Shown: piece by piece, positions 1 to 64,000 of the stretch | Numbering within the stretch: the first letter of the stretch is position 1 | Layout: each line of letters opens with the position of its first letter | Origin: Effusibacillus dendaii | GTDB lineage: Bacteria > Bacillota > Bacilli > Tumebacillales > Effusibacillaceae | DNA length: 64,000 nucleotides | Assembly: GCF_015097055.1 (NCBI RefSeq) | Contig: NZ_AP023366.1 | Coordinates: forward strand, 2,250,001-2,314,000 | Direction: 5' to 3' | Program-made: the position numbers and the translations under genes | Notes under the pieces: model-generated | What the model saw: the letters and a program-made list of their open reading frames with translations, nothing else | Database searches by the model: none | What the model was told of the DNA's origin: nothing

Positions 1-358
1 GCTTTTCCAAACCGCTTCTCCTACACATCCATTTTGTAACTCCTCATGAGACGCCCCGCAACCCCAACCTGCAAGCAGGTTGGTTTGGGCTTCTCCGCGT
101 TCGCTCGCCGCTACTGACGGAATCACTGTTGTTTTCTTTTCCTCAGGGTACTTAGATGTTTCAGTTCCCCTGGTCTGCCTCCTCGCTGCCTATGGATTCA
201 ACAGCGGGTACTGGACCATTACGTCCAGTGGGTTCCCCCATTCGGATATCCCCGGATCTCAGCCTGCGTACGGCTCCCCGAGGCGTTTCGGCGTTCGCTC
301 CGTCCTTCTTCGGCACCTGGCGCCCAGGCATCCTCCGTGTGCCCTTTGTAGCTTAATC
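1..358 (-). rRNA. rrl: 23S ribosomal RNA, 5' part (gene continues beyond window start)
   Basis: Read on the minus strand, the sequence ending near 358 (TTAAGCTACAAAGGGC, then the ACGGAGGATGCCTGGGC region) is the conserved 5' end of bacterial 23S rRNA. The following bases match the domain I region. Only about 358 nt lie in the window; the rest of 23S and any 5S lie off the left edge. The exact 5' nucleotide is approximate to a few bases. Short open frames here are artefacts of rRNA sequence. Confidence 0.93.
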
Positions 359-2257
<1,899 letters not shown>

Positions 2258-2390
2258 AGTTAGTGCTTCAGCACTTACTGTGAATGGATCCCGTTCCACA
2301 GGAATCGGGATTTCCTTAAGAATCAATCTGGCTCCCTACACGATTCAGTTTTCAAAGAACGACTTAGATCACGGATGATCTATCCCGCGT

Positions 2391-2408
2391 GTTGACATGG
2401 ATGTCAAC
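2391..2408. repeat. 18-bp inverted repeat in rrn leader (GTTGACAT-GG-ATGTCAAC)
   Basis: Two perfect 8-bp arms flank GG. On the minus strand the first arm contains a consensus TTGACA, so it may be a -35 element or an operator. Read as plus-strand RNA it is a 6-bp stem with an AUGGAU hexaloop, the same loop as in the 38 kb hairpin array. Function is unknown. Confidence 0.55.
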
Positions 2409-2466
2409 GTTCTTAGCGGGGTTTCCTTATCTAATTGTGCTTAGCGTTGCTTGTGCCCCTCGGGTG

Positions 2467-2482
2467 CTTGTGCCCTTTGGGT
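2467..2482 (+). repeat. 16-bp element shared with the 52-bp tandem repeats at 60.4 kb
   Basis: CTTGTGCCCTTTGGGT occurs here on plus, and as its exact complement at 60440-60455 and 60492-60507. A degenerate neighbour copy (CTTGTGCCCCTCGGGT) precedes it. It lies in the leader region upstream of 16S. This looks like a small dispersed repeat; no coding function is visible. Confidence 0.55.
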
Positions 2483-2690
2483 ACAAAGAACGACTCGTTG
2501 TGCTTCCCAAAAGCAGCGACAAACATGATCTTAACAGATTCAAACGCCCAAAACAAGTGGAAGTTTTTATCATTTTTCGTGCCGCTCACTCGCGGCGGCA
2601 ATTGCTATCTTATCACATTTGACCGTTAGCCGCAACTGGTAAATCCAGTAACCCGATCCATCAAGCCGCCGTTTCACAACGACAAATGAT

Positions 2691-2719
2691 ATACTATCAC
2701 GTTTAAACCACTAATTCAA
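2691..2719 (-). promoter_or_regulatory. Candidate rRNA operon promoter (sigma-A)
   Basis: The minus strand shows TTGAAT (2714-2719), a 17-bp spacer and TAGTAT (2691-2696), about 430 bases upstream of 16S. A weaker second candidate (TTGCGG-17-TAAGAT) lies closer to 16S, near 2600-2630. The 2258-2823 interval holds no convincing gene. Confidence 0.5.
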
Positions 2720-2823
2720 TTAGTTATTCTATACAAACAAATACAAAAAACAGCATCAGATCGGATACTGTTTACCCTATGTCCAAAAAGCTGATATTTA
2801 CAAACAATCTTATCAGATCCAAT

Positions 2824-2863
2824 AAAAAAGCTGTCCCAGAAGCACGAAATCTGCTTCCGAGAC
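2824..2863 (-). terminator. Intrinsic terminator of lysS
   Basis: On minus, a 12-bp stem (2833-2844 with 2852-2863, including G-U pairs) is followed by TTTTTT. It lies 15 bases after the lysS stop. Confidence 0.85.
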
Positions 2864-2877
2864 AACCCAAAAATTCA

Positions 2878-4383
<1,506 letters not shown>

Positions 4384-4411
4384 TTACTAAGCTGTTCACT
4401 TATTCGTTCGG

Positions 4412-4891
4412 TTAGCTTTTTTTAATTTCAAGTATTTTGTATTGAATTACACCAGCCGGCACCTGAACATCGATTACCTGGCCCTTTTTCTGACCTAACA
4501 AAGCCTGCCCCACGGGAGATTCATTCGATATCTTGTTTTCCAATGGATCCGCTTCTGCCGAACCGACGATGGTGTACTCCACAACATCTCCGAATTCCAA
4601 GTCCTTTAACTGAACGGTGGATCCAACACTAACAACATTCGTGTCCACATCGTCTTCAAGAATGACTCGGGCATTACGGAGCATTTTTTCAAGGGTGATA
4701 ATTCTTCCTTCAATAAATGCCTGTTCATTTTTGGCATCTTCATACTCGGAATTCTCCGAAATATCACCGAATCCAATGGCGGTTTTGATTCGTTCCGCCA
4801 CTTCCTTCCGCTTGACGGTGCGCAACAAATCCAGCTCTTCTTCCAATTTTTTCAGACCTGTTTGAGTCAATACGACTTCTTTTTCAGACAC
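4412..4891 (-). CDS. greA: Transcription elongation factor GreA
   Basis: Stimulates transcript cleavage by backtracked RNA polymerase. The 159 aa are the typical length, with an N-terminal antiparallel coiled coil (about 1-75, including [22 protein letters not shown] with the acidic tip) and a C-terminal FKBP-like domain with the SPVGQALLG signature. It starts at GTG, with AAGGAG 8 bases upstream. It probably is cotranscribed with lysS (40-base gap, no terminator between). In B. subtilis greA is elsewhere, so its position before lysS is lineage-specific. Confidence 0.96.
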
Positions 4892-4941
4892 AACCCGCGC
4901 TCCTTACTCCGACCTGCCTAATACGTGTAGAAATAGGCAGA

Positions 4942-4969
4942 AAGCACTGTCATCCACGTGACAGTGCTT
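4942..4969. terminator. Perfect 11-bp hairpin between the 315-aa gene and greA
   Basis: AAGCACTGTCA (4942-4952) pairs with TGACAGTGCTT (4959-4969) around a 6-base loop. A T-rich tract follows on plus (from 4973), while the minus side (TCTGCCTATTTC) is only weakly U-rich. Minus-strand genes lie on both sides, so it most likely attenuates or ends the upstream 315-aa transcript. Confidence 0.55.
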
Positions 4970-4989
4970 GGTATTTTTTCATTTTTTCA

Positions 4990-5937
4990 TTATACTGGCA
5001 AAAAGTACCGACTGTCAACGCTTGCCCTCTCGGCCTGCTGGAACCATTCGATGTGCGGCTGCAGCTGTAGTTGTTCGATCATCTGTAAATATTCGAAACT
5101 CGTAAGAGGCCCTTTTTTGCCATGTAACGCCACAAGAAGCGCCTCCATTACGTTCGTCCCAAAACTGCGGCCTTGCAAGTGCGGTGTGGTCGTGACCAGA
5201 CAGGAAACACCGCGTTCTCTCAGTAATTGTTTGTCTTGTTCCGTGACTGTGTTCGTTAAAACAATTTTTCCTGCAAGCTGATCGGGCAAGTACCGGCGAA
5301 TAAAGTGAAAATCGCCGGCAATCACGTCCGCTTCCAGATAGTATTTGGAGAAGCGGGAACCTTTAATCGTTTCTTGTTTTTCGCCCGTGGGATACAAGTA
5401 TCGAATCGGCAGTTTGGTCAAAATCGGCGCCAAAATTCGAGCCGCTCTTTCCAATCCGGCAAGCGACCGTATCGGCACGGAGATCCCTAATCCAAACAAC
5501 AAATCGCCAAAAACGACTTCGCAATCATTTTCCACCAGCGCCTCCGCCATTCCAAACCGATCAACGCCACTCACCAGCAGAACTTTTTTCCTTCGCAAGC
5601 GGATTAACGGATCGTCCGCCAATTGGTGTACCACTACCCGTTCCAGCGTGTCCTTTAAACCACTTCCGTCACAAATTGGGGTTTTGTTGGCAGCGCGGGC
5701 AATTTGCTCCGCCTCCCGAAACGTAAACCGTTTTTGGTTCACTACAATATAACGATCGATTCCGCCCATGCCAAACGCATCAACTGAACCGTCAAGCTGA
5801 CGAATCAATTCAATCAGTTTGGCGCGATCGCCGTCCGTTCCAATCCGCTCAATAGCAACCTGTTCCTGCAAAAAATCGGCTACCACTCGGTGATCTCGGC
5901 TTGCCGAACCGAGACTCAAGCTGACTACCCGCTTCAT
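4990..5937 (-). CDS. Conserved protein of unknown function (quinate/shikimate dehydrogenase-like annotation in relatives)
   Basis: A 315-aa soluble protein with no signal peptide or membrane segment. It starts RVVSLSLGSASRDH and has a GMGGIDRY motif near residue 56. Later segments (VLLVSGVDRFGMAEAL, and a predicted alpha/beta pattern with KIVLTNTVTEQD) resemble nucleotide-binding folds. From memory, homologues in Bacilli and Deinococcus are labelled quinate 5-dehydrogenase, but I see no complete Rossmann glycine motif to prove this. The ATG is preceded by GGGGGG at 7 bases. It stands alone between the dusB terminator (5981-6012) and the hairpin before greA. B. subtilis has no gene here. Confidence 0.7.
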   Translation of the reverse strand: MKRVVSLSLGSASRDHRVVADFLQEQVAIERIGTDGDRAKLIELIRQLDGSVDAFGMGGIDRYIVVNQKRFTFREAEQIARAANKTPICDGSGLKDTLERVVVHQLADDPLIRLRRKKVLLVSGVDRFGMAEALVENDCEVVFGDLLFGLGISVPIRSLAGLERAARILAPILTKLPIRYLYPTGEKQETIKGSRFSKYYLEADVIAGDFHFIRRYLPDQLAGKIVLTNTVTEQDKQLLRERGVSCLVTTTPHLQGRSFGTNVMEALLVALHGKKGPLTSFEYLQMIEQLQLQPHIEWFQQAERASVDSRYFLPV

Positions 5938-5980
5938 AGGCAGGCCCCCCCAAAATGGATGTTTTCAAAAAGTATGCACA

Positions 5981-6012
5981 AAAAAAGTTCACCCCAAACC
6001 TTGAGGTGAACT
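5981..6012 (-). terminator. Intrinsic terminator of dusB
   Basis: AGTTCACC (5986-5993) pairs with GGTGAACT (6005-6012). On minus it is followed by TTTTTT. It lies 17 bases after the dusB stop. Confidence 0.85.
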
Positions 6013-6028
6013 ACAGAATTTCCATTTT

Positions 6029-7024
6029 TTAAACGGCTACATTTTTTTGTGTCAGAAAATCCAAATAATCGAGCAGCGTCTTCCGCATGCCGTCCCGTGT
6101 TGCCTGTTCATTGATCAAATTGCGCAATTCAGCCGAATTGTACAACCCTTTAATGTACCAGGCAGCATGCTTCCGCATTTCTTTGACTGCGATGAATTCC
6201 CCTTTATGCTCGATCAACAGATCCATATGGCGCAGGCAAACACGAATTCGTTCTTCCGCCGATGGTGGTTCAATCTCTTTTCCCGTCTCCAAAAAATGCG
6301 CCACTTGCTTAAAAATCCAAGGGTTTCCATGTGCACCCCGGCCAATCATGACCGCATCACAACCGGTCGATTGCAGCATTTCTTGTGCAAGCTGCGGCGT
6401 GGTAACGTCTCCATTGCCAATCACCGGTATGGAAACAGCCTCCTTCACCTGGCGAATAATGTCCCAGTCCGCCCGGCCGGTATACAGCTGTCTCGCCGTT
6501 CGTCCATGCACGGCAACCGCCTTGGCTCCCGCCTGTTCGGCCGCTTTCGCAACTTGTACCGCATTGATGTTTTGCTCATCCCAGCCTTTGCGAAATTTCA
6601 CCGTTACTGGCCGGTCAACCGTCTTAACAACCGCTTCAATGATTCGCCCCGCCACTTCAGGATCGCGCGCCAACGCGGCACCTGATCCATTTTTATGAAT
6701 CTTGGTAGCCGGGCAGCCCATGTTGATATCGATAATATCCGGCTTAAACTCTTGCTGCATCACCAATTCGGCCGCTTTGACCATCGATTCAATATCGCAG
6801 CCAACAAGCTGTAGAGAAACCGGGTGTTCCTCAGGCAAGATTCCAAGTTTCAGACGGGTTTTCTCATTTCCATGAACAATCGCCTTGTCCGAAACCATTT
6901 CCGCACAGACCAACCCCGCGCCCATTTCTTTTACAAGTTTACGAAACGGTGGATTGCAGACGCCCGCCATCGGTGCCAATACCACCTGATTCTCCATCTC
7001 CACTTCGCCAATTTTAAACGCCAT
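6029..7024 (-). CDS. dusB: tRNA-dihydrouridine synthase (DusB family)
   Basis: FMN-dependent reduction of uridine to dihydrouridine in the tRNA D-loop. The 331-aa TIM barrel begins VVLAPMAGVCNPPFR. The catalytic cysteine lies in DINMGCPATKIHKNGSGAAL (about residue 104), and the FMN phosphate site in VIGNGDV and AVMIGRGAHGNPWIF. The ATG is preceded by GGAGGTGG. It corresponds to B. subtilis yacF, which also follows yazB, although a terminator at 7061-7088 separates the two here. Confidence 0.95.
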   Translation of the reverse strand: MAFKIGEVEMENQVVLAPMAGVCNPPFRKLVKEMGAGLVCAEMVSDKAIVHGNEKTRLKLGILPEEHPVSLQLVGCDIESMVKAAELVMQQEFKPDIIDINMGCPATKIHKNGSGAALARDPEVAGRIIEAVVKTVDRPVTVKFRKGWDEQNINAVQVAKAAEQAGAKAVAVHGRTARQLYTGRADWDIIRQVKEAVSIPVIGNGDVTTPQLAQEMLQSTGCDAVMIGRGAHGNPWIFKQVAHFLETGKEIEPPSAEERIRVCLRHMDLLIEHKGEFIAVKEMRKHAAWYIKGLYNSAELRNLINEQATRDGMRKTLLDYLDFLTQKNVAV

Positions 7025-7060
7025 ACAACCACCTCCAATAGTTCATCTTCATTATGCAAT

Positions 7061-7088
7061 GAAAAGCACAGGCGAATCTGCCTGTGCT
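7061..7088 (-). terminator. Intrinsic terminator after the HTH gene
   Basis: AGCACAGGC (7065-7073) pairs with GCCTGTGCT (7080-7088), followed on minus by TTTTC. It ends the folate operon before dusB. Confidence 0.75.
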
Positions 7089-7137
7089 GACCAATTTGTA
7101 GTATACCACGCTATGTGTCTACGCTCAATACCAATTT

Positions 7138-7344
7138 CTATACATGGTTTCCTGTCAATTCATCAGTTGAAACACCCAATACATGAGATATCTTCGTCAG
7201 TATATCTTGTGAAGGCTCACGCGTTCCGCGTTCAATACCACCGACAATGGCCACCGAAACACCCAGCAAATTGGCTAACTCCTGCTGCGTCAAATGTTTT
7301 AACTTTCGGTAGGCGCGCACCCGTTTGCCAAGGGCTTCTCCCAT
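7138..7344 (-). CDS. yazB: Small helix-turn-helix (XRE) regulator, YazB-like
   Basis: A 68-aa single-domain Cro/C1-type DNA-binding protein. The HTH is in LTQQELANLLGVSVAIVGGIERG (about residues 18-41). The start is the ATG at 7344 because GGGAGG lies just upstream; the longer frame reaches back through folK. The gene overlaps the 3' end of folK by 46 bases. B. subtilis has an HTH gene of the same size (yazB) at the same place in its folate operon. A role in controlling the operon is plausible but unproven. Confidence 0.88.
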   Translation of the reverse strand: MGEALGKRVRAYRKLKHLTQQELANLLGVSVAIVGGIERGTREPSQDILTKISHVLGVSTDELTGNHV

Positions 7345-7853
7345 CGCCGTACACCTCCCTTTCCGGATACATCTGCCACCATCTCCCGAACCGTTTTCCC
7401 CAGCAACGGATGTACCCAATCAGGCGCCAAATCTTGCAGCGGCAACAGTACAAACGCTCGATCGTGCATGTGTGGATGCGGCAGTATCAAATCATCACTT
7501 TGTTCTACTAGTTTACCATAAAAAAGCAGGTCAAGATCAAGTGTTCTCGGTCCCCATTTCAGGTCGCGAACCCGACCGTGTTCCGCTTCAATCTGCAGCA
7601 AATTTTTCAATAGGTTGTGCGGTGCAAGATCGGTTTGTACCCGGATCACCATATTCAGAAAATCCGGCTGGTCTTCTATCCCGACCGCTTTCGTCTCATA
7701 AACGGGGGACTGTTCCAAAACGCTGATTCCCCGTAGGGAAAGCGAGTGCAAAGCGGACGCTAAATAGGCTTCTCGCTCTCCTAAGTTTGATCCCATGGAC
7801 ACAAAAATCGGGGACGTTGCCGCATCATCCAATTGACTGCCTCGGTCCGTCAT
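7299..7853 (-). CDS. folK: 2-amino-4-hydroxy-6-hydroxymethyldihydropteridine pyrophosphokinase
   Basis: Transfers pyrophosphate from ATP to the pterin ring before condensation with p-aminobenzoate. The 184-aa protein shows SMGSNLGERE near the N-terminus, then WGPRTLDLDLLFYG and LPHPHMHDRAFVLLPL, the Mg-ATP and pterin signatures. The start is the ATG at 7853, with AAGGAG 7 bases upstream and an ATGA overlap with the folB stop, which implies translational coupling. An upstream in-frame start at 7877 lacks such a site. Confidence 0.95.
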   Translation of the reverse strand: MTDRGSQLDDAATSPIFVSMGSNLGEREAYLASALHSLSLRGISVLEQSPVYETKAVGIEDQPDFLNMVIRVQTDLAPHNLLKNLLQIEAEHGRVRDLKWGPRTLDLDLLFYGKLVEQSDDLILPHPHMHDRAFVLLPLQDLAPDWVHPLLGKTVREMVADVSGKGGVRRWEKPLANGCAPTES

Positions 7854-8221
7854 AAGGAATCTCCTTTTGAGCGGCAAATTTGAACCGATACCCCTCCCAT
7901 AATCCCTTCCAGAGGAGGCGTAACTTTCGTAACCGTAACCTGAACCGAATGAACGGCAGAAAGCCGGTTCAAAATACGGGAAGCAATCGTTTCCGCCACC
8001 GTTTCAATGAGCCGATACCGTTCAACTTGAGCCGTTTGTTTGACAATCTCGTATATATGAACATAGTTTAATGTATCTTTCAGGTTGTCCGTTTGTCCGG
8101 CTCTGGACAATTCAGTTGACAGTTCCAAATCAACCAGAAACTTCTGGCCAAGTTTGCTCTCTTCCTCAAATACCCCGTGATAGGCGTAAAATTCCATTCG
8201 ATGCAGAATTATTTTATCCAA
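7850..8221 (-). CDS. folB: Dihydroneopterin aldolase
   Basis: Converts 7,8-dihydroneopterin to hydroxymethyldihydropterin and glycolaldehyde in folate synthesis. The 123 aa are the usual length. The N-terminal MEFYAYHGVFEEE motif carries residues of the pterin pocket, and the VTKVTPP segment near the C-terminus contains the conserved active-site lysine. It lies between folP (36-base gap) and folK (4-base overlap), the same order as the B. subtilis sul-folB-folK cluster. Confidence 0.96.
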   Translation of the reverse strand: MDKIILHRMEFYAYHGVFEEESKLGQKFLVDLELSTELSRAGQTDNLKDTLNYVHIYEIVKQTAQVERYRLIETVAETIASRILNRLSAVHSVQVTVTKVTPPLEGIMGGVSVQICRSKGDSL

Positions 8222-8257
8222 ACGTAATCACCTTATTTCAGGAAGAAATTTCCTTGT

Positions 8258-9451
8258 TCAGCGTACCAGAGCATCCGTCATTAATGCAACCCTTTTTATC
8301 TGCTTTACATCATGCACCCGTACGATATCCGCTCCGTTCGCAATACCTAAGGCAACCGTTGCGGCAGTTCCCTCCATTCGCTCCTCAACGGGCAGCCCCA
8401 AACAGTGGCCAATCACCGATTTTCTCGAAGTACCCAACAATACCGGAAACCCCAATCCGCAAAAATCGGCCAAGTGCCGTAATACCAACAGATTGTCCTC
8501 GTACGTCTTGCCAAATCCGATGCCCGGATCCAGAATCATCCGCTCTTTTTTCACACCCGCAGCTAGACCCAAAGCCACCGACTCACGCATTTCCCGGATC
8601 AAACCGTTCATCACATCCGTCTCAAAAGGCTCTGCCCGGTTGTGCATGACGATAACCGGCACATCCAACTCGGCGCATACACGAGCCATATCCGGATCTA
8701 TTTTGAATCCCCAAATGTCGTTAACAATATGTGCGCCCGCTTGAACAGCCTCTTTGGCCACCTTTGACTTGTATGTATCAATGGAAATTGGCAATTTGAC
8801 TTCCTTTGCCAAACGCTCAACCACAGGAATCACTCTGCGCAGTTCTTCCTCTTCATCCACAGGCTGATGGCCTGGACGTGTCGATTCGCCTCCCACATCA
8901 AGGATATCGGCCCCGTCCTCCGTCAACCGGTGCGCATGCTCGACAGCAGCCTCCAGATTCATATAACGTCCTCCATCCGAAAAGGAATCAGGCGTAATAT
9001 TCAAAATCCCCATAATCAGTGTACGTTCCCCCAAAGGGAGTTCAAAGGAACCGCAGACCAGGGACCCTTTCCGCTTATGAGCCGACCGCTCTCCTGCCTG
9101 TACCAACACCTCTTCCATTTCCACAGCAAGCCGTTTTAAACCGAAAGGTTGTAGTTTTAGTTTCGGCAGCAACAACTCAAACTGACGCTTTGTGCCCATC
9201 AACAGCATCGATGAACGTTCAATCGAAAGAGCCGCCACATCACGATGCACCGCCGCATCGCCGCCGACCGCCAACATTTCCTGTTTCAGCAAATTGGCCG
9301 CTTTCAACCCTACATTATCCACTCGAATCACAACAGTTTGCCCTTTTTTAACCATAATATGATTGCCCGTTTCGGTCGATCCGATCTGTCTCATTTCCTG
9401 CAGCAGATGTTGTTCCGATTCGATATGTACCAAATAAGGATTAAATTCCAT
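8258..9451 (-). CDS. folP: Dihydropteroate synthase with N-terminal extension
   Basis: Condenses p-aminobenzoate with pterin pyrophosphate. The C-terminal DHPS barrel (about residues 130-397) has ILNITPDSFSDGG (about 150) and GGESTRPG (about 190). It is preceded by about 130 aa absent from the usual 260-285-aa enzyme, a segment without a motif I recognise. The start is the ATG at 9451 (GGGGGA upstream): a consensus promoter occupies 9507-9535, so earlier in-frame codons would be untranscribed. Unlike B. subtilis, no pabB, pabA or pabC lies between cysK and this gene. Confidence 0.93.
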   Translation of the reverse strand: MEFNPYLVHIESEQHLLQEMRQIGSTETGNHIMVKKGQTVVIRVDNVGLKAANLLKQEMLAVGGDAAVHRDVAALSIERSSMLLMGTKRQFELLLPKLKLQPFGLKRLAVEMEEVLVQAGERSAHKRKGSLVCGSFELPLGERTLIMGILNITPDSFSDGGRYMNLEAAVEHAHRLTEDGADILDVGGESTRPGHQPVDEEEELRRVIPVVERLAKEVKLPISIDTYKSKVAKEAVQAGAHIVNDIWGFKIDPDMARVCAELDVPVIVMHNRAEPFETDVMNGLIREMRESVALGLAAGVKKERMILDPGIGFGKTYEDNLLVLRHLADFCGLGFPVLLGTSRKSVIGHCLGLPVEERMEGTAATVALGIANGADIVRVHDVKQIKRVALMTDALVR

Positions 9452-9506
9452 TACGTATTCCCCCATGAATCGTTTGCTGACACACTGATTTGAATAATTA
9501 AGTTCA

Positions 9507-9535
9507 ATCATATTCGTTTCACCAAATAGTTTCAA
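9507..9535 (-). promoter_or_regulatory. Sigma-A promoter of the folP-folB-folK operon
   Basis: On minus, TTGAAA (9530-9535), a 17-bp spacer and TATGAT (9507-9512). It lies directly after the cysK terminator, and its predicted start site (about 9500) is upstream of the folP ATG at 9451. Confidence 0.8.
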
Positions 9536-9542
9536 TCACTGA

Positions 9543-9576
9543 AAAAACCGCGAATGCCAATGGCACTCGCGGTTTG
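9543..9576 (-). terminator. Intrinsic terminator of cysK
   Basis: On minus, a GC-rich stem AAACCGCGAGTGCC with loop ATT and GGCATTCGCGGTTT, then TTTT. It separates cysK from the folate operon. Confidence 0.88.
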
Positions 9577-9599
9577 CTGCTGTTAATAGTAACAGCCTA

Positions 9600-10526
9600 T
9601 TACTCAAACTGGAACAAAGGAGTGGACAGATATCTTTCACCCGTCGACGGAGCGACAGTCACGACACGTTTGCCAGCACCCAGTTTTTTAGCCACCTGCA
9701 GCGCGGCATAAATGTTGGCGCCGGATGAGATCCCCACCAACACGCCCTCTTCTTTCGCCACTTTGCGCGCATATTCAAAAGCAATTTCGTTTTCGACAGT
9801 TATGACCTGATCAATGACTTCACGATTTAAAATTTCAGGAACAAAGCCAGCGCCAATTCCCTGAATCTTGTGGGGGCCTGGCTGCCCGCCGGACAATACG
9901 GGGGAAGCAGTCGGTTCAACAGCAACCACTTGTACATGCGACCCGATCTGTTGTTTCAACACTTCGCCCACACCTGTGATCGTCCCGCCTGTCCCAACAC
10001 CTGCTACAAACGCGTCGACTTTCCCATCCATCGCCGTAATAATTTCACGCGCCGTTGTTTCCCGATGAATTTTCGGATTGGCCGGGTTTTTAAATTGCTG
10101 CGGAATAAAATAGGACGGATTCTCGGCTTTTAATTGTTCCGCTTTGGCAATTGCACCTTTCATGCCCTCCGCTCCCGGTGTCAAAACCAACTCTGCACCA
10201 TATGCGCGAAGCAGATTTCGCCGCTCTACAGACATTGTGTCAGGCATAATCAGAATGGCCCGGTAACCTTTTGCCGCCGCCATCATAGCCAAGCCGATGC
10301 CCGTATTGCCCGAAGTCGGTTCCACAATCGTGTCACCCGGTTTAATCCATCCCTCTTTTTCCGCCTCTTCTATCATCGAAAGCGCGATCCGATCTTTTAC
10401 AGAGCCGCCCGGGTTGAAAGATTCCAGTTTCAGGTAGATCTCCGCGTCATTCGGTCCAGCTACTTTGTTCAATTTTACGATGGGGGTATTGCCGATCAGT
10501 TCCGCAATCGAATTCGCAATTTTCAT
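9600..10526 (-). CDS. cysK: Cysteine synthase A (O-acetylserine sulfhydrylase)
   Basis: PLP enzyme making cysteine from O-acetylserine and sulfide. The 308-aa protein has the PLP lysine in NPGGSVKDR (Lys44), the substrate loop [13 protein letters not shown] (about 70) and the phosphate-binding [10 protein letters not shown] (about 180). The start is the ATG at 10526, with GGAGGA 8 bases upstream; the longer frame begins inside that ribosome-binding site. It is downstream of hslO by 49 bases, as in B. subtilis (yacD intervenes there but is absent here). Confidence 0.96.
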
Positions 10527-10575
10527 TTTGGGTTCCTCCATTTCCGATTAAACTAATTGGTTTTATCAAATTTTA

Positions 10576-11457
10576 CTACTTTTCTTTTATGCGGTCAATT
10601 AATGTCATCAAGTGTTCATCCGAGAAATAATATTTTTCTTTACAAAAGGAACACTCCACTTCCGCGCCCTGATCTTCGTCAATCATTGACTGCAACTCGC
10701 CTTCACCTAACGAAATTAAAACTTTTTCCAACCGCTCATGGCTGCAGGTGCACTGAAAACGTACAGGCTCCCGTTCCAAAAATTTGACCGGGCCCGGAAT
10801 CAGATTTTCCAAAATTTGTTCCGGTGTTGCTCCTTCCGACAATAACGATGTAACGCCAGGGACTTTCGAGAGCTGCTCTTCGATATAACTGACGTCTTCC
10901 CCTGAAACACCCGGCAGCAGCTGCAAAATAAAACCGCCTGCCACTTTTACCGTATAATCGCGATCTACCAACACACCCACTCCCACAACAGAGGGAGTCT
11001 GTTCGCTTTGTGAAAAATAATAGGCGAAATCCTCTCCCAGTTCCCCCGAGATGATTTCCACAGAACCTTGATAGGGATTCTTCAATCCCATATCCTTAAT
11101 CACGTTTAGAAAGCCGTTTGTACCCACCGCTCCCGCCACGTCCAACTTCCCGATCAAATTTAAGGGCAGGTCTACATGAGGATTGCTGGCGTAGGCCCTG
11201 ACTTCCCCTCTGGCATTCGCGTCGACAATGATCTGTCCGATTGGTCCGCCTCCTTTAATTTGAATCGTTAACCGGTTATCTCCTTTTAGCATTAGCCCCA
11301 TAACAGCCCCGACGGTAGCCGCCCGGCCCATCGCCGCTGTTGCAACCGGAGTGGCTTGATGACGTTGCCTTAATTCCTCCACCAGTTGAGTAGTCACTGC
11401 GCCAAATGCACGAATCCGTCCCTCCAACGCGGTGGCACGGACAATATAATCATTCAT
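10576..11457 (-). CDS. hslO: Redox-regulated chaperone Hsp33
   Basis: A holdase chaperone activated when oxidation releases zinc from its C-terminal cysteine cluster. The 293-aa protein carries the four-cysteine site: CTC in FQCTCSHERL (about 233-240) and CSFC in VECSFCKEKYYF (about 268-272). The N-terminal GAVTTQLVEELRQRH segment is typical. Its position beside cysK is as in B. subtilis (yacC). Its 5' end faces dinB, so the 94-bp gap must hold divergent promoters; I cannot assign them with confidence. Confidence 0.96.
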   Translation of the reverse strand: MNDYIVRATALEGRIRAFGAVTTQLVEELRQRHQATPVATAAMGRAATVGAVMGLMLKGDNRLTIQIKGGGPIGQIIVDANARGEVRAYASNPHVDLPLNLIGKLDVAGAVGTNGFLNVIKDMGLKNPYQGSVEIISGELGEDFAYYFSQSEQTPSVVGVGVLVDRDYTVKVAGGFILQLLPGVSGEDVSYIEEQLSKVPGVTSLLSEGATPEQILENLIPGPVKFLEREPVRFQCTCSHERLEKVLISLGEGELQSMIDEDQGAEVECSFCKEKYYFSDEHLMTLIDRIKEK

Positions 11458-11551
11458 ACTGACCTCCTGCTGTTCTCAATTCTTAGTATATGGTAGCATT
11501 TTCTTAATCCGGAAAGAAGTATACAGACACAACCTGTACAGGAGGAGAAAA

Positions 11552-12760
11552 ATGGCCTCGCGAAATTGTATTCTGCATGTCGATATGGACGCTTTCTTTG
11601 CAGCTGTTGAACAAAGAGACAATCCGTCCTTGCAAGGGAAGCCTGTTATTATTGGGGGACTCGGCGCAAGGGGTGTCGTCTCGACTGCATCCTATGAAGC
11701 AAGAAGTTTCGGAGTACATTCCGCCATGCCGATGTCGGAGGCAAAACGCCGCTGCCCAAAGGGCATCTATTTACCGGTCAACGGTCAAAAATACAGATCG
11801 GTTTCACGTCAGGTATTCGCCATTTTTCACCGTTACACACCGCTCGTGGAAGGATTATCGATTGACGAAGCGTTTCTCGATGTAACCGGCTGCGAAACAC
11901 TGTTTGGACCCGCTGAAACAATCGCTTTGCAAATCAAGAATGAAATTAGACAGGAAACAGGACTTACTGCATCGGTTGGCCTTTCTTACTGTAAATTTCT
12001 CGCCAAGCTGGCATCTGATTTGAATAAACCAGATGGTTTTACGATCATCAGAGAAGAAGACATCCAGAACCTTGTACACCCTTTACCAATCTCAAAGCTT
12101 TGGGGCGTAGGGGAAAAGGCGGCCGCTCAACTGAATCGATTGGGTATCCGTACGATCGGCGACGCCGCCGCCATGGATTTGGCAAAAATGCGCCGTACGA
12201 TCGGTCATCTGGCTGATCATATCTTCCAGTTGTCGCAAGGGATCGATCCCCGCCCCGTCGAGCCTTATCATGAACGAAAATCAATCGGGCAGGAAGTTAC
12301 CTTTTCAGAAGATGTGACAGATATAGAATTTCTGCATACAAGCTTGCTTGAGCAGGCAGAAACGGTGGCACGGGAGCTTCGTCAATCACACATGGAAGCG
12401 AAAACCATCACCTTAAAACTGCGTTACGCGTCCTTTCAAACGACTACCAAAAGCCATACTTGGACGGAACCCACCCAATCAGGCAGTAAAATTTACCAGG
12501 CTGCAAAACAACTTTTGCAAAAATGCGGATTGCGTCCTACAGACAGAATACGCCTGATCGGCATTTCAACCAGCAGTCTAATCGCTGAACGTGGCCATGT
12601 ACAGGCCAATCTGTTTGATCAAGCCCCCGACAAAAACCATCATCTGCAAGAGACCGTGGACCGTTTAAAAGACAAATTTGGTGAAACAGTCATCACCCGG
12701 GCCCGTTTAGTAAAGAAACATTTTGCCGACGCCCCTTCAGAAAGAAGGAATGAAGAGTAG
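11552..12760 (+). CDS. dinB: DNA polymerase IV (Y-family, translesion)
   Basis: Error-prone polymerase for lesion bypass. The 402-aa protein has the metal-binding DMDAFFAAVE (Asp11, Asp13), then SIDEAFLDVT (Asp105, Glu106) in the palm. The helix-hairpin-helix region GVGEKAAAQLNRLGI and a little-finger domain follow, with a C-terminal clamp-binding QANLFDQ (about 350). The start follows AGGAGGAG closely. It is the only plus-strand gene in this stretch, and no pol IV gene sits here in B. subtilis. I found no CGAAC-N4-GTTCG LexA operator upstream, so SOS control is not evident. Confidence 0.95.
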   Translation: MASRNCILHVDMDAFFAAVEQRDNPSLQGKPVIIGGLGARGVVSTASYEARSFGVHSAMPMSEAKRRCPKGIYLPVNGQKYRSVSRQVFAIFHRYTPLVEGLSIDEAFLDVTGCETLFGPAETIALQIKNEIRQETGLTASVGLSYCKFLAKLASDLNKPDGFTIIREEDIQNLVHPLPISKLWGVGEKAAAQLNRLGIRTIGDAAAMDLAKMRRTIGHLADHIFQLSQGIDPRPVEPYHERKSIGQEVTFSEDVTDIEFLHTSLLEQAETVARELRQSHMEAKTITLKLRYASFQTTTKSHTWTEPTQSGSKIYQAAKQLLQKCGLRPTDRIRLIGISTSSLIAERGHVQANLFDQAPDKNHHLQETVDRLKDKFGETVITRARLVKKHFADAPSERRNEE

Positions 12761-12782
12761 AGAAGGCTTTCTTGACAGCCTT

Positions 12783-12815
12783 AAAAAAAGAACAGAGCTG
12801 AAAACAAGTCTGTTC
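12783..12815 (-). terminator. Intrinsic terminator of coaX
   Basis: On minus, GAACAGA pairs with TCTGTTC, followed by TTTTTTT (12783-12789). It lies in the convergent gap between coaX and dinB. Confidence 0.8.
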
Positions 12816-12841
12816 CCGCTCTATCTTCGTGTGTCGGTAGG

Positions 12842-13606
12842 TTACCGATTTCGTTCCCAAATCAGTCGAAGCCCTTTTAAAGTAAGAAAAGGATCAACTT
12901 CCTGAATCGTATAGGAATCTGTCGCAATCAGCTTGGCAAACCCGCCAGTGGCAATCACCGTAAAAGGGAGATTAAGCTCTTCCTTAATGCGGTGTACAAT
13001 TCCATCTACCTGTCCAATAAACCCGTAATAAACACCTGATTGAATATTGGTAACCGTATTTCGTCCAACCACCAAAGAAGGACGCACTACTTCAATCCGT
13101 GGCAGTTTAGCGGCTCTTTGAAAAAGAGCTTCCGTGGAGATTCCGATACCCGGCGCAATCGGTCCCCCAAGATATTGTCCTTTTTCATTTAAAACACAGA
13201 AGGTCGTAGCGGTACCAAAATCCACGACGATTAACGGAGGACCATATGTTTCCAGAGCGGCGACTGCATTCACAATCCGATCAGCCCCCACTTCCCGCGG
13301 GTTCTCCAGGGAAATGTTCAGTCCTGTTTTAATTCCAGGCCCGATCACCAACGGCTTGATTCCGAAATATTTGTCACACATCCGTTCCAATGCAAACATG
13401 AGCGGTGGAACTACAGATGAAATAACAATCGCGTCAATATCCGTAAACTTTAGTCCTCTGTCCGTAAACAAGCTTTTTACAAAGATGCCCAGTTCATCCT
13501 CTGTTCTGTCTCGAACTGTAGCAATGCGCCAATGGTGCTCCAATTGATCCCCATTGTATACCCCTAACACGATATTCGTGTTTCCCACATCAATTACAAA
13601 AATCAA
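12842..13606 (-). CDS. coaX: Type III pantothenate kinase
   Basis: First step of coenzyme A synthesis. The 254-aa member of the ASKHA superfamily starts with [12 protein letters not shown], the phosphate-binding loop of the family, followed by [11 protein letters not shown] and [12 protein letters not shown] (about 104-131), and GGFAKLI near the end for ATP. It lies 29 bases downstream of nadC, so the two cofactor genes probably share a transcript. In B. subtilis coaX follows ftsH directly. Confidence 0.96.
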
Positions 13607-13635
13607 CGTGACCCCCCCTGATTCAAACCCGTACG

Positions 13636-14508
13636 TCAGCTTTTCTCATCACTTGTTTCACCGGTGCGAAGTTCCAACGTAATATCTAAATGCCGCACAG
13701 AAGTGGTAATCAGGCTGACTGTTATATAATCCACACCCGTTTTCGCAACATCTACCACGTTCTCTTCTGTGACATCTCCAGAAACCTCGGTAATGGCCCT
13801 TCCCCCGATTAGATCGACCGCTTCCCTGATCGTTTCCAAACTCATGTTGCTTAACAAAATAATATCCGCTTTCACTTCGAGCGCTTCTTCTATTTTCTGC
13901 ATCGAATCGGCTTCTACGGCAATTTTCGTTGTATGAGGAATCTGATGCCGGGCCGACATAATGGCCTGTTTAATGCCACCGGCAATTTGAATATGGTTGT
14001 TTTTGATAAAGACGGCGTCATACAATCCGAAACGGTGATTTCTGCCGCCGCCAATTGTAACGGCATACTTTTCCAACAGTCGAAAACCCGGTGTTGTTTT
14101 GCGGGTATCTGTTATTTTTGCATTGTAATAACGAACCAGTTCTACAAACCGTGCGGTTCTTGTAGCAACTGCCGACATTCGCTGAACAAAGTTAAGTGCG
14201 ACTCGTTCACTCGTTAGCATGGAGCGGGCCGAACCCTCTATTTCCAAGATAGCTTGTCCGGATGCGATTGCGTCTCCGTCTTTCGCCAAGGCGTTTAATC
14301 GAAGATCCGGGTCAAGCGTTTTAAAAACCTGTTCGGCAACGGGCAACCCGGCAAGTATCCCTGGTTCCTTCATGACCAATACTGCATTTGCTTGTTTATC
14401 TGCCGCCACAATACTGTTTGTTGTAATGTCGCTAAATCCGATATCTTCTTGCAAGGCTCGTAAAATAATCGGCTGAATCACCCGAAGGTCCAGTTTCACA
14501 CGCGACAC
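13636..14508 (-). CDS. nadC: Nicotinate-nucleotide pyrophosphorylase (quinolinate phosphoribosyltransferase)
   Basis: Makes nicotinate mononucleotide from quinolinate and PRPP in de novo NAD synthesis. The 290-aa protein shows [17 protein letters not shown] (about 133-150) and [20 protein letters not shown], the quinolinate/PRPP pocket, then a barrel rich in VEADS and LLSNMS motifs. It stands between ftsH and coaX without nadA or nadB in the window, so de novo NAD genes must be split in this genome. A terminator precedes it (14541-14568). Confidence 0.95.
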
Positions 14509-14540
14509 CCCGTGTTTTGAGTTTTTTCAGACAGCTTCCA

Positions 14541-14568
14541 GAAAAGCACCCGGTTCCCCGGGTGCTTT
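14541..14568 (-). terminator. Intrinsic terminator of ftsH
   Basis: AAAGCACCCGG (14543-14553) pairs with CCGGGTGCTTT (14558-14568), with a 4-base loop and a short U tract on minus. Confidence 0.75.
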
Positions 14569-14600
14569 CATTACCACCAATTTTTTATTCTCCTCGAAAA

Positions 14601-16460
14601 TCAAGATTCCTGCTGAGAATCATTTTTCGCATCTGAATTTTCCTGTCCCTGATCGGGTAGCGTCTCACCTTTCATTAACGCCTCAATCTGGGCTTTATCA
14701 ATCGTTTCTTTTTCAAGCAAGGTTTTCGCCAACAGTTCCAACTTGTCTCGATGCTTGGTCAATACTTGTTCCGTACGTTTGTAACATTCATCAATCATCG
14801 CACGCATTTCTTTGTCAATTTCATATGCGATCGCATCGCTGTAGTTCTGTTCGGACGAAATATCTTTCCCCAAGAAAACCTGGCCTTGACGGTGTCCGAA
14901 TTGGAGCGGTCCCAACTTGTCGCTCATACCGAATTCAGTAATCATACGGCGGATAACGCCAGTTGCCCTTTCCAAATCGTTGTGAGCTCCCGTAGAGATT
15001 TCCCCTAACACCAATTGCTCTGCCACACGGCCGCCCAGCAATCCACAAACCTTATCAAGCATTTCCCCTTTGGTGGCAAACCAACGATCTTCCTTTGGCA
15101 ACATAACGGTGTATCCACCCGCCATGCCGCGCGGAATAATCGTCACTTTATGGACTTCATCGGCGCCTTCCAAGAAATAACCCACTACCGCGTGGCCAGA
15201 CTCGTGGTACGCCACCAATCGCCGTTCCTTTTCCGAAACGACTCTCGATTTCTTTTCCGGACCGGCAATCACGCGATCAATCGCTTCATCCACTTCAGGC
15301 ATGTCGATTTCTTTTTTATTCCGTCTGGCTGCCAACAAGGCTGCCTCATTCAGCAGATTTTCCAGATCAGCTCCTGTAAATCCGGGCGTCATTTTTGCAA
15401 TATTGTCAAGATTTACTTCAGCTGATAATGGCTTATTGCGCGCATGCACTTGCAAAATCTCTTTGCGCCCCCTTACATCTGGGCGATCAACCGTAATTTG
15501 TCTGTCAAACCGTCCCGGTCGAAGCAGCGCAGGGTCGAGAATGTCTGGGCGGTTTGTAGCCGCTATAATGATAATGCCCTCGTTTGCCCCAAATCCATCC
15601 ATCTCTACAAGCAACTGGTTTAGAGTCTGCTCCCGTTCATCGTGTCCGCCGCCAAGACCGGCCCCCCGATGACGCCCCACCGCATCAATCTCATCAATAA
15701 AAATGATACAAGGCGCGTTTTTCTTCGCTTGCTCAAACAAATCCCGCACACGGGACGCACCAACACCTACAAACATTTCCACGAAGTCAGAACCGGAGAT
15801 CGAGAAAAAAGGAACTCCCGCCTCACCGGCAACCGCCCTCGCCAGCAGTGTTTTACCAGTTCCCGGCGGTCCAACCAACAAAACGCCTTTCGGAATACGG
15901 GCGCCAAGTGCGGCAAATTTGCGAGGGTCTTTCAGAAACTCTACCACTTCCACCAGTTCGTTCTTTTCTTCGTCAGCACCGGCCACGTCATTAAACGTCA
16001 CCTTTTTCTTTTCTTCCGTGTAGAGCTTCGCCCTGCTCTTGCCGAAATTCATTACTTTTGAACCGCCGCCTTGGGCCTGATTCAAAAGGAAGAAGAACAG
16101 GACAAACATTATGATAAACGGCAAAATTCCCGTAAAGATTGTAATCCATACGGAATCCCGAGGCGGAGCGTTGATGACTACCTTCGCTTTTGAATTCATC
16201 AACGTTTCCGTGAATACTTCGCTTACGAGCGCACGGGACGTCCATTTCGTGCCATCATTCAACGTAACATTCAATTGAAGAGTAAGCCCATCAGGCGTAA
16301 CATCAATTGATTGCACATTGTCTTTCTGCAGCTCTTGAACCACATTGTTGAAAGGTTGCTCTGTCGTTCCCTGATTGCCTGTCGTCACAAAACTGACAAT
16401 TCCTACAATCAGAAGAAAAATGATCAGATAAAATCCGAGATTTCGGAAAACCCTGTTCAT
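14601..16460 (-). CDS. ftsH: ATP-dependent zinc metalloprotease FtsH
   Basis: Membrane-anchored AAA+ protease for quality control and regulator turnover. The 619-aa protein has TM helices at about 8-26 and 105-127. The AAA module has Walker A GPPGTGKT (197-204), Walker [10 protein letters not shown] and arginine-finger LLRPGRFDR. The zinc protease motif HESGH is at 419-423. The C-terminal tail is polar and glutamine-rich. The ATG follows AGGAGG closely. Order hpt-ftsH is as in B. subtilis. Confidence 0.98.
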
Positions 16461-16524
16461 CCCTTACCTCCTCTCGGTCACCGAAACTGTAGGGTAGCGA
16501 CCTGACTCGTTTTTTTCAATTTGC

Positions 16525-17061
16525 TTAACTGTAAATCTCGGGCTTTAAAATTCCAACAAAAGGAAGATTTCGGTATTTTTCCGAATAATCAAGCCCATAT
16601 CCGACTATGAATGCATTCGGTACCTGAAAACCGGAGTAGTCGGGGATAATCTCAATTTTACGACCGCTGGGTTTATCAAATAATGTGACGATACGAACAG
16701 AGGATGCGTTACGCCTTAACAAGGAATCACGCAAATAAGACAACGTAAGCCCCGTATCCACAATATCCTCCACGATAATCACATGTCTATTCTCCAATCC
16801 GGTCTCCAGATCCTTCATGATTCGGACTACGCCTGAAGATTGGGTGGAGGCCCCATAACTGGAAATAGCCATAAAATCCATTTCGATCGGAATCGAGATG
16901 TTTCTTACCAAATCCGCCATAAATAAAGATGCGCCTTTTAGCACACAAACAACGAGTGGGTTTTTATCCCGGTAATCATCGGAAATTTGCATCCCCAGTT
17001 CGGCGACTTTGCTTTGAATTTGCTCCGGGGTGAACATGATTTCTTCTATATCGTCGCGCAT
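16525..17061 (-). CDS. hpt: Hypoxanthine phosphoribosyltransferase
   Basis: Purine salvage enzyme forming IMP or GMP from the base and PRPP. The 178-aa protein carries the PRPP-binding VIIVEDIVDTGLTLSYL (about 94-110), an N-terminal CVLKGASLFMADL segment and the C-terminal FIVGYGLDYSEKYRNLPFVG typical of bacterial HPRT. It starts 6 bases after tilS with AGGAGG upstream. The tilS-hpt-ftsH trio is widely conserved in Firmicutes; in B. subtilis TilS and HprT interact. Confidence 0.97.
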   Translation of the reverse strand: MRDDIEEIMFTPEQIQSKVAELGMQISDDYRDKNPLVVCVLKGASLFMADLVRNISIPIEMDFMAISSYGASTQSSGVVRIMKDLETGLENRHVIIVEDIVDTGLTLSYLRDSLLRRNASSVRIVTLFDKPSGRKIEIIPDYSGFQVPNAFIVGYGLDYSEKYRNLPFVGILKPEIYS

Positions 17062-17067
17062 TGCTTG

Positions 17068-18528
17068 TTAATCCTCCTGTGTTGGCATTTCCTCCTGCAA
17101 TTGTTGCTGGTTTACGCGAATTCGAACGGTTCTTCGCGTTTGTGGACCCACAACTGCAAACTGACTTCGACGAATTCCAGTCACCCACACGACTTGGTCG
17201 TCTATCAGCCATAACGGCCAGAAATTCCTTCGATATAAAGGAATCCGCGCTTCCATCATGATCTCTTTGATTTTTTTGCGCCCTGTCATTCCGATCGGTC
17301 GCATCCATTCTCCTGGCAAGCGGGATCGAATCAAGAAGCTGCGGTCCTGAATTTGATCATAATCAAAAACAGCCTCCCATTGGTCGACAGGGGACTCAGC
17401 TCCTTCCAACAGTTCAATCGATCCGTTCAAACAAAACTCCGGAAAACAAAAGGGAAAAACCATTTTTGATTGATCGACAGGCCATGTCGGCACAGGTAAG
17501 GCGGCTTCTGTTCGATGCGCGGGAATCTCCCAAACAGGAGACTTTGCAATATGTATAAAATCATATTCCCTCCACGCCCGTACACCGAAAGGAAGATCGA
17601 TCCGGGCAGAAGGAGAAGGGTGATTGGCCAGCCCAATAATACTGGTAATGTGCTTGGCTTCCCACTCTATGGTACATCCAGAAAGATAATATAATATTAG
17701 TGTAATTACTCGACGTTGTAAAGCAAGCGGTTGACACAACAGTCCCGTTTTGTCGACAGACCATCCACTGTCCAATCCTTTTTTAACAATTTGTTCAAAA
17801 ATAAGTTCAGCCTGTTGATTCATGTACGAGTCCTCGTGTGAAGCAATGTCCCCCAGCTGCGTCAGTCCCCGCCGCAAATTCGGATTATACTCCCTTTCCA
17901 ATTGTGGTATTAGCTGTAATCGTATCTTATTTCGCAAGTAATCGGTTAATGCATTGGTTGAATCATTACGGTACACAATTTTTTCCTTCTGACAGTATTC
18001 CTCAATCTCAGACCTCCATACGTAAAGAAACGGCCTCACCACTTCGATGCCGTCCATCTTGCGGCGCAGTGGAATTCCCGTCAAACCGGCTACGGAAGTG
18101 CCGCGCAGAACACGCATTAAAATCGTTTCTGCCTGATCATCGGCATGATGTGCCAGCGCCACTTTTGATGCCCCGATCCGTTTGGCAGTGTCCCGAAAGA
18201 AGGCGTACCGAAGCTCCCTTGCCGCTACCTGCGTCGATATGCCTTGTTCAGCCGCATATTTTTTCACATCCGGTTGCATCAAGTGAAAAGGAATCTTCCA
18301 TTCACCGCAAAGCTTTTCCACAAATCGTGCGTCCTCAATCGATTCTTCCCCGCGCAGCCCATGCTCTACATGTGCAACATGCAGCTGCCAGCCTTCCTGC
18401 TCAGCCAGTTTGTGCAAAACAGACAGAAGAGCAACCGAATCCGCACCGCCAGATACGCCGACAAGAATCTGTTCTCCTTTGTCAAACAGGAAGTTGTCCT
18501 CAATTGTAGATTTAACTTTATGCAACAT
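17068..18528 (-). CDS. tilS: tRNA(Ile)-lysidine synthetase
   Basis: Converts C34 of tRNA-Ile(CAU) to lysidine, changing codon reading to AUA. The 486-aa protein has the N-type PP-loop GVSGGADSVALL (about 22-33), followed by HVEHGLRG and ALAHHADDQAETILMRVLRGT. A C-terminal tRNA-binding region contains GRKKIKEIMMEARIP. The start is the ATG at 18528 (GGAGG 8 bases upstream). It overlaps the end of the ThrE-type gene by 11 bases, suggesting coupling. Confidence 0.96.
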   Translation of the reverse strand: MLHKVKSTIEDNFLFDKGEQILVGVSGGADSVALLSVLHKLAEQEGWQLHVAHVEHGLRGEESIEDARFVEKLCGEWKIPFHLMQPDVKKYAAEQGISTQVAARELRYAFFRDTAKRIGASKVALAHHADDQAETILMRVLRGTSVAGLTGIPLRRKMDGIEVVRPFLYVWRSEIEEYCQKEKIVYRNDSTNALTDYLRNKIRLQLIPQLEREYNPNLRRGLTQLGDIASHEDSYMNQQAELIFEQIVKKGLDSGWSVDKTGLLCQPLALQRRVITLILYYLSGCTIEWEAKHITSIIGLANHPSPSARIDLPFGVRAWREYDFIHIAKSPVWEIPAHRTEAALPVPTWPVDQSKMVFPFCFPEFCLNGSIELLEGAESPVDQWEAVFDYDQIQDRSFLIRSRLPGEWMRPIGMTGRKKIKEIMMEARIPLYRRNFWPLWLIDDQVVWVTGIRRSQFAVVGPQTRRTVRIRVNQQQLQEEMPTQED

Positions 18529-18949
18529 GCTGCCGCCTCCTGCCAAAACGCATCAACGCACCCCCAACCACTAGACCTGCAGCAATCCCGCCCGCTATCA
18601 AAAAGGTTTCCGTTCCGTTTGAAATTCCCTGAAAATAGTCTTTTTCCATAAAAAAGCGCATCGCGCTTAACGCCCGCATACCAGGCACCAGCATCAAGAT
18701 GCCGCAAACAATAAAAACAGTAGCCGGCAATTTCTGGATTCTCGCCAACATTTCACTTGCGATCGATACGAAAAAAGCGCCTAAAAACGCTCCTGCTACC
18801 GCACTCGATGCCAACTGTTCAACGCCGCTCCGAATCGCGCTGGCACCCGCTCCGACCAGGCCTGCGGTTAACAAAGCCCGCTTCGGAACCCGGTAAATAA
18901 TCGCATATGCCACTGTCCCTAAATACGCCAATATGAGGTTCATAATCAT
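18518..18949 (-). CDS. Threonine/serine exporter-like membrane protein, small half (DUF3815 type)
   Basis: A 143-aa integral membrane protein with four or five hydrophobic helices (for example NLILAYLGTVAYAIIY, AVAGAFLGAFFVSIASEMLA, VFIVCGILMLVPGM). It matches the C-terminal half of ThrE-type amino acid exporters, which in many bacteria is a separate gene (YjjB type). The start is the ATG at 18949, with GGAGG 9 bases upstream and a 4-base ATGA overlap with the larger half. Substrate and physiological role cannot be read from the sequence. The pair is inserted between the yabT-like gene and tilS compared with B. subtilis. Confidence 0.88.
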   Translation of the reverse strand: MIMNLILAYLGTVAYAIIYRVPKRALLTAGLVGAGASAIRSGVEQLASSAVAGAFLGAFFVSIASEMLARIQKLPATVFIVCGILMLVPGMRALSAMRFFMEKDYFQGISNGTETFLIAGGIAAGLVVGGALMRFGRRRQHVA

Positions 18950-19722
18950 TCGGACAAACCTCCGATATGCCAAACAAATACGAGAGCCACTCCGATTGCA
19001 ATCGCAAAGGAAGTCAGAAATGCCTCTGCCGATCTCGCCAAACCAGATATGAGGTCGTTCGCCATCAAATCACGCACCGCATTCGTAACTGCGAGACCTG
19101 GCAAAAGCGGAATCAGTCCGCCGATATTAATCGGATAGAAATTTTCCCCAAATCCCGATTTTACCAATAACACAGCAAGAAACGTGACGGCAAAAGATTG
19201 GAGCGATACAGCCAAAAAACGGGGCATCCTCGGGTCCAGACGTTCTGTTAAAAAATGAGCCATCCCCGCACAAATCGCCCCCGGCAGCAAATCCCACCAT
19301 CCCCCGCCAGACAGCATCGTAAATCCGCCGCCAGCCACCATCGCGCAGAATTGGCGAATCCATAGGGGATATTCCGATTTTTCCCGCTCAATCTGGTCCA
19401 ATTCTTCGTCTACTTCTTGCAAAGACAATTGGCCGCGTTCAAATCGCCTTGACAGTTCGTTGATTTTGGACACTTTTGTCAAATCGATGCTCAATCCATC
19501 CGTGATGCGGTTTAATCGGGTATAGCTGCCTTCTTCTGTCATCAAATTGATAATTATGGCGGTTGGCGTCACAAAACTGTATACCACCTGCATACCGCTG
19601 GCCCGACCAACCCGCTCGATCGTTTCCTCCACCCGGGCTGTTTCCGCCCCGTTTCGCAGCAGTAAGGTCCCCGCTTTTAAACAGACATTCATCGTTTGAA
19701 TCGCTACTTTATCTCTGCTCAT
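18946..19722 (-). CDS. Threonine/serine exporter-like membrane protein, large half (DUF1212 type)
   Basis: A 258-aa protein: a soluble N-terminal part (about 1-115) with LLRNGAETARVEETIERVG and a TPTAIIINL segment typical of the ThrE N-terminal domain, then about five membrane helices. It pairs with the next gene to rebuild a full ThrE-type transporter (YjjP/YjjB in E. coli export succinate). It begins 4 bases after the kinase gene, so both belong to the spoIIE-downstream cluster. The exported substrate is unknown. Confidence 0.88.
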   Translation of the reverse strand: MSRDKVAIQTMNVCLKAGTLLLRNGAETARVEETIERVGRASGMQVVYSFVTPTAIIINLMTEEGSYTRLNRITDGLSIDLTKVSKINELSRRFERGQLSLQEVDEELDQIEREKSEYPLWIRQFCAMVAGGGFTMLSGGGWWDLLPGAICAGMAHFLTERLDPRMPRFLAVSLQSFAVTFLAVLLVKSGFGENFYPINIGGLIPLLPGLAVTNAVRDLMANDLISGLARSAEAFLTSFAIAIGVALVFVWHIGGLSE

Positions 19723-19726
19723 AGTT

Positions 19727-20731
19727 TTATTTTATCATAATCAAACGTAAAATCACGGACATACAAACGGCCACGGAACCGACCACTGTCCAATGCGTCC
19801 AATCCCAGTCCTTCTCAAGAACGTCATCCCATTTTCGATAAAATCGGCCAACTTTCTTTCTGAATTTTGGCTGAACGTGCGATGCGGCAGCCTGCTGCAC
19901 CGCCTCGCGCATTTCATCGGCATCTTGAAATCCGCCCTTCCACGTTTTTTCCAAAATGGGAATGCAATTTTTCAACCCATTTGCAGCAAGTGTCCGTTTG
20001 ATACGTTGAAATCCTCTTACGCCGCCACCCCGGATTTTATCAATTCCCGGACAAAGCAGTTGAATCCATAACAAAGCGACGGAAAACAAGTCGTACTGCC
20101 GATCCGCCCGCCGTGAACCTGCCTGCCAATACGCGCGATCATACCATTCGGTAAACTGGCGGATACTTTCCCCAAAACGGGTGACGCCTCCAAAGTCGAC
20201 CAGCCGAACCTCCCCATTCCGAGGGTTGACCAACACGTTGTCTGCCTTAATATCGCCAAATGCGACTCCCTTTTGATGAAGCTGCTGCAAAAAAAACAAC
20301 AGACGGCATACGATTTGGCAAGCGGCTGTTCCGTCCGACCGTTTCGAGTCGAGATGAGCGGGGACCCCGGCAATGTATTCCATCACATAAAAATAATGCA
20401 ATTGCCCGTCAGCAGAAGTGTAATCATCCAAATCATAAACAAAAGGCCCAAGGCGGCTTCCCTGGACCGTGAAAATGTCTGGCGGCGAGTTTTCCTGCAG
20501 TTGCTTCAGCAGCCTGTATTCCAACGAAATGGCCGTCGGTTCTGTTGAAATTTTTAACGCGTAGCTGCGCCCATTCTCTTGCGCCAACCAAACGGTTCCA
20601 TTTGCTCCCGTTCCCAACAAGCGAATCAACTGATAAGCATGTCCGTTCCATCTTCCGTATACCGTATCGCCCAGCCTTTGCGGCGCCTGTCGGCTATTAA
20701 ATTTAGACCACGTAGCTGCTCGCTGCGACAT
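19727..20731 (-). CDS. yabT: Serine/threonine protein kinase, YabT-like, membrane-anchored
   Basis: A 334-aa Hanks-type kinase: glycine loop LLGTGANGTVWLA (about 39-50), ATP lysine in YALKIS, catalytic loop VAFGDIKADNVLVN (HRD replaced by FGD, as in some YabT-like enzymes) and DFGG. A single C-terminal TM helix (about 312-330) would anchor it with the kinase domain in the cytoplasm. B. subtilis YabT, at the same place, is DNA-activated and acts on RecA during spore development. The start is the ATG at 20731 (GGAGGG 9 bases upstream), overlapping the VWA gene by 29 bases. Confidence 0.9.
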   Translation of the reverse strand: MSQRAATWSKFNSRQAPQRLGDTVYGRWNGHAYQLIRLLGTGANGTVWLAQENGRSYALKISTEPTAISLEYRLLKQLQENSPPDIFTVQGSRLGPFVYDLDDYTSADGQLHYFYVMEYIAGVPAHLDSKRSDGTAACQIVCRLLFFLQQLHQKGVAFGDIKADNVLVNPRNGEVRLVDFGGVTRFGESIRQFTEWYDRAYWQAGSRRADRQYDLFSVALLWIQLLCPGIDKIRGGGVRGFQRIKRTLAANGLKNCIPILEKTWKGGFQDADEMREAVQQAAASHVQPKFRKKVGRFYRKWDDVLEKDWDWTHWTVVGSVAVCMSVILRLIMIK

Positions 20732-21416
20732 CCGAAGCTCCCTCCCCATTCTGCAGCAATCTGATCGCGTCATATAAAGCCGGTCCGGTCGGTGTTGACC
20801 CGCCGACTGAAAGTCCGCTTCCCAGCTCAGACAACCCCGGATTCTTGCAAAAATGGGATAGGAGCTTACTTGCCTGGCCCCCTGCCGGGAAAGTAATCAC
20901 CGCAATTTTGTGCTCACCTTTACGGGCCTCCAGGCTAATCTCCAGCTCCCGTATCGCTTCCCGAACATGCGGTAGCTTGTCCCGCATACTGGCAGAAACG
21001 TCAATCAGCAAAACCAACCGCAAAGCAGACAGTTCACCCGCTCGGTCAATCATATGAAGCAGGTCGATTCGCCGTTCAGGCGGAAGTTGTTCCATGTCTC
21101 GACCGATCATCGACTTCAGCTCTTTCTTCATTGCTTGTTGCAGCGTTGCCTGCATCGTATGGCGCGTCAACATTTGCATCGTTTGCCCCAGATGTTTCGT
21201 TTCCACAAACTGGCTCATACCGTTTCCGGCTGCCGCGATGGCCTGCACCTCGTTACGGCCCTTTTCTCCCAAAGAACCGCCATCCAAAATGCCAATTACG
21301 TTAACCGCAATCCCGGCATGACTTGCCGCTTTTGCAACCTCGACCGGGTTACCGCCCAGATTGGAACATCCGTCTGTCAACAGCAAAATTTGTTTCAGTT
21401 CCACTTGCTCCCACAT
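20703..21416 (-). CDS. yabS: VWA-domain protein, YabS-like
   Basis: A 237-aa protein with two von Willebrand A-like regions. The first begins ILLLTDGCSNLGG near the N-terminus. The second, from about residue 132, has the MIDAS-type motif LIDVSASM and STPTGPALYDAI further on. This matches YabS, the neighbour of YabT and SpoIIE in Bacillaceae. It is presumably a metal-dependent protein-interaction module, but no biochemical role is established. The start is the ATG at 21416, with GGGAG 8 bases upstream; an earlier GTG has no spacing for a site. Confidence 0.87.
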   Translation of the reverse strand: MWEQVELKQILLLTDGCSNLGGNPVEVAKAASHAGIAVNVIGILDGGSLGEKGRNEVQAIAAAGNGMSQFVETKHLGQTMQMLTRHTMQATLQQAMKKELKSMIGRDMEQLPPERRIDLLHMIDRAGELSALRLVLLIDVSASMRDKLPHVREAIRELEISLEARKGEHKIAVITFPAGGQASKLLSHFCKNPGLSELGSGLSVGGSTPTGPALYDAIRLLQNGEGASDVAASSYVV

Positions 21417-21501
21417 CGCTCCCACTCCCTGTATCTATGATTAGTAACCAGTATGTCCGGGAAGAGAGACGGTTAAACTTTTAGTCAATAGACTTGTATA
21501 T

Positions 21502-24048
21502 TTATGAAAGAGAGGTAGAGTCCGGCCCTTGCACCGGAATCGGCGGCGCAGAAGCCTCCTTTTTTCGTCTGATTTTTTTCATGCCGGGCAATTTGATGGT
21601 AGCCCAATCCGGATGATGTTTTTCAATCTTCGCTACCAACACGGTCATATCATCCACAATTTTTCCATGGTTTACGCGAACAGCCAATTCTACCAGCAAA
21701 TCTGCCACCACCTGCGGATCGCTTGAGTCAAACCGCTCGATCTGCTTTCTCAGCCATTTTTCTTTATCATCTACATGTTTAGGGGCGTCATAAATCCCGT
21801 CCGACATTAAAATCAACAAATCGCCTTCCTGCAAATCGGTCACTACGGTCTGGATGTCAATATCCTGCAAAATCCCAATCGGAACGTTCTCTCCCCGGAT
21901 CGAGATCACCTCGTGGTGCCGTTTCACAAAAGAAGGGACCGAACCGATTTTTAAAAACTCCGTTCTGGCGTTAAACTGATCGATCAAGGCAAGATCCATT
22001 GTCGTAAAAATCTCATCTTTTGAGCGAAGCAACAATACCGAATTAACCGTCTTAATAGCCAGCTGTTCATCAAAGCCCGCTTTCAAAAGCTGCTGCAAAA
22101 GGCGAATCGCCGCGCTTGATTCCTGCATGGCCCGCTCACCGTTTCCCATGCCGTCGGACACTGCGACCGCAAATTTTCCATTTCCGACATCCAACGTAGT
22201 AAAAGAGTCGCCGCTTAAGATTTTGCCGTCTTTCGCGGCCGATGCCACAGCCGTGTTGACCCGGTATACCTGCGCCGAACGGAAGATGGACATCAAGCCG
22301 CTGTCCTCGTGAATCCGCTTCTCTGCGACCGTAATATTTTCTCCGACAATTTCAGACAGCAAAGGAGCGATCAATTTCTCGCACTCATTCCTATCGACCG
22401 CCGCTGTCTGCGTTACTTCAATTTCTATTTTTCCCTCTTCCAATGAAATGATATCGACCGATCGGATGGATAGCCCTAACTGTTCCAAGGCGGCTATAAT
22501 GTGTTCTTCATGTCCGGCTGACATATGGTTTTCCTTTGTCAGATCATATGTCAACTCCTCCATAATATCCGCCACACCCTGCAGTTGTACGGCCACCAAT
22601 TCCCTGCTTTCCAAAAGCCGGTTCTGCCACTGCATGTCCCGTTTAATTGAATCGGTAGCCTGATAAAGAGCCGGCAAAATCTGTTCGATACGAACACACC
22701 GTTTACGCAGTTCCGTTGGAATACTGTCCTTCGTGACCGTTCCTTCCGCCTCAATTAATGCGATCGTATCTCGAAATCCGTGGTAGGTCTGGTAAAAATC
22801 CTTCTCCCAGCAGATTTCCCGTTTAAAACAGGTCGTGCATACCTGTTTGTTTACCACTTCAAGCGCGGCGTTCAGCGCCTCGTCCTGACTTTTCCGGCCG
22901 CCGGACGATAACTGGGCAAACGAATGCGCCAACTCTTGAAACAAATGGGAAACCTCCCGGATTCGTCCCGCCATCAATTCGCGAATCCGACGACTGTAAT
23001 CCTGTTGGGAAAGATAATGTTGATGTGTGCCGGGTACATACCTGGATATTTGTTCAATAAATCCTTTCGGCGTAAACAACAGCAACACGATAGCAACAAG
23101 TGTCTCCTGCAGCGCAGTGAAAATCTCCGGAAGCTGCCCTACATAGACCGCCAAAATTCCGGTGCCGAGCAAAAATCCGATACCCACCCCCACTTTCTTC
23201 GCGTCTTTCAGCAGCCCGCCCAGCATTCCGGCAAATGCCAGCATTCCAATTTGTGAGATGGCGTTCAAATTTGCCATCGCCAGTATGATTCCCGTTACCA
23301 CGCCGACGCTTGTCCCAACGCCAGCACCGCCGATCAGCGCAAACAGCATGATCAAATAACGGCTGAAAATATTTTCAAACGACAGGCTCCCTACTTGAAT
23401 CCCTGACAAACCGGTCAAAACAGATGTCATCAAGATAACCAGACAGAAAATTTCCTCATTGCGCAATTCCTTAACGCCTTTTTGAAATGTAAAAATCGGC
23501 AGCGACTGGATAAAAATCAAACTCAGCACCATAGCCAGAAATCCTTCTACGAGACTCATCATCAGCGAATAGGTAGACATATCATTACGAGCCATCGAAA
23601 TCGCAATTCTGGCCGCCGTGTCCACCAAAAAAACCACAAATGGCAAAGCGTTTAGACTGAGCGATTTTCGCCTCGAAAGCATCCCATGCACAATTCGGTA
23701 AAAGGCCAACATAGCAACCAGCGAGATTACATAGCCGATCGTATGGACGGTTGCCGCTCCCAATAACAAGGCGATCATCACATTTCGGGACAGTGTCTTT
23801 TTCAAACGAAGCATAACGGCGTACAAAGCAAGTGCGAACGGTGTAAGTTCACCCAAAATTTCTGCACGCCCCAGAAAAAACGCGATCAAGAGCAATACGG
23901 CACTTGATCTGCCAACAGCTTTTGATTCCCACCAATTTGTAAGGCTTGTCCACTGTCGCAATATTCTGTTACGCTCCTTGATTTCCGCAACATCCGCATC
24001 CACGGCGGAAGCCGCCTGCCAATTCAATCGCCAAAACCGTCTCCACAC
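21502..24048 (-). CDS. spoIIE: Stage II sporulation protein E (PP2C-type phosphatase)
   Basis: Dephosphorylates SpoIIAA-P in the forespore to activate sigma-F, and takes part in polar septation with FtsZ. The 848-aa protein has about ten N-terminal TM helices (about 48-330), a central oligomerisation region with cysteines (CTTCFKREICWEKDF) and a C-terminal PP2C domain with FAVAVSDGMGNGERA and LLILMSDGIYDAP metal-binding aspartates. It starts at GTG with GGGGG 9 bases upstream. Its promoter has the wide spacing and Spo0A boxes expected for this gene. Confidence 0.97.
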   Translation of the reverse strand: MWRRFWRLNWQAASAVDADVAEIKERNRILRQWTSLTNWWESKAVGRSSAVLLLIAFFLGRAEILGELTPFALALYAVMLRLKKTLSRNVMIALLLGAATVHTIGYVISLVAMLAFYRIVHGMLSRRKSLSLNALPFVVFLVDTAARIAISMARNDMSTYSLMMSLVEGFLAMVLSLIFIQSLPIFTFQKGVKELRNEEIFCLVILMTSVLTGLSGIQVGSLSFENIFSRYLIMLFALIGGAGVGTSVGVVTGIILAMANLNAISQIGMLAFAGMLGGLLKDAKKVGVGIGFLLGTGILAVYVGQLPEIFTALQETLVAIVLLLFTPKGFIEQISRYVPGTHQHYLSQQDYSRRIRELMAGRIREVSHLFQELAHSFAQLSSGGRKSQDEALNAALEVVNKQVCTTCFKREICWEKDFYQTYHGFRDTIALIEAEGTVTKDSIPTELRKRCVRIEQILPALYQATDSIKRDMQWQNRLLESRELVAVQLQGVADIMEELTYDLTKENHMSAGHEEHIIAALEQLGLSIRSVDIISLEEGKIEIEVTQTAAVDRNECEKLIAPLLSEIVGENITVAEKRIHEDSGLMSIFRSAQVYRVNTAVASAAKDGKILSGDSFTTLDVGNGKFAVAVSDGMGNGERAMQESSAAIRLLQQLLKAGFDEQLAIKTVNSVLLLRSKDEIFTTMDLALIDQFNARTEFLKIGSVPSFVKRHHEVISIRGENVPIGILQDIDIQTVVTDLQEGDLLILMSDGIYDAPKHVDDKEKWLRKQIERFDSSDPQVVADLLVELAVRVNHGKIVDDMTVLVAKIEKHHPDWATIKLPGMKKIRRKKEASAPPIPVQGPDSTSLS

Positions 24049-24083
24049 AACGAATTCCCCCTGACGGAATCTTGAGTAGGGTC

Positions 24084-24150
24084 ATTATAGCAAGGGTTCT
24101 TTCACAAAGTTTGTCAGAATCTGCGATAGAATCAAGCTTTTTTCCGACAA
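24084..24150 (-). promoter_or_regulatory. spoIIE promoter with unusually long spacer and Spo0A boxes
   Basis: On minus, CTGACA (24112-24117) and TATAAT (24084-24089) are 22 bp apart, the abnormal spacing known from Spo0A-activated sigma-A promoters such as spoIIG and spoIIE of B. subtilis. A near-consensus 0A box TTTGTCAGA (24110-24118, plus) overlaps the -35. A second, TTGTCGGAA (24142-24150, minus), lies about 30 bp upstream. Confidence 0.75.
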
Positions 24151-24367
24151 GATCCTGCTTTTCTCAACGACTCCTCAAGTTGGCTTACGTATGCATGCTC
24201 GGATGCCGATCAGATAAAATGTATGAATTCTTATCGCCCAAAAAGAGGTTGACAGACTTGCACGCAAAAAGGAAGTATAAGAATGTATGTCGAAACTGTT
24301 TTTCAGTCGACAGGAAACCGGAAAACCGGTATCGTAGAAAGTAACAGAAAAACAGGAGCGTACAGGT

Positions 24368-24874
24368 ATGCGACCGATTAAATATTCGATCTACATGAAC
24401 ATTGCAATTGAGTTGGCCCGCGCTTCCACTTGCCGGGTACATGTTGGATGCGTTGTCGTGGGTCCGGATGGAATCATCCACGGATTGGGGTATAACGGTT
24501 CCTTGCCAGGTCATCCGCATTGTGAGGATGTGGGATGCGACTTCGATGAACATGGCCATTGCAAAGCCACGCTCCATGCGGAACGAAACGCCCTGCGGCG
24601 GGCAGGTGAAAAAGCGCGTAACGGGATCGCCTTCGTCACCCATTTCCCTTGTCCCGATTGTGCAAAGGAGTTGGTCGATTACGGCATATCGGCTGTCCTG
24701 TTCCAAAATGACTATCGCCGCAGCCCAATCTCTGTCCGCATCTTGGAACGGGCCCATATTCGGGTCCTCCCATTTACCGAGATGAAAGAGGAATCCTTTA
24801 TCCAACTGGAAGAACAGATTGGTTGGCGCAAACCGACAAAGGGAGGAACTGCTGAATGGACAAATCGAACATGA
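24368..24874 (+). CDS. dCMP deaminase-like cytidine deaminase family protein
   Basis: Zinc-dependent deaminase of the ComEB/dCMP deaminase family, expected to convert dCMP to dUMP. The 168-aa protein has the zinc triad in LHAERNAL (His70, catalytic Glu72) and FPCPDCAKEL (Cys95, Cys98), plus GYNGSLPGHPHCEDVGC (about 41-57), the nucleotide-binding insertion of this group. The ATG follows AGGAG. A TTGACA/TATAAG pair upstream is 21 bp apart, so the promoter is uncertain. It overlaps the next gene by 19 bases. Together they look like a nucleotide-pool module. Confidence 0.9.
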   Translation: MRPIKYSIYMNIAIELARASTCRVHVGCVVVGPDGIIHGLGYNGSLPGHPHCEDVGCDFDEHGHCKATLHAERNALRRAGEKARNGIAFVTHFPCPDCAKELVDYGISAVLFQNDYRRSPISVRILERAHIRVLPFTEMKEESFIQLEEQIGWRKPTKGGTAEWTNRT

Positions 24875-25170
24875 AAACGATTACCCTGCCCCGTTTGAAC
24901 AAATTGACTCCCACATTGGAATCCACCGCTCTCAAGCTATTGGAAGAAGCGGGTGAATTGGCGCAAGCGATTGGGAAATTCCGAAATCTGTCCGGAGAAA
25001 ACTATGTGGTGGACGAGCAGGTGATGGAAAATATCGCGAGTGAATTGGCCGATACGGCACAAACGTGCATCACCATGATGTATGTATTGGAAGAAACACA
25101 TGGTGTGGACATTGACAAAGTCATTGAACAGCATATTGCCAAACTGAAGCAGAAGGGTTATTGCGACTAA
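24856..25170 (+). CDS. MazG-like nucleotide pyrophosphohydrolase-type protein
   Basis: A 104-aa all-alpha protein with the MazG metal-binding pattern: LLEEAGELAQAIG (Glu30, Glu31, Glu34) and, 29 residues on, ELADTAQT (Glu63, Asp66). This is one MazG repeat, as in MazG-like and dUTPase-like house-cleaning enzymes. The ATG is preceded by GGGAGGA. Its overlap with the dCMP deaminase gene suggests coordinated hydrolysis of an unwanted nucleotide, for example dCTP or dUTP; the substrate is an inference. Confidence 0.87.
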   Translation: MDKSNMKTITLPRLNKLTPTLESTALKLLEEAGELAQAIGKFRNLSGENYVVDEQVMENIASELADTAQTCITMMYVLEETHGVDIDKVIEQHIAKLKQKGYCD

Positions 25171-25241
25171 AACTGGGCACTTTTTCCCCTTGCGGCGCGT
25201 ATACTAGAAAACCAGCAGCACCGTAAGGAGGGGAATGACAT

Positions 25242-25358
25242 ATGCCAAGTTGGCTCAAAAACCAACTGCAACGCGCATTTTCTGAGCGAGATAAACATTC
25301 TGTCATTATGCTCAACCGGGTTTTCTATAAATACAGAAGAAATGTGAACGCTATGTGA
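25242..25358 (+). CDS. cmpA: Cortex morphogenetic protein CmpA-like (38 aa)
   Basis: A 38-codon gene beginning MPSWLKNQLQRAFSERD and ending with a basic stretch YKYRRN. Its N-terminus closely matches the CmpA family (MPNWLKxQMQKAF in B. subtilis, 37 aa), the small protein that delays cortex assembly and is degraded through ClpXP in correctly built forespores. AAGGAGG lies about 10 bases upstream, and an intrinsic terminator follows 5 bases after the stop. The match is from memory of the family. Confidence 0.85.
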   Translation: MPSWLKNQLQRAFSERDKHSVIMLNRVFYKYRRNVNAM

Positions 25359-25362
25359 ACAC

Positions 25363-25383
25363 AGGGGCTTTGCCCCTTTTTAT
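25363..25383 (+). terminator. Intrinsic terminator of cmpA
   Basis: AGGGGC (25363-25368) pairs with GCCCCT (25372-25377) around TTT, then TTTTTATTTT. Confidence 0.85.
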
Positions 25384-25462
25384 TTTGACATGGGCAATTT
25401 TGGAGACTATAATGGAATCGATTCGTTGTTTCGTGGATAACCTGTAATTGAGGTGACGTGTA

Positions 25463-25645
25463 GTGACATTACATCCGATTTTTACCGCAATCGTACTTAT
25501 TCTGTTCGGTCTTATGGCGGTACCGCCCATGCTATCTCTTGCCCGTGAAAGACGTTTCGGTTTGGCCGGTCTCATGCTGCTGACATTTGTGGCTTTCGTT
25601 GTTGCAGGCATTGCAGCATCTACCGTTCCTCCAGGGGCTGCGTAA
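25463..25645 (+). CDS. Small membrane protein, two TM helices, function unknown
   Basis: A 60-aa hydrophobic protein starting at GTG, with GAGGTGA 6 bases upstream. Two predicted helices (about 6-24 and 33-54) are separated by a basic loop LARERRFG, giving a hairpin with both ends probably outside. It ends in a small, proline-containing tail. A terminator follows at once. I do not recognise a family. The setting next to cmpA and spoIIE makes sporulation expression possible but unproven. Confidence 0.65.
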   Translation: MTLHPIFTAIVLILFGLMAVPPMLSLARERRFGLAGLMLLTFVAFVVAGIAASTVPPGAA

Positions 25646-25650
25646 TAAAT

Positions 25651-25684
25651 AAAAAAGCTTCCTTCACAAGCAGGAAGCTTTTTT
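25651..25684. terminator. Bidirectional intrinsic terminator
   Basis: AAAAAAGCTTCCT and AGGAAGCTTTTTT form a long stem with A/T tracts on both sides. It serves the 60-aa gene on plus and the 37-aa gene on minus. Confidence 0.88.
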
Positions 25685-25796
25685 ATTTATTTTTTTCACG
25701 GCGCCGGTAGTTGGCGAACATCCACCAAGCCGGAATAGCCAGCAGCAGTACAACCGCAATTGCAATTCCTATATACGAACTCACATAGTGATTCAT
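25683..25796 (-). CDS. 37-aa single-pass membrane peptide, function unknown
   Basis: Begins MNHYVSSYIGIAIAV, has one hydrophobic helix (about 8-28) containing PAWWMF, and a strongly basic C-terminus RRREKNK. This predicts an N-out/C-in orientation. AAGGGGGAA lies just upstream of the ATG, and its stop overlaps the bidirectional terminator. It sits between two terminators, so it is a separate transcription unit. I do not recognise the family. Confidence 0.55.
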   Translation of the reverse strand: MNHYVSSYIGIAIAVVLLLAIPAWWMFANYRRREKNK

Positions 25797-25853
25797 CCGG
25801 ATTCCCCCTTGTAAGTAGTTTGTCTTCTTGAGGGTGGATACATACGCTCAAAT

Positions 25854-25887
25854 AAAAAGCATCCCTGATTTCAGGAATGCTTTTTTT
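25854..25887. terminator. Terminator downstream of yabR (bidirectional)
   Basis: AAAAAGCAT...CCTG pairs with CAGGAATGCTTTTT. On minus the stem is followed by TTTTTATT, ending yabR. Confidence 0.82.
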
Positions 25888-25891
25888 ATCG

Positions 25892-26344
25892 TTAGCCGCG
25901 TCGGCCTCCTCGGCCGCCCCGTTTGCTTTCGTTCCGTTTCAAAGCAGTCAACCGATCTTCGCTGTCTTTTAAAAACTTGGAAATTTTATCTTCTAACGAT
26001 TTTTGCGGTGGTCGATTGGAACGTTCCCGGCTTCCCGATTCGCGAGGTCCACGGTCACGCGGACCGAAAGATCTTCTTTCCCGCTCAGCACCAACTGTTT
26101 CCGCCGGTTTATCAACAGCCTGTCGAATGGACAGTCCGATTTTTCCGTTCTTGTCGACGTTAAGAACTTTCACCACTACTGTATCGTTGACCTTTAAAAA
26201 ATCATTGATATCTTTCACATACGAATCAGCAATCTCCGAAATGTGAACGAGTCCGGTGACCCCACCCGGCAGCATCACAAACGCCCCGAAATTTGTTATA
26301 CCGGTGACTTTACCTTCCACTTTGCTGCCTAATTCAATAGACAT
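25892..26344 (-). CDS. yabR: S1 RNA-binding domain protein, YabR-like
   Basis: A 150-aa protein with an N-terminal S1 domain (about 1-75): VEGKVTGITNFGAFVML, GLVHISEIAD, VLNVDKNGKIGLSIRQA. The tail is long, basic and disordered, rich in Arg and Gly, ending GRGGRRG. YabR/GSP13-type proteins associate with ribosomes or RNA. It lies between divIC and spoIIE as in B. subtilis, although five accessory genes now separate it from spoIIE. Confidence 0.93.
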   Translation of the reverse strand: MSIELGSKVEGKVTGITNFGAFVMLPGGVTGLVHISEIADSYVKDINDFLKVNDTVVVKVLNVDKNGKIGLSIRQAVDKPAETVGAERERRSFGPRDRGPRESGSRERSNRPPQKSLEDKISKFLKDSEDRLTALKRNESKRGGRGGRRG

Positions 26345-26427
26345 TTAAAAAATGCTCCCCCTTAAATGATAAAAACCGTTTTTACCAATTCAAATTATAT
26401 GCGACTGTTAAAAAAAGTGTCAAGGAG

Positions 26428-26790
26428 CTATTGCTGAGGTCGATACAAAACTTCTCCCTCTTTAATCATGTTATAGTATTTGCGCGCCAATCTCGCAATA
26501 TAAAAATCGCTCTGCAGATTATTGACATCTTGCGTCAATTTCTGTTCAGTCTGCCGGGCTTGCTCCAACTGCTGCTGCAGTTCCGCATGTTCGCGATCCA
26601 AACGGAGCTTATTGGGAAGCATTGAAAACAGAAACGTATAAGCTGCCCACAACGAAAAAACAATTAAAAAAAGCATCCGGACAGTAGGCTTTCTTTTTTT
26701 GCGTACAGGGGCAGCCGTGCTTTGTTTGGTGTCTGGGACCACATAGACCACATTTGAACCAGACGAGTTTTTCACCATTCGTTTTTTCAA
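26428..26790 (-). CDS. divIC: Cell division protein DivIC (FtsB-like)
   Basis: Septum-assembly membrane protein that partners FtsL and DivIB. About 120 aa: a basic cytoplasmic N-terminus (RKKRKPTVR), one TM helix (about 38-57) and an extracytoplasmic coiled coil (LDREHAELQQQLEQARQTEQKL) ending in ARKYYNMIKEGEVLYRP, the conserved FtsB/DivIC tail. I choose the TTG at 26790 because AGGTGA lies 5 bases upstream; the ATG at 26826 has no spaced site, and the ATG at 26778 is an alternative. Confidence 0.88.
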   Translation of the reverse strand: MKKRMVKNSSGSNVVYVVPDTKQSTAAPVRKKRKPTVRMLFLIVFSLWAAYTFLFSMLPNKLRLDREHAELQQQLEQARQTEQKLTQDVNNLQSDFYIARLARKYYNMIKEGEVLYRPQQ

Positions 26791-26803
26791 GGTAATCACC
26801 TGG

Positions 26804-27448
26804 TTACTGCTTGGGATTTTGATCATCCTTATTCAATAACCAATTCGTCAACTTTTCCCAAATTCCTTTTCCTTTCCCCCAAATGTGTTCCATTCGGGAA
26901 CTGATTGGTCGGAGCCTTTTGGCAAGCCGATCTGTAATCGGGCGTAACAATCGAAAAACTGGGCGCAACAGCCATAGAATGATGCGTAAACTGATTCGAA
27001 ACGGCCAAAGAATCACCCGCTCCAAATATTTCAACAGACGGTCAAACGCATAAAACAAACGAATCAAAATTTGCCCACCTGTTTTAACAGGACGAACCAC
27101 TACCGTTACGAAAATATTCCACAGCATTACGCAAATATATCGGATCCCCATTATAATTCCGACCGTGCTGCCGACAACAATCCGCTGCAGCAACACTCGA
27201 TACAACACCCATCCCAGCAATAAAATCACAAATACATACATCCGCAATTCCCCGTTATTCGCCCACATTAAGCTCGAAAAGACGGAGAACAAGGCAAATA
27301 TCCAAAAGGAAAAATCAAACAAAGGTTTTGCCCACCGTAAAAACTTCCATTGTCTGAGCACAACCCGGCAGATATCAAAAACGGCTCCCAGCAGGATGCC
27401 GTTTAGGCTCATCGCCAATAACGTCATGTATTGCAATTCAAGAGCCAC
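26804..27448 (-). CDS. yabQ: Spore cortex biosynthesis protein YabQ
   Basis: Sporulation membrane protein needed for spore cortex formation; it localises to the outer forespore membrane in B. subtilis. The 214-aa protein has about five N-terminal hydrophobic helices (about 8-25, 40-60, 70-90, 93-120) and then a long, basic, amphipathic C-terminal region of Arg/Leu repeats (for example ISLRIILWLLRPVFRLLRPI). It starts at GTG with AAAGGGG upstream. It lies between yabP and divIC, as in B. subtilis. Confidence 0.92.
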   Translation of the reverse strand: MALELQYMTLLAMSLNGILLGAVFDICRVVLRQWKFLRWAKPLFDFSFWIFALFSVFSSLMWANNGELRMYVFVILLLGWVLYRVLLQRIVVGSTVGIIMGIRYICVMLWNIFVTVVVRPVKTGGQILIRLFYAFDRLLKYLERVILWPFRISLRIILWLLRPVFRLLRPITDRLAKRLRPISSRMEHIWGKGKGIWEKLTNWLLNKDDQNPKQ

Positions 27449-27486
27449 TTGGGAATCCCCTTTCTCATTTAAGCATGCCGTCTTCG

Positions 27487-27789
27487 TTATTTAAACAACT
27501 TGCCGAAGAGCCCTTTCGCCTTTTGAGAAGGGGAGGCCTTTTCCTCAAAATAGCCCATGTCGTAAAGCACACCTTCGATGGAAACGATCCCGTTTTCCAG
27601 ATTTAACGCTTGAATGTGAAGATTCTCACCTCGAATGACCAATAAGCCGTAAGCCGTCTGCAAAACAAATTCGTTTGCATCAAAGCTCTCTACATTCACC
27701 ACACCTGTCACCTGCATCGCTTGCCGATTTAAAATGGTCACCTCATGGCGCTCATATTGATTGTGTTGAGTGCGCGATCTTTCCTCCAC
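27487..27789 (-). CDS. yabP: Sporulation protein YabP
   Basis: A 100-aa soluble protein of the YabP/YqfC family, expressed in the mother cell and required for a late step of spore formation. Conserved parts are TILNRQAMQVTGVVNVESFD, LQTAYGLLVIRGENLHI and NGIVSIEGVLYDMGY. The start is the GTG at 27789 (GGAGG 8 bases upstream) instead of the longer frame at 27804. It is 38 bases before yabQ, so the two should be cotranscribed. Confidence 0.92.
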   Translation of the reverse strand: MEERSRTQHNQYERHEVTILNRQAMQVTGVVNVESFDANEFVLQTAYGLLVIRGENLHIQALNLENGIVSIEGVLYDMGYFEEKASPSQKAKGLFGKLFK

Positions 27790-27911
27790 GGTGGATCCCT
27801 CCACATCAAAATTGCGAGTCCTGCAAAATCAGCCGTACTTACCGATTCGCTTGTCTCACTGTCACTTTATGCAGAGTTTGGACAAGAAAGAACAATAAAA
27901 AAGAGGACGAC

Positions 27912-28205
27912 TTATGCTTCGTCATCCTCATCGTCCATGCTTGGATCTCCCTCTATTCGCTTTTCCGAAAGTACCATGTAAAGGTTTGCTGCTTGATCTT
28001 TTGATGCATGTTCCGCAACGGCCAGTACTTTGACTTCGACGATTTTGGTCCCAAAAGTGATCCTCAGGAGGTCCCCCGCTTTTACCTCCGAAGACGCTTT
28101 TGAGGGGCGTCCATTAATCTGGATACGCCCCTTGTCGCAGACTTCTTTCGCCAAAGTTCGCCGCTTGATCAAGCGAGAAACTTTGAGAAATTTGTCTAAC
28201 CTCAT
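27912..28205 (-). CDS. rqcP: S4-domain RNA-binding protein RqcP (YabO)
   Basis: Ribosome quality-control factor that helps RqcH add alanine tails on stalled 50S subunits in B. subtilis. The 97-aa protein has an N-terminal S4 domain (MRLDKFLKVSRLIKRRTLAKEVCDKGRIQING) and an acidic tail DDEDDEA. It starts 4 bases after the hup stop. In B. subtilis it follows yabN directly; here hup is inserted between them. Confidence 0.94.
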   Translation of the reverse strand: MRLDKFLKVSRLIKRRTLAKEVCDKGRIQINGRPSKASSEVKAGDLLRITFGTKIVEVKVLAVAEHASKDQAANLYMVLSEKRIEGDPSMDDEDDEA

Positions 28206-28209
28206 ATTC

Positions 28210-28485
28210 TTACTTCTTGGTCATTTCCTTCAACTTAGCGCCTGGCTTGAATGCCGGAACCTTCGTTGCAGGAATTTTAATCACTGCTCCGGTTTGCGGG
28301 TTGCGTCCGTTGCGAGCAGCACGCTTGCGGGTTTCGAAAGTTCCGAAACCGATCAATTGTACTTTGTCACCTTTTTTCAGTGCCTGGCCAATAGCGTCGA
28401 GCAGGCTGTTGACTGCAGCTTCTGCATCCTTTTTCTTGAGACCAGTTTTTTGCGCGACTTTAGCAATAAGTTCTACCTTGTTCAT
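28210..28485 (-). CDS. hup: HU-family DNA-binding protein
   Basis: Small histone-like protein that bends and compacts DNA. The 91-aa protein starts [26 protein letters not shown] and has the HU signature [25 protein letters not shown] (about 44-68) with the proline-containing DNA-binding arm. In B. subtilis the essential HU gene is elsewhere, so its place in the yabN-rqcP interval is a lineage feature. It probably has its own promoter in the 113-base gap before it. Confidence 0.97.
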
Positions 28486-28598
28486 GCAAAAATCTCCTTT
28501 CCATGCAAGGAATTTTTTGGTTTTTAACTAAACCTACCCTGCATATTCGTGCGCTAAATAGAAAATCCTGCAATTTTGTCGTAAATTTTTCTAAAACG

Positions 28599-30053
28599 CT
28601 ACTTTTTTTCGACTAATTTCGCCTTATTCCACCATTCATCCATCTCTTCCAGACTGCTTTCCGTTAATTTTTTTCCTTGTTCTTCCAACTTTTCTTCCAC
28701 ATAACCAAATCTTCTTCTGAATTTTAAATTTGTCTTCGCCAAACAGGCTTCCGGATCGAGTTTTAAATAACGGGCTAAATTGACTAAAACAAAAAATACG
28801 TCTCCCAATTCATCCGCCTTGTCTTCCGTGGCCTGCAGCTCGTCCAATTCTTCCCGCAGTTTGTCCAGCACCCCATCAATGCTCTGCCATTCAAAGCCAA
28901 CCTCTGCGGCCTTTTTCTGCAATTTGTAAGCCACCTGCATAGCCGACATTCCGGCTGGAACTGAGTCAAGCAGCTTTTCGGTGGTCCCTTTTGCCTGCTT
29001 CTCCCGCCGCTTCGTTTCCTCCCAACTGACAACCGCTTCCTCGGCATCGTTCGCTTGTCTGTCGCCAAACACATGTGGATGACGGCGAATCAGTTTGTCA
29101 TTGATCGCTTGAATCGTATCAAATACTGTAAAAGTACCCTCTTCCGAAGCAATCTGCGCGTGCAAAGCCACTTGCAGCAATAGATCCCCCAATTCCTCAG
29201 CGAGTGCATCCGGATCCTCCAGATCGATGGCTTCCGCCACTTCATACGCTTCTTCAATCACATGTTTGCGAATGGACTGGTGTGTCTGCTCACGATCCCA
29301 GGGACAGCCTTCCGGTGAACGAAGAATGCGTACGATCTCAACCAGTTTTGAAAATTGTCGGTGCGTGATTCGTTCTTCTTCACTCTTCGCCAGATATAAG
29401 GTGGTTAGATGGTCAATCCACTCGATCCGATCCAGTTCATACAGGGGAACTTGTTCGATTCGTTCCTCCCCTTCTACTCCAACCGCTCGGGTGACCGTCA
29501 CCGGATAATCGTCAGGGTATACATCCATCAAAGTAAGTTTAACGTCCGCCGCGACTGACTGATTGTACACTTGGACAAACACCGTATGCAAAGCCGGATT
29601 TAGCTGATCTGCCCGCGGGCTTGTCCCATCGAGAATCAGCAGCCCTTCTGTTGGGTCCACACCCACCCGCAGCAGCAATTCATCCAAAAACGAATGCCCG
29701 GGTCCAATCACGACATCCACCTGCGCACCAGCCGATTTTTGCAAAGCAATTTGTACCGTACGTTCGGCCACTCCCGGATGGCCCGGTACAGCGTAAACGA
29801 TTTCTCCCTGCTCCTTCGCCTCCTGAAACAGCATTTCTACAATCGTCTCATATAAGGAATCGAAGTCTTCCGCCTGCTCGTATTGTTCGTCAAGCGAACG
29901 ATAGGAGATCCCTTTTTGCGCCAAAATTTCTACAACCGGGTGACGTTCTGTACGCAAAATCAGGGGTTTCGCATTTTGAATCTGTTCATATGTGCCAAGC
30001 GGCATGCTTGTCCACGATCCGGGGCCAAGCCCCACAATTTGTATGGTCGCCAT
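28599..30053 (-). CDS. mazG: Tetrapyrrole methylase/MazG fusion, nucleoside triphosphate pyrophosphohydrolase (YabN)
   Basis: A 484-aa two-domain protein. The N-terminal SAM-dependent tetrapyrrole-methylase fold (about 1-215) starts IQIVGLGPGSW and has YAVPGHPGVAERTV. The C-terminal double MazG domain has EELGDLLLQVALHAQ (about 285-300) and a second helix pair with DELGDVFFVLVNLAR. It hydrolyses non-canonical NTPs; the methylase half has no proven substrate in Bacillus. The length equals B. subtilis YabN. The ATG at 30053 is preferred; a GTG 15 bases upstream is an alternative. Confidence 0.93.
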   Translation of the reverse strand: MATIQIVGLGPGSWTSMPLGTYEQIQNAKPLILRTERHPVVEILAQKGISYRSLDEQYEQAEDFDSLYETIVEMLFQEAKEQGEIVYAVPGHPGVAERTVQIALQKSAGAQVDVVIGPGHSFLDELLLRVGVDPTEGLLILDGTSPRADQLNPALHTVFVQVYNQSVAADVKLTLMDVYPDDYPVTVTRAVGVEGEERIEQVPLYELDRIEWIDHLTTLYLAKSEEERITHRQFSKLVEIVRILRSPEGCPWDREQTHQSIRKHVIEEAYEVAEAIDLEDPDALAEELGDLLLQVALHAQIASEEGTFTVFDTIQAINDKLIRRHPHVFGDRQANDAEEAVVSWEETKRREKQAKGTTEKLLDSVPAGMSAMQVAYKLQKKAAEVGFEWQSIDGVLDKLREELDELQATEDKADELGDVFFVLVNLARYLKLDPEACLAKTNLKFRRRFGYVEEKLEEQGKKLTESSLEEMDEWWNKAKLVEKK

Positions 30054-30124
30054 TAGTGAATCTACCACTCCCCTACCCTAACTTTAAGATGTCTGCCAAA
30101 AGCACCTTTCGGGCAGTCGGTACG

Positions 30125-31744
30125 CTAACGAACCAAGCCGATTTTGGCAAACAGATCCGCCAACTTTTGCCCAATCCGCGGGATAGAACGGATATCTTCC
30201 TTTCTTAAACTGCCCGATGCCAACAACGCTATTCCGTAAACGGCGGAAGCGAACAGAATCACAGCCAGCGTCAGGCAAGCACCCGCCAAACGTTCCGGCA
30301 AGACTGTAAAAAAATAAGGTCCCATCTGCCGCAGGCTGGCAAACACAGCAACTCCCATTAAAAATGTAGCAATACTCGGACCCCAAAGCAACAGTCGCCA
30401 ATTAAACGAAAGGCCGCTTAACCGGTTAATATCCCAGAAATTTAACAGGGCTGCAATGGAAAAGGACAGCACAGTGGAAACGGCAGCCCCCTCGATTCCA
30501 TATTTGGGGACCAACCATATATTAAAAATCAGTTTAAACACACCCCCTATCAAAAGATTCCGCACCGGTCGATAGACATATCCAATCCCCTGTAAAATCG
30601 CCGTTGTGGTAAGTTGCAACGAGGAAAATAAAGTAGCAAACGAAATCGCCATAATAGCTGGTGTCCCGGAGCTGTCTTTGAAAAGCGTGATATCGATCGG
30701 TTCGGCCAGCAAGAACAGCCCGACAGACGCCGGCAGCCCAATAATGATTGTCCACCGCAGGGCCAGTTCGATTCGCTGATAAGCAACACGCTTTTCACCT
30801 ACCGCCAGCGCTCCGGCGATCGCAGGCATTAACGCAACACCTATCGCAGTTGCAATGGTAGCCGGCAACATCATTAATTTAAATGCGCGACCGGAAAGAA
30901 GTCCAAACAGCTCAGTCGCTTGATCCTGACTGTAGCCTGCCTGCTTTAACATATTGGCTACCGTAATCACATCCACATTGTTCATGAATGGCACCACCAG
31001 CGCCCCGAGCGAGACGGGAATCGCGTACATAATCAGCTTTTTGATCACGGTTCGGTTGGACTGCGGCGGAACACGATTCGGCATTTGAACATCATGGCGA
31101 AATAGAACCCGATTGTTCCATACATAACCAACCAAAACAAGCAGGGCGGCAAATGCACCCGTCACGGCACCAAAAGCAGCCCCCGCAGCCGCCCATTCCT
31201 CACTGTACCCCATACGGAGCAGCAGCCAGGCTGCGCCAATGATTGTTGCCACACGGATCAACTGTTCGACCACCTGCGATACGGCAGTCGGTTCCATCTG
31301 CTGCCATCCTTGAAAATACCCTCGGATCGAAGCCATGACAGGAACAACCATCAAAGCAGGCGCCAACGCCTGAATGGCAAACTTTGCCCCTTCATCGCCG
31401 GAAATTCGCGCAAACAGTTCTGCGCCAAACCAGAGCAGAAAAAAACATAGAATGCCGCTTATAAACAGGATGACACTTGCCACCCGGAACACTTTTTTGG
31501 CGCCACGATAATCGCCAAGCGCCATATGCTCTGCCACAAATTTTGAAACAGCAACCGGAATGCCGGCTGTAGACAAGAGCAGGAGCGTGGAATAAATCGG
31601 ATACGCCATCTGGTAGAGTCCAAGCCCGCGATCCCCGATAATATTTTGCAGAAAAAGGGTGTATATCGAACCCATCAGTTTCGAAACAATTCCGGCTACC
31701 GCTAAAATAAACGCGCCTCGTAGAAACAAATTCCGATCCGACAT
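30125..31744 (-). CDS. yabM: MOP-family polysaccharide/lipid flippase (SpoVB/YabM-like)
   Basis: A 539-aa membrane protein with about 14 TM helices, beginning FLRGAFILAVAGIVSKLMGSIY, the usual start of the SpoVB/YabM branch of MOP exporters. Relatives flip lipid-linked peptidoglycan or polysaccharide precursors (MurJ activity for YtgP; SpoVB for cortex). It is in the YabM position between spoVT and yabN. Substrate cannot be decided from the sequence. Confidence 0.92.
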   Translation of the reverse strand: MSDRNLFLRGAFILAVAGIVSKLMGSIYTLFLQNIIGDRGLGLYQMAYPIYSTLLLLSTAGIPVAVSKFVAEHMALGDYRGAKKVFRVASVILFISGILCFFLLWFGAELFARISGDEGAKFAIQALAPALMVVPVMASIRGYFQGWQQMEPTAVSQVVEQLIRVATIIGAAWLLLRMGYSEEWAAAGAAFGAVTGAFAALLVLVGYVWNNRVLFRHDVQMPNRVPPQSNRTVIKKLIMYAIPVSLGALVVPFMNNVDVITVANMLKQAGYSQDQATELFGLLSGRAFKLMMLPATIATAIGVALMPAIAGALAVGEKRVAYQRIELALRWTIIIGLPASVGLFLLAEPIDITLFKDSSGTPAIMAISFATLFSSLQLTTTAILQGIGYVYRPVRNLLIGGVFKLIFNIWLVPKYGIEGAAVSTVLSFSIAALLNFWDINRLSGLSFNWRLLLWGPSIATFLMGVAVFASLRQMGPYFFTVLPERLAGACLTLAVILFASAVYGIALLASGSLRKEDIRSIPRIGQKLADLFAKIGLVR

Positions 31745-31845
31745 TTGTCTGCCACCTCTTCGATCTGTCCATTATAGCAAACCGCTTGCCTACTTACATG
31801 TATGCAAAGCGCATTTGAACTAGGACAGTCACTTGCTTCCCAAGG

Positions 31846-31872
31846 CAAAAAAGAGAGCGGATTACCACCCTC
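31846..31872 (-). terminator. Intrinsic terminator of spoVT
   Basis: GAGAGCGG (31853-31860) pairs with CCACCCTC (31865-31872) with two G-U pairs. On minus it is followed by TTTTTT. Confidence 0.75.
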
Positions 31873-31905
31873 TTGCAAACCAAACTGTATGATTTCTATT
31901 TCTAT

Positions 31906-32448
31906 TTATTGTTCCATTTGTTTCGCCAAAAATCCGGCTGCCGTCTCGGCCAGTTTCGCTTCCAGTTCCCCCATTTTCACATTCTCGTCACGGGAGAGCA
32001 GGACAACTGTACCGATCGGATCCCCTTGTGCAATGATCGGGGAAATTACGCGCGAGGTAAACCGTTCCGTGCGTTCTTTTAGAATTGACATTTCTGCCGG
32101 GCTCGATATCAGAGCGGTTTTGCGATCTTCCATTACCTTCTCCACATCGGAGCCAACCGATTTTTCCATAAACTCTTTTTTGGATGTTCCCGCTACCGCA
32201 ATCACAAGGTCACGGTCGGTAATCAAAGTAATATGGCCAAGGCTTTCATAGAGGGAATCTGCATATTCTTTTGCAAAGTCACCCAACTCGCCAATCGGCG
32301 AATACTTTTTCAGAATTACCTCTCCATCCCGATCAACAAAAATCTCCAGCGGGTCCCCTTCCCGGATGCGAAGTGTCCGTCGAATCTCCTTGGGGATCAC
32401 CACTCGTCCTAAGTCGTCAATTCTACGAACGATACCAGTAGCCTTCAT
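31906..32448 (-). CDS. spoVT: Stage V sporulation protein T (AbrB-type regulator)
   Basis: Forespore regulator of sigma-G genes. The 180-aa protein has an N-terminal AbrB-type swapped-hairpin domain (MKATGIVRRIDDLGRVVIPKEIRRTL, then GDPLEIFVDRDGEVILKKY) and a C-terminal GAF-like domain (about 60-180). The start is the ATG at 32448, matching B. subtilis SpoVT (178 aa) and preceded by GAGAGG; the longer frame adds a non-homologous leader. Flanking terminators show it is monocistronic. I could not assign its promoter with confidence. Confidence 0.96.
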   Translation of the reverse strand: MKATGIVRRIDDLGRVVIPKEIRRTLRIREGDPLEIFVDRDGEVILKKYSPIGELGDFAKEYADSLYESLGHITLITDRDLVIAVAGTSKKEFMEKSVGSDVEKVMEDRKTALISSPAEMSILKERTERFTSRVISPIIAQGDPIGTVVLLSRDENVKMGELEAKLAETAAGFLAKQMEQ

Positions 32449-32674
32449 GGATGATAATCGACCTCTCTTTCGTGATGTGTAGGTTTTTATGCCAGATGAG
32501 ATCATCAGTTAAGCTGCTGCCCTGTTGCCATTATTTTGTCCGATTGTCCGATATATTACATTGGGATTTACTGGCTCGTTTTCCTTTCTTGATGGGATGA
32601 AGGTTCGATTAGTATTTGTCCAGAAGTAGGGAATATACCCACCACCAAAAATTCAGTTTCGTACAGAAACACAT

Positions 32675-32703
32675 AAAACCCTGCCAGCTGGAGGCCGGCA
32701 GGG
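32675..32703 (-). terminator. Intrinsic terminator of mfd
   Basis: CCCTGCC (32679-32685) pairs with GGCAGGG (32697-32703), followed on minus by TTTTATG. It is 24 bases after the mfd stop. Confidence 0.82.
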
Positions 32704-32726
32704 GCACGGAGTGTTGAAAAGCAGTA

Positions 32727-35700
32727 TTACGCTCTTTGCAGTTCTTGTTCCGTTTTCAGAACTGACGGATACGATTCCAAAAACTTTTTAATCATCTCAA
32801 GAACTTCGTGGTCTTTCAGCCCTTTCACACGAAGGGTAATCGTAATATAGGGGGCGGCGGTCAACTTCACGCGATCCGGAAACTGTTGCGTGAGAGCAAA
32901 CAGCTTCTCCCCTTTTACAAACTGATTTTGCCGTTCCGACAGTTTCATTACCACATCGTGTCCGTCCTGCACAATCGATTGAAACTCAAATTGGCGGGCG
33001 TATGACTTAATCTGAGTCACCGTCAGCAGATTTCGAACCGGCAGTGGAATGTCGCCAAACCGGTCTTCCATTTCCTCTTCCAAATCACGAATATCTGACA
33101 GACTGCGGGCACTCACAAATTTTTTGTAAATCTCGATCTTCTGTACCGTATCCCGAATATATTCGGATGGAATATAAGCGTCAACTGCCAATTCCACCTG
33201 CGGATCGGGAATCGTTTCTTGTTTCTCACCCTTCAGTTCCTGAATGGCTTGCGAGAGCATATCCGAGTATAGATCAAAACCAACAGATGCGATAAACCCG
33301 TGTTGTTCAGCACCCAATAGATTCCCTGCACCGCGAATCGACAAATCTCGCATGGCAATTTTAAATCCGGAGCCTAACTCCGTGAATTCCTTAATTGCCT
33401 GCAATCGCTTTTCGGCCACTTCGGTCAACACTTTATCCCTTTGATAGGTAAAATACGCGTAGGCAACCCGATTGGACCGTCCCACCCGTCCACGCAATTG
33501 ATACAATTGGGAAAGTCCCATATGATCCGCATCATACACAATCAACGTATTTACATTCGGGATGTCCAATCCGGTTTCAATAATGGTGGTAGACACCAGC
33601 ACATCCGCTTCCCCTTCCAAGAAGTCCAGCATGACATGCTCCAGCGCTTCCTCCCCCATTTGGCCGTGCCCGACAAGGACTCTCGCTTCCGGCACCAAAG
33701 TGCGGATATGGTCAGCCATTTTTTCAATGTCTTTGACCTTATTATAAAGAAAATAAACCTGCCCGCCGCGCCCTAATTCCCGTTCAATCGCTTCCCGCAC
33801 CAACACGTCACTGTATTCCGCCACATACGTTTGTACAGGAAAGCGGTTTTCCGGCGGCGTTTCAATTACCGACAAATCGCGAATTCCTAACATCGACATA
33901 TGAAGTGTGCGCGGGATGGGCGTTGCCGTCAGCGTCAAACAGTCGACGTTGTTTTTTATTTGTTTGATTTTTTCTTTATGGCTGACTCCAAACCGTTGCT
34001 CTTCGTCGATTACCAGCAACCCTAAATCTTTAAATTTCACACTCTTGTTCAACAATCTGTGTGTCCCGATCACGATGTCCACACTGCCGTCAGACAATCC
34101 TTTCAAAACCGCTTTCATCTGTGCCTGCGTGCGAAACCTAGAAATCACTTCCACTTTTATCGGGAAACCGGTACAACGTTCTTTAAACGTCTCATAATGC
34201 TGTTGAGCCAGAATAGTCGTAGGCACCAGAACCGCTACCTGTTTCCCATCCATAACCGCTTTAAAAGCGGCGCGAATCGCCACCTCTGTTTTGCCGTACC
34301 CAACATCTCCGCACAGCAAACGGTCCATCGGTCGCGGGGTCTCCATGTCCTTCTTGATTTCCGCAATTGCGCGCAACTGATCGGCTGTTTCCTCGTAAGG
34401 GAACATCGCTTCAAATTCCCTTTGCCATTGCGTATCGGGACTCGCCGCATACCCCGGTGTAGCCTGCCGGGCGGCATAAAGCTTGATCAAGTCTTCCGCA
34501 ATATCCTTAACCGAATTTTGTACTTTTGATTTGACGCGCGCCCATTCGGTACCGCCCAGCGAGTACAGCTTCGGCTCCTTTTCTTCCGACCCGATATATT
34601 TTTGTACGAGATCAATCTGTTCGACCGGCACGTACAGCTTGTCTTTCCCCTTGTACTTGATGTGCAGGTAGTCTTTGTGGTTGCCTTCAATTACAAGCGT
34701 TTCAATCCCTAAATATTGTCCGATCCCATGGTTGAGATGGACAACAAAATCGCCGACTTTGAGATCCTGATAACTTTTCAGTTTCTGGGCATCTGACAAT
34801 CCTTTAAACTTCTTTGCTTTTCTTTTGTTGGCAAACACTTCGTTTTCAGTAATAATTACCAATTTAAACGAAATCAGTTCAAACCCGCCGGTCAAATTGG
34901 CATGCAGAATAACCGGCCGTTTCCCCAATCCCTTTAAATCAGAAGCAGAATCCGCTTCCATTCCGTAGTCTTCCAACACCCGCTGCAGTCTTTCGGCCCG
35001 TTCCGGTCCCGCTGCCAGAAAGATCACCCGTGATCCTGTTTTTCGCCAGCGTTCCATCTCCCCTTTCAGAATATTCATCTGTCCGTGGAAATTCTGACCG
35101 GCTTTGGCCGAAACATGGACCACTTGCTGCATCGTAAGTCCGGGAATGGTTCTGGGAAATAAGGAAAAAAACAGACGTCTCCATTTTTTTTCAAAAAACA
35201 GGGCGGAACGATCCGTATCCTGAATCATCGCAGGCATCAGTTCGCCTTGTTCCAGTGCGGCCGTTTGCCATTCCGCCTGCTCTTTTGCCAAAATCTGTAC
35301 GGTCTCCCGCAAGCGGGTCGGTTCATCATAAACGAGAATCGCATCCGCAGGAAGGTATCCCAGTAAATTGCTGACGCTCGGATCAATCAGGTGCAGGTAA
35401 CGAATAAGTCCGGGAAACACGATTCCTTCCCGCATAAGTTCGATTTCGCGGCCGATCTGCTTTTCCAATTTTTCAGCTCGTTCGCTTTCTCGCACCGTTT
35501 TCTTATATTTATCCAGCAACTCATAAATTTGGTCTGCTTTGCTTTGCAATGATTCCTTTTTAATTAAAACTTCACGAATTGGCCAAAAGGAGATTTCATT
35601 CCGTTTCTCTTGTGACCGTTGCGTAGTCGGGTCGAACGTACGAATGGAATCCACTTCCACATCAAACAATTCAACGCGAACTCCCATTTCCATCGTTAAC

Positions 35701-36254
35701 GGAAATACATCCAGAATGCCTCCCCGAACGGAGAACTGCCCCTTAGATTCAACCAATTCTGAACGTTCGTACCCAAGGTATACGAGGCGCTCTACAATCG
35801 AATCTAAATTTACTTCATCACCCACGCTCAGTTTAATGACCGATTCGGTAAATGTTTGCTTGTTTGGCAACGGCTGGTAAACGGCTGCCAACGGAGCAAT
35901 CACAATAGAAGCCTGTCGCTGCACCAACCCTTCCAACACATTCAAACGAGTTGCCGCCTGTTCCGGGGAATAAGCCAGGATATCCAAATAAGACAGCTCT
36001 CTCTCCGGGAACAAAAATACCTCGCCTGCAGGAAGCAATTCACACATGTCCTCATAAATCTGTTGTGCTTGCTGAAGATTATGTGTGACGATCAGCAAGG
36101 GCGATCTCAGAACAGTATGCAACGCAGCCGTATACAAATGGCGGGCTGAACCGCTCAACCCGGTTACCCATTGTTCAGACAATGATTTTTCGAATCCTTT
36201 TGCAATCATTCCTAAATCAGAATCCGTTTGAATCAAATCAATCAAAGGATGCAA
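32727..36254 (-). CDS. mfd: Transcription-repair coupling factor Mfd
   Basis: Removes stalled RNA polymerase and recruits UvrA. About 1175 aa: UvrB-like N-terminal region (GLSGSARHLYTAALHTV near the start), RNA polymerase-interacting domain (GDFVVHLNHGIGQYLG, about 490), SF2 helicase with LLCGDVGYGKTEVA (Walker A) and VIDEEQRFGVSH, then TRG and a C-terminal D7 domain. The start is the TTG at 36254, with GGGAGGGG just upstream. The longer frame begins within the preceding gene's terminator hairpin, and the shorter length fits the family (1177 aa in B. subtilis). Confidence 0.95.
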   Translation of the reverse strand: MHPLIDLIQTDSDLGMIAKGFEKSLSEQWVTGLSGSARHLYTAALHTVLRSPLLIVTHNLQQAQQIYEDMCELLPAGEVFLFPERELSYLDILAYSPEQAATRLNVLEGLVQRQASIVIAPLAAVYQPLPNKQTFTESVIKLSVGDEVNLDSIVERLVYLGYERSELVESKGQFSVRGGILDVFPLTMEMGVRVELFDVEVDSIRTFDPTTQRSQEKRNEISFWPIREVLIKKESLQSKADQIYELLDKYKKTVRESERAEKLEKQIGREIELMREGIVFPGLIRYLHLIDPSVSNLLGYLPADAILVYDEPTRLRETVQILAKEQAEWQTAALEQGELMPAMIQDTDRSALFFEKKWRRLFFSLFPRTIPGLTMQQVVHVSAKAGQNFHGQMNILKGEMERWRKTGSRVIFLAAGPERAERLQRVLEDYGMEADSASDLKGLGKRPVILHANLTGGFELISFKLVIITENEVFANKRKAKKFKGLSDAQKLKSYQDLKVGDFVVHLNHGIGQYLGIETLVIEGNHKDYLHIKYKGKDKLYVPVEQIDLVQKYIGSEEKEPKLYSLGGTEWARVKSKVQNSVKDIAEDLIKLYAARQATPGYAASPDTQWQREFEAMFPYEETADQLRAIAEIKKDMETPRPMDRLLCGDVGYGKTEVAIRAAFKAVMDGKQVAVLVPTTILAQQHYETFKERCTGFPIKVEVISRFRTQAQMKAVLKGLSDGSVDIVIGTHRLLNKSVKFKDLGLLVIDEEQRFGVSHKEKIKQIKNNVDCLTLTATPIPRTLHMSMLGIRDLSVIETPPENRFPVQTYVAEYSDVLVREAIERELGRGGQVYFLYNKVKDIEKMADHIRTLVPEARVLVGHGQMGEEALEHVMLDFLEGEADVLVSTTIIETGLDIPNVNTLIVYDADHMGLSQLYQLRGRVGRSNRVAYAYFTYQRDKVLTEVAEKRLQAIKEFTELGSGFKIAMRDLSIRGAGNLLGAEQHGFIASVGFDLYSDMLSQAIQELKGEKQETIPDPQVELAVDAYIPSEYIRDTVQKIEIYKKFVSARSLSDIRDLEEEMEDRFGDIPLPVRNLLTVTQIKSYARQFEFQSIVQDGHDVVMKLSERQNQFVKGEKLFALTQQFPDRVKLTAAPYITITLRVKGLKDHEVLEMIKKFLESYPSVLKTEQELQRA

Positions 36255-36278
36255 CAATTGACCCCTCCCGTAAAGCAC

Positions 36279-36310
36279 AAAAAAGCCTTCAGGCAATGTA
36301 CCCAAGGCTT
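36279..36310 (-). terminator. Intrinsic terminator of fin
   Basis: AAGCCTT (36283-36289) pairs with AAGGCTT (36304-36310), followed on minus by TTTTTT. It lies inside the longest open frame of mfd, which supports the downstream TTG start for that gene. Confidence 0.8.
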
Positions 36311-36326
36311 CTGCAGTTTGTTTCAC

Positions 36327-36560
36327 TCATTGCAGCGGATTATGAAGCAACGCCAGTTCGGGATGCGCTTCAATCGCTTCCTGACAATAATCACAAATCG
36401 TTTTCACGTAAACAACATCCTCATTTAAATTATACGATATTATATCTGCCTGTTCTTCAGGCGTCAAGGAAGTGAGTCCTAAGCGAGTTTCATTTACTGA
36501 CGTCCGATCCAATTTGCCCAAATAGGAGTTACAGTGCCGGCATACGTAGATCAATCGCAC
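36327..36560 (-). CDS. fin: Anti-sigma-F factor Fin
   Basis: Small forespore protein that inhibits sigma-F during the switch to sigma-G. The 77-aa protein has two CxxC zinc-type pairs: YVCRHC near the N-terminus and TICDYCQEAI (about 52-61). SLTPEEQADIISYN follows the family pattern (B. subtilis Fin, 76 aa). The start is the GTG at 36560, with GGAGG 8 bases upstream; the longer frame adds 19 unrelated residues. It stands between pth and mfd as in B. subtilis (yabK). Confidence 0.93.
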   Translation of the reverse strand: MRLIYVCRHCNSYLGKLDRTSVNETRLGLTSLTPEEQADIISYNLNEDVVYVKTICDYCQEAIEAHPELALLHNPLQ

Positions 36561-36619
36561 AAGGGATTCCTCCTCCAATTTCTTCTGAATAGTATGGACG
36601 AGGAAACGATTTGGCATAC

Positions 36620-37177
36620 CTAATTGTAACGGTTCATAGCTGTTTGAAAGTCTACTTGTATAAATGTATGCAAGGCAGCCGTCGTCTGTTTGTATGTTTC
36701 TTCCAACCGGGCATTCTCTTCTTTGTGAAAGGAACTTAACACATGATCGATTACCGTCTTGCCAGGTGCAGGGCGTCCCACACCAATCCGGACTCTCTGA
36801 AACTCCTGCGAACCGACTGTTGAAATAATCGACTTAATCCCATTATGCCCACCCGAACTTCCCTTTACCCGAAGCCGTACAGTTCCCAACGGCAAATCCA
36901 TGTCATCATAGACTACAACCCATTCCGACGGTGTTGGCTTATACCAGTCCAGCACCTGTCTGACTGATTGACCGCTTAAGTTCATGTATGTCAAGGGCTT
37001 AACGAGAACCACTTTTTCTCCCTGGTGGGACCCTTCCCCATAAAGAGCCTGAAATTTTGATTTGGCGATTTCGATACCTAATGTATCCGCCAGATGGTCA
37101 ACAGCAACAAATCCGACATTGTGCCGCGTGAATTGATATTCTTTGCCAGGATTACCAAGTCCGAAGATGATCCTCAC
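36620..37177 (-). CDS. pth: Peptidyl-tRNA hydrolase
   Basis: Releases tRNA from drop-off peptidyl-tRNAs. The 185-aa protein has IIFGLGNPGKEYQFTRHNVGF (catalytic His about 20), KPLTYMNLSGQSV and VVYDDMDLPLGTVRLRVKGSSGGHNGIKSI, the three family signatures. The start is the GTG at 37177 (AAGGAGG 8 bases upstream); a TTG one codon earlier is also possible. The B. subtilis homologue is also known as spoVC. Confidence 0.96.
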   Translation of the reverse strand: MRIIFGLGNPGKEYQFTRHNVGFVAVDHLADTLGIEIAKSKFQALYGEGSHQGEKVVLVKPLTYMNLSGQSVRQVLDWYKPTPSEWVVVYDDMDLPLGTVRLRVKGSSGGHNGIKSIISTVGSQEFQRVRIGVGRPAPGKTVIDHVLSSFHKEENARLEETYKQTTAALHTFIQVDFQTAMNRYN

Positions 37178-37249
37178 CAAACGAACCTCCTTGTTTCGGT
37201 CGTCTTAACTAGAGTACATTTCCTTTTGGATCAATGCAAGAAGAAAGGT

Positions 37250-37294
37250 AAAAATAGGAATAGGGGCACCCATTTAAACAATAGGTAGCCCCTA
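37250..37294 (-). terminator. Probable terminator of the sigma-factor gene
   Basis: TAGGGGC-ACC (37261-37270) pairs with GGT-GCCCCTA (37284-37294) with one bulged base. The U tract (TATTTTT) lies a few bases further. Confidence 0.55.
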
Positions 37295-37313
37295 ATTTAT
37301 CGTAAACGCCCTT

Positions 37314-37961
37314 TTACATGGCGGCTTGCGCACTCAAGACTTGAAAAATCTCCTGCAGTTTTTCATTTTTGGCAAGTTTCCTCCGCACCCGAGTCAATGC
37401 GTTATCAACCGCTTTGCGGCTGGGAAGCTCCAAAATAGATTGAATTTCCATATGACTGCGTTCTTCAAAATAGAATAATACCAGACAATTATATTCCAGC
37501 GGAGTTAAATTTTCATTCTTTAAGATTAAACGGATACTTTGCAAAGAGTCTTTACGTAAAAGGATTTGGTAAGTCGATTTGCTAGGTCGATCGATAACCC
37601 CCTCTATATACGAGGTGTCATTGACCGTTCCCTCTTCATTGACCGTCGGACCGTCCAATCGCATGGCGGTTCGATTTGGCACATTGGCCTGGCCATAGAG
37701 CCGTCTTAACCTGGATTTGATATGGTTTTCTACAGTCAGTTTACAATAAGAGAAAAACGACATCTTTCCGGTTTCAAACGATTTTACCGCATTCCACACT
37801 TCAATCCGAGCCCATTGGAATACTTCATCCCTGTCGGCCATCCAAGAGGCATATCGATGAGCAATACGACGACACATAGGCTCTACCCGTTTTAACGTCT
37901 CCTGAAATGCATATTCACAAGTTTTGGCTTGTACTGCAAGTTCGTTTAAATCCACAGACAT
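37314..37961 (-). CDS. Orphan sigma-70 family RNA polymerase sigma factor
   Basis: A 215-aa protein with region 2 at about 25-95 (RRIAHRYASWMADRDEVFQWARIEVWNAVKSFETGKMSFFSYCKLTVENHIKSRL has the region 2.1-2.4 pattern; shown only as landmarks) and a region 4-type HTH at about 155-205 (LTPLEYNCLVLFYFEERSHMEIQ, then AVDNALTRVRRKL). It lacks a region 3 of SigF/SigG type, and no anti-sigma gene adjoins it. The start is the ATG at 37961, with GAGGAGG upstream; the longer frame runs through a structured non-coding segment. B. subtilis has no sigma gene between pth and ctc. Regulon unknown. Confidence 0.85.
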   Translation of the reverse strand: MSVDLNELAVQAKTCEYAFQETLKRVEPMCRRIAHRYASWMADRDEVFQWARIEVWNAVKSFETGKMSFFSYCKLTVENHIKSRLRRLYGQANVPNRTAMRLDGPTVNEEGTVNDTSYIEGVIDRPSKSTYQILLRKDSLQSIRLILKNENLTPLEYNCLVLFYFEERSHMEIQSILELPSRKAVDNALTRVRRKLAKNEKLQEIFQVLSAQAAM

Positions 37962-38195
37962 CCTGATTTCCTCCTCTCTAAAGAAAACTTGGCTTCGCCA
38001 ATCTAAGCACAGGCGAGAGCCTAGGCTGTCTTGCGCATGGATGCGCTGATACCGACGTGCGACGACCATGGACGGTCTAGTGTCGACGATGCAACATGGA
38101 CGTTGCGTTTTCGTCGACCGACAAGGATGTCGCGCTTTGAGTCGGCCTTCCTCTATGTCGATAGGGAAAAATTTATAAATACCTATCAAAAAAAC

Positions 38196-38212
38196 TGACG
38201 AATCATGTCGAA
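38196..38212 (+). promoter_or_regulatory. Tandem Spo0A-box-like sequences upstream of the sigma gene
   Basis: TGACGAA (38196-38202, 6/7) and TGTCGAA (38206-38212, 7/7 to the 0A-box core) lie 10 bp apart, about 30 bp upstream of a minus-strand TATAAA (38172-38177). The arrangement would suit Spo0A control of the sigma factor transcript. No good -35 is seen. Confidence 0.4.
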
Positions 38213-38312
38213 TTCACATTACTTTTAATGTACATGCAGATATGGCAAGGGAAACAGGTGCGAAAAGACTGGATTCAGCAAAATCCATAGGACTTTTGAT
38301 TTATTTTTTTAT

Positions 38313-38332
38313 AGGTCTAAAGACCTTTTTTT
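38313..38332 (+). terminator. Plus-strand intrinsic terminator with no plus-strand ORF before it
   Basis: AGGTC (38313-38317), loop TAAA, GACCT (38322-38326), then TTTTTTT. It points away from every annotated gene nearby, so it implies a plus-strand non-coding transcript. Confidence 0.65.
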
Positions 38333-38341
38333 GACTGCAAT

Positions 38342-38370
38342 AAAAAAGATCGCCCATAAAAATGGCGATC
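38342..38370 (-). terminator. Intrinsic terminator of rplY/ctc
   Basis: GATCGCC (38348-38354) pairs with GGCGATC (38364-38370), followed on minus by TTTTTT. Confidence 0.87.
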
Positions 38371-38407
38371 TCATCGTATTCCTTTATGTTAAACTCCTAA
38401 ATTCAGT

Positions 38408-39058
38408 TTACTCGTGAGCCCCTGGAATTTCATGTGCCCCTACCCCTTGTCCTTCTGTATCATGCACAAGTTCCGGCTCCTTTGGAACAATTTCTGTATC
38501 AGGCTCTGCATTGTCCGCCGGAATGACTCCCACCACAACCTCTTCCAGATCCGAAATCAGCTTGCTGCCGGACGGAATCGGCAAGTCCCTGACACGCAGG
38601 TTGTCGCCGGCATGCATCCAAGAAATATCGACCAGAATTTGATCCGGGATGTCCATCGGACGGGTGCGCAGAATCACTTCCCGCATCTGCTGTTGGATTA
38701 TAGCGTCCCTTTTTTCCACTTCCTCAAGGCCATTTAAGTAAATCGGAACTTCCACATCAATCATTTGATCCATGGAAACGGCATACAAATCAATATGTAG
38801 TACTTTCCGGTTAATGGGTTCTCTTTCCATGTGTCGGATCATAGCATGAACCGTTTCGCCGGAAAGATTCAGTTCGACAAGTCCGTGACCTTTGCGAGCC
38901 ACAATTTTTTTTAGCGATTCCGGATGAATGACAATAGGTGTAGATGTGATAGTGGGTCCGTATAAAATACCCGGCACGCCGCCCTCCCGTCTGATCCGAT
39001 TGCGCTCGCATTTCGTTAATTTGGTACGGAGACCAGCTTCAATGGCCAGTTGTTCCAC
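38408..39058 (-). CDS. rplY: 50S ribosomal protein L25, Ctc form
   Basis: Binds 5S rRNA; in B. subtilis Ctc is the general-stress version. The 216-aa protein has the L25 beta-barrel (about 1-95: RREGGVPGILYGP, HAMIRHMEREPINRKVLHIDLYAV) and the C-terminal TL5/Ctc domain (IYLNGLEEVEKRDAII... GDNLRVRDLPIPSGSKL), ending in an acidic tail. It starts at GTG with GGAGGGG upstream. It lies next to prs as in B. subtilis, with the prs terminator between. Confidence 0.95.
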   Translation of the reverse strand: MEQLAIEAGLRTKLTKCERNRIRREGGVPGILYGPTITSTPIVIHPESLKKIVARKGHGLVELNLSGETVHAMIRHMEREPINRKVLHIDLYAVSMDQMIDVEVPIYLNGLEEVEKRDAIIQQQMREVILRTRPMDIPDQILVDISWMHAGDNLRVRDLPIPSGSKLISDLEEVVVGVIPADNAEPDTEIVPKEPELVHDTEGQGVGAHEIPGAHE

Positions 39059-39180
39059 TACAACCCCTCCAATACGGTGGTAAAGGGACTCATCCCTTCA
39101 CCAACTGTTTTTATCTATAAGAGGATTCCCATTAAACGGAAGATTCAAACCCTGCTTCGAAGTTGTACCTTCCGATAGTG

Positions 39181-39215
39181 AAAAAAGAAGCACACCGGCA
39201 ACGATCCACCGGTGT
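39181..39215 (-). terminator. Intrinsic terminator of prs
   Basis: ACACCGG (39192-39198) pairs with CCGGTGT (39209-39215), followed on minus by GCTTCTTTTTT. Confidence 0.8.
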
Positions 39216-39229
39216 ACCTCATCAGTTGT

Positions 39230-40174
39230 TTATTCGAACAAGAACGATACCGACTCTTCATTATGAATCCGCAAAATGGCATCCGCGATCAATTTTGCCA
39301 CGGACAGCGTCACAATCTTGGGATTCATTTTTTCTTCGGTCAAAGCAATCGTGTTGGTAACGACTACTTCCTTCAGAATAGAGTCGTTCAATCGCTGTAT
39401 GGCAGGTCCGGAAAAAACGGGATGCGTACAGCACGCGTATACTTCCCGCGCCCCTAGCTCCAACAGCGCCTTAGCACCATGTGTGATCGTACCGGCTGTG
39501 TCAATAATGTCGTCAATCATAATCGCCGTCTTTCCATCAATATTGCCAATTACGTTCATAACTTCCGCAACATTCGGTTCCGGTCTCCGTTTGTCAATAA
39601 TAGCAATCGGCGCTCCTAACCGTTCCGCCATTCCGCGGGCACGGGTCACGCCCCCCATGTCAGGCGAGACAACCACAACGTCTTTCAGGTTCTTGTCCCT
39701 AAAATATTCAGCCAAAATCGGTTCTGCATACAAATGATCGACCGGAATATCAAAAAAGCCCTGTATTTGACCCGCATGCAAGTCCATTGTTACGACACGC
39801 GTAGCCCCTGCAGTTTCCACCAGATTGGCCACCAGCTTGGCCGTGATCGGATCACGTGCACGGGCTTTCCGATCTTGTCTCGCATACCCGTAATAAGGAA
39901 TCACCACATTTATGCTGCTTGCGGAGGCACGTTTTAAAGCGTCCACCATAATCAACAATTCCATCAGGTGCTCATTGGCCGGAGCGGATGTGGGCTGAAT
40001 GACAAAAATGTCACAACCGCGAACACTTTCTTCCAACTTGATGCGAACTTCTCCATCGGAAAATCGAGTGACATGAGAAACACCAAGATCGATTCCAAGA
40101 TGTTGAACGATCTCTTTGGCTAAATCAGGATTTGCATTACAGGTGAATACTTTCAGTTTTTTATCCTTGTACAC
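39230..40174 (-). CDS. prs: Ribose-phosphate pyrophosphokinase
   Basis: Makes PRPP from ribose 5-phosphate and ATP for purine, pyrimidine, NAD, His and Trp synthesis. The 314-aa class I enzyme shows [39 protein letters not shown], the flexible [13 protein letters not shown] segment and the PRPP loop [13 protein letters not shown] (about 221-233). It starts 2 bases after the glmU stop, so glmU-prs is one operon, as in B. subtilis. Confidence 0.98.
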
Positions 40175-40176
40175 GT

Positions 40177-41574
40177 TTACCCCTCACTTTTTGGGCTGCG
40201 ATCACGCAATCGGGCCTCTAATTTTGCCTTGTATCCTTCCTTGATAACCTGGCGTTCACGCGCTACAGCAAGCGCCCCGTCAGGAACGTTATGCGTAATG
40301 GTAGAACCGGCTGCGATATACGTATCCTTCCCTACCGTGACAGGCGCCACCAAATTGGAGTTGCAACCAACAAAACTATTCTCTCCCACAATGGTTCGAT
40401 ATTTCTTCGTTCCGTCAAAATTAACGGTAATCGTCCCACAGCCAATATTTGTTCCCGCGCCAATATCCGCATCCCCGATATAGGAAAGGTGCGGGATTTT
40501 GGTTCCAGCGCCGATAACCGAATTTTTGATCTCTACAAAATCGCCGATCTTCACCTGATCCGCTACCTGCGAACCAGGTCGCACATATGCAAACGGACCG
40601 ATCTGAACGCCGGATCCGAAATTTGATTCGAGCAAAACAGATTGAGTGACAGTGCTGTTACTTCCAATCGAACTGTTATGAATTTGAGTATTCGGACCAA
40701 TCGTACAGGCGTCCCCTATTTCAGTCAATCCGGTTATCAGAGTACCCGGCAGAATCGTGGTATCAGGGCCGATTTGGACATCCGCATCAATAAAAGTAGT
40801 TGCCGGATCCATCAGGGTTACACCGTTTCTCATATGCTTCAGTCGAATCTGCTGCCGTAAAATTTGTTCAACGGATGCTAACTGCACCCGATCGTTAATA
40901 TTTAAAATTTCATCAGAATCAGATACAGCAAATGCAGCAATTCGTTTGCCGCCCCGCCGCATAATATCCAAGCAGTCTGTCAGATAGTATTCGCCTTGCG
41001 CGTTGTCGCTTGTAAGACTTGAAAGCGCCTGCAATAAGTCGGGCGTATTGAAACAATAGGTTCCCGAATTGATTTCCCTTACCTGTTTTTCATCAGCGGA
41101 GGCGTCCTTTTCTTCCACGATGCGCAGTACCGATCCGTCTTGTCCCCGGATAATCCGTCCGTAGCCATACGGATTTTCCACGATCCCGGTCATGACAGTA
41201 GCGGACGCATTTTGTTGCTTGTGCAGCTCAATTAATTGTTGAACAGTTTCAGAAGTAATGAGAGGAGTATCGCCGTTGCAAACAATCGTTATCCCCTCTT
41301 GGTTTGTCAGCAATGGATTTACCTGCATCACCGCATGGCCGGTGCCCAATTGCTCCTTTTGCCAGACAAACTCCACTTCACCCGCAAGTTCTGTTTGAAC
41401 CTGTTCTCCTAAACTTCCGATTACTACAATGCGGCGTTCAATTCCGGCCGCCTGAAGCGCATCCAGTATATGGCGAATCATCGGTTTGCCGCATACCGGG
41501 TGTAAAACCTTGTGACGTCTGGATTTCATACGCGTTCCTTGTCCGGCTGCCAATACAACGGCATTGATCGACAT
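40177..41574 (-). CDS. glmU: Bifunctional UDP-N-acetylglucosamine pyrophosphorylase/glucosamine-1-phosphate N-acetyltransferase
   Basis: Last two steps to UDP-GlcNAc. The 465-aa protein has an N-terminal nucleotidyltransferase ([27 protein letters not shown], about 6-32) and a C-terminal left-handed beta-helix of hexapeptide repeats (about 255-440: [37 protein letters not shown]). The ATG follows GGAGG. It is preceded by the spoVG terminator (41631-41664). Confidence 0.97.
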
Positions 41575-41630
41575 GTTTTAAAATTCCTCCGTCTCCCAGC
41601 AATAAAATCCACCCATCATTGTATCGTAAT

Positions 41631-41664
41631 ACAAAATATCCCGCAAGAAAACTTCTTGCGGGAT
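41631..41664 (-). terminator. Intrinsic terminator of spoVG
   Basis: A perfect 12-bp stem ATCCCGCAAGAA/TTCTTGCGGGAT with a 3-base loop (41638-41664), followed on minus by ATTTTGT. Confidence 0.88.
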
Positions 41665-41695
41665 TCGGCATCCGTTCTGCTTATGAAATTTAATG

Positions 41696-41986
41696 CTATG
41701 CTCCTTCAAGGACATCGGTGGGTTGAACATCATCTTCGGCCCGATTGTAAACATCCAAAACAGCCGTTTGAATCTTTTTACGCGTTTCAGAGGAAATGGG
41801 ATGAGCAATGTCACGAAATTCCCCATCCGGTGTTCGCTTGCTCGGCATTGCTACGAACATTCCGTTATTTCCGTCAATTATGCGGATGTCATGAATGACA
41901 AATTCGTGGTCGATTGTAATCGACGCAATCGCCTTCATCCGCCCTTCCGTATTTACTTTCCTTAAACGAACATCAGTGATTTGCAC
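41696..41986 (-). CDS. spoVG: Septation/regulatory protein SpoVG
   Basis: Small nucleic-acid-binding regulator, affecting asymmetric septation in Bacillus and virulence genes in other Firmicutes. The 96-aa protein starts [37 protein letters not shown] and has the conserved [18 protein letters not shown]. The C-terminal tail is short and acidic. Monocistronic between terminators. In B. subtilis it has a sigma-H promoter; I did not find a convincing sigma-H match upstream. Confidence 0.97.
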
Positions 41987-42116
41987 CCTTTGGCAACCCC
42001 TTTCTTGATGTAACTGGCCCCCCCTTGTCCATTAAGTTCGATCATTCTTGTAAATTTTCCTTCCTAGATTATCAATTCTGATAATAAAAATTTTGCGACA
42101 TAAATCGATTTTAAAT

Positions 42117-42152
42117 GACAAAAGAGTGTACGGCCTTGCTGACCGCACACTC
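42117..42152 (-). terminator. Intrinsic terminator of ridA
   Basis: GAGTGTACGG (42124-42133) pairs with CCGCACACTC (42143-42152) with one mismatch, followed on minus by TTTTG. Confidence 0.78.
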
Positions 42153-42169
42153 CTCTGATCAATACGAAG

Positions 42170-42550
42170 CTATTCCTTTACGGCAATTAAATCAATCTCA
42201 ATTCCTACATCACGCGGCAGCCGAGCCACTTGTACTGTTGATCGAGCAGGCGGTTTCTCGGAAAAATATTGTGCATAGACCTCATTTACTTTCGCAAAAT
42301 CGTTCATATCAGCCACAAAAACGGTTGCTTTTACTACATTTTTGAAAGTCATACCGGCCTCTTGCAGAACGGCTTGCAGATTTTTAAACACCTGGTGCGT
42401 CTGTGTCTGAATATCTCCCGTTACCAGTTGTCCATCCGGCGTCAATGGGATTTGACCGGATGTGAACAGCATATTGCCAGTTAAAACCGCTTGTGAATAA
42501 GGGCCTATTGCGGCTGGCGCCTGAGATGTTGATACGATTTTTCTATCCAT
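42170..42550 (-). CDS. ridA: 2-iminobutanoate/2-iminopropanoate deaminase RidA (YabJ)
   Basis: Hydrolyses reactive enamine/imine intermediates made by PLP enzymes. The 126-aa YjgF/UK114 fold has [26 protein letters not shown] at the N-terminus, and the imine-binding arginine in [22 protein letters not shown] (about 103). It lies 24 bases after purR, the same pair as in B. subtilis, where yabJ is reported to influence purine gene repression. Confidence 0.96.
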
Positions 42551-42574
42551 CAGCTTTCCTCCTTAGACCTGGCG

Positions 42575-43381
42575 TTACTTGGTAATATTTGAAGGAACTA
42601 CACGAATTTCTTTGCTCACCTCGTCAACCTCTGCCAGAGTGAGCAGTGAAACATAGTCTTTAAGCATTTTTTCAGCGGGTTCGGAAGTCGCCATGAAAAC
42701 TCCAACCCCTACCACATCCGCGCGAAATTCTTTCATCATGTCGATCATCGCTTTGGCCGTTCCGCCCGCTTTCATAAAATCATCCACGATCAACACGCGC
42801 GACTGTTCTGGCAGCGATCGCCTCGACAGAGACATTGTCTGGATTCTTTTGGAACCGGACACATAGTTAATCGAAACAGCGGACCCTTCTGTCACCCGAT
42901 GATCCCGCCGCACGACCACCGTCGGAACATGCAAATATCTGGCTGTCGAAATAGCTAATGGAATCCCTTTTGTTTCGACTGTCAACACATACTGGACGGC
43001 TGATGCAGAGAAAAGGTCGGCAAATATTTTCCCCGCCCGGTCCAGTACATCAGGACGCCCCAGTACGTCACTTATGTACAGATAACCTCCCGGCAGAATC
43101 CGGTCCGGGTCTGTCAGCAGCCGACTCATCTCCATCAAAAAATCGGCCGACTGCTGTTTCGGCATGCCTGGCACATACTTCACCCCGCCAGCAGCCCCTG
43201 CTTGTGTCTCCAGCGACCCGGAACCTTCCTTCAGCAGGACATCCCGAATGATCGCCAAATCCTCTGAAAGCGATGATTTGGCCGATTCCAGTTTTTCGGC
43301 CATTTCGGTCAGGGAAAGCAAACGATGTGGCTGCTCCAACAGCGTTTTTGTTAAACGGACAATGCGTTCACTTCTTCGCAA
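42575..43381 (-). CDS. purR: Pur operon repressor PurR
   Basis: Represses purine synthesis genes; PRPP relieves DNA binding. The 268-aa protein has an N-terminal winged helix (LRRSERIVRLTKTLLEQPHRLLSLTEMAEKL, SAKSSLSEDLAII) and a C-terminal PRT-fold domain with the PRPP motif VLIVDDFMKAGGTAKAM (about 202-218). I choose the TTG at 43381 because GGGGAGG lies 8 bases upstream and the product then aligns with B. subtilis PurR; the longer frame adds 15 hydrophobic residues. Confidence 0.94.
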   Translation of the reverse strand: MRRSERIVRLTKTLLEQPHRLLSLTEMAEKLESAKSSLSEDLAIIRDVLLKEGSGSLETQAGAAGGVKYVPGMPKQQSADFLMEMSRLLTDPDRILPGGYLYISDVLGRPDVLDRAGKIFADLFSASAVQYVLTVETKGIPLAISTARYLHVPTVVVRRDHRVTEGSAVSINYVSGSKRIQTMSLSRRSLPEQSRVLIVDDFMKAGGTAKAMIDMMKEFRADVVGVGVFMATSEPAEKMLKDYVSLLTLAEVDEVSKEIRVVPSNITK

Positions 43382-43430
43382 GCAACCTGCCTCCCCGAAA
43401 AACACGAACAATATATTTCGAATCATATCA

Positions 43431-44147
43431 TTATTTTCGTATCGCCGGCAAGTTTTGTCCTAATATTTTTTGCGCCCATATCAAATCGGCCGGACGATCC
43501 ACATCATTCGCGATTTCAGGAAAAGGCGAGACCACCGCTCTCGCATGGATATGAAACTGTTTGCGAATTCTGGTTTCCAATGACCGAATGGTCAGCACGC
43601 CGATCATTTTGGTCAAAATCAACCGCAAAACAAAACTAAACCCTAATTCAGCCGATAAAGCAATCGGGCTTTTACGGGCCTCCAATATTTTCTCAATTCG
43701 ATCCAATAAAGGTATCAAGCTCGCTGGTCGCACCAAAAACAAATTTCCGCCAGTGAACGTCCCTTCTTTCAATTTCACGAATGTGCGTTGGATGCCGGGA
43801 AACCGATTCTTGTGAACTTGTTCTTCCACGATCGGATAATAAAAATCGGCATCCTGTTTACAGCGGCTTAAAAAATCGGCCACCGCTTCCGGCGTCAAAA
43901 AGGGAATATCACAGGTCACGATCAGCATATATTCATTTTCGTTCTTTGCCTGCTTCAGGGCGTATGAAAGACTGTCAATTAAATTTTCTTGATCGGATAT
44001 AACGATCACCTGATCGATTTCGGGAGTCGCCGCCAGCGCATCAGCCACATAATCGACCATTCGCTTTCCATGAATGGTTGCGAGTGCTTTTTGCCCTTCC
44101 GGCGTAAATTCTCCTTTTTTCCCACCTGCGACAATACAAGCGAGCAT
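43431..44147 (-). CDS. MobA-like NTP transferase family protein
   Basis: A 238-aa protein with the nucleotidyltransferase start MLACIVAGGKKGEF and a metal-binding LIVTCDIPFLTPEAV (about 78-92), the pattern of MobA/CobY/IspD-like enzymes that load a nucleotide on a phosphorylated cofactor or sugar. The target is unknown. It lies 24 bases downstream of ispE and 49 bases upstream of purR, and has no counterpart there in B. subtilis. The ATG at 44147 is preferred over a GTG 9 bases earlier. Confidence 0.85.
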   Translation of the reverse strand: MLACIVAGGKKGEFTPEGQKALATIHGKRMVDYVADALAATPEIDQVIVISDQENLIDSLSYALKQAKNENEYMLIVTCDIPFLTPEAVADFLSRCKQDADFYYPIVEEQVHKNRFPGIQRTFVKLKEGTFTGGNLFLVRPASLIPLLDRIEKILEARKSPIALSAELGFSFVLRLILTKMIGVLTIRSLETRIRKQFHIHARAVVSPFPEIANDVDRPADLIWAQKILGQNLPAIRK

Positions 44148-44180
44148 ACGATCCACCTTCCTCCAAATCAGGCCATCCTA

Positions 44181-45029
44181 TTAGAGAAATCGAGTGAGAT
44201 ACACTTCCCGGGAAAACCCCCGCAGCGCGTTATATATCCGCTGTGCTTTTGATTCCCGGTCTGCAATTCCGTATACGGTCGGTCCAGATCCCGACATCAG
44301 GGCACCCATCGCACCAAACCGAATCATACTCTGCTTTAGTTTTTCCAAATCGGGATACATTTGAAACGTTACACTTTCAAGAACATTCCCTAAATGACTC
44401 ACAATCGCTTCCGGGTTCCCCTCCGCTAATGATCGGATCATCCCTTTCGTATCCGGGTGTGTCTTGATTTCCTGAACACGCAAATTCCCATATACATCTG
44501 CCGTCGATACGGAAAATGAGGGTTTTACCAACACCACCCATAGCGGACAAGCGACTGCCAGCCGTTCAATTTGTTCGCCGCGCCCTTTCGCAATGGCTGT
44601 TCCGCCATACACACAGAACGGTACATCGGACCCTAATTCCGCACCTAACTTTGCCAAATCATGCAAACTGAGGCCTAAATTCCACAATCGATTCAATCCG
44701 CGGAGTGTAGCGGCCCCGTCACTGGAGCCTCCTGCCAAACCGGCAGCGACCGGAATCTGTTTGTCAATTTTAATATGAACCCCTTTTCGAATCTGATATC
44801 GACTTTTAAGTAAGGCGGCCGCCTGATAGGCAAGATTCCGTTCGTCGAGCGGAACGTAAGGAACATTACAGGATAACGTAATCTGATCGTCTCCCCGTTC
44901 ATCAAACAGCAGGTGGTCTGACAAGTCGACCGACTGCATGACCATTTCCACCTCGTGGTACCCATCCGGCCGCTTGTACAGAACATCCAACGTCAGATTG
45001 ATTTTCGCTTTCGCCTTTTCGCCAACCAT
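44181..45029 (-). CDS. ispE: 4-diphosphocytidyl-2-C-methyl-D-erythritol kinase
   Basis: Fourth step of the MEP isoprenoid pathway. The 282-aa GHMP kinase starts [27 protein letters not shown]. It has the ATP-binding [17 protein letters not shown] (about 92-108) and the C-terminal [13 protein letters not shown] (about 245-257). In B. subtilis ispE lies between sspF/veg and purR; here cyanophycin genes separate it from sspF. A hairpin at 45070-45103 separates it from cphA. Confidence 0.96.
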
Positions 45030-45069
45030 CTTTCCACCGCCTGCAACTCTTACTTTCTTTTCATCATAA

Positions 45070-45103
45070 ACAAAGAACCATCCTTACTCAAGGAAGGATG
45101 GTT
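45070..45103 (-). terminator. Intrinsic terminator of the cphB-cphA operon
   Basis: AACCATCCTT (45077-45086) pairs with AAGGATGGTT (45094-45103), followed on minus by CTTTGTTT. Confidence 0.72.
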
Positions 45104-45111
45104 TCAGCCAA

Positions 45112-47772
45112 TTATAATTTGGCTAACGTTAACTGTGCGGCAATTCCTTCTGGAGAGGAGACAGATACGGCATTATATTTCTTTAGGAGATCTAAAATCG
45201 GCTGCAGTTTTTCGTAAAAGACAACTACAACTTCATCTGTTTCCATCCTCTCAATCGCTCTGGCAAGCGCCTCACATTCATCCGGAACGATTTCACAGTC
45301 GAGGTCTGCCGCCTCCTGTTTGACAGCTTGATACAGAATTTGCGGGATCTCACCAGGCAACCGGCCTCTTAGATCTTTGTCCTCTTTGATAATGAGACGA
45401 TGAAATCCTCTTGCCGCCACTTTCGCTGCCTGTTCCGCAACCGAATTGTCCCGGTCGCCGGGCACCCCGATGACACCAGTTACTTTCCGGCCATTCCAAT
45501 TTGCAATCATCCGGCAAACGGCAGCCAGTGAATCAGGATTATGCCCATAATCCACCATCACATATCCGTTTCCCACTTGGTACAGATTTGTCCGCCCCTG
45601 GTTATGCCAATCGCTTCGGAATCCCGTAATCCCCGACCGAATGCGTTCAATTGACAACCCATACCCCCGGCAGGCTGCAATGGAAGCCATTGCATTTGCG
45701 GTATGAAAATCAGCCGTTCCGCCAATTGTCACCGGTATGTCTGCAGCACGAACAATCGGTCGCTCGATTTGTCCAACCGCCTCGACAATCCAACCCTGCT
45801 TCAGGAAAACAGCCGTTCCGCCGACCGACAGATGCCGTTTGATTAACGGATGCCCTGCATAGAGTGAATAATACACCACTTTCTTTTTTACTCTACGAAT
45901 GCGAGGGTTATCCAGCAGCCCGGTCAAATTTTCATCATCCGCGTTTAAAACCAGCACACCGCCTTCTCGTACCCGTTCCGCCACCAACGATTTAATATGC
46001 ACCAGATCTTCCAACCGCTCGATCCCATCTTGTCCGATGTGATCCGGTTGAATATTGGTGAAAACAGCCACATCACACCAGTCGTAGCCAAGTCCCGAAC
46101 GGATGATTCCCCCGCGCGCCGTTTCAAGAACTGCAATATCAATCAGGGGATCGGACAAAATCGTTTTTGCCGAAAGCGGACCCGTTGTATCGCCTTGCGC
46201 GATACATTCTCCACTAATGAATATTCCGTCCGTTGTAGTCATTCCCACGGTTTGGCCGGTGCCAGCCAATAAATGACCGATCATACGGGTGGTTGTCGTT
46301 TTCCCGTTGGTGCCCGTAATCGAAAAGATAGGAATGCGCGCTGCAGATCCGATCGGATACAGCATCTCAATTATGGCTTCCCCTACATCGCGCGGTTCGC
46401 CCTCTGTCGGGTAATGGTGCATTCGGATCCCCGGCGCCGCATTTAATTCGATAATTCCTCCACCGCCAGTTGGTAACGGTTCTGCAATGTCTTCCAATAC
46501 CAGGTCAATTCCGCAAATGTCCAGCCCGATGATTCTGGCAGCCCGTTCACACAAATCGGCAATTTGCGGGTGAATCAGATGGGTGACATCCCTTGCTGTC
46601 CCGCCTGTTGACAAATTGGCGCTTTCACGCAAAAAAACCCTCTCGCCGCTGCGGGGAATATCGGATAGGCTGCGTCCACTTTTTTGCAAATAAGCGATAA
46701 GAATCGAATCCACCACAATACGGGTTAACGGCTTTTCGTGATCATCGCCGCGCTGTGGATCTCGGTTCACCATTTCAATCAACTCAATAATGGAACGTTT
46801 GCCGTCGCCCACTACATGGGCTGGTATCCGCTCGCTGGCAGCGGTTACTTTTCCATTTACCACCAGCACCCGGTAATTTCGTCCCTCTATGAATTCTTCC
46901 ACGATCACTTCGGATGAATATTCTTGCGCAATTTCAAACGCATAAGAAACTTCTGCTGCGGAAGTCAGATTCAAAGAAACTCCTTTTCCCTGACAACCAT
47001 TTAACGGCTTGACTACAATCGATGTCCCGATTTCTTGCAGCATTTGGATCGCCTCTTCTTTCGTCTGGACGATCCGGCCTTTCGGAACAGGGACAGCAGC
47101 CTGTTCCAGGATGCTTTTGGTCAATCCTTTATCACTGGCTATGTCCACCGCGATTGCCCTTGTCTGATCTGAGACGGTCGCTTGCAACAGCTTTCTGTTT
47201 TTACCGTACCCCAGTTGAATCAGGCTCCCTTGATTTAACCGGATCCATGGAATTCCGCGCCGCTCGGCCGCATCAACAATCGCGCGTGTACTGGGGCCCA
47301 ACTCCGTCTTCGCCGCAATGTTTCGCGCTTCCTGCAAACATTCTTCCAAAGGGAACGGTTTGCCGTCAACAAGCGCTTGTACCAGGTCAACAGCTGCTCG
47401 AAGTAAATATTTTGTACTTTCTTCCGCTTTAAATTCGACAATCACATCATATATGCCTGGACCGTCCGCATATAATGTTTTGCCAAAAAAAGCGGGTACA
47501 CCCGCCAATTCGGTCAACTCTAATGCCACATGTTCCACAATATGCCCAAAATAGGTGCCTCCATATAGCCGTTCGATAAACCCACCCGGTCTTCCTTTTG
47601 CACAATGATGTTGATGCACACCGGGAAGCAAGCTTAACAAGCGATCCACAAAACCGGGAATCTCATAGCTCTCTTTCTCTGTTAAGTCTTCCAAAAACAG
47701 CTTCATCAACAGAACCGGTTTATGATTATAGATATTCGGACCGGGCATTGTCCGAATCTCACCTATTTTCAT
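45112..47772 (-). CDS. cphA: Cyanophycin synthetase
   Basis: Polymerises Asp and Arg into cyanophycin (multi-L-arginyl-poly-L-aspartate), a nitrogen/carbon reserve. The 886-aa protein has an N-terminal domain (FIERLYGGTYFGHIVEHVALELTELAG, about 66-92), an ATP-grasp domain (about 215-470: IVVKPLNGCQGKGVSLNL, GIDLVLEDIAEPLPTGGGGIIELNAAPGIRMHHYP) and a C-terminal Mur ligase-like domain with FSITGTNGKTTTTRMIGHLL (about 495-515). It starts 4 bases after cphB. The length fits CphA (870-900 aa). All three domains are intact. Confidence 0.95.
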   Translation of the reverse strand: MKIGEIRTMPGPNIYNHKPVLLMKLFLEDLTEKESYEIPGFVDRLLSLLPGVHQHHCAKGRPGGFIERLYGGTYFGHIVEHVALELTELAGVPAFFGKTLYADGPGIYDVIVEFKAEESTKYLLRAAVDLVQALVDGKPFPLEECLQEARNIAAKTELGPSTRAIVDAAERRGIPWIRLNQGSLIQLGYGKNRKLLQATVSDQTRAIAVDIASDKGLTKSILEQAAVPVPKGRIVQTKEEAIQMLQEIGTSIVVKPLNGCQGKGVSLNLTSAAEVSYAFEIAQEYSSEVIVEEFIEGRNYRVLVVNGKVTAASERIPAHVVGDGKRSIIELIEMVNRDPQRGDDHEKPLTRIVVDSILIAYLQKSGRSLSDIPRSGERVFLRESANLSTGGTARDVTHLIHPQIADLCERAARIIGLDICGIDLVLEDIAEPLPTGGGGIIELNAAPGIRMHHYPTEGEPRDVGEAIIEMLYPIGSAARIPIFSITGTNGKTTTTRMIGHLLAGTGQTVGMTTTDGIFISGECIAQGDTTGPLSAKTILSDPLIDIAVLETARGGIIRSGLGYDWCDVAVFTNIQPDHIGQDGIERLEDLVHIKSLVAERVREGGVLVLNADDENLTGLLDNPRIRRVKKKVVYYSLYAGHPLIKRHLSVGGTAVFLKQGWIVEAVGQIERPIVRAADIPVTIGGTADFHTANAMASIAACRGYGLSIERIRSGITGFRSDWHNQGRTNLYQVGNGYVMVDYGHNPDSLAAVCRMIANWNGRKVTGVIGVPGDRDNSVAEQAAKVAARGFHRLIIKEDKDLRGRLPGEIPQILYQAVKQEAADLDCEIVPDECEALARAIERMETDEVVVVFYEKLQPILDLLKKYNAVSVSSPEGIAAQLTLAKL

Positions 47773-47776
47773 CGTT

Positions 47777-48610
47777 TCAACTCCTCGTTTTTTCTGCTTT
47801 GTTCAAATTTTGCTGTAAAACAGGAGCACGGTTTTGCAGATCAAATCGATAATCAGAAGGCAGCACATGCAGTTTTACGCCGAAAAGCGCCAAATCACCA
47901 TTTTTATGTAACTCGGCAAAGTTGGAATAGATCAAGCTGCCGGCATCAATTATGGTGACCGCACCTGACCCGATCACCTCAAATTCGTTTCCATCTACCA
48001 CAACAGCCGTATTTTCATCGATTCCAAGGCCTAAATGATGGGGATACTGTGCAACAGCCGACAGCAAACGCCCGATTCGCCCCCGCTGCGCAAAGTGCTG
48101 GTCGATAACCACTCCGGAAATGAACTCCATACCCGGTCCCATTTCCACAATCCCCAGTCGGGGATTTGTTTCCGGCACACCTTCTATGATCATTGTATTC
48201 GACATCATGGAAGCGCCAGCGCTGGTTCCCGCCAATATCATCCCTTCTTCATGACGCTTATGAAGGATCATATCAATTTTGGTTCCACCTAACAGGTTCG
48301 TGATGCGAACTTGGTCTCCACCGGTAAAAAATACGCCGGTCGCCTGTTCAATTGCCTTCGCCGCGCTTGCCGCATTGGCATTTTCGCGGTTCGATACATC
48401 AAACGTACGGACGTCTTCCACCCCGATCCGGTCAAATACCTCCAGATATTGAGCGCCTACTTCCAGCGGAAGCTCAGTGGCAACCGTAATTACTACGATT
48501 CGTGCATTTGATCCACCCGCCAACCGGACAAACTCCCGCAAAATTAAACATTCTCCTTGCTTGTCCTCGGCTCCGCCAATCACAACCAACTTGCCGCGGG
48601 AATTGCTCAC
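47777..48610 (-). CDS. cphB: Cyanophycinase
   Basis: Serine-type exopeptidase of family S51 releasing beta-Asp-Arg dipeptides from cyanophycin. The 277-aa protein has KLVVIGGAED at the N-terminus, FFTGGDQVRI, and the nucleophile in ILAGTSAGASMMS (about 128-140). LGIVEMGPGMEF and VIDQHFAQRGRIGRL complete the family pattern. No signal peptide, so it acts in the cytoplasm. The start is the GTG at 48610 (GGAGG 7 bases upstream). It is the first gene of the cphB-cphA pair. Confidence 0.95.
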   Translation of the reverse strand: MSNSRGKLVVIGGAEDKQGECLILREFVRLAGGSNARIVVITVATELPLEVGAQYLEVFDRIGVEDVRTFDVSNRENANAASAAKAIEQATGVFFTGGDQVRITNLLGGTKIDMILHKRHEEGMILAGTSAGASMMSNTMIIEGVPETNPRLGIVEMGPGMEFISGVVIDQHFAQRGRIGRLLSAVAQYPHHLGLGIDENTAVVVDGNEFEVIGSGAVTIIDAGSLIYSNFAELHKNGDLALFGVKLHVLPSDYRFDLQNRAPVLQQNLNKAEKTRS

Positions 48611-48691
48611 TTTTTTGCCTCCTTGCAACAAAAAAAGACTCCAACCCTCAGCTTAGCCCAGCAAAGCGGCGAATATTCATTAAATTGGGAA

Positions 48692-48712
48692 AACCAGGGC
48701 GCAGCCCTGGCA
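48692..48712 (-). terminator. Intrinsic terminator of sspF
   Basis: CCAGGGC (48696-48702), loop GCA, GCCCTGG (48706-48712), followed on minus by TTTTCCC. Confidence 0.8.
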
Positions 48713-48737
48713 TTTCATACGCCGGTTGGCTAAATGG

Positions 48738-48917
48738 CTATCGGGTCTGATTGGCCAATGTTTGTTCCGCAATTTCAATTGCTCGTTTGACCATATTTCC
48801 GGCGTCTTTGGCGCGGATACTTTCCCATCCTTCACGCTGAACAGTGTCATAAAACCCCAGTTCTTTCGCCAATTCAATTTTCAACTGTTCCGACATGATG
48901 CCTCGACGTCGTGCCAT
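48738..48917 (-). CDS. sspF: Small acid-soluble spore protein, alpha/beta type (SspF)
   Basis: DNA-coating spore protein that protects the forespore chromosome. The 59-aa product reads [20 protein letters not shown], then [20 protein letters not shown] and [12 protein letters not shown]. It is nearly colinear with B. subtilis SspF, including the GxW and [15 protein letters not shown] signatures. The start is the ATG at 48917, with AAGGAGG 8 bases upstream; the longer frame adds 27 unrelated residues. The neighbour veg is conserved. Confidence 0.96.
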
Positions 48918-48971
48918 TTCTATCGCCTCCTTAATTCTGGCGTACAAAGATAGTATTTGAAAAAAGCAAAA

Positions 48972-48999
48972 TAAAAATGCCTCCGAATTCGGAAGCATT
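48972..48999 (-). terminator. Intrinsic terminator of veg
   Basis: ATGCCTCCG and CGGAAGCAT form an almost perfect stem (48977-48998) around AATT, followed on minus by TTTTTATTTT. Confidence 0.85.
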
Positions 49000-49018
49000 T
49001 CCCCATGACCCTTTTTGT

Positions 49019-49300
49019 TTAACCTTCGACATACATGACTCGAATATGTTCCTGATCATCCTTGCAAACAGTCAGTTCGACCGTTTCCGTAAGGATATCT
49101 GCATAACTGTAAGACACACGTTTAAAAGAGTTGCCTGTGTTTTCAAGCTTAACAACGAATACTGACGGATAAGTTTCTTCCAGAACTCCCATCCGTTCAA
49201 TCGTCTTGCGACGACCTCCGTTCGCCCGCAACAAGATCTTTTCACCGATATAGCCATCCAAATTCCGTTTGATCTCGTTTAGAGGATTTTTCGTCGCCAT
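49019..49300 (-). CDS. veg: Veg protein (biofilm regulator family)
   Basis: A 93-aa protein with the conserved [25 protein letters not shown] and [18 protein letters not shown], matching B. subtilis Veg (86 aa), which stimulates biofilm gene expression through SinR. The start is the ATG at 49300 with AGAGGTGG upstream; a GTG 9 bases earlier overlaps the ribosome-binding site. Two consensus sigma-A promoters lie upstream, so strong vegetative expression is expected, as for the classical veg promoter. Confidence 0.95.
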
Positions 49301-49324
49301 CCACACCACCTCTTTCCATTGACA

Positions 49325-49353
49325 AGTATATCACTCGGACAGGGGTGTGTCAA
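49325..49353 (-). promoter_or_regulatory. veg proximal promoter (sigma-A)
   Basis: On minus, TTGACA (49348-49353), 17 bp, TATACT (49325-49330). The -35 is a perfect consensus with ideal spacing, 25 bases before the start codon region. Confidence 0.9.
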
Positions 49354-49365
49354 ATTAAGTAAAAT

Positions 49366-49395
49366 ATTATAGCAACGTCTAACAAACCCTGTCAA
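49366..49395 (-). promoter_or_regulatory. veg distal promoter (sigma-A)
   Basis: On minus, TTGACA (49390-49395), 18 bp, TATAAT (49366-49371). Both hexamers are perfect consensus. It is tandem with the proximal promoter, 13 bp apart. Confidence 0.85.
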
Positions 49396-49417
49396 TGGTG
49401 CTTTTGTCGCCAATTTC

Positions 49418-49456
49418 AAAAAAAATTGGAACTTCAGGCATACAAGTCCCAATTTT
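49418..49456 (-). terminator. Intrinsic terminator of yabG
   Basis: AAAATTGG (49422-49429) and CCAATTTT (49449-49456) extend inward with AACTT/AAGT. On minus the stem runs into a tract of eight T. Confidence 0.75.
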
Positions 49457-49487
49457 CAAACTGTTTATACTTCCGGTAAAATGCCTT

Positions 49488-50348
49488 TTAGGACAAGGAT
49501 TTAGGCAACCCAAGCCGATATTTCCCCCTGGATTCCAACCCTCCCAGGCCGTCGGTTCCGGTTATTGTGGACTGGACCACATCATAAATATTAATCGTTT
49601 GGTTAATCGGCGTGAAGGCGACCTTTTCGGCTACCAGTACAGGATCAAGCGCATGAATCAAAATCCGTTTCGGGGAAGAGGCAAAATTTGCACCGGATTC
49701 CAAGATCGCTTCATAATGCGATTGGCAAGCTCCGGCAAAAATCACTAATTCATCCAGGCTCCTCTCATACTTCCGTGCAGCTTGCACAGCTCTGATGAAA
49801 TTTTCAGTGTTTCTGTAGCTGTAAACATTGTCCGGATGCTGCCCTTTGCCAATCAATCCGTCATGCCCCGTAATAATCAGGATATCCGGATGGTACATTT
49901 CCAAGAAACGCGGCAAGACGTCCGCCATTCTTGATTCACTTACATGATGTCCGTTCGCCTGCAAACCCAATTCTTCGTAAAAAAGCATACATTTATTCAA
50001 ATAACTGCTGTCCCCGTCGAGATGAAGGACACGCCCTGGCCGCTCATAAAAATGGTTGCCCGCTGCCAATTTTACACCGGAGCGCAGCATGTGTTTCTCC
50101 CTTTCAAAAACGCGCCGCTTGCGAATCAGACTCAAACTGTTCGCTTCCAGTCTCGAATACTGAAGAATATGCGTTTCCCAATCGTGTCGGCTGACCGTTT
50201 CAAGGTCATCATAGGGAGCGTCTGCCAGAAGACGTACCTCCAAGCCCTTAAGAGTTGCTACCCGTCTTGCGGCATCCGCGTCAATTATGATAAAAAAAAC
50301 GTCTTTTTGGTAGGATTTGCGGGCAACCAGGTCCCCAATCTTCCACAT
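49488..50348 (-). CDS. yabG: Sporulation-specific protease YabG
   Basis: Cysteine protease of family U57 that trims coat proteins such as SpoIVA and SafA in the mother cell. The 286-aa protein starts MWKIGDLVARKSYQKDVFF and has VLHLDGDSSYLNKC, DILIITGHDGLIGK (putative catalytic His) and LVIFAGACQSHYEAILESGANFASSPKRILIHALDP (conserved Cys). The start is the ATG at 50348 with AGGAGG 7 bases upstream. It lies next to veg as in B. subtilis. Confidence 0.95.
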   Translation of the reverse strand: MWKIGDLVARKSYQKDVFFIIIDADAARRVATLKGLEVRLLADAPYDDLETVSRHDWETHILQYSRLEANSLSLIRKRRVFEREKHMLRSGVKLAAGNHFYERPGRVLHLDGDSSYLNKCMLFYEELGLQANGHHVSESRMADVLPRFLEMYHPDILIITGHDGLIGKGQHPDNVYSYRNTENFIRAVQAARKYERSLDELVIFAGACQSHYEAILESGANFASSPKRILIHALDPVLVAEKVAFTPINQTINIYDVVQSTITGTDGLGGLESRGKYRLGLPKSLS

Positions 50349-50398
50349 ACGCAATCCTCCTAATAACTCGACTAGGATATCGTATGTAGTCACTTGCC

Positions 50399-51340
50399 TT
50401 ACCGTGTTAGGCGTTCGTCCAACACTTTCCGCAGATCCTTAAAAATAATCCCCAGTTCCACTTTCGAACTTCGAAAACCGGCAAACAGGCCGTATCCCCA
50501 TGTTTTTCCTTTTTTCATAGAAGGAGTGTTACGAAACAGATCAATCGCTTGAATCGCATGGTGATCGCATAAAGTCTTTCGAATGTACATGCGAACCTCA
50601 ACCTCTCGGTCAGAACGGTATCCGACGATACTCACATCCGCCCCCAAATCAAACAGGGCTCTTGCCCCATAAGTCGGGATGTTGGACGCGATCTCCGCTG
50701 TCACAATATGATAACCGGCTATTGTTTGTTTGTTCGCAGCCAACGCCGCATCCAGAATGGCTTCACGGTCATCCGTGTCCTGCATAATATACAAATCGAG
50801 TATTTCTTCATGAGTAAGCCCGCCAGCTTGCAGCAGAGCCCCAAATACTTGAAATGCTTCCGGGTCCCCTCTATGGAAGTGGATCGTGTCGGTCAGAATC
50901 CCCGCGCACAGCGCCATCGCCATTTGCCTGTCGATCGGCTGATGCAAATCCTGAATCACCCGATAAACCAATTGACTTGTTGATGAAACGGTATCATAAA
51001 GAGCAACCTCTGCTTTTTCCAGCAAGTGGTTGTTCGGATGATGATCGATGACAAAAAACTTTTCCGGTACCGAGTCACACAATTGGGTCGAATGGGCTGT
51101 ATCCACCACAACCACATTCGTATAATCGGTTACGTTTGGGCGATGAATTACTGTCATAGACAGCCGTTCTATGAGATGCTCCGCATGATTAGCCACCTCT
51201 ACAGGTACACCCACATCTCCACCGATTAATTGTGACAACGCGTAAGCGGCTCCAATTGCATCACTGTCCGCTTGGTCATGGCAAAGAATCAGGTTGTTAC
51301 AGCCCCGAATCTTTGACATCGCTTCCGAAAACGAATTCAT
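50399..51340 (-). CDS. DHH/DHHA1 phosphoesterase-type protein
   Basis: A 313-aa protein of the DHH superfamily: LILCHDQADSDAIGAAYAL (about 17-35, motif I variant with HxQxDSDA), VVVDTAHSTQL (about 80) and the VIDHHPNNHLLE motif (about 98), then a DHHA1 C-terminal domain ending YGLFAGFRSSKVELGI. Relatives include NrnA nanoRNase/pAp phosphatase. The usual HxNxDxDA is altered here to HDQADSDA, so activity cannot be assumed. The start at the ATG 51340 has only a weak ribosome-binding site. It lies upstream of yabG, divergent from psd. Confidence 0.83.
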   Translation of the reverse strand: MNSFSEAMSKIRGCNNLILCHDQADSDAIGAAYALSQLIGGDVGVPVEVANHAEHLIERLSMTVIHRPNVTDYTNVVVVDTAHSTQLCDSVPEKFFVIDHHPNNHLLEKAEVALYDTVSSTSQLVYRVIQDLHQPIDRQMAMALCAGILTDTIHFHRGDPEAFQVFGALLQAGGLTHEEILDLYIMQDTDDREAILDAALAANKQTIAGYHIVTAEIASNIPTYGARALFDLGADVSIVGYRSDREVEVRMYIRKTLCDHHAIQAIDLFRNTPSMKKGKTWGYGLFAGFRSSKVELGIIFKDLRKVLDERLTR

Positions 51341-51571
51341 CTGACACCATCCCACACACAGACCGAACAACTGTCCGATCAGAATAAGAAGTCAATCGAT
51401 TTTACCATTTTGGAACGACAGAATGCTACAATTTTCTTGTACTATATGAAAACAAGTGTTATTTGGTTCGTTCGTGTGCACGGCCACATCAATTTTAGTC
51501 TGCCCAACTTTTGCGAGTTGCTGTCACTCTTGCGTGCGATGGCTGCGCGGCTCTTGATAAAGCAGATTTTC

Positions 51572-51600
51572 TTGCAATTAAATCAAGGGATCAGTATATT
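51572..51600 (+). promoter_or_regulatory. Candidate psd promoter (sigma-A)
   Basis: TTGCAA (51572-51577), 17 bp, TATATT (51595-51600), 32 bases before the psd start. Confidence 0.6.
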
Positions 51601-51632
51601 GAGAGGATGAACATCTAATTCGGAGGACACTC

Positions 51633-52484
51633 ATGAACAACCGCATCCGCTTGTTTCTTCTCAATCGAATTCCGAAAAAATTGGTCTCCCGACTGGTCGG
51701 CCGTTTTGCTGAAAGCAGTCTGTCAAAATGGTTGATCCCTTTGTATGCCCGTCACTTTCAAGTCGACTTGCAGCAGGCGGAGAAACCGATTCATGAATAT
51801 CGATCACTGACTGAATTTTTCACACGTAAACTGAAACCCGGTTGCCGTCCGCTTGCTTCTGGGAATCATGTGATCATATCGCCGGTAGATGGGGTGATTT
51901 CCCAATTCGGCACAATCGAAGACGGAACGCTGATTCAGGCTAAAGGGGTCAGCTACTCCCTGGTTCAACTTATTGGAAACAAAGAGAAAGCCTCCGTCTT
52001 TGAAGGGGGCTTGTTTCTAACCATTTACCTGTCACCGAAAGACTATCATCGTATCCATACTTGTTTGACCGGCACAATTACCGGGTATTCGTATATGCCT
52101 GGCACCCTGTTTCCCGTGAATCCTTTCGGGGTTCGCAACGTTCCCGGACTATTCGCCAAAAACGAACGGCTGACAACGTATTTTGAAACTCCTTACGGCG
52201 AGTACGCGATCGTTAAGGTAGGTGCTACGATCGTAGGCTCAATCAAGGTGGTATATGACCCGGACCTGACAACCAATCAACCGCGAGGCGTAATGACACA
52301 GCAAAAGGTGACGGGACCCCAACTGCAGAAAGGGGAGGAAATGGGTCTGTTCCGTTTTGGATCAACTGTTATTTTGCTGTTTCAACCTGGCATGGCCGTA
52401 TGGGAGGATTTGCAAGAAGGGCAGTTTGTGCAAATGGGACAACGAATCGGTTTCCTTCAAACCGACCGTGAGTTCGTTCGTTAA
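51633..52484 (+). CDS. psd: Phosphatidylserine decarboxylase
   Basis: Makes phosphatidylethanolamine at the membrane; a pyruvoyl enzyme produced by self-cleavage. The 283-aa proenzyme has SPVDGVISQFG (about 85-95), the histidine in YLSPKDYHRIHTCL (about 133-146) and the cleavage motif FGST (Gly-Ser about 248; LGST in most homologues). A site GGAGG lies 7 bases upstream of the ATG. The 262 bases before it hold only its promoter. No pssA neighbour is present; its 3' end overlaps the decayed kinase by 4 bases. Confidence 0.95.
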   Translation: MNNRIRLFLLNRIPKKLVSRLVGRFAESSLSKWLIPLYARHFQVDLQQAEKPIHEYRSLTEFFTRKLKPGCRPLASGNHVIISPVDGVISQFGTIEDGTLIQAKGVSYSLVQLIGNKEKASVFEGGLFLTIYLSPKDYHRIHTCLTGTITGYSYMPGTLFPVNPFGVRNVPGLFAKNERLTTYFETPYGEYAIVKVGATIVGSIKVVYDPDLTTNQPRGVMTQQKVTGPQLQKGEEMGLFRFGSTVILLFQPGMAVWEDLQEGQFVQMGQRIGFLQTDREFVR

Positions 52485-53153
52485 CTAGCAGGCATCTTCA
52501 CATTAGCCGGAAACTTGAGCTGTCTTACTTGGCGTACCACAGGCAACGAAAGGTGCACCGTCGTTCCTTTCTGTTCCTCGCTCTCAAAATGGATGGTCTC
52601 TTTATGGCTTTCAATAATCTGGCAGCTGACCATCAACCCGAGCCCGGTTCCCTTTTCTTTGGTGGTAAGGAAGGTTTGCCCCAGTTTTTTCAGCATATCC
52701 TTTGGGATTCCGCAGCCTTGGTCAATAAACCGGATAGATACACGGCCGTCTGATTGTTTCAATTCAGTTACAATACGTCCGCCATTTGGCATCGATTCAA
52801 TCGCGTTTTTTAAGAGATTCAGATAAAGCCATCGTCCTTGCCTTGCAATCCGAAACGCTTCCGGCAGATTTTCCACAAGATTACGGTACTTCTCTTCACT
52901 TTTCTTGATCGCGCTCTGTGTTTCTTTGTGTTCCGTAACATCTTGCTCTTTTCTGTACACTCCCGTAACCTCGCCTTCGACCGGGCATCCGCTTTACCAA
53001 TATCCAAAATGAAGAGAAAGAAGCGAAAACAGCTACTGTCATGGATAAAATCAGGATGGGCAGATTGTATGTAATTTCACCGGCAATTGAAACGCCAGTA
53101 TATCTGTTAAAAATCCGGGTTGTTTCAATACACAGTTGCCATTCTATCCCCAA
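52481..53153 (-). pseudogene. Decayed MHYT-PAS sensor histidine kinase
   Basis: Remnants of one gene in two frames. Upstream (about 53003-53153) reads IAGEITYNLPILILSMTVAVFASFSSFWIL, typical of a membrane MHYT sensor helix. Then, shifted, come a PAC motif (GEVTGVYRKEQDVTEHKE), the start of a PAS (KSEEKYRNLVENLPEAF) and abruptly the HATPase_c domain: N box LLKNAIESMPNGG, G1 DQGCGIP, G2 KGTGLGLMVSCQI. Most of the PAS domains and the whole HisKA with its phospho-histidine are missing. Two internal deletions plus a frameshift fit a pseudogene. No response regulator adjoins. Confidence 0.8.
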
Positions 53154-53626
53154 GACCGCGTATACCGATCAGCCACTTTGGAAGCTCCAAACGAGTTCGG
53201 TTTAAATTTGGCGATGTAGCCGGAAGCTGTTACCCAACCGACAAGATCTTTAATTAATGACTTTGTGGCTCCTTTTTCTCCGATATCCAAATGAATCTCC
53301 AGATGATCTCCGCATATTTGCGGAATTCGCTGCGACATTTCCTGGGACAACAACAGGGAGTAGGATGCTTCTGTAAACATTCGCTGCTTTAAGGAACGTA
53401 TTTCACGGGATGTTTTCCGATAAATGTAATAGCGAGCGCCTTTCCCTACACGGTGCGCAATAATGGCGGTAACAAACACCGTAACTCCCTTTTCGTAACG
53501 ATTTTGCGAATCAGATCCAATAATCACCTTGTATTGGTTATTTGGATCATTTCCTACAAATTCACAAATGTCACCGATCACTTCATCCAACGTCAGAAAC
53601 CCTTTTGTCGGACTCAGGAACTGCAC
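53144..53626 (-). CDS. RNase H-like fold protein, YkuK family (DUF458)
   Basis: A 160-aa protein with FLSPTKGFLTLDEVIGDICEFV at the N-terminus, then VIIGSDSQNRYEKGVTVFVTAIIAHRVGKGARYY (acidic RNase H-like strand) and LEIHLDIGEKGATKSLIKDLVGWV, the signatures of the YkuK family. Function is unknown. The start at the GTG 53626 is chosen from family alignment and an upstream AAGGGCGG; a TTG at 53671 has no site. It overlaps the kinase remnant by about 10 bases. Confidence 0.85.
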   Translation of the reverse strand: MQFLSPTKGFLTLDEVIGDICEFVGNDPNNQYKVIIGSDSQNRYEKGVTVFVTAIIAHRVGKGARYYIYRKTSREIRSLKQRMFTEASYSLLLSQEMSQRIPQICGDHLEIHLDIGEKGATKSLIKDLVGWVTASGYIAKFKPNSFGASKVADRYTRSWG

Positions 53627-53781
53627 GCAACCACCGCCCTTTTCTTCATCATATTCGTATTTAACGGTCAAGATGTGGGCTTTACAGAAACTTTAATCTA
53701 TCGTAAAAATTCGACACTTACACGGTTGGCTCCTCTCTTCACTACCTAAAGAATTTGCAAAAACGGCGGCACCCATTCCAG

Positions 53782-54720
<939 letters not shown>

Positions 54721-55293
54721 TTACGGGCTGCCGTCATTCGGTTTCTGCTCCATCTGTCGCCATGCCCATTCCCATTCTTCACGCGTAACGCCAAGCATAT
54801 TCAGTCGTTTCCAGAACGTTTTCGCATTTCCGTAACCAATTCCCAGCAAACGACCCAATCGGTCGCGCAGTTCCGCCGAATTTGGCGCACCGTTTAAGCC
54901 ATGCTCAACCATTTCTGCCCAACTGAACTGCTCGTCGCCCCCCGCCCATTCCGTGCGTACAGTTTCCAGGGCTCGCCGAATGCTTTCCGGAGAGGCGTTT
55001 TCGATTCCCAGATCCCCATTTGCAATCGCCTCTTCTTTTGGCAAAAAGGCATGCTTGCAGCCGGGAACCCGTTGGGCTACAATTTTGCGAATTCGCTCGC
55101 CCGGATAATCGGGATCTGTAAAAATAATTACGCCCCGCTCTTTCTGCGCCCGCTCCACCTGCCGCAAAAATGTTTCAGATACCGCCGAACCGCCGGAAAT
55201 CAAACAATCCGCTTTCACCGCCCGATCGATCGCATCTTTGTCATGCAGACCTTCCACCACAATGACTTCTTTAATTTTTAAAATCGGATTCAT
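54721..55293 (-). CDS. rnmV: Ribonuclease M5
   Basis: Matures 5S rRNA precursor. The 190-aa protein has an N-terminal TOPRIM domain with VIVVEGLHDKDAIDRAV (catalytic Glu about 14) and IIFTDPDYPGERIRKIV (DxD, about 65-67), then an RNase M5-specific C-terminal region LGRLLGIGYGNAKTFWKRLNMLGVTREEW. The start is the ATG at 55293, immediately after the tatD stop; the longer frame lies in tatD. The ribosome-binding site is weak, suggesting coupling to tatD. Confidence 0.95.
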   Translation of the reverse strand: MNPILKIKEVIVVEGLHDKDAIDRAVKADCLISGGSAVSETFLRQVERAQKERGVIIFTDPDYPGERIRKIVAQRVPGCKHAFLPKEEAIANGDLGIENASPESIRRALETVRTEWAGGDEQFSWAEMVEHGLNGAPNSAELRDRLGRLLGIGYGNAKTFWKRLNMLGVTREEWEWAWRQMEQKPNDGSP

Positions 55294-55294
55294 G

Positions 55295-56095
55295 TCACAT
55301 CGAAACAAACGGATTTCGTACTTTAAAAATCCGTTCTGCATTGGCAGAAGTAATTTCGCATACGTCGGCAAAATCCATTTCGCGCAGTTCAGCGATTTTT
55401 TCCGCTATATAACGTACATAGAGCGGTTGATTCGGTTTCCCGCGGTAGGGTTCGGGTGTTAAATAGGGGGAATCCGTTTCCACCAACAAATAATCGAGTG
55501 GTATCTTTTTTGCCACTTCCTGCGGCCGTTTGGCATTCTTAAATGTGACAGGGCCACCAAATGAAATCATAAAATTCATTTCCATACAGTCGCGTGCCAT
55601 TTCCCAAGAGCCGGAGAAACAATGCATGATACCGCCGACTTCCCGAGCGCCTTCTTCCTGCAAAATCCGGACAATATCAGCATGTGCTTCCCTGTCATGA
55701 ATGATGATCGGCAATTTGACTTCCTTGGCCAATGCAATTTGCCTGCGAAACACTTCAAACTGTACTTCTTTCGGTGTTGTATCCCAATGATAATCCAGTC
55801 CGATCTCACCGATTGCCACAACATAAGGCAGTTTCGCCCATTCACGCAACTGGTCATACATTTCGTCCGTTGTGCCGTTCGCATCGTTTGGATGAATGCC
55901 AATCGCCGCATAGACACCCTGCCAGTTGTCCGCCAATTCGATTGCCCGTTCAGAAGATTTCATATCATAACCCGGCACCAAAATCTGAACCACTTTCTGA
56001 TCGCGCGCCGTATGAATCATTTCCAATACATCATTCTCGTCAAAACTGTCACTGTTCAAATGACAATGGGAATCGAATAACAATTTCTCCTGCAC
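55295..56095 (-). CDS. tatD: TatD-family metal-dependent DNase
   Basis: A 266-aa metal-dependent hydrolase fold. It begins FDSHCHLNSDSFD (metal-binding HxH), with GEIGLDYHWDTTPKEVQ (about 100), LPIIIHDREAH (about 131), GIMHCFSGSW and LLVETDSPYLTPEPYRGKPNQP (about 209-230). The GTG start has GGAG upstream. In B. subtilis (yabD) it also sits between metS and rnmV (with yabE in between, which is missing here). Confidence 0.95.
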   Translation of the reverse strand: MQEKLLFDSHCHLNSDSFDENDVLEMIHTARDQKVVQILVPGYDMKSSERAIELADNWQGVYAAIGIHPNDANGTTDEMYDQLREWAKLPYVVAIGEIGLDYHWDTTPKEVQFEVFRRQIALAKEVKLPIIIHDREAHADIVRILQEEGAREVGGIMHCFSGSWEMARDCMEMNFMISFGGPVTFKNAKRPQEVAKKIPLDYLLVETDSPYLTPEPYRGKPNQPLYVRYIAEKIAELREMDFADVCEITSANAERIFKVRNPFVSM

Positions 56096-56132
56096 CTGCT
56101 TTCTCCATTACCCTTACCGAAAATTGAGATGT

Positions 56133-58169
<2,037 letters not shown>

Positions 58170-58269
58170 CTAATTTCAAGCCGGTAAATATGATAAAATA
58201 ACAACAGACAGTTTGAAAATGCCTCCCAGCGAACGAGAGACAAATTTTTCCTAAGCATGTATACGGGTT

Positions 58270-58298
58270 ATTGTACCCCAAGTCGCCGACAATCACAA
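58270..58298 (-). promoter_or_regulatory. metG promoter (sigma-A)
   Basis: On minus, TTGTGA (58293-58298), 17 bp, TACAAT (58270-58275). It predicts a leader of about 105 nt before metG, too short for a T-box. Confidence 0.65.
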
Positions 58299-58364
58299 CT
58301 TTGCGCTGGTCTGTTTTACCAGCCATGATCTAGGCAGAAGGCGGGAAAATACAGATATTGCTTG

Positions 58365-58393
58365 TTGACTTATCTGGGAATAGTTGGTACGCT
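58365..58393 (+). promoter_or_regulatory. Candidate abrB promoter (sigma-A)
   Basis: TTGACT (58365-58370), 17 bp, TACGCT (58388-58393). The -35 is good and the -10 is weak. The rest of the 58155-58453 gap holds only this and the metG promoter. Confidence 0.55.
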
Positions 58394-58453
58394 TTGCTTA
58401 TCCAAACTGTGTCGATATTTGTAGATTTTTCTTAGTGGGGAGAGGGTGATATT

Positions 58454-58693
58454 ATGAAATCGACCGGTATCGTACGTAAGGTTGATGAATTGGGTCGCGT
58501 CGTGATTCCGATTGAGTTGCGCAGAACCTTGGGGATCGGGGAAAAAGACGCTTTGGAAATTTATGTCGATTCTGACCGAATCATTCTGCGAAAATATGAA
58601 CCAGCTTGTATTTTTTGTGGACAAGCGGATGAGATTGTTCATTTTAAAGGCAAAAATGTCTGCCCGACCTGTATTTCCGAAATGAACCAATAA
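58454..58693 (+). CDS. abrB: Transition-state regulator AbrB family
   Basis: A DNA-binding repressor of post-exponential genes. The 79-aa protein has the swapped-hairpin domain (MKSTGIVRKVDELGRVVIPIELRRTLGIGEKDALEIYVDSDRIILRKY has the usual landmarks) followed by a short region with CIFCGQADEIVHFKGKNVCPTC, a CxxC pair that could bind zinc; B. subtilis AbrB has a single Cys here. The ATG follows GGGGAGAGGGTG. It is divergent from metG, as in B. subtilis, and a terminator follows 8 bases after the stop. Confidence 0.94.
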   Translation: MKSTGIVRKVDELGRVVIPIELRRTLGIGEKDALEIYVDSDRIILRKYEPACIFCGQADEIVHFKGKNVCPTCISEMNQ

Positions 58694-58701
58694 AGATTCC
58701 G

Positions 58702-58735
58702 AACCATTGACGGTTATCGCTCAATGGTTTTTTTA
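58702..58735 (+). terminator. Intrinsic terminator of abrB
   Basis: AACCATTGA (58702-58710) pairs with TCAATGGTT (58721-58729), then TTTTTTTA. It touches the 3' end of the convergent rsmI. Confidence 0.87.
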
Positions 58736-59623
58736 TTTTTCATCCGCTTCTGCCTGCAATACTGCTTGATAGACATCCCGTTTTGACTGGCCGCGCTGCT
58801 TGGCTGCTTGTTTGATCGCATCTTTTTTTGCGATCCCTTGACCGATCAACGCATCTACATGATCGGACACAGATAACCCCCGCCACCAAACGTCCTCCTC
58901 AACTTCCGCTTCCTCAGGCGAACAACCTGCCACCACCAGCACATACTCCCCCTTGGCCGGTTGTTCGTCAAGCAGTTGTTTAAACTCCTCCAGTGTTCCT
59001 CGTGCAAACTCCTCATATCGTTTGGTTAGTTCTCGGGCCGCTGAAATATGCCGATTTCCCAGTTCGGCAAGCAGATCCTCTACCGTCTCACGAATTCGAT
59101 GCGGCGCTTCGTAGAAAATCAGTGTTTCCGTGCGTCTCTTCCAGTAAGCCAACTCTTTTATGCGATGTTTCCGTTCTCTTGGCAAAAACCCAACAAATGA
59201 GAATTGGCGGGTTGGGAGTCCCGATGCAACCAACGCTGTAATCGCGGCACAGGCACCAGGAATCGAAATCACTGGAAACCCCGAATCGATAACTGCCCGT
59301 ACAAGATCCTCGCCAGGATCGGAAATGGCCGGCGTTCCTGCATCGGTCACCAAGGCAACCGTTTGCCCCTGCCGCAGCAGTTCCAGAATCTCTTTTTCTG
59401 CTTTCGGTTTATTATGTTCATGATAAGAGATGAGACGGGGGCCTTCCATTTCAAAATGGTTCAGCAGCTTCCACGTCTGGCGCGTGTCTTCCGCCGCAAT
59501 CACGGATGCCTGGCGGAGAACTTCTACTGCACGAAATGTCATATCCTGCAAATTGCCGATCGGGGTCGCCACCAGATACAGCTTTCCCTCTTCTGTTTGA
59601 CGATAACTGTATTTTTTTTCCAT
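58733..59623 (-). CDS. rsmI: 16S rRNA (cytidine1402-2'-O)-methyltransferase RsmI
   Basis: SAM-dependent ribose methylation of C1402 in the decoding centre. The 296-aa tetrapyrrole-methylase-fold protein has LYLVATPIGNLQDMTFRA (about 15-32), AAEDTRQTWKLL, LVTDAGTPAISDPGE (about 93-107) and GFLPRERKHR. It starts 1 base from the neighbouring methyltransferase gene, so the two are cotranscribed, as with yraL (rsmI)/yabB in B. subtilis. Confidence 0.96.
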   Translation of the reverse strand: MEKKYSYRQTEEGKLYLVATPIGNLQDMTFRAVEVLRQASVIAAEDTRQTWKLLNHFEMEGPRLISYHEHNKPKAEKEILELLRQGQTVALVTDAGTPAISDPGEDLVRAVIDSGFPVISIPGACAAITALVASGLPTRQFSFVGFLPRERKHRIKELAYWKRRTETLIFYEAPHRIRETVEDLLAELGNRHISAARELTKRYEEFARGTLEEFKQLLDEQPAKGEYVLVVAGCSPEEAEVEEDVWWRGLSVSDHVDALIGQGIAKKDAIKQAAKQRGQSKRDVYQAVLQAEADEK

Positions 59624-60379
59624 TCAGATTAGACTCCTACCGTTATAGATTGCTGCGACCTCCGGGCTCCAACTGCCGTCCTCCCGGTAAATGATGAGGG
59701 GAGGATCGATTTTCAGATCCGATTTGCCGTGTTTGATCGCTTCTACCAGCACGATGTTTGGCTTCTGATGAATACGCGGAAACACCAGCCGCATCCGTTT
59801 AGGTTCCAACTGTTCCTGCCTCATTTGATAGAACAGGTCGACCATTCGGTCCGGGCGATGAACAAACGCTACCTTGCCGCCGTTTTTCACCATCCGTCCG
59901 GCAGCCGACACGGCATCCGCCAGCGTACAGGCTACCTCATGACGGGCAATCCGCACATGCTCGTTTGCGTTTGCATCTCCTTGTCCAACCGGCAAATAGG
60001 GTGGATTGCAAGTCACCAAATCAAAATGGCCCTGCAGAAAAAGAGTTCCTACTTCTTTTATATTTCCCTGCACGATTTGGATGGTATCCTGCAGTCCGTT
60101 TCCCTCGACCGTTCGTCGCGCCATGTCAGCCAAGCGCTCCTGCAGCTCTACCCCGACAATTTGACGTACCGGACTGGTTACGCGGGTTGTTAAAAGAACG
60201 GGTATCACGCCATTCCCTGTCCCCAGATCCAGTATCCGATCGTTTGGCCGAACCGTTGCATAGTGAGCCAACAATACAGCATCCAGCGAGAAGGAAAACA
60301 CTTCTTCACTCTGGATAATGTGCCGCCCATGCGCCATTAAATCATCCAAACGTTCACCCGTTCTCAGTTCAAATGGCAT
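59624..60379 (-). CDS. trmN6: tRNA1(Val) (adenine37-N6)-methyltransferase-like (YabB)
   Basis: A 251-aa class I SAM methyltransferase: ILDLGTGNGVIPVLL (about 46-60) and the N6-adenine motif NPPY in FDLVTCNPPYLPVG (about 120-133). Its place before rsmI and after yabA equals B. subtilis yabB, an apparent TrmN6 homologue. Target base is inferred from the family. Upstream lie the 52-bp tandem repeats. Confidence 0.92.
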   Translation of the reverse strand: MPFELRTGERLDDLMAHGRHIIQSEEVFSFSLDAVLLAHYATVRPNDRILDLGTGNGVIPVLLTTRVTSPVRQIVGVELQERLADMARRTVEGNGLQDTIQIVQGNIKEVGTLFLQGHFDLVTCNPPYLPVGQGDANANEHVRIARHEVACTLADAVSAAGRMVKNGGKVAFVHRPDRMVDLFYQMRQEQLEPKRMRLVFPRIHQKPNIVLVEAIKHGKSDLKIDPPLIIYREDGSWSPEVAAIYNGRSLI

Positions 60380-60423
60380 CCTGATCCTCCCTGCACAAAA
60401 TGTTCCGTTGCGGCACTTACATG

Positions 60424-60547
60424 CCAGGTCTCTCTATGCACCCAAAGGGCACAAGTCTCGCCTTGGTGCAAGGCACCAGGTCTCGCTATGCACCCAAAGG
60501 GCACAAGTCTCGCCTTGGTGCAAGGCACCAGGTCTCGCTATGCACCA
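60424..60547. repeat. 52-bp tandem repeat, 2.4 copies
   Basis: Units start at 60424, 60476 and 60528 (the last is partial). Units 1 and 2 differ at one base. Each unit contains GCACCCAAAGGGCACAAG and the hairpin GCCTT-GGTGC-AAGGC. A 16-bp core recurs in the rrn leader at 2467-2482. It lies between yabA and trmN6, before the trmN6 start. Too few copies and no spacers, so not CRISPR. Confidence 0.85.
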
Positions 60548-60555
60548 GTCTATCC

Positions 60556-60620
60556 AATTAAAAGCGCCCGACACGCGATGTGGCGATCTCTCTTACGGAA
60601 ACCGCTTGCGCCGGACGCTT
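60556..60620 (-). terminator. Probable terminator after yabA with long loop
   Basis: AAGCGCCCGACAC (60562-60574) and GCGCCGGACGCTT (60608-60620) pair over 13 positions including G-U pairs. The loop is 33 bases. On minus it is followed by TTTTAATT. Confidence 0.6.
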
Positions 60621-60631
60621 GACTTATTTGG

Positions 60632-60952
60632 TTACGATTTCTGCAAAAACGACTGACAAAACAAACAATCTCCTTCGGTTCGAATCGAGCCGTAATGAAT
60701 ATTACAGATGTGAAACCCTTCTTCATACAGTTTGGTCAGTGCATTAAATCCACCAACTGACGACTGTTGCCCGCCGCTCTTTGAAGTTTGCCCTTCCAGC
60801 CGATCACGCAGGTTGCCGTTTTCCACCTGTAGTTTGGAGTTTTCTTCCAACAAGTCGATAATTTTTTTCTTCAGGCTTCCTAACTCCCCGTAGAGCTCCC
60901 CAATTCGCTCCTCCAGTTCAGCCACCTGGGCAAACACCGCTTGTTTGTCCAT
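60632..60952 (-). CDS. yabA: Replication initiation control protein YabA
   Basis: Negative regulator that links DnaA to the sliding clamp DnaN. The 106-aa protein has an N-terminal leucine-zipper coiled coil (about 5-62), a short linker and a C-terminal zinc domain with ICNIHYGSIRTEGDCLFCQSFL (His/Cys ligands). The start is the ATG at 60952, with GGGAG upstream; a GTG 12 bases earlier overlaps that site. It follows the ricT-like gene closely. Confidence 0.94.
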   Translation of the reverse strand: MDKQAVFAQVAELEERIGELYGELGSLKKKIIDLLEENSKLQVENGNLRDRLEGQTSKSGGQQSSVGGFNALTKLYEEGFHICNIHYGSIRTEGDCLFCQSFLQKS

Positions 60953-60965
60953 GGCATCTCCCACC

Positions 60966-61622
60966 TTATCCCGTCACTTGTTCGTACGAATCATTTTCAA
61001 ACTTCAAACAGCACATCAAACGCCCGCATAAACCGGATATTTTCGAAGGATTAAGCGACAGATTCTGATCCTTTGCCATCCGAATCGATACAGGGTCAAA
61101 ATCACCCAACCACGAGGAGCAGCAAAGAATTCGACCGCATGGACCGATGCCGCCAAGCAGTTTCGCTTCATCCCTCACTCCGATCTGACGCAGTTCAATC
61201 CGCGTGCGGAAAACCGCCGCCAAATCTTTCACCAGTTCACGGAAATCGACCCGTCCGTCCGCCGTAAAATAAAAAATGACTTTGTTGCGGTCGAACGTAT
61301 ATTCTACATCCACCAACTTCATATCTAACTGATGCTCGCGGATTTTTTCAAAACAGACAGCACGCGCTTTGCCGGCCAACTCCTGATTTTGCTTGACTTG
61401 CTCGGCATCTTTCGAGTCGGCAATGCGGATCACTTTCTTCAACGGGAGGATTACATCATTTTCGGACACTTCTTTTTTATCGACCACAACTTGACCATAC
61501 TCGACCCCTCTGGCCGTTTCGACGATTACATGATCATTCAGATGAACGGGGAGTTCCCCCGGATCAAAATAATAGACCTTGCCCGCTTTTTTAAAACGGA
61601 CGCCGATCACAGAATATAACAT
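60966..61622 (-). CDS. ricT: RicT/YaaT-like PSP1 protein, short C-terminus
   Basis: In B. subtilis RicT (YaaT), with RicA and RicF, carries FeS clusters and assists RNase Y and the sporulation phosphorelay. This 218-aa protein has the PSP1 core (GVRFKKAGKVYYFDPGELPVHLNDHVIVET, about 7-36) and the cysteines GGIGPCGRILCCSSWL and GLCGRLMCCLKFE. It stops at EQVTG, about 50 residues before the usual end (YaaT is about 275 aa); yabA starts a few bases later. The cluster cysteines are present. Whether the short tail is normal in this lineage is unknown. Confidence 0.88.
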   Translation of the reverse strand: MLYSVIGVRFKKAGKVYYFDPGELPVHLNDHVIVETARGVEYGQVVVDKKEVSENDVILPLKKVIRIADSKDAEQVKQNQELAGKARAVCFEKIREHQLDMKLVDVEYTFDRNKVIFYFTADGRVDFRELVKDLAAVFRTRIELRQIGVRDEAKLLGGIGPCGRILCCSSWLGDFDPVSIRMAKDQNLSLNPSKISGLCGRLMCCLKFENDSYEQVTG

Positions 61623-62606
61623 CTAAAATTCCCCCTGCAGCTGCAATACCATACGTTCCAACATCAACTGCCGGTTCGCTTGGGATTGTAAACGTTTTTT
61701 GGCCAACAGGACAACCTCTACCATCTGCGCCAAATGTTCCGAATCATACAACGCTGCTTGAGACTGAATACGGGTGTGTTGGTTTTCATATACCAACCCG
61801 TCTGTTATGTCCAGTTTCGCAAGCAACAGATCTCGATACCACCAAGCCAGGCAATCAAGGAATGTTTCCACATCTTCCGGACTCCAGTCGGGCTTGATGA
61901 TTTTATCCTGTATCAGAAAAAGAGGATTGCCCCTTTTTAAATGAATTTCTTCTGTTAATTGTATCACCAGATTTGCTATTTCCGCAAATCGATCATAGGC
62001 GGTCAACTGTTTGGCAGAGTCAACCGTTTGCCTTATGCTTGCGGCCAATTTTGCCTTACCGACAGATATTCCCTCCGCCTGTAATATTTGTTGTATGGTT
62101 TCAACTGGCATGCGGAAAAAGGGGACAAATTGACAACGGGAAACAATCGTGGGGAGCATGCTTTCCTTTCGGTTCGACAGCAAAATGGCAGTTATCGGAG
62201 TGCTCGGCTCCTCCAGAAATTTCAACAGCGCATTGGCCGCTTCTACCGTCATCAAGTCGGCTCTCGTTATGATATACACCTTGCGGTTTCCTTCCATCGC
62301 TTTTAAAGCAAACGATTTCTGAATCTCGCGAACCTGTTGGATTTTAATCGATGGTCCATCCGGTTCAAGAACCACAAGGTCCGGATAGTTGCCGTTTTCG
62401 ATTCTTCGGCAATTGCTGCATTGTCCGCAGGGGCGTTCCAAATTTTGCGCCATACAAAAAATTCCCTTTGCAAAATAAAGGGCGGCCGCTTTCATGCCCA
62501 TCTCATCGGGACCTGTGAACAGATACGCATGAGCCAAACGACCGCTGGTCAAAATTTGCTTTAACAATTGGATCGAAAACGATTCCATCGGCGGCTGCCC
62601 GCTCAT
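61623..62606 (-). CDS. holB: DNA polymerase III subunit delta'
   Basis: Clamp-loader AAA+ subunit. The 327-aa protein shows LAHAYLFTGPDEMGMKAAALYFAKGIFC (degenerate P-loop, as usual for delta'), a zinc module RPCGQCSNCRRIENGNYPDL and VYIITRADLMTVEAANALLKFLEEPSTPITAILLSN (sensor region). The start is the ATG at 62606, with AAGGTG upstream. It ends 1 base before ricT, as in the B. subtilis tmk-yaaQ-yaaR-holB-ricT cluster; yaaQ (darA) is missing between tmk and yaaR. Confidence 0.95.
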   Translation of the reverse strand: MSGQPPMESFSIQLLKQILTSGRLAHAYLFTGPDEMGMKAAALYFAKGIFCMAQNLERPCGQCSNCRRIENGNYPDLVVLEPDGPSIKIQQVREIQKSFALKAMEGNRKVYIITRADLMTVEAANALLKFLEEPSTPITAILLSNRKESMLPTIVSRCQFVPFFRMPVETIQQILQAEGISVGKAKLAASIRQTVDSAKQLTAYDRFAEIANLVIQLTEEIHLKRGNPLFLIQDKIIKPDWSPEDVETFLDCLAWWYRDLLLAKLDITDGLVYENQHTRIQSQAALYDSEHLAQMVEVVLLAKKRLQSQANRQLMLERMVLQLQGEF

Positions 62607-62616
62607 TTCCATCACC

Positions 62617-63063
62617 TTATGAATACAGATTAACCAGCAATCCTCGAATATCGCCGATCTTTGCCAAAATTTCCAGTTCATCCTTTTCTTCGCTTAATAC
62701 TTCTGCCGCCAACTGTGCCATCAAGTCATCGAGTTCCGAGATAATTTTGTACAATTTCACACGCCCCCGCCGGTCAAACCCTTGTTTTTCTTTGATTCCG
62801 TAACCGGTTTTGACAACTTCTTCGAGAAAAATCCGGATCCGTTCTTTATATTGCATCATGGCTCGCCACGACCGCTGTTTGGCCAGTTCTTTCCCCAGTT
62901 GATCGATGGATTGCAGCAATTTGTCCAATTCGGATTTTGCAAGTCTGCTTTTTGACAGGGAAAGCATATCCCGAAAGACCGCTTGGTTTGCATCATGAAC
63001 CGGTTTGTCCTCACGAAGCCCCAACTGTTCGATAAAACTGCCGGATCGTCTGTTGATTTTCAT
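62617..63063 (-). CDS. yaaR: YaaR family protein (DUF327)
   Basis: A 148-aa, mostly helical protein of unknown function, a conserved neighbour of tmk and holB in Bacilli. Landmarks are FRDMLSLSKSRLAKSELDKLLQSID, YKERIRIFLEEVVKTGYGI and the ending LAKIGDIRGLLVNLYS. It lies 7 bases after tmk and 10 before holB, so it is in that operon. Confidence 0.92.
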   Translation of the reverse strand: MKINRRSGSFIEQLGLREDKPVHDANQAVFRDMLSLSKSRLAKSELDKLLQSIDQLGKELAKQRSWRAMMQYKERIRIFLEEVVKTGYGIKEKQGFDRRGRVKLYKIISELDDLMAQLAAEVLSEEKDELEILAKIGDIRGLLVNLYS

Positions 63064-63070
63064 GTGTACC

Positions 63071-63694
63071 TCACTTGCCGATCAGTCGTTTCATTTCCTG
63101 CCGGATTCGTTCTGCCAGCTCGTCGATCGTCTGGCGGCTGTCCAAAACGATAAACCGCTCAGGTTCCCTTTCCGCCAGCGCCAAAAATGTGTCTCGAACG
63201 CGTTGATGGTATTCGATTCCCCGACCTTCGATCCGATCAGGGCCCCCCCTCTCACGGATGCGAGCCATTCCCAATTCCGCCGGAAGGTCAAGCAAAAACG
63301 TGCGATCCGGCCACAACCCGTCTGTCGCTTCTTCGCTCCAGCGACGAATCATGTCAGGCGATAGGCCAAGCCCTACTGCTTGGTAAGCGATACTTGCGTC
63401 CGTATAGCGATCACAGATGACCACTTGTCCATTTTGCAGGGCAGGCCGGATCACTTCCGCCACATGCTGCGCGCGGGATGCTGCATAAAGCAATGCTTCC
63501 GTTTTCGGCACCATTGCTTCATTTGCCGGGTCGAGCAGCATCTGGCGAATTTTATCCGCAAGCGGTGTACCGCCCGGTTCCCTGGTAACTCGGCAGGCAA
63601 TTCCTGATGCGGAAAGCCAATCGGCCAATTTTTTCACCTGGGTCGATTTGCCCGCACCATCAGGGCCTTCAAACGTAATAAACAATCCTGCCAT
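63071..63694 (-). CDS. tmk: Thymidylate kinase
   Basis: Phosphorylates dTMP to dTDP. The 207-aa P-loop kinase has FITFEGPDGAGKSTQVKKLADWL (about 5-27), TREPGGTPLADKIR (about 38-51), ICDRYTDASIAYQ (about 91-103) and the lid segment with RIRERGGPDRIEG. The start is the ATG at 63694, with AGGAG 8 bases upstream; a GTG 6 bases earlier is possible. It is the usual first gene before yaaR-holB. Confidence 0.97.
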   Translation of the reverse strand: MAGLFITFEGPDGAGKSTQVKKLADWLSASGIACRVTREPGGTPLADKIRQMLLDPANEAMVPKTEALLYAASRAQHVAEVIRPALQNGQVVICDRYTDASIAYQAVGLGLSPDMIRRWSEEATDGLWPDRTFLLDLPAELGMARIRERGGPDRIEGRGIEYHQRVRDTFLALAEREPERFIVLDSRQTIDELAERIRQEMKRLIGK

Positions 63695-63712
63695 GCTCAC
63701 GTCTCCTGTTCT

Positions 63713-64000
63713 TCAGACCACAACCCGGACAAATTGCAGCGCAGGATCTTCCGCTCCTTGAAAACGCGCTCCGCTACGCCTCAGCAGGGTCAAATGTTCA
63801 ATCAGTTCGGTTGAATAGCGTTCGCCCGGCAAAATTAACGGAATCCCGGGCGGATAGGGAATCACCGCTTCCGCCGCAATCCACCCTGCTGCATTCTCCA
63901 ATTTGACAGTCGATCGTTCCCGCCCTGATAATTCTCTCGGCAGAAGCGCCTGTTCCAAACGAAACCCGCCATAAACGGTTGAATCCATCTTGTTTTCTAG
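63713..64000 (-). CDS. Orn/Lys/Arg decarboxylase-type protein, C-terminal part (gene runs off the window)
   Basis: The last 96 codons of a frame that stays open to the window edge, so the N-terminus with the PLP lysine lies outside. The motif AAEAVIPYPPGIPLILPGERYS is the C-terminal signature of Orn/Lys/Arg decarboxylases (B. subtilis YaaO/SpeA-type), which occupies the same place before tmk. Substrate cannot be judged from this part. It ends 18 bases before tmk. Confidence 0.88.
   Translation of the reverse strand, partial: LENKMDSTVYGGFRLEQALLPRELSGRERSTVKLENAAGWIAAEAVIPYPPGIPLILPGERYSTELIEHLTLLRRSGARFQGAEDPALQFVRVVV

Follow-up and report, generated by a model that had tools for sequence, protein, structure and literature searches.

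Related families and repeats

Bacillaceae-1 (RF01690) and TwoAYGGAY (RF01731) are the described RNA families closest to the element presented here, and the literature on them is reportedly the work of Gardner and Eldai and of Weinberg et al. UCC-loop double hairpins are the sequence complement of CsrA sites. A modular build is known from the BOX elements of pneumococcus. Both RNA families are tabulated in the available part of a 2010 paper (PMC2864571). In 2014 TwoAYGGAY and the reverse complement of Bacillaceae-1 were proposed to bind CsrA in Clostridia, Bacillales and Lactobacillales, and the discoverers were described as unsure of the strand of Bacillaceae-1 (PMC4333381, accessible part). 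Excerpts of two further papers give eight Bacillaceae-1 structures for B. subtilis (PMC8208703) and the CsrB repeat as CAGGA(U/A/C)G (PMC7652899). The accessible portions of PMC4333381, PMC2864571, PMC9029176 and PMC8208703 report no experiment on either family.

The locus analysed lies in a stretch of 64,000 nt of the Effusibacillus dendaii genome (contig NZ_AP023366.1, positions 2,250,001 to 2,314,000), called the window below. Features are numbered from the first letter of the window; six- and seven-digit positions are those of the genome. An earlier note, made from these letters alone, had read an array of four plus-strand hairpins with ANGGAN loops as an RNA that sequesters CsrA.

The element has features in common with each of the described systems. 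Two hairpins with RUCCU-like loops, the leading AGAGGAAG, the outer stem and the CUAA and AACG internal-loop bases are shared with Bacillaceae-1, but in the window copy the unit is divided by a 59-bp insert that has two hairpins of its own; this copy also lies between two repeat modules, A and B, and stays below the family cut-off. Hairpins 2 and 3 of the window align to the two AYGGAY hairpins of TwoAYGGAY on the plus strand, although the score is 20.1 bits against a cut-off of 43 and the flanking stem is unmatched. Several GGA-loop hairpins on one strand are also found in the CsrA-binding sRNAs of the CsrB/CsrC/RsmZ type; unlike these, the window array has no visible transcription unit of its own, is part of a dispersed repeat and has its flanking genes on the other strand. 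The BOX elements are likewise interspersed, modular, stem-loop-forming and present in many copies, but by their description they differ in sequence and hosts.

The hairpin array

The four hairpins can be read directly from the sequence:

38033-38046, plus: hairpin 1, GCGC-ATGGAT-GCGC; loop AUGGAU on plus, AUCCAU on minus
38064-38077, plus: hairpin 2, GACC-ATGGAC-GGTC
38091-38106, plus: hairpin 3, GCAAC-ATGGAC-GTTGC
38119-38132, plus: hairpin 4, CGAC-AAGGAT-GTCG

They are present where the earlier note had placed them, and their number is above the chance level. When the 100 bases of the array were shuffled 20,000 times by dinucleotide, no shuffle reached four ANGGAN hairpins (maximum 2), and the plus strand of the whole window contains nine such hairpins with 4-bp arms, compared with 0-4 in 20 shuffles. 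The constant loop on changing stems, on which the note had built its case, is also real, and ANGGAN-loop hairpins with changing stems recur in other Firmicutes. In all the loci gathered, 17 distinct ANGGAN hairpins with 7-bp arms were counted against 0-3 for ten control loops, an excess that is biased upward, since the loci were partly chosen for matching the element or RF01731. The fixed loop on changing stems is explained as the signature of a known family, Bacillaceae-1, together with a related insert. A local duplication of one hairpin was rejected as the origin of the array: the hairpins have unlike stems and flanks, and the units are also present at other places.

In the bare 100 bases, hairpins 1-3 are predicted to fold on both strands and hairpin 4 mainly on minus (0.27 on plus vs 0.98 on minus). 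In the context of the element (37979-38195), the mean pair probabilities of hairpins 1-4 are 0.11, 0.08, 0.999 and 0.001 on plus and 0.999, 0.83, 0.998 and 0.70 on minus; plus folds only hairpin 3 as drawn, and minus folds all four.

Anatomy of the locus

The features of the locus, and one related unit elsewhere in the window, are as follows:

2366..2432, minus: a further Bacillaceae-1-like unit, scoring 32.6 bits (cut-off 35); the 16S rRNA, on the same strand, lies just over 100 nt downstream
37314..37961, minus: sigma-70-like factor gene; Pfam region 2 above cut-off, region 4 below; the start at 37961 was chosen by us
37979..38031, minus: module A of the dispersed repeat (TAAAGAAAACTTGGC...), from own-genome blastn and printed copies; outer ends approximate
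38001-37989, minus: 3' end of module A, where a T-rich tail comes after the terminator-like hairpin TTGGCGAAGCCAA (terminator pattern)
38033..38061, minus: Bacillaceae-1-like (RF01690) 3' part, with hairpin 1, from alignment to the paralogue at 2515866
38062..38120, strand unassigned: 59-bp insert with hairpins 2 and 3, from alignment; resembles the TwoAYGGAY core on plus
38121..38157, minus: Bacillaceae-1-like 5' part (AGAGGAAGGCCGAC...GCGACAUCCUUGU) with most of hairpin 4, from alignment
38157..38187, strand unassigned: module B of the dispersed repeat, palindrome GTCGATAGG...CCTATC, from blastn and printed copies
38313..38332, plus: terminator-like hairpin, pattern only
38408..39058, minus: rplY (ribosomal protein L25/TL5), the upstream gene on minus

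Read along the minus strand, palindrome B is followed by a Bacillaceae-1 double hairpin with RUCCU-like loops, split by the 59-bp double-hairpin insert, and then by module A with its terminator-like hairpin. The window copy itself gave no match to the RF01690 model up to E = 10 (cut-off 35 bits), and the uninterrupted unit of about 67 nt that is typical of the family is broken by the insert. The RF01690 search of the E. dendaii genome returned 33 matches at E <= 10, of which 17 are above the cut-off. Among them are paralogues of the array, matched on the strand opposite the GGA loops at 2515897 (50.3 bits), 1940861 (36.8 bits), 2506229 (26.5 bits) and 1120060 (25.1 bits); the last of these has the insert of the window. 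There is no insert in the paralogue at 2515866, the alignment reference, which scores 50.3 bits, and the 36.8-bit paralogue does not have the full insert. Aligned with these model-matching sequences, the minus strand of the window becomes a Bacillaceae-1 unit interrupted by 59 bases, with hairpins 1 and 4 as the two hairpins of the family, both on one strand and in the family order. Judged by these alignments, the array is firmly identified as a split Bacillaceae-1 unit on minus, with membership judged through the paralogues.

The boundaries of the insert are ambiguous by a few bases, and at one edge it takes in the first two bases of hairpin 4. By blastn, a 63-bp stretch that spans the insert (38060-38122) is also present in the genome at 1238842, 2317019 and 2479623 with 98% identity, and hairpins 1 and 4 are absent from these copies. 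The best RF01731 match in the E. dendaii genome reaches 22.3 bits (E 0.9). When other known Rfam RNAs were sought in the window at the gathering threshold, only the 16S and 23S rRNAs were found. Two of the nine plus-strand ANGGAN hairpins of the window, at 2367 and 2393, come from the complement of the Bacillaceae-1-like unit in the 16S leader.

A scan of both strands of the locus for promoter patterns, limited in the types of pattern covered, gave no match and thus does not discriminate between the strands. The terminator pattern near 38313-38332, which the earlier note had named as the end of its RNA, is present.

The dispersed repeat and the empty site

A blastn comparison of positions 37962-38410 with the E. 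dendaii genome gave 60 matches, including the query itself. Three further copies are nearly full (182-227 bp; 87, 92 and 89% identity), and many matches consist of the two ends only. In the printed copies, a core of about 94 bp is formed by module A and palindrome B, the latter with variable stems, and a variable middle lies between them. Module A is laid out as TAAAGAAAACTTGGC, four variable bases, GCCAAGCC and so on; by eye, the pairing of its variable loop with the downstream partner is imperfect, and a literature search for module-A strings gave no match. The modules recur in the genome in different combinations. The opinion that the hairpins were selected as RNA and are not a DNA repeat is therefore wrong in its second half, since the stretch recurs round the genome.

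Tandem A-B arrays were observed in E. dendaii (locus L071, positions 197-518, from 1287296, with a 94-bp period) and in genome G006 (locus L101, positions 1501-1741, about 92 bp).

The A-B core was matched in 29 of 151 genomes, E. dendaii included, and the middle block of the window in five of the 151, namely E. dendaii and four weak matches. The exact module-A pattern was found in at least 120 stretches; Desulfosporosinus, Aneurinibacillus, Pseudalkalibacillus and Salinibacillus are among the matches listed. In Desulfosporosinus and its relatives, the middle blocks of A-B elements at nine loci contain other ANGGAN-type hairpins; their stems are unrelated, and they point either way with respect to module A. 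The 24 A-B copies of E. dendaii have both neighbours on minus in 10 cases, both on plus in 4 and another arrangement in 10.

The interval between the sigma-factor gene and rplY was compared with that of three congeners (G001, G002 and G003). These intervals align with that of the window and share the conserved blocks that lie right of the element there (for example TGACGAAA..TGTCGA); the element itself is missing from them, and no ANGGAN or NTCCNT hairpin with 4-bp arms was found in them. By subtraction, the gap is 446 nt here vs about 206-286 nt in the three congeners. As judged from these alignments, the element at this site is thus a lineage-specific insertion, and the covariance model of the pth-rplY interval that the earlier note had suggested building from relatives cannot be built. 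A conserved sponge gene in this interval was rejected, no array being present in the three congeners. The divergent sigma-70-like factor encoded between pth and rplY has 88-91% identity in three congeners, and the next long match is 36% (61 genomes).

The repeat has both the many copies and the empty site in relatives that mark a dispersed mobile-like element. Copy number, mosaic structure and empty site together suggest that it is, or has been, mobile.

Orientation and folding of the copies

The surroundings of 104 RF01690 copies from six genomes were tabulated (E. dendaii 27 of 33, G143 27 of 33, G013 35 of 35, G062 7 of 7, G070 5 of 5 and G026 3 of 3); the E. dendaii rows left out are three tandem copies and three without loci. 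An rRNA or tRNA is no more than about 160 nt away from 62 of the copies, 61 of which are on the strand of the RNA, that is, with UCC loops, and the rRNA-operon rows among these are not independent, as they share operon sequence. The E. dendaii loci were checked with cmscan. The lone antisense copy, at 321058, is located in a tRNA cluster. A tRNA or 5S gene follows 37 of the sense copies and starts no more than 4 positions from the last base of the unit in 28 of them; three more are the first of a tandem pair. In E. dendaii, five Bacillaceae-1 copies abut 5S, seven are upstream of 16S (which starts 2-152 positions on), and others are inside tRNA clusters. In G013, 34 of 35 copies are found beside rRNA or tRNA, all on the strand of the RNA and often abutting tRNA or 5S.

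Among the 41 protein-flanked RF01690 copies no bias toward the UCC orientation was found: 12 lie between two UCC-strand genes and 17 between two GGA-strand genes (E. dendaii 5 and 2, G143 4 and 11). One copy, 579 nt from 16S, falls in neither class. This pooled count lowers the confidence in a minus-strand reading and raises that in a sponge.

For RF01731, contexts were obtained with a simple ORF finder at 38 loci of eight genomes (30 of the 41 matches of one search and 8 from a longer list at E <= 10; loci L238 and L240 and those of E. dendaii are not included). Of 36 cases, 26 have UCC-strand genes on both sides and 5 have GGA-strand genes on both sides. On the right, 31 of 37 neighbours are UCC-strand genes (31 to 6, p = 4e-5), and 13 of these 31 loci are 20-38 nt from the stop codon of that gene. 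As the neighbours are mostly on the UCC strand, the strand given for TwoAYGGAY in Rfam may be reversed. Of 12 middle-block copies in E. dendaii, 6 are flanked on both sides by UCC-strand genes and 2 by GGA-strand genes. Nine genomes of Desulfosporosinus and other Firmicutes were searched with RF01731, and seven of them have 11-29 matches each at E <= 10.

The folding energies of RF01690 conflict with the evidence from orientation. The UCC strand is lower in energy at only 4 of 37 loci, and the hairpin probabilities are similar (0.835 for UCC, 0.816 for GGA). For RF01731 there is a weak lean the other way, the UCC strand having the lower energy in 21 of 29 (p = 0.13) and the higher hairpin probability in 35 of 48, with means of 0.948 and 0.952. 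The folding of the window copy favours minus, and its paralogues differ among themselves. Counts of G-U pairs gave no strand signal (4 vs 3; 46 vs 45).

Occurrence with csrA

The csrA gene, on which the CsrA reading depends, is present in the genome (92.9 bits at 2725774), and from ORF reading its neighbours look like fliW and hag. A csrA match was found in 33 of 34 genomes with RF01690 vs 65 of 117 others (Fisher p = 1.2e-6; phylogeny ignored). The A-B core, which is without the array hairpins, has a weaker link of the same kind (27/29 vs 71/122, p = 2e-4). In genomes with multiple RF01731 matches whose loci were reached, csrA occurs in 6 of 7, G152 being the one without it. The single RF01690-positive genome without a csrA match is G003, a draft of 420 contigs.

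Interpretation

We propose, at a probability of about one half, that the locus contains a composite hairpin cassette in a dispersed, mobile-like intergenic repeat, and that its working RNA strand, if any, is minus. The element would have inserted into the leader of the sigma-factor gene, which on minus would hold it, and would be carried in minus-strand transcripts, where read-through into that gene could be reduced by its hairpins and terminator-like end. A double hairpin of this kind in a stable-RNA operon would be co-transcribed with rRNA and tRNA, often at the 5' edge of the mature RNA, and it would most likely serve as a folded segment of the precursor that a protein or nuclease recognises and that is then trimmed away. 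Such a role could make the insertion of a double hairpin harmless or even useful. The GGA loops on plus would be the complement and not the working strand.

A plus-strand RNA with GGA loops that titrate CsrA, acting from this locus or as dispersed UTR sites, is possible but doubtful. Hairpin 4 does contain ACAAGGATGT, within the SELEX consensus RUACARGGAUGU, and the complement of common Bacillaceae-1 hairpins (ACGTCCTGT, ACATCCTGT) contains CAGGACG and CAGGATG, as in the CsrB repeat. The co-occurrence with csrA points the same way for both families, but it is uncorrected for phylogeny and appears also with the A-B core that has none of the hairpins. Among RF01690 copies flanked by protein genes the GGA strand is somewhat favoured (17 vs 12), and this strand is usually the lower in folding energy, yet the copies near stable RNA are UCC-sense in 61 of 62 cases and RF01731 is mostly codirectional with its neighbours on the UCC strand. 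At the locus itself, both flanking genes are on minus, only one of the four GGA hairpins folds on plus when the element context is included, and the three congeners have no such array. A sponge of about 375 nt on plus, as in the earlier note, that would occupy a conserved pth-rplY interval is not supported, because the array is part of a dispersed repeat, is absent in the three congeners, contains a Bacillaceae-1 unit on minus and is flanked by genes on minus. A dedicated CsrA-soaking RNA at this locus is not the likeliest reading. The more general likeness to CsrA-binding RNA survives, in that CsrA binding is proposed in print for both of the Rfam families that the array resembles (PMC4333381, accessible part).

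There are two further explanations. That the repeat is purely a selfish DNA element, its palindromes serving mobilisation (for example, by a transposase acting on folded single-stranded DNA) with no role as RNA, is unlikely. Mosaic copies, tandem arrays with a 94-bp period (L071), the spread over Bacilli and Clostridia, strands free of G-U asymmetry and protein-gene copies free of orientation bias would all suit such an element, but the nearly complete sense orientation and the abutment to the 5' ends of mature RNAs look linked to RNA, and the loops are kept on changing stems across genera. Even less probable is an attenuator in the leader of the sigma-factor gene, in which the minus-strand hairpin of module A would be an intrinsic terminator, used or not depending on adjacent sequence. 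In favour of it, the terminator-like hairpin with its T-rich tail ends near 37980, just upstream of the ribosome-binding site; however, the element is a lineage-specific insertion absent from three congeners, and the 24 A-B copies of E. dendaii stand at unrelated genes in several orientations.

It would also be conceivable, as a long shot, that mobile UCC-loop double hairpins, transcribed along with rRNA and tRNA, pair loop to loop with GGA hairpins in the mRNAs that CsrA targets and thereby counteract or adjust its action. If true, this would make the UCC-sense orientation of the copies in stable-RNA operons compatible with the presence of csrA in the same genomes.

Bacillaceae-1 and TwoAYGGAY are dispersed, many-copy elements in the genomes examined. 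The present survey makes the 2014 proposal of CsrA binding testable for these two Rfam families, and B. subtilis, a laboratory organism with eight Bacillaceae-1 structures (PMC8208703, excerpt), would be suited to it.
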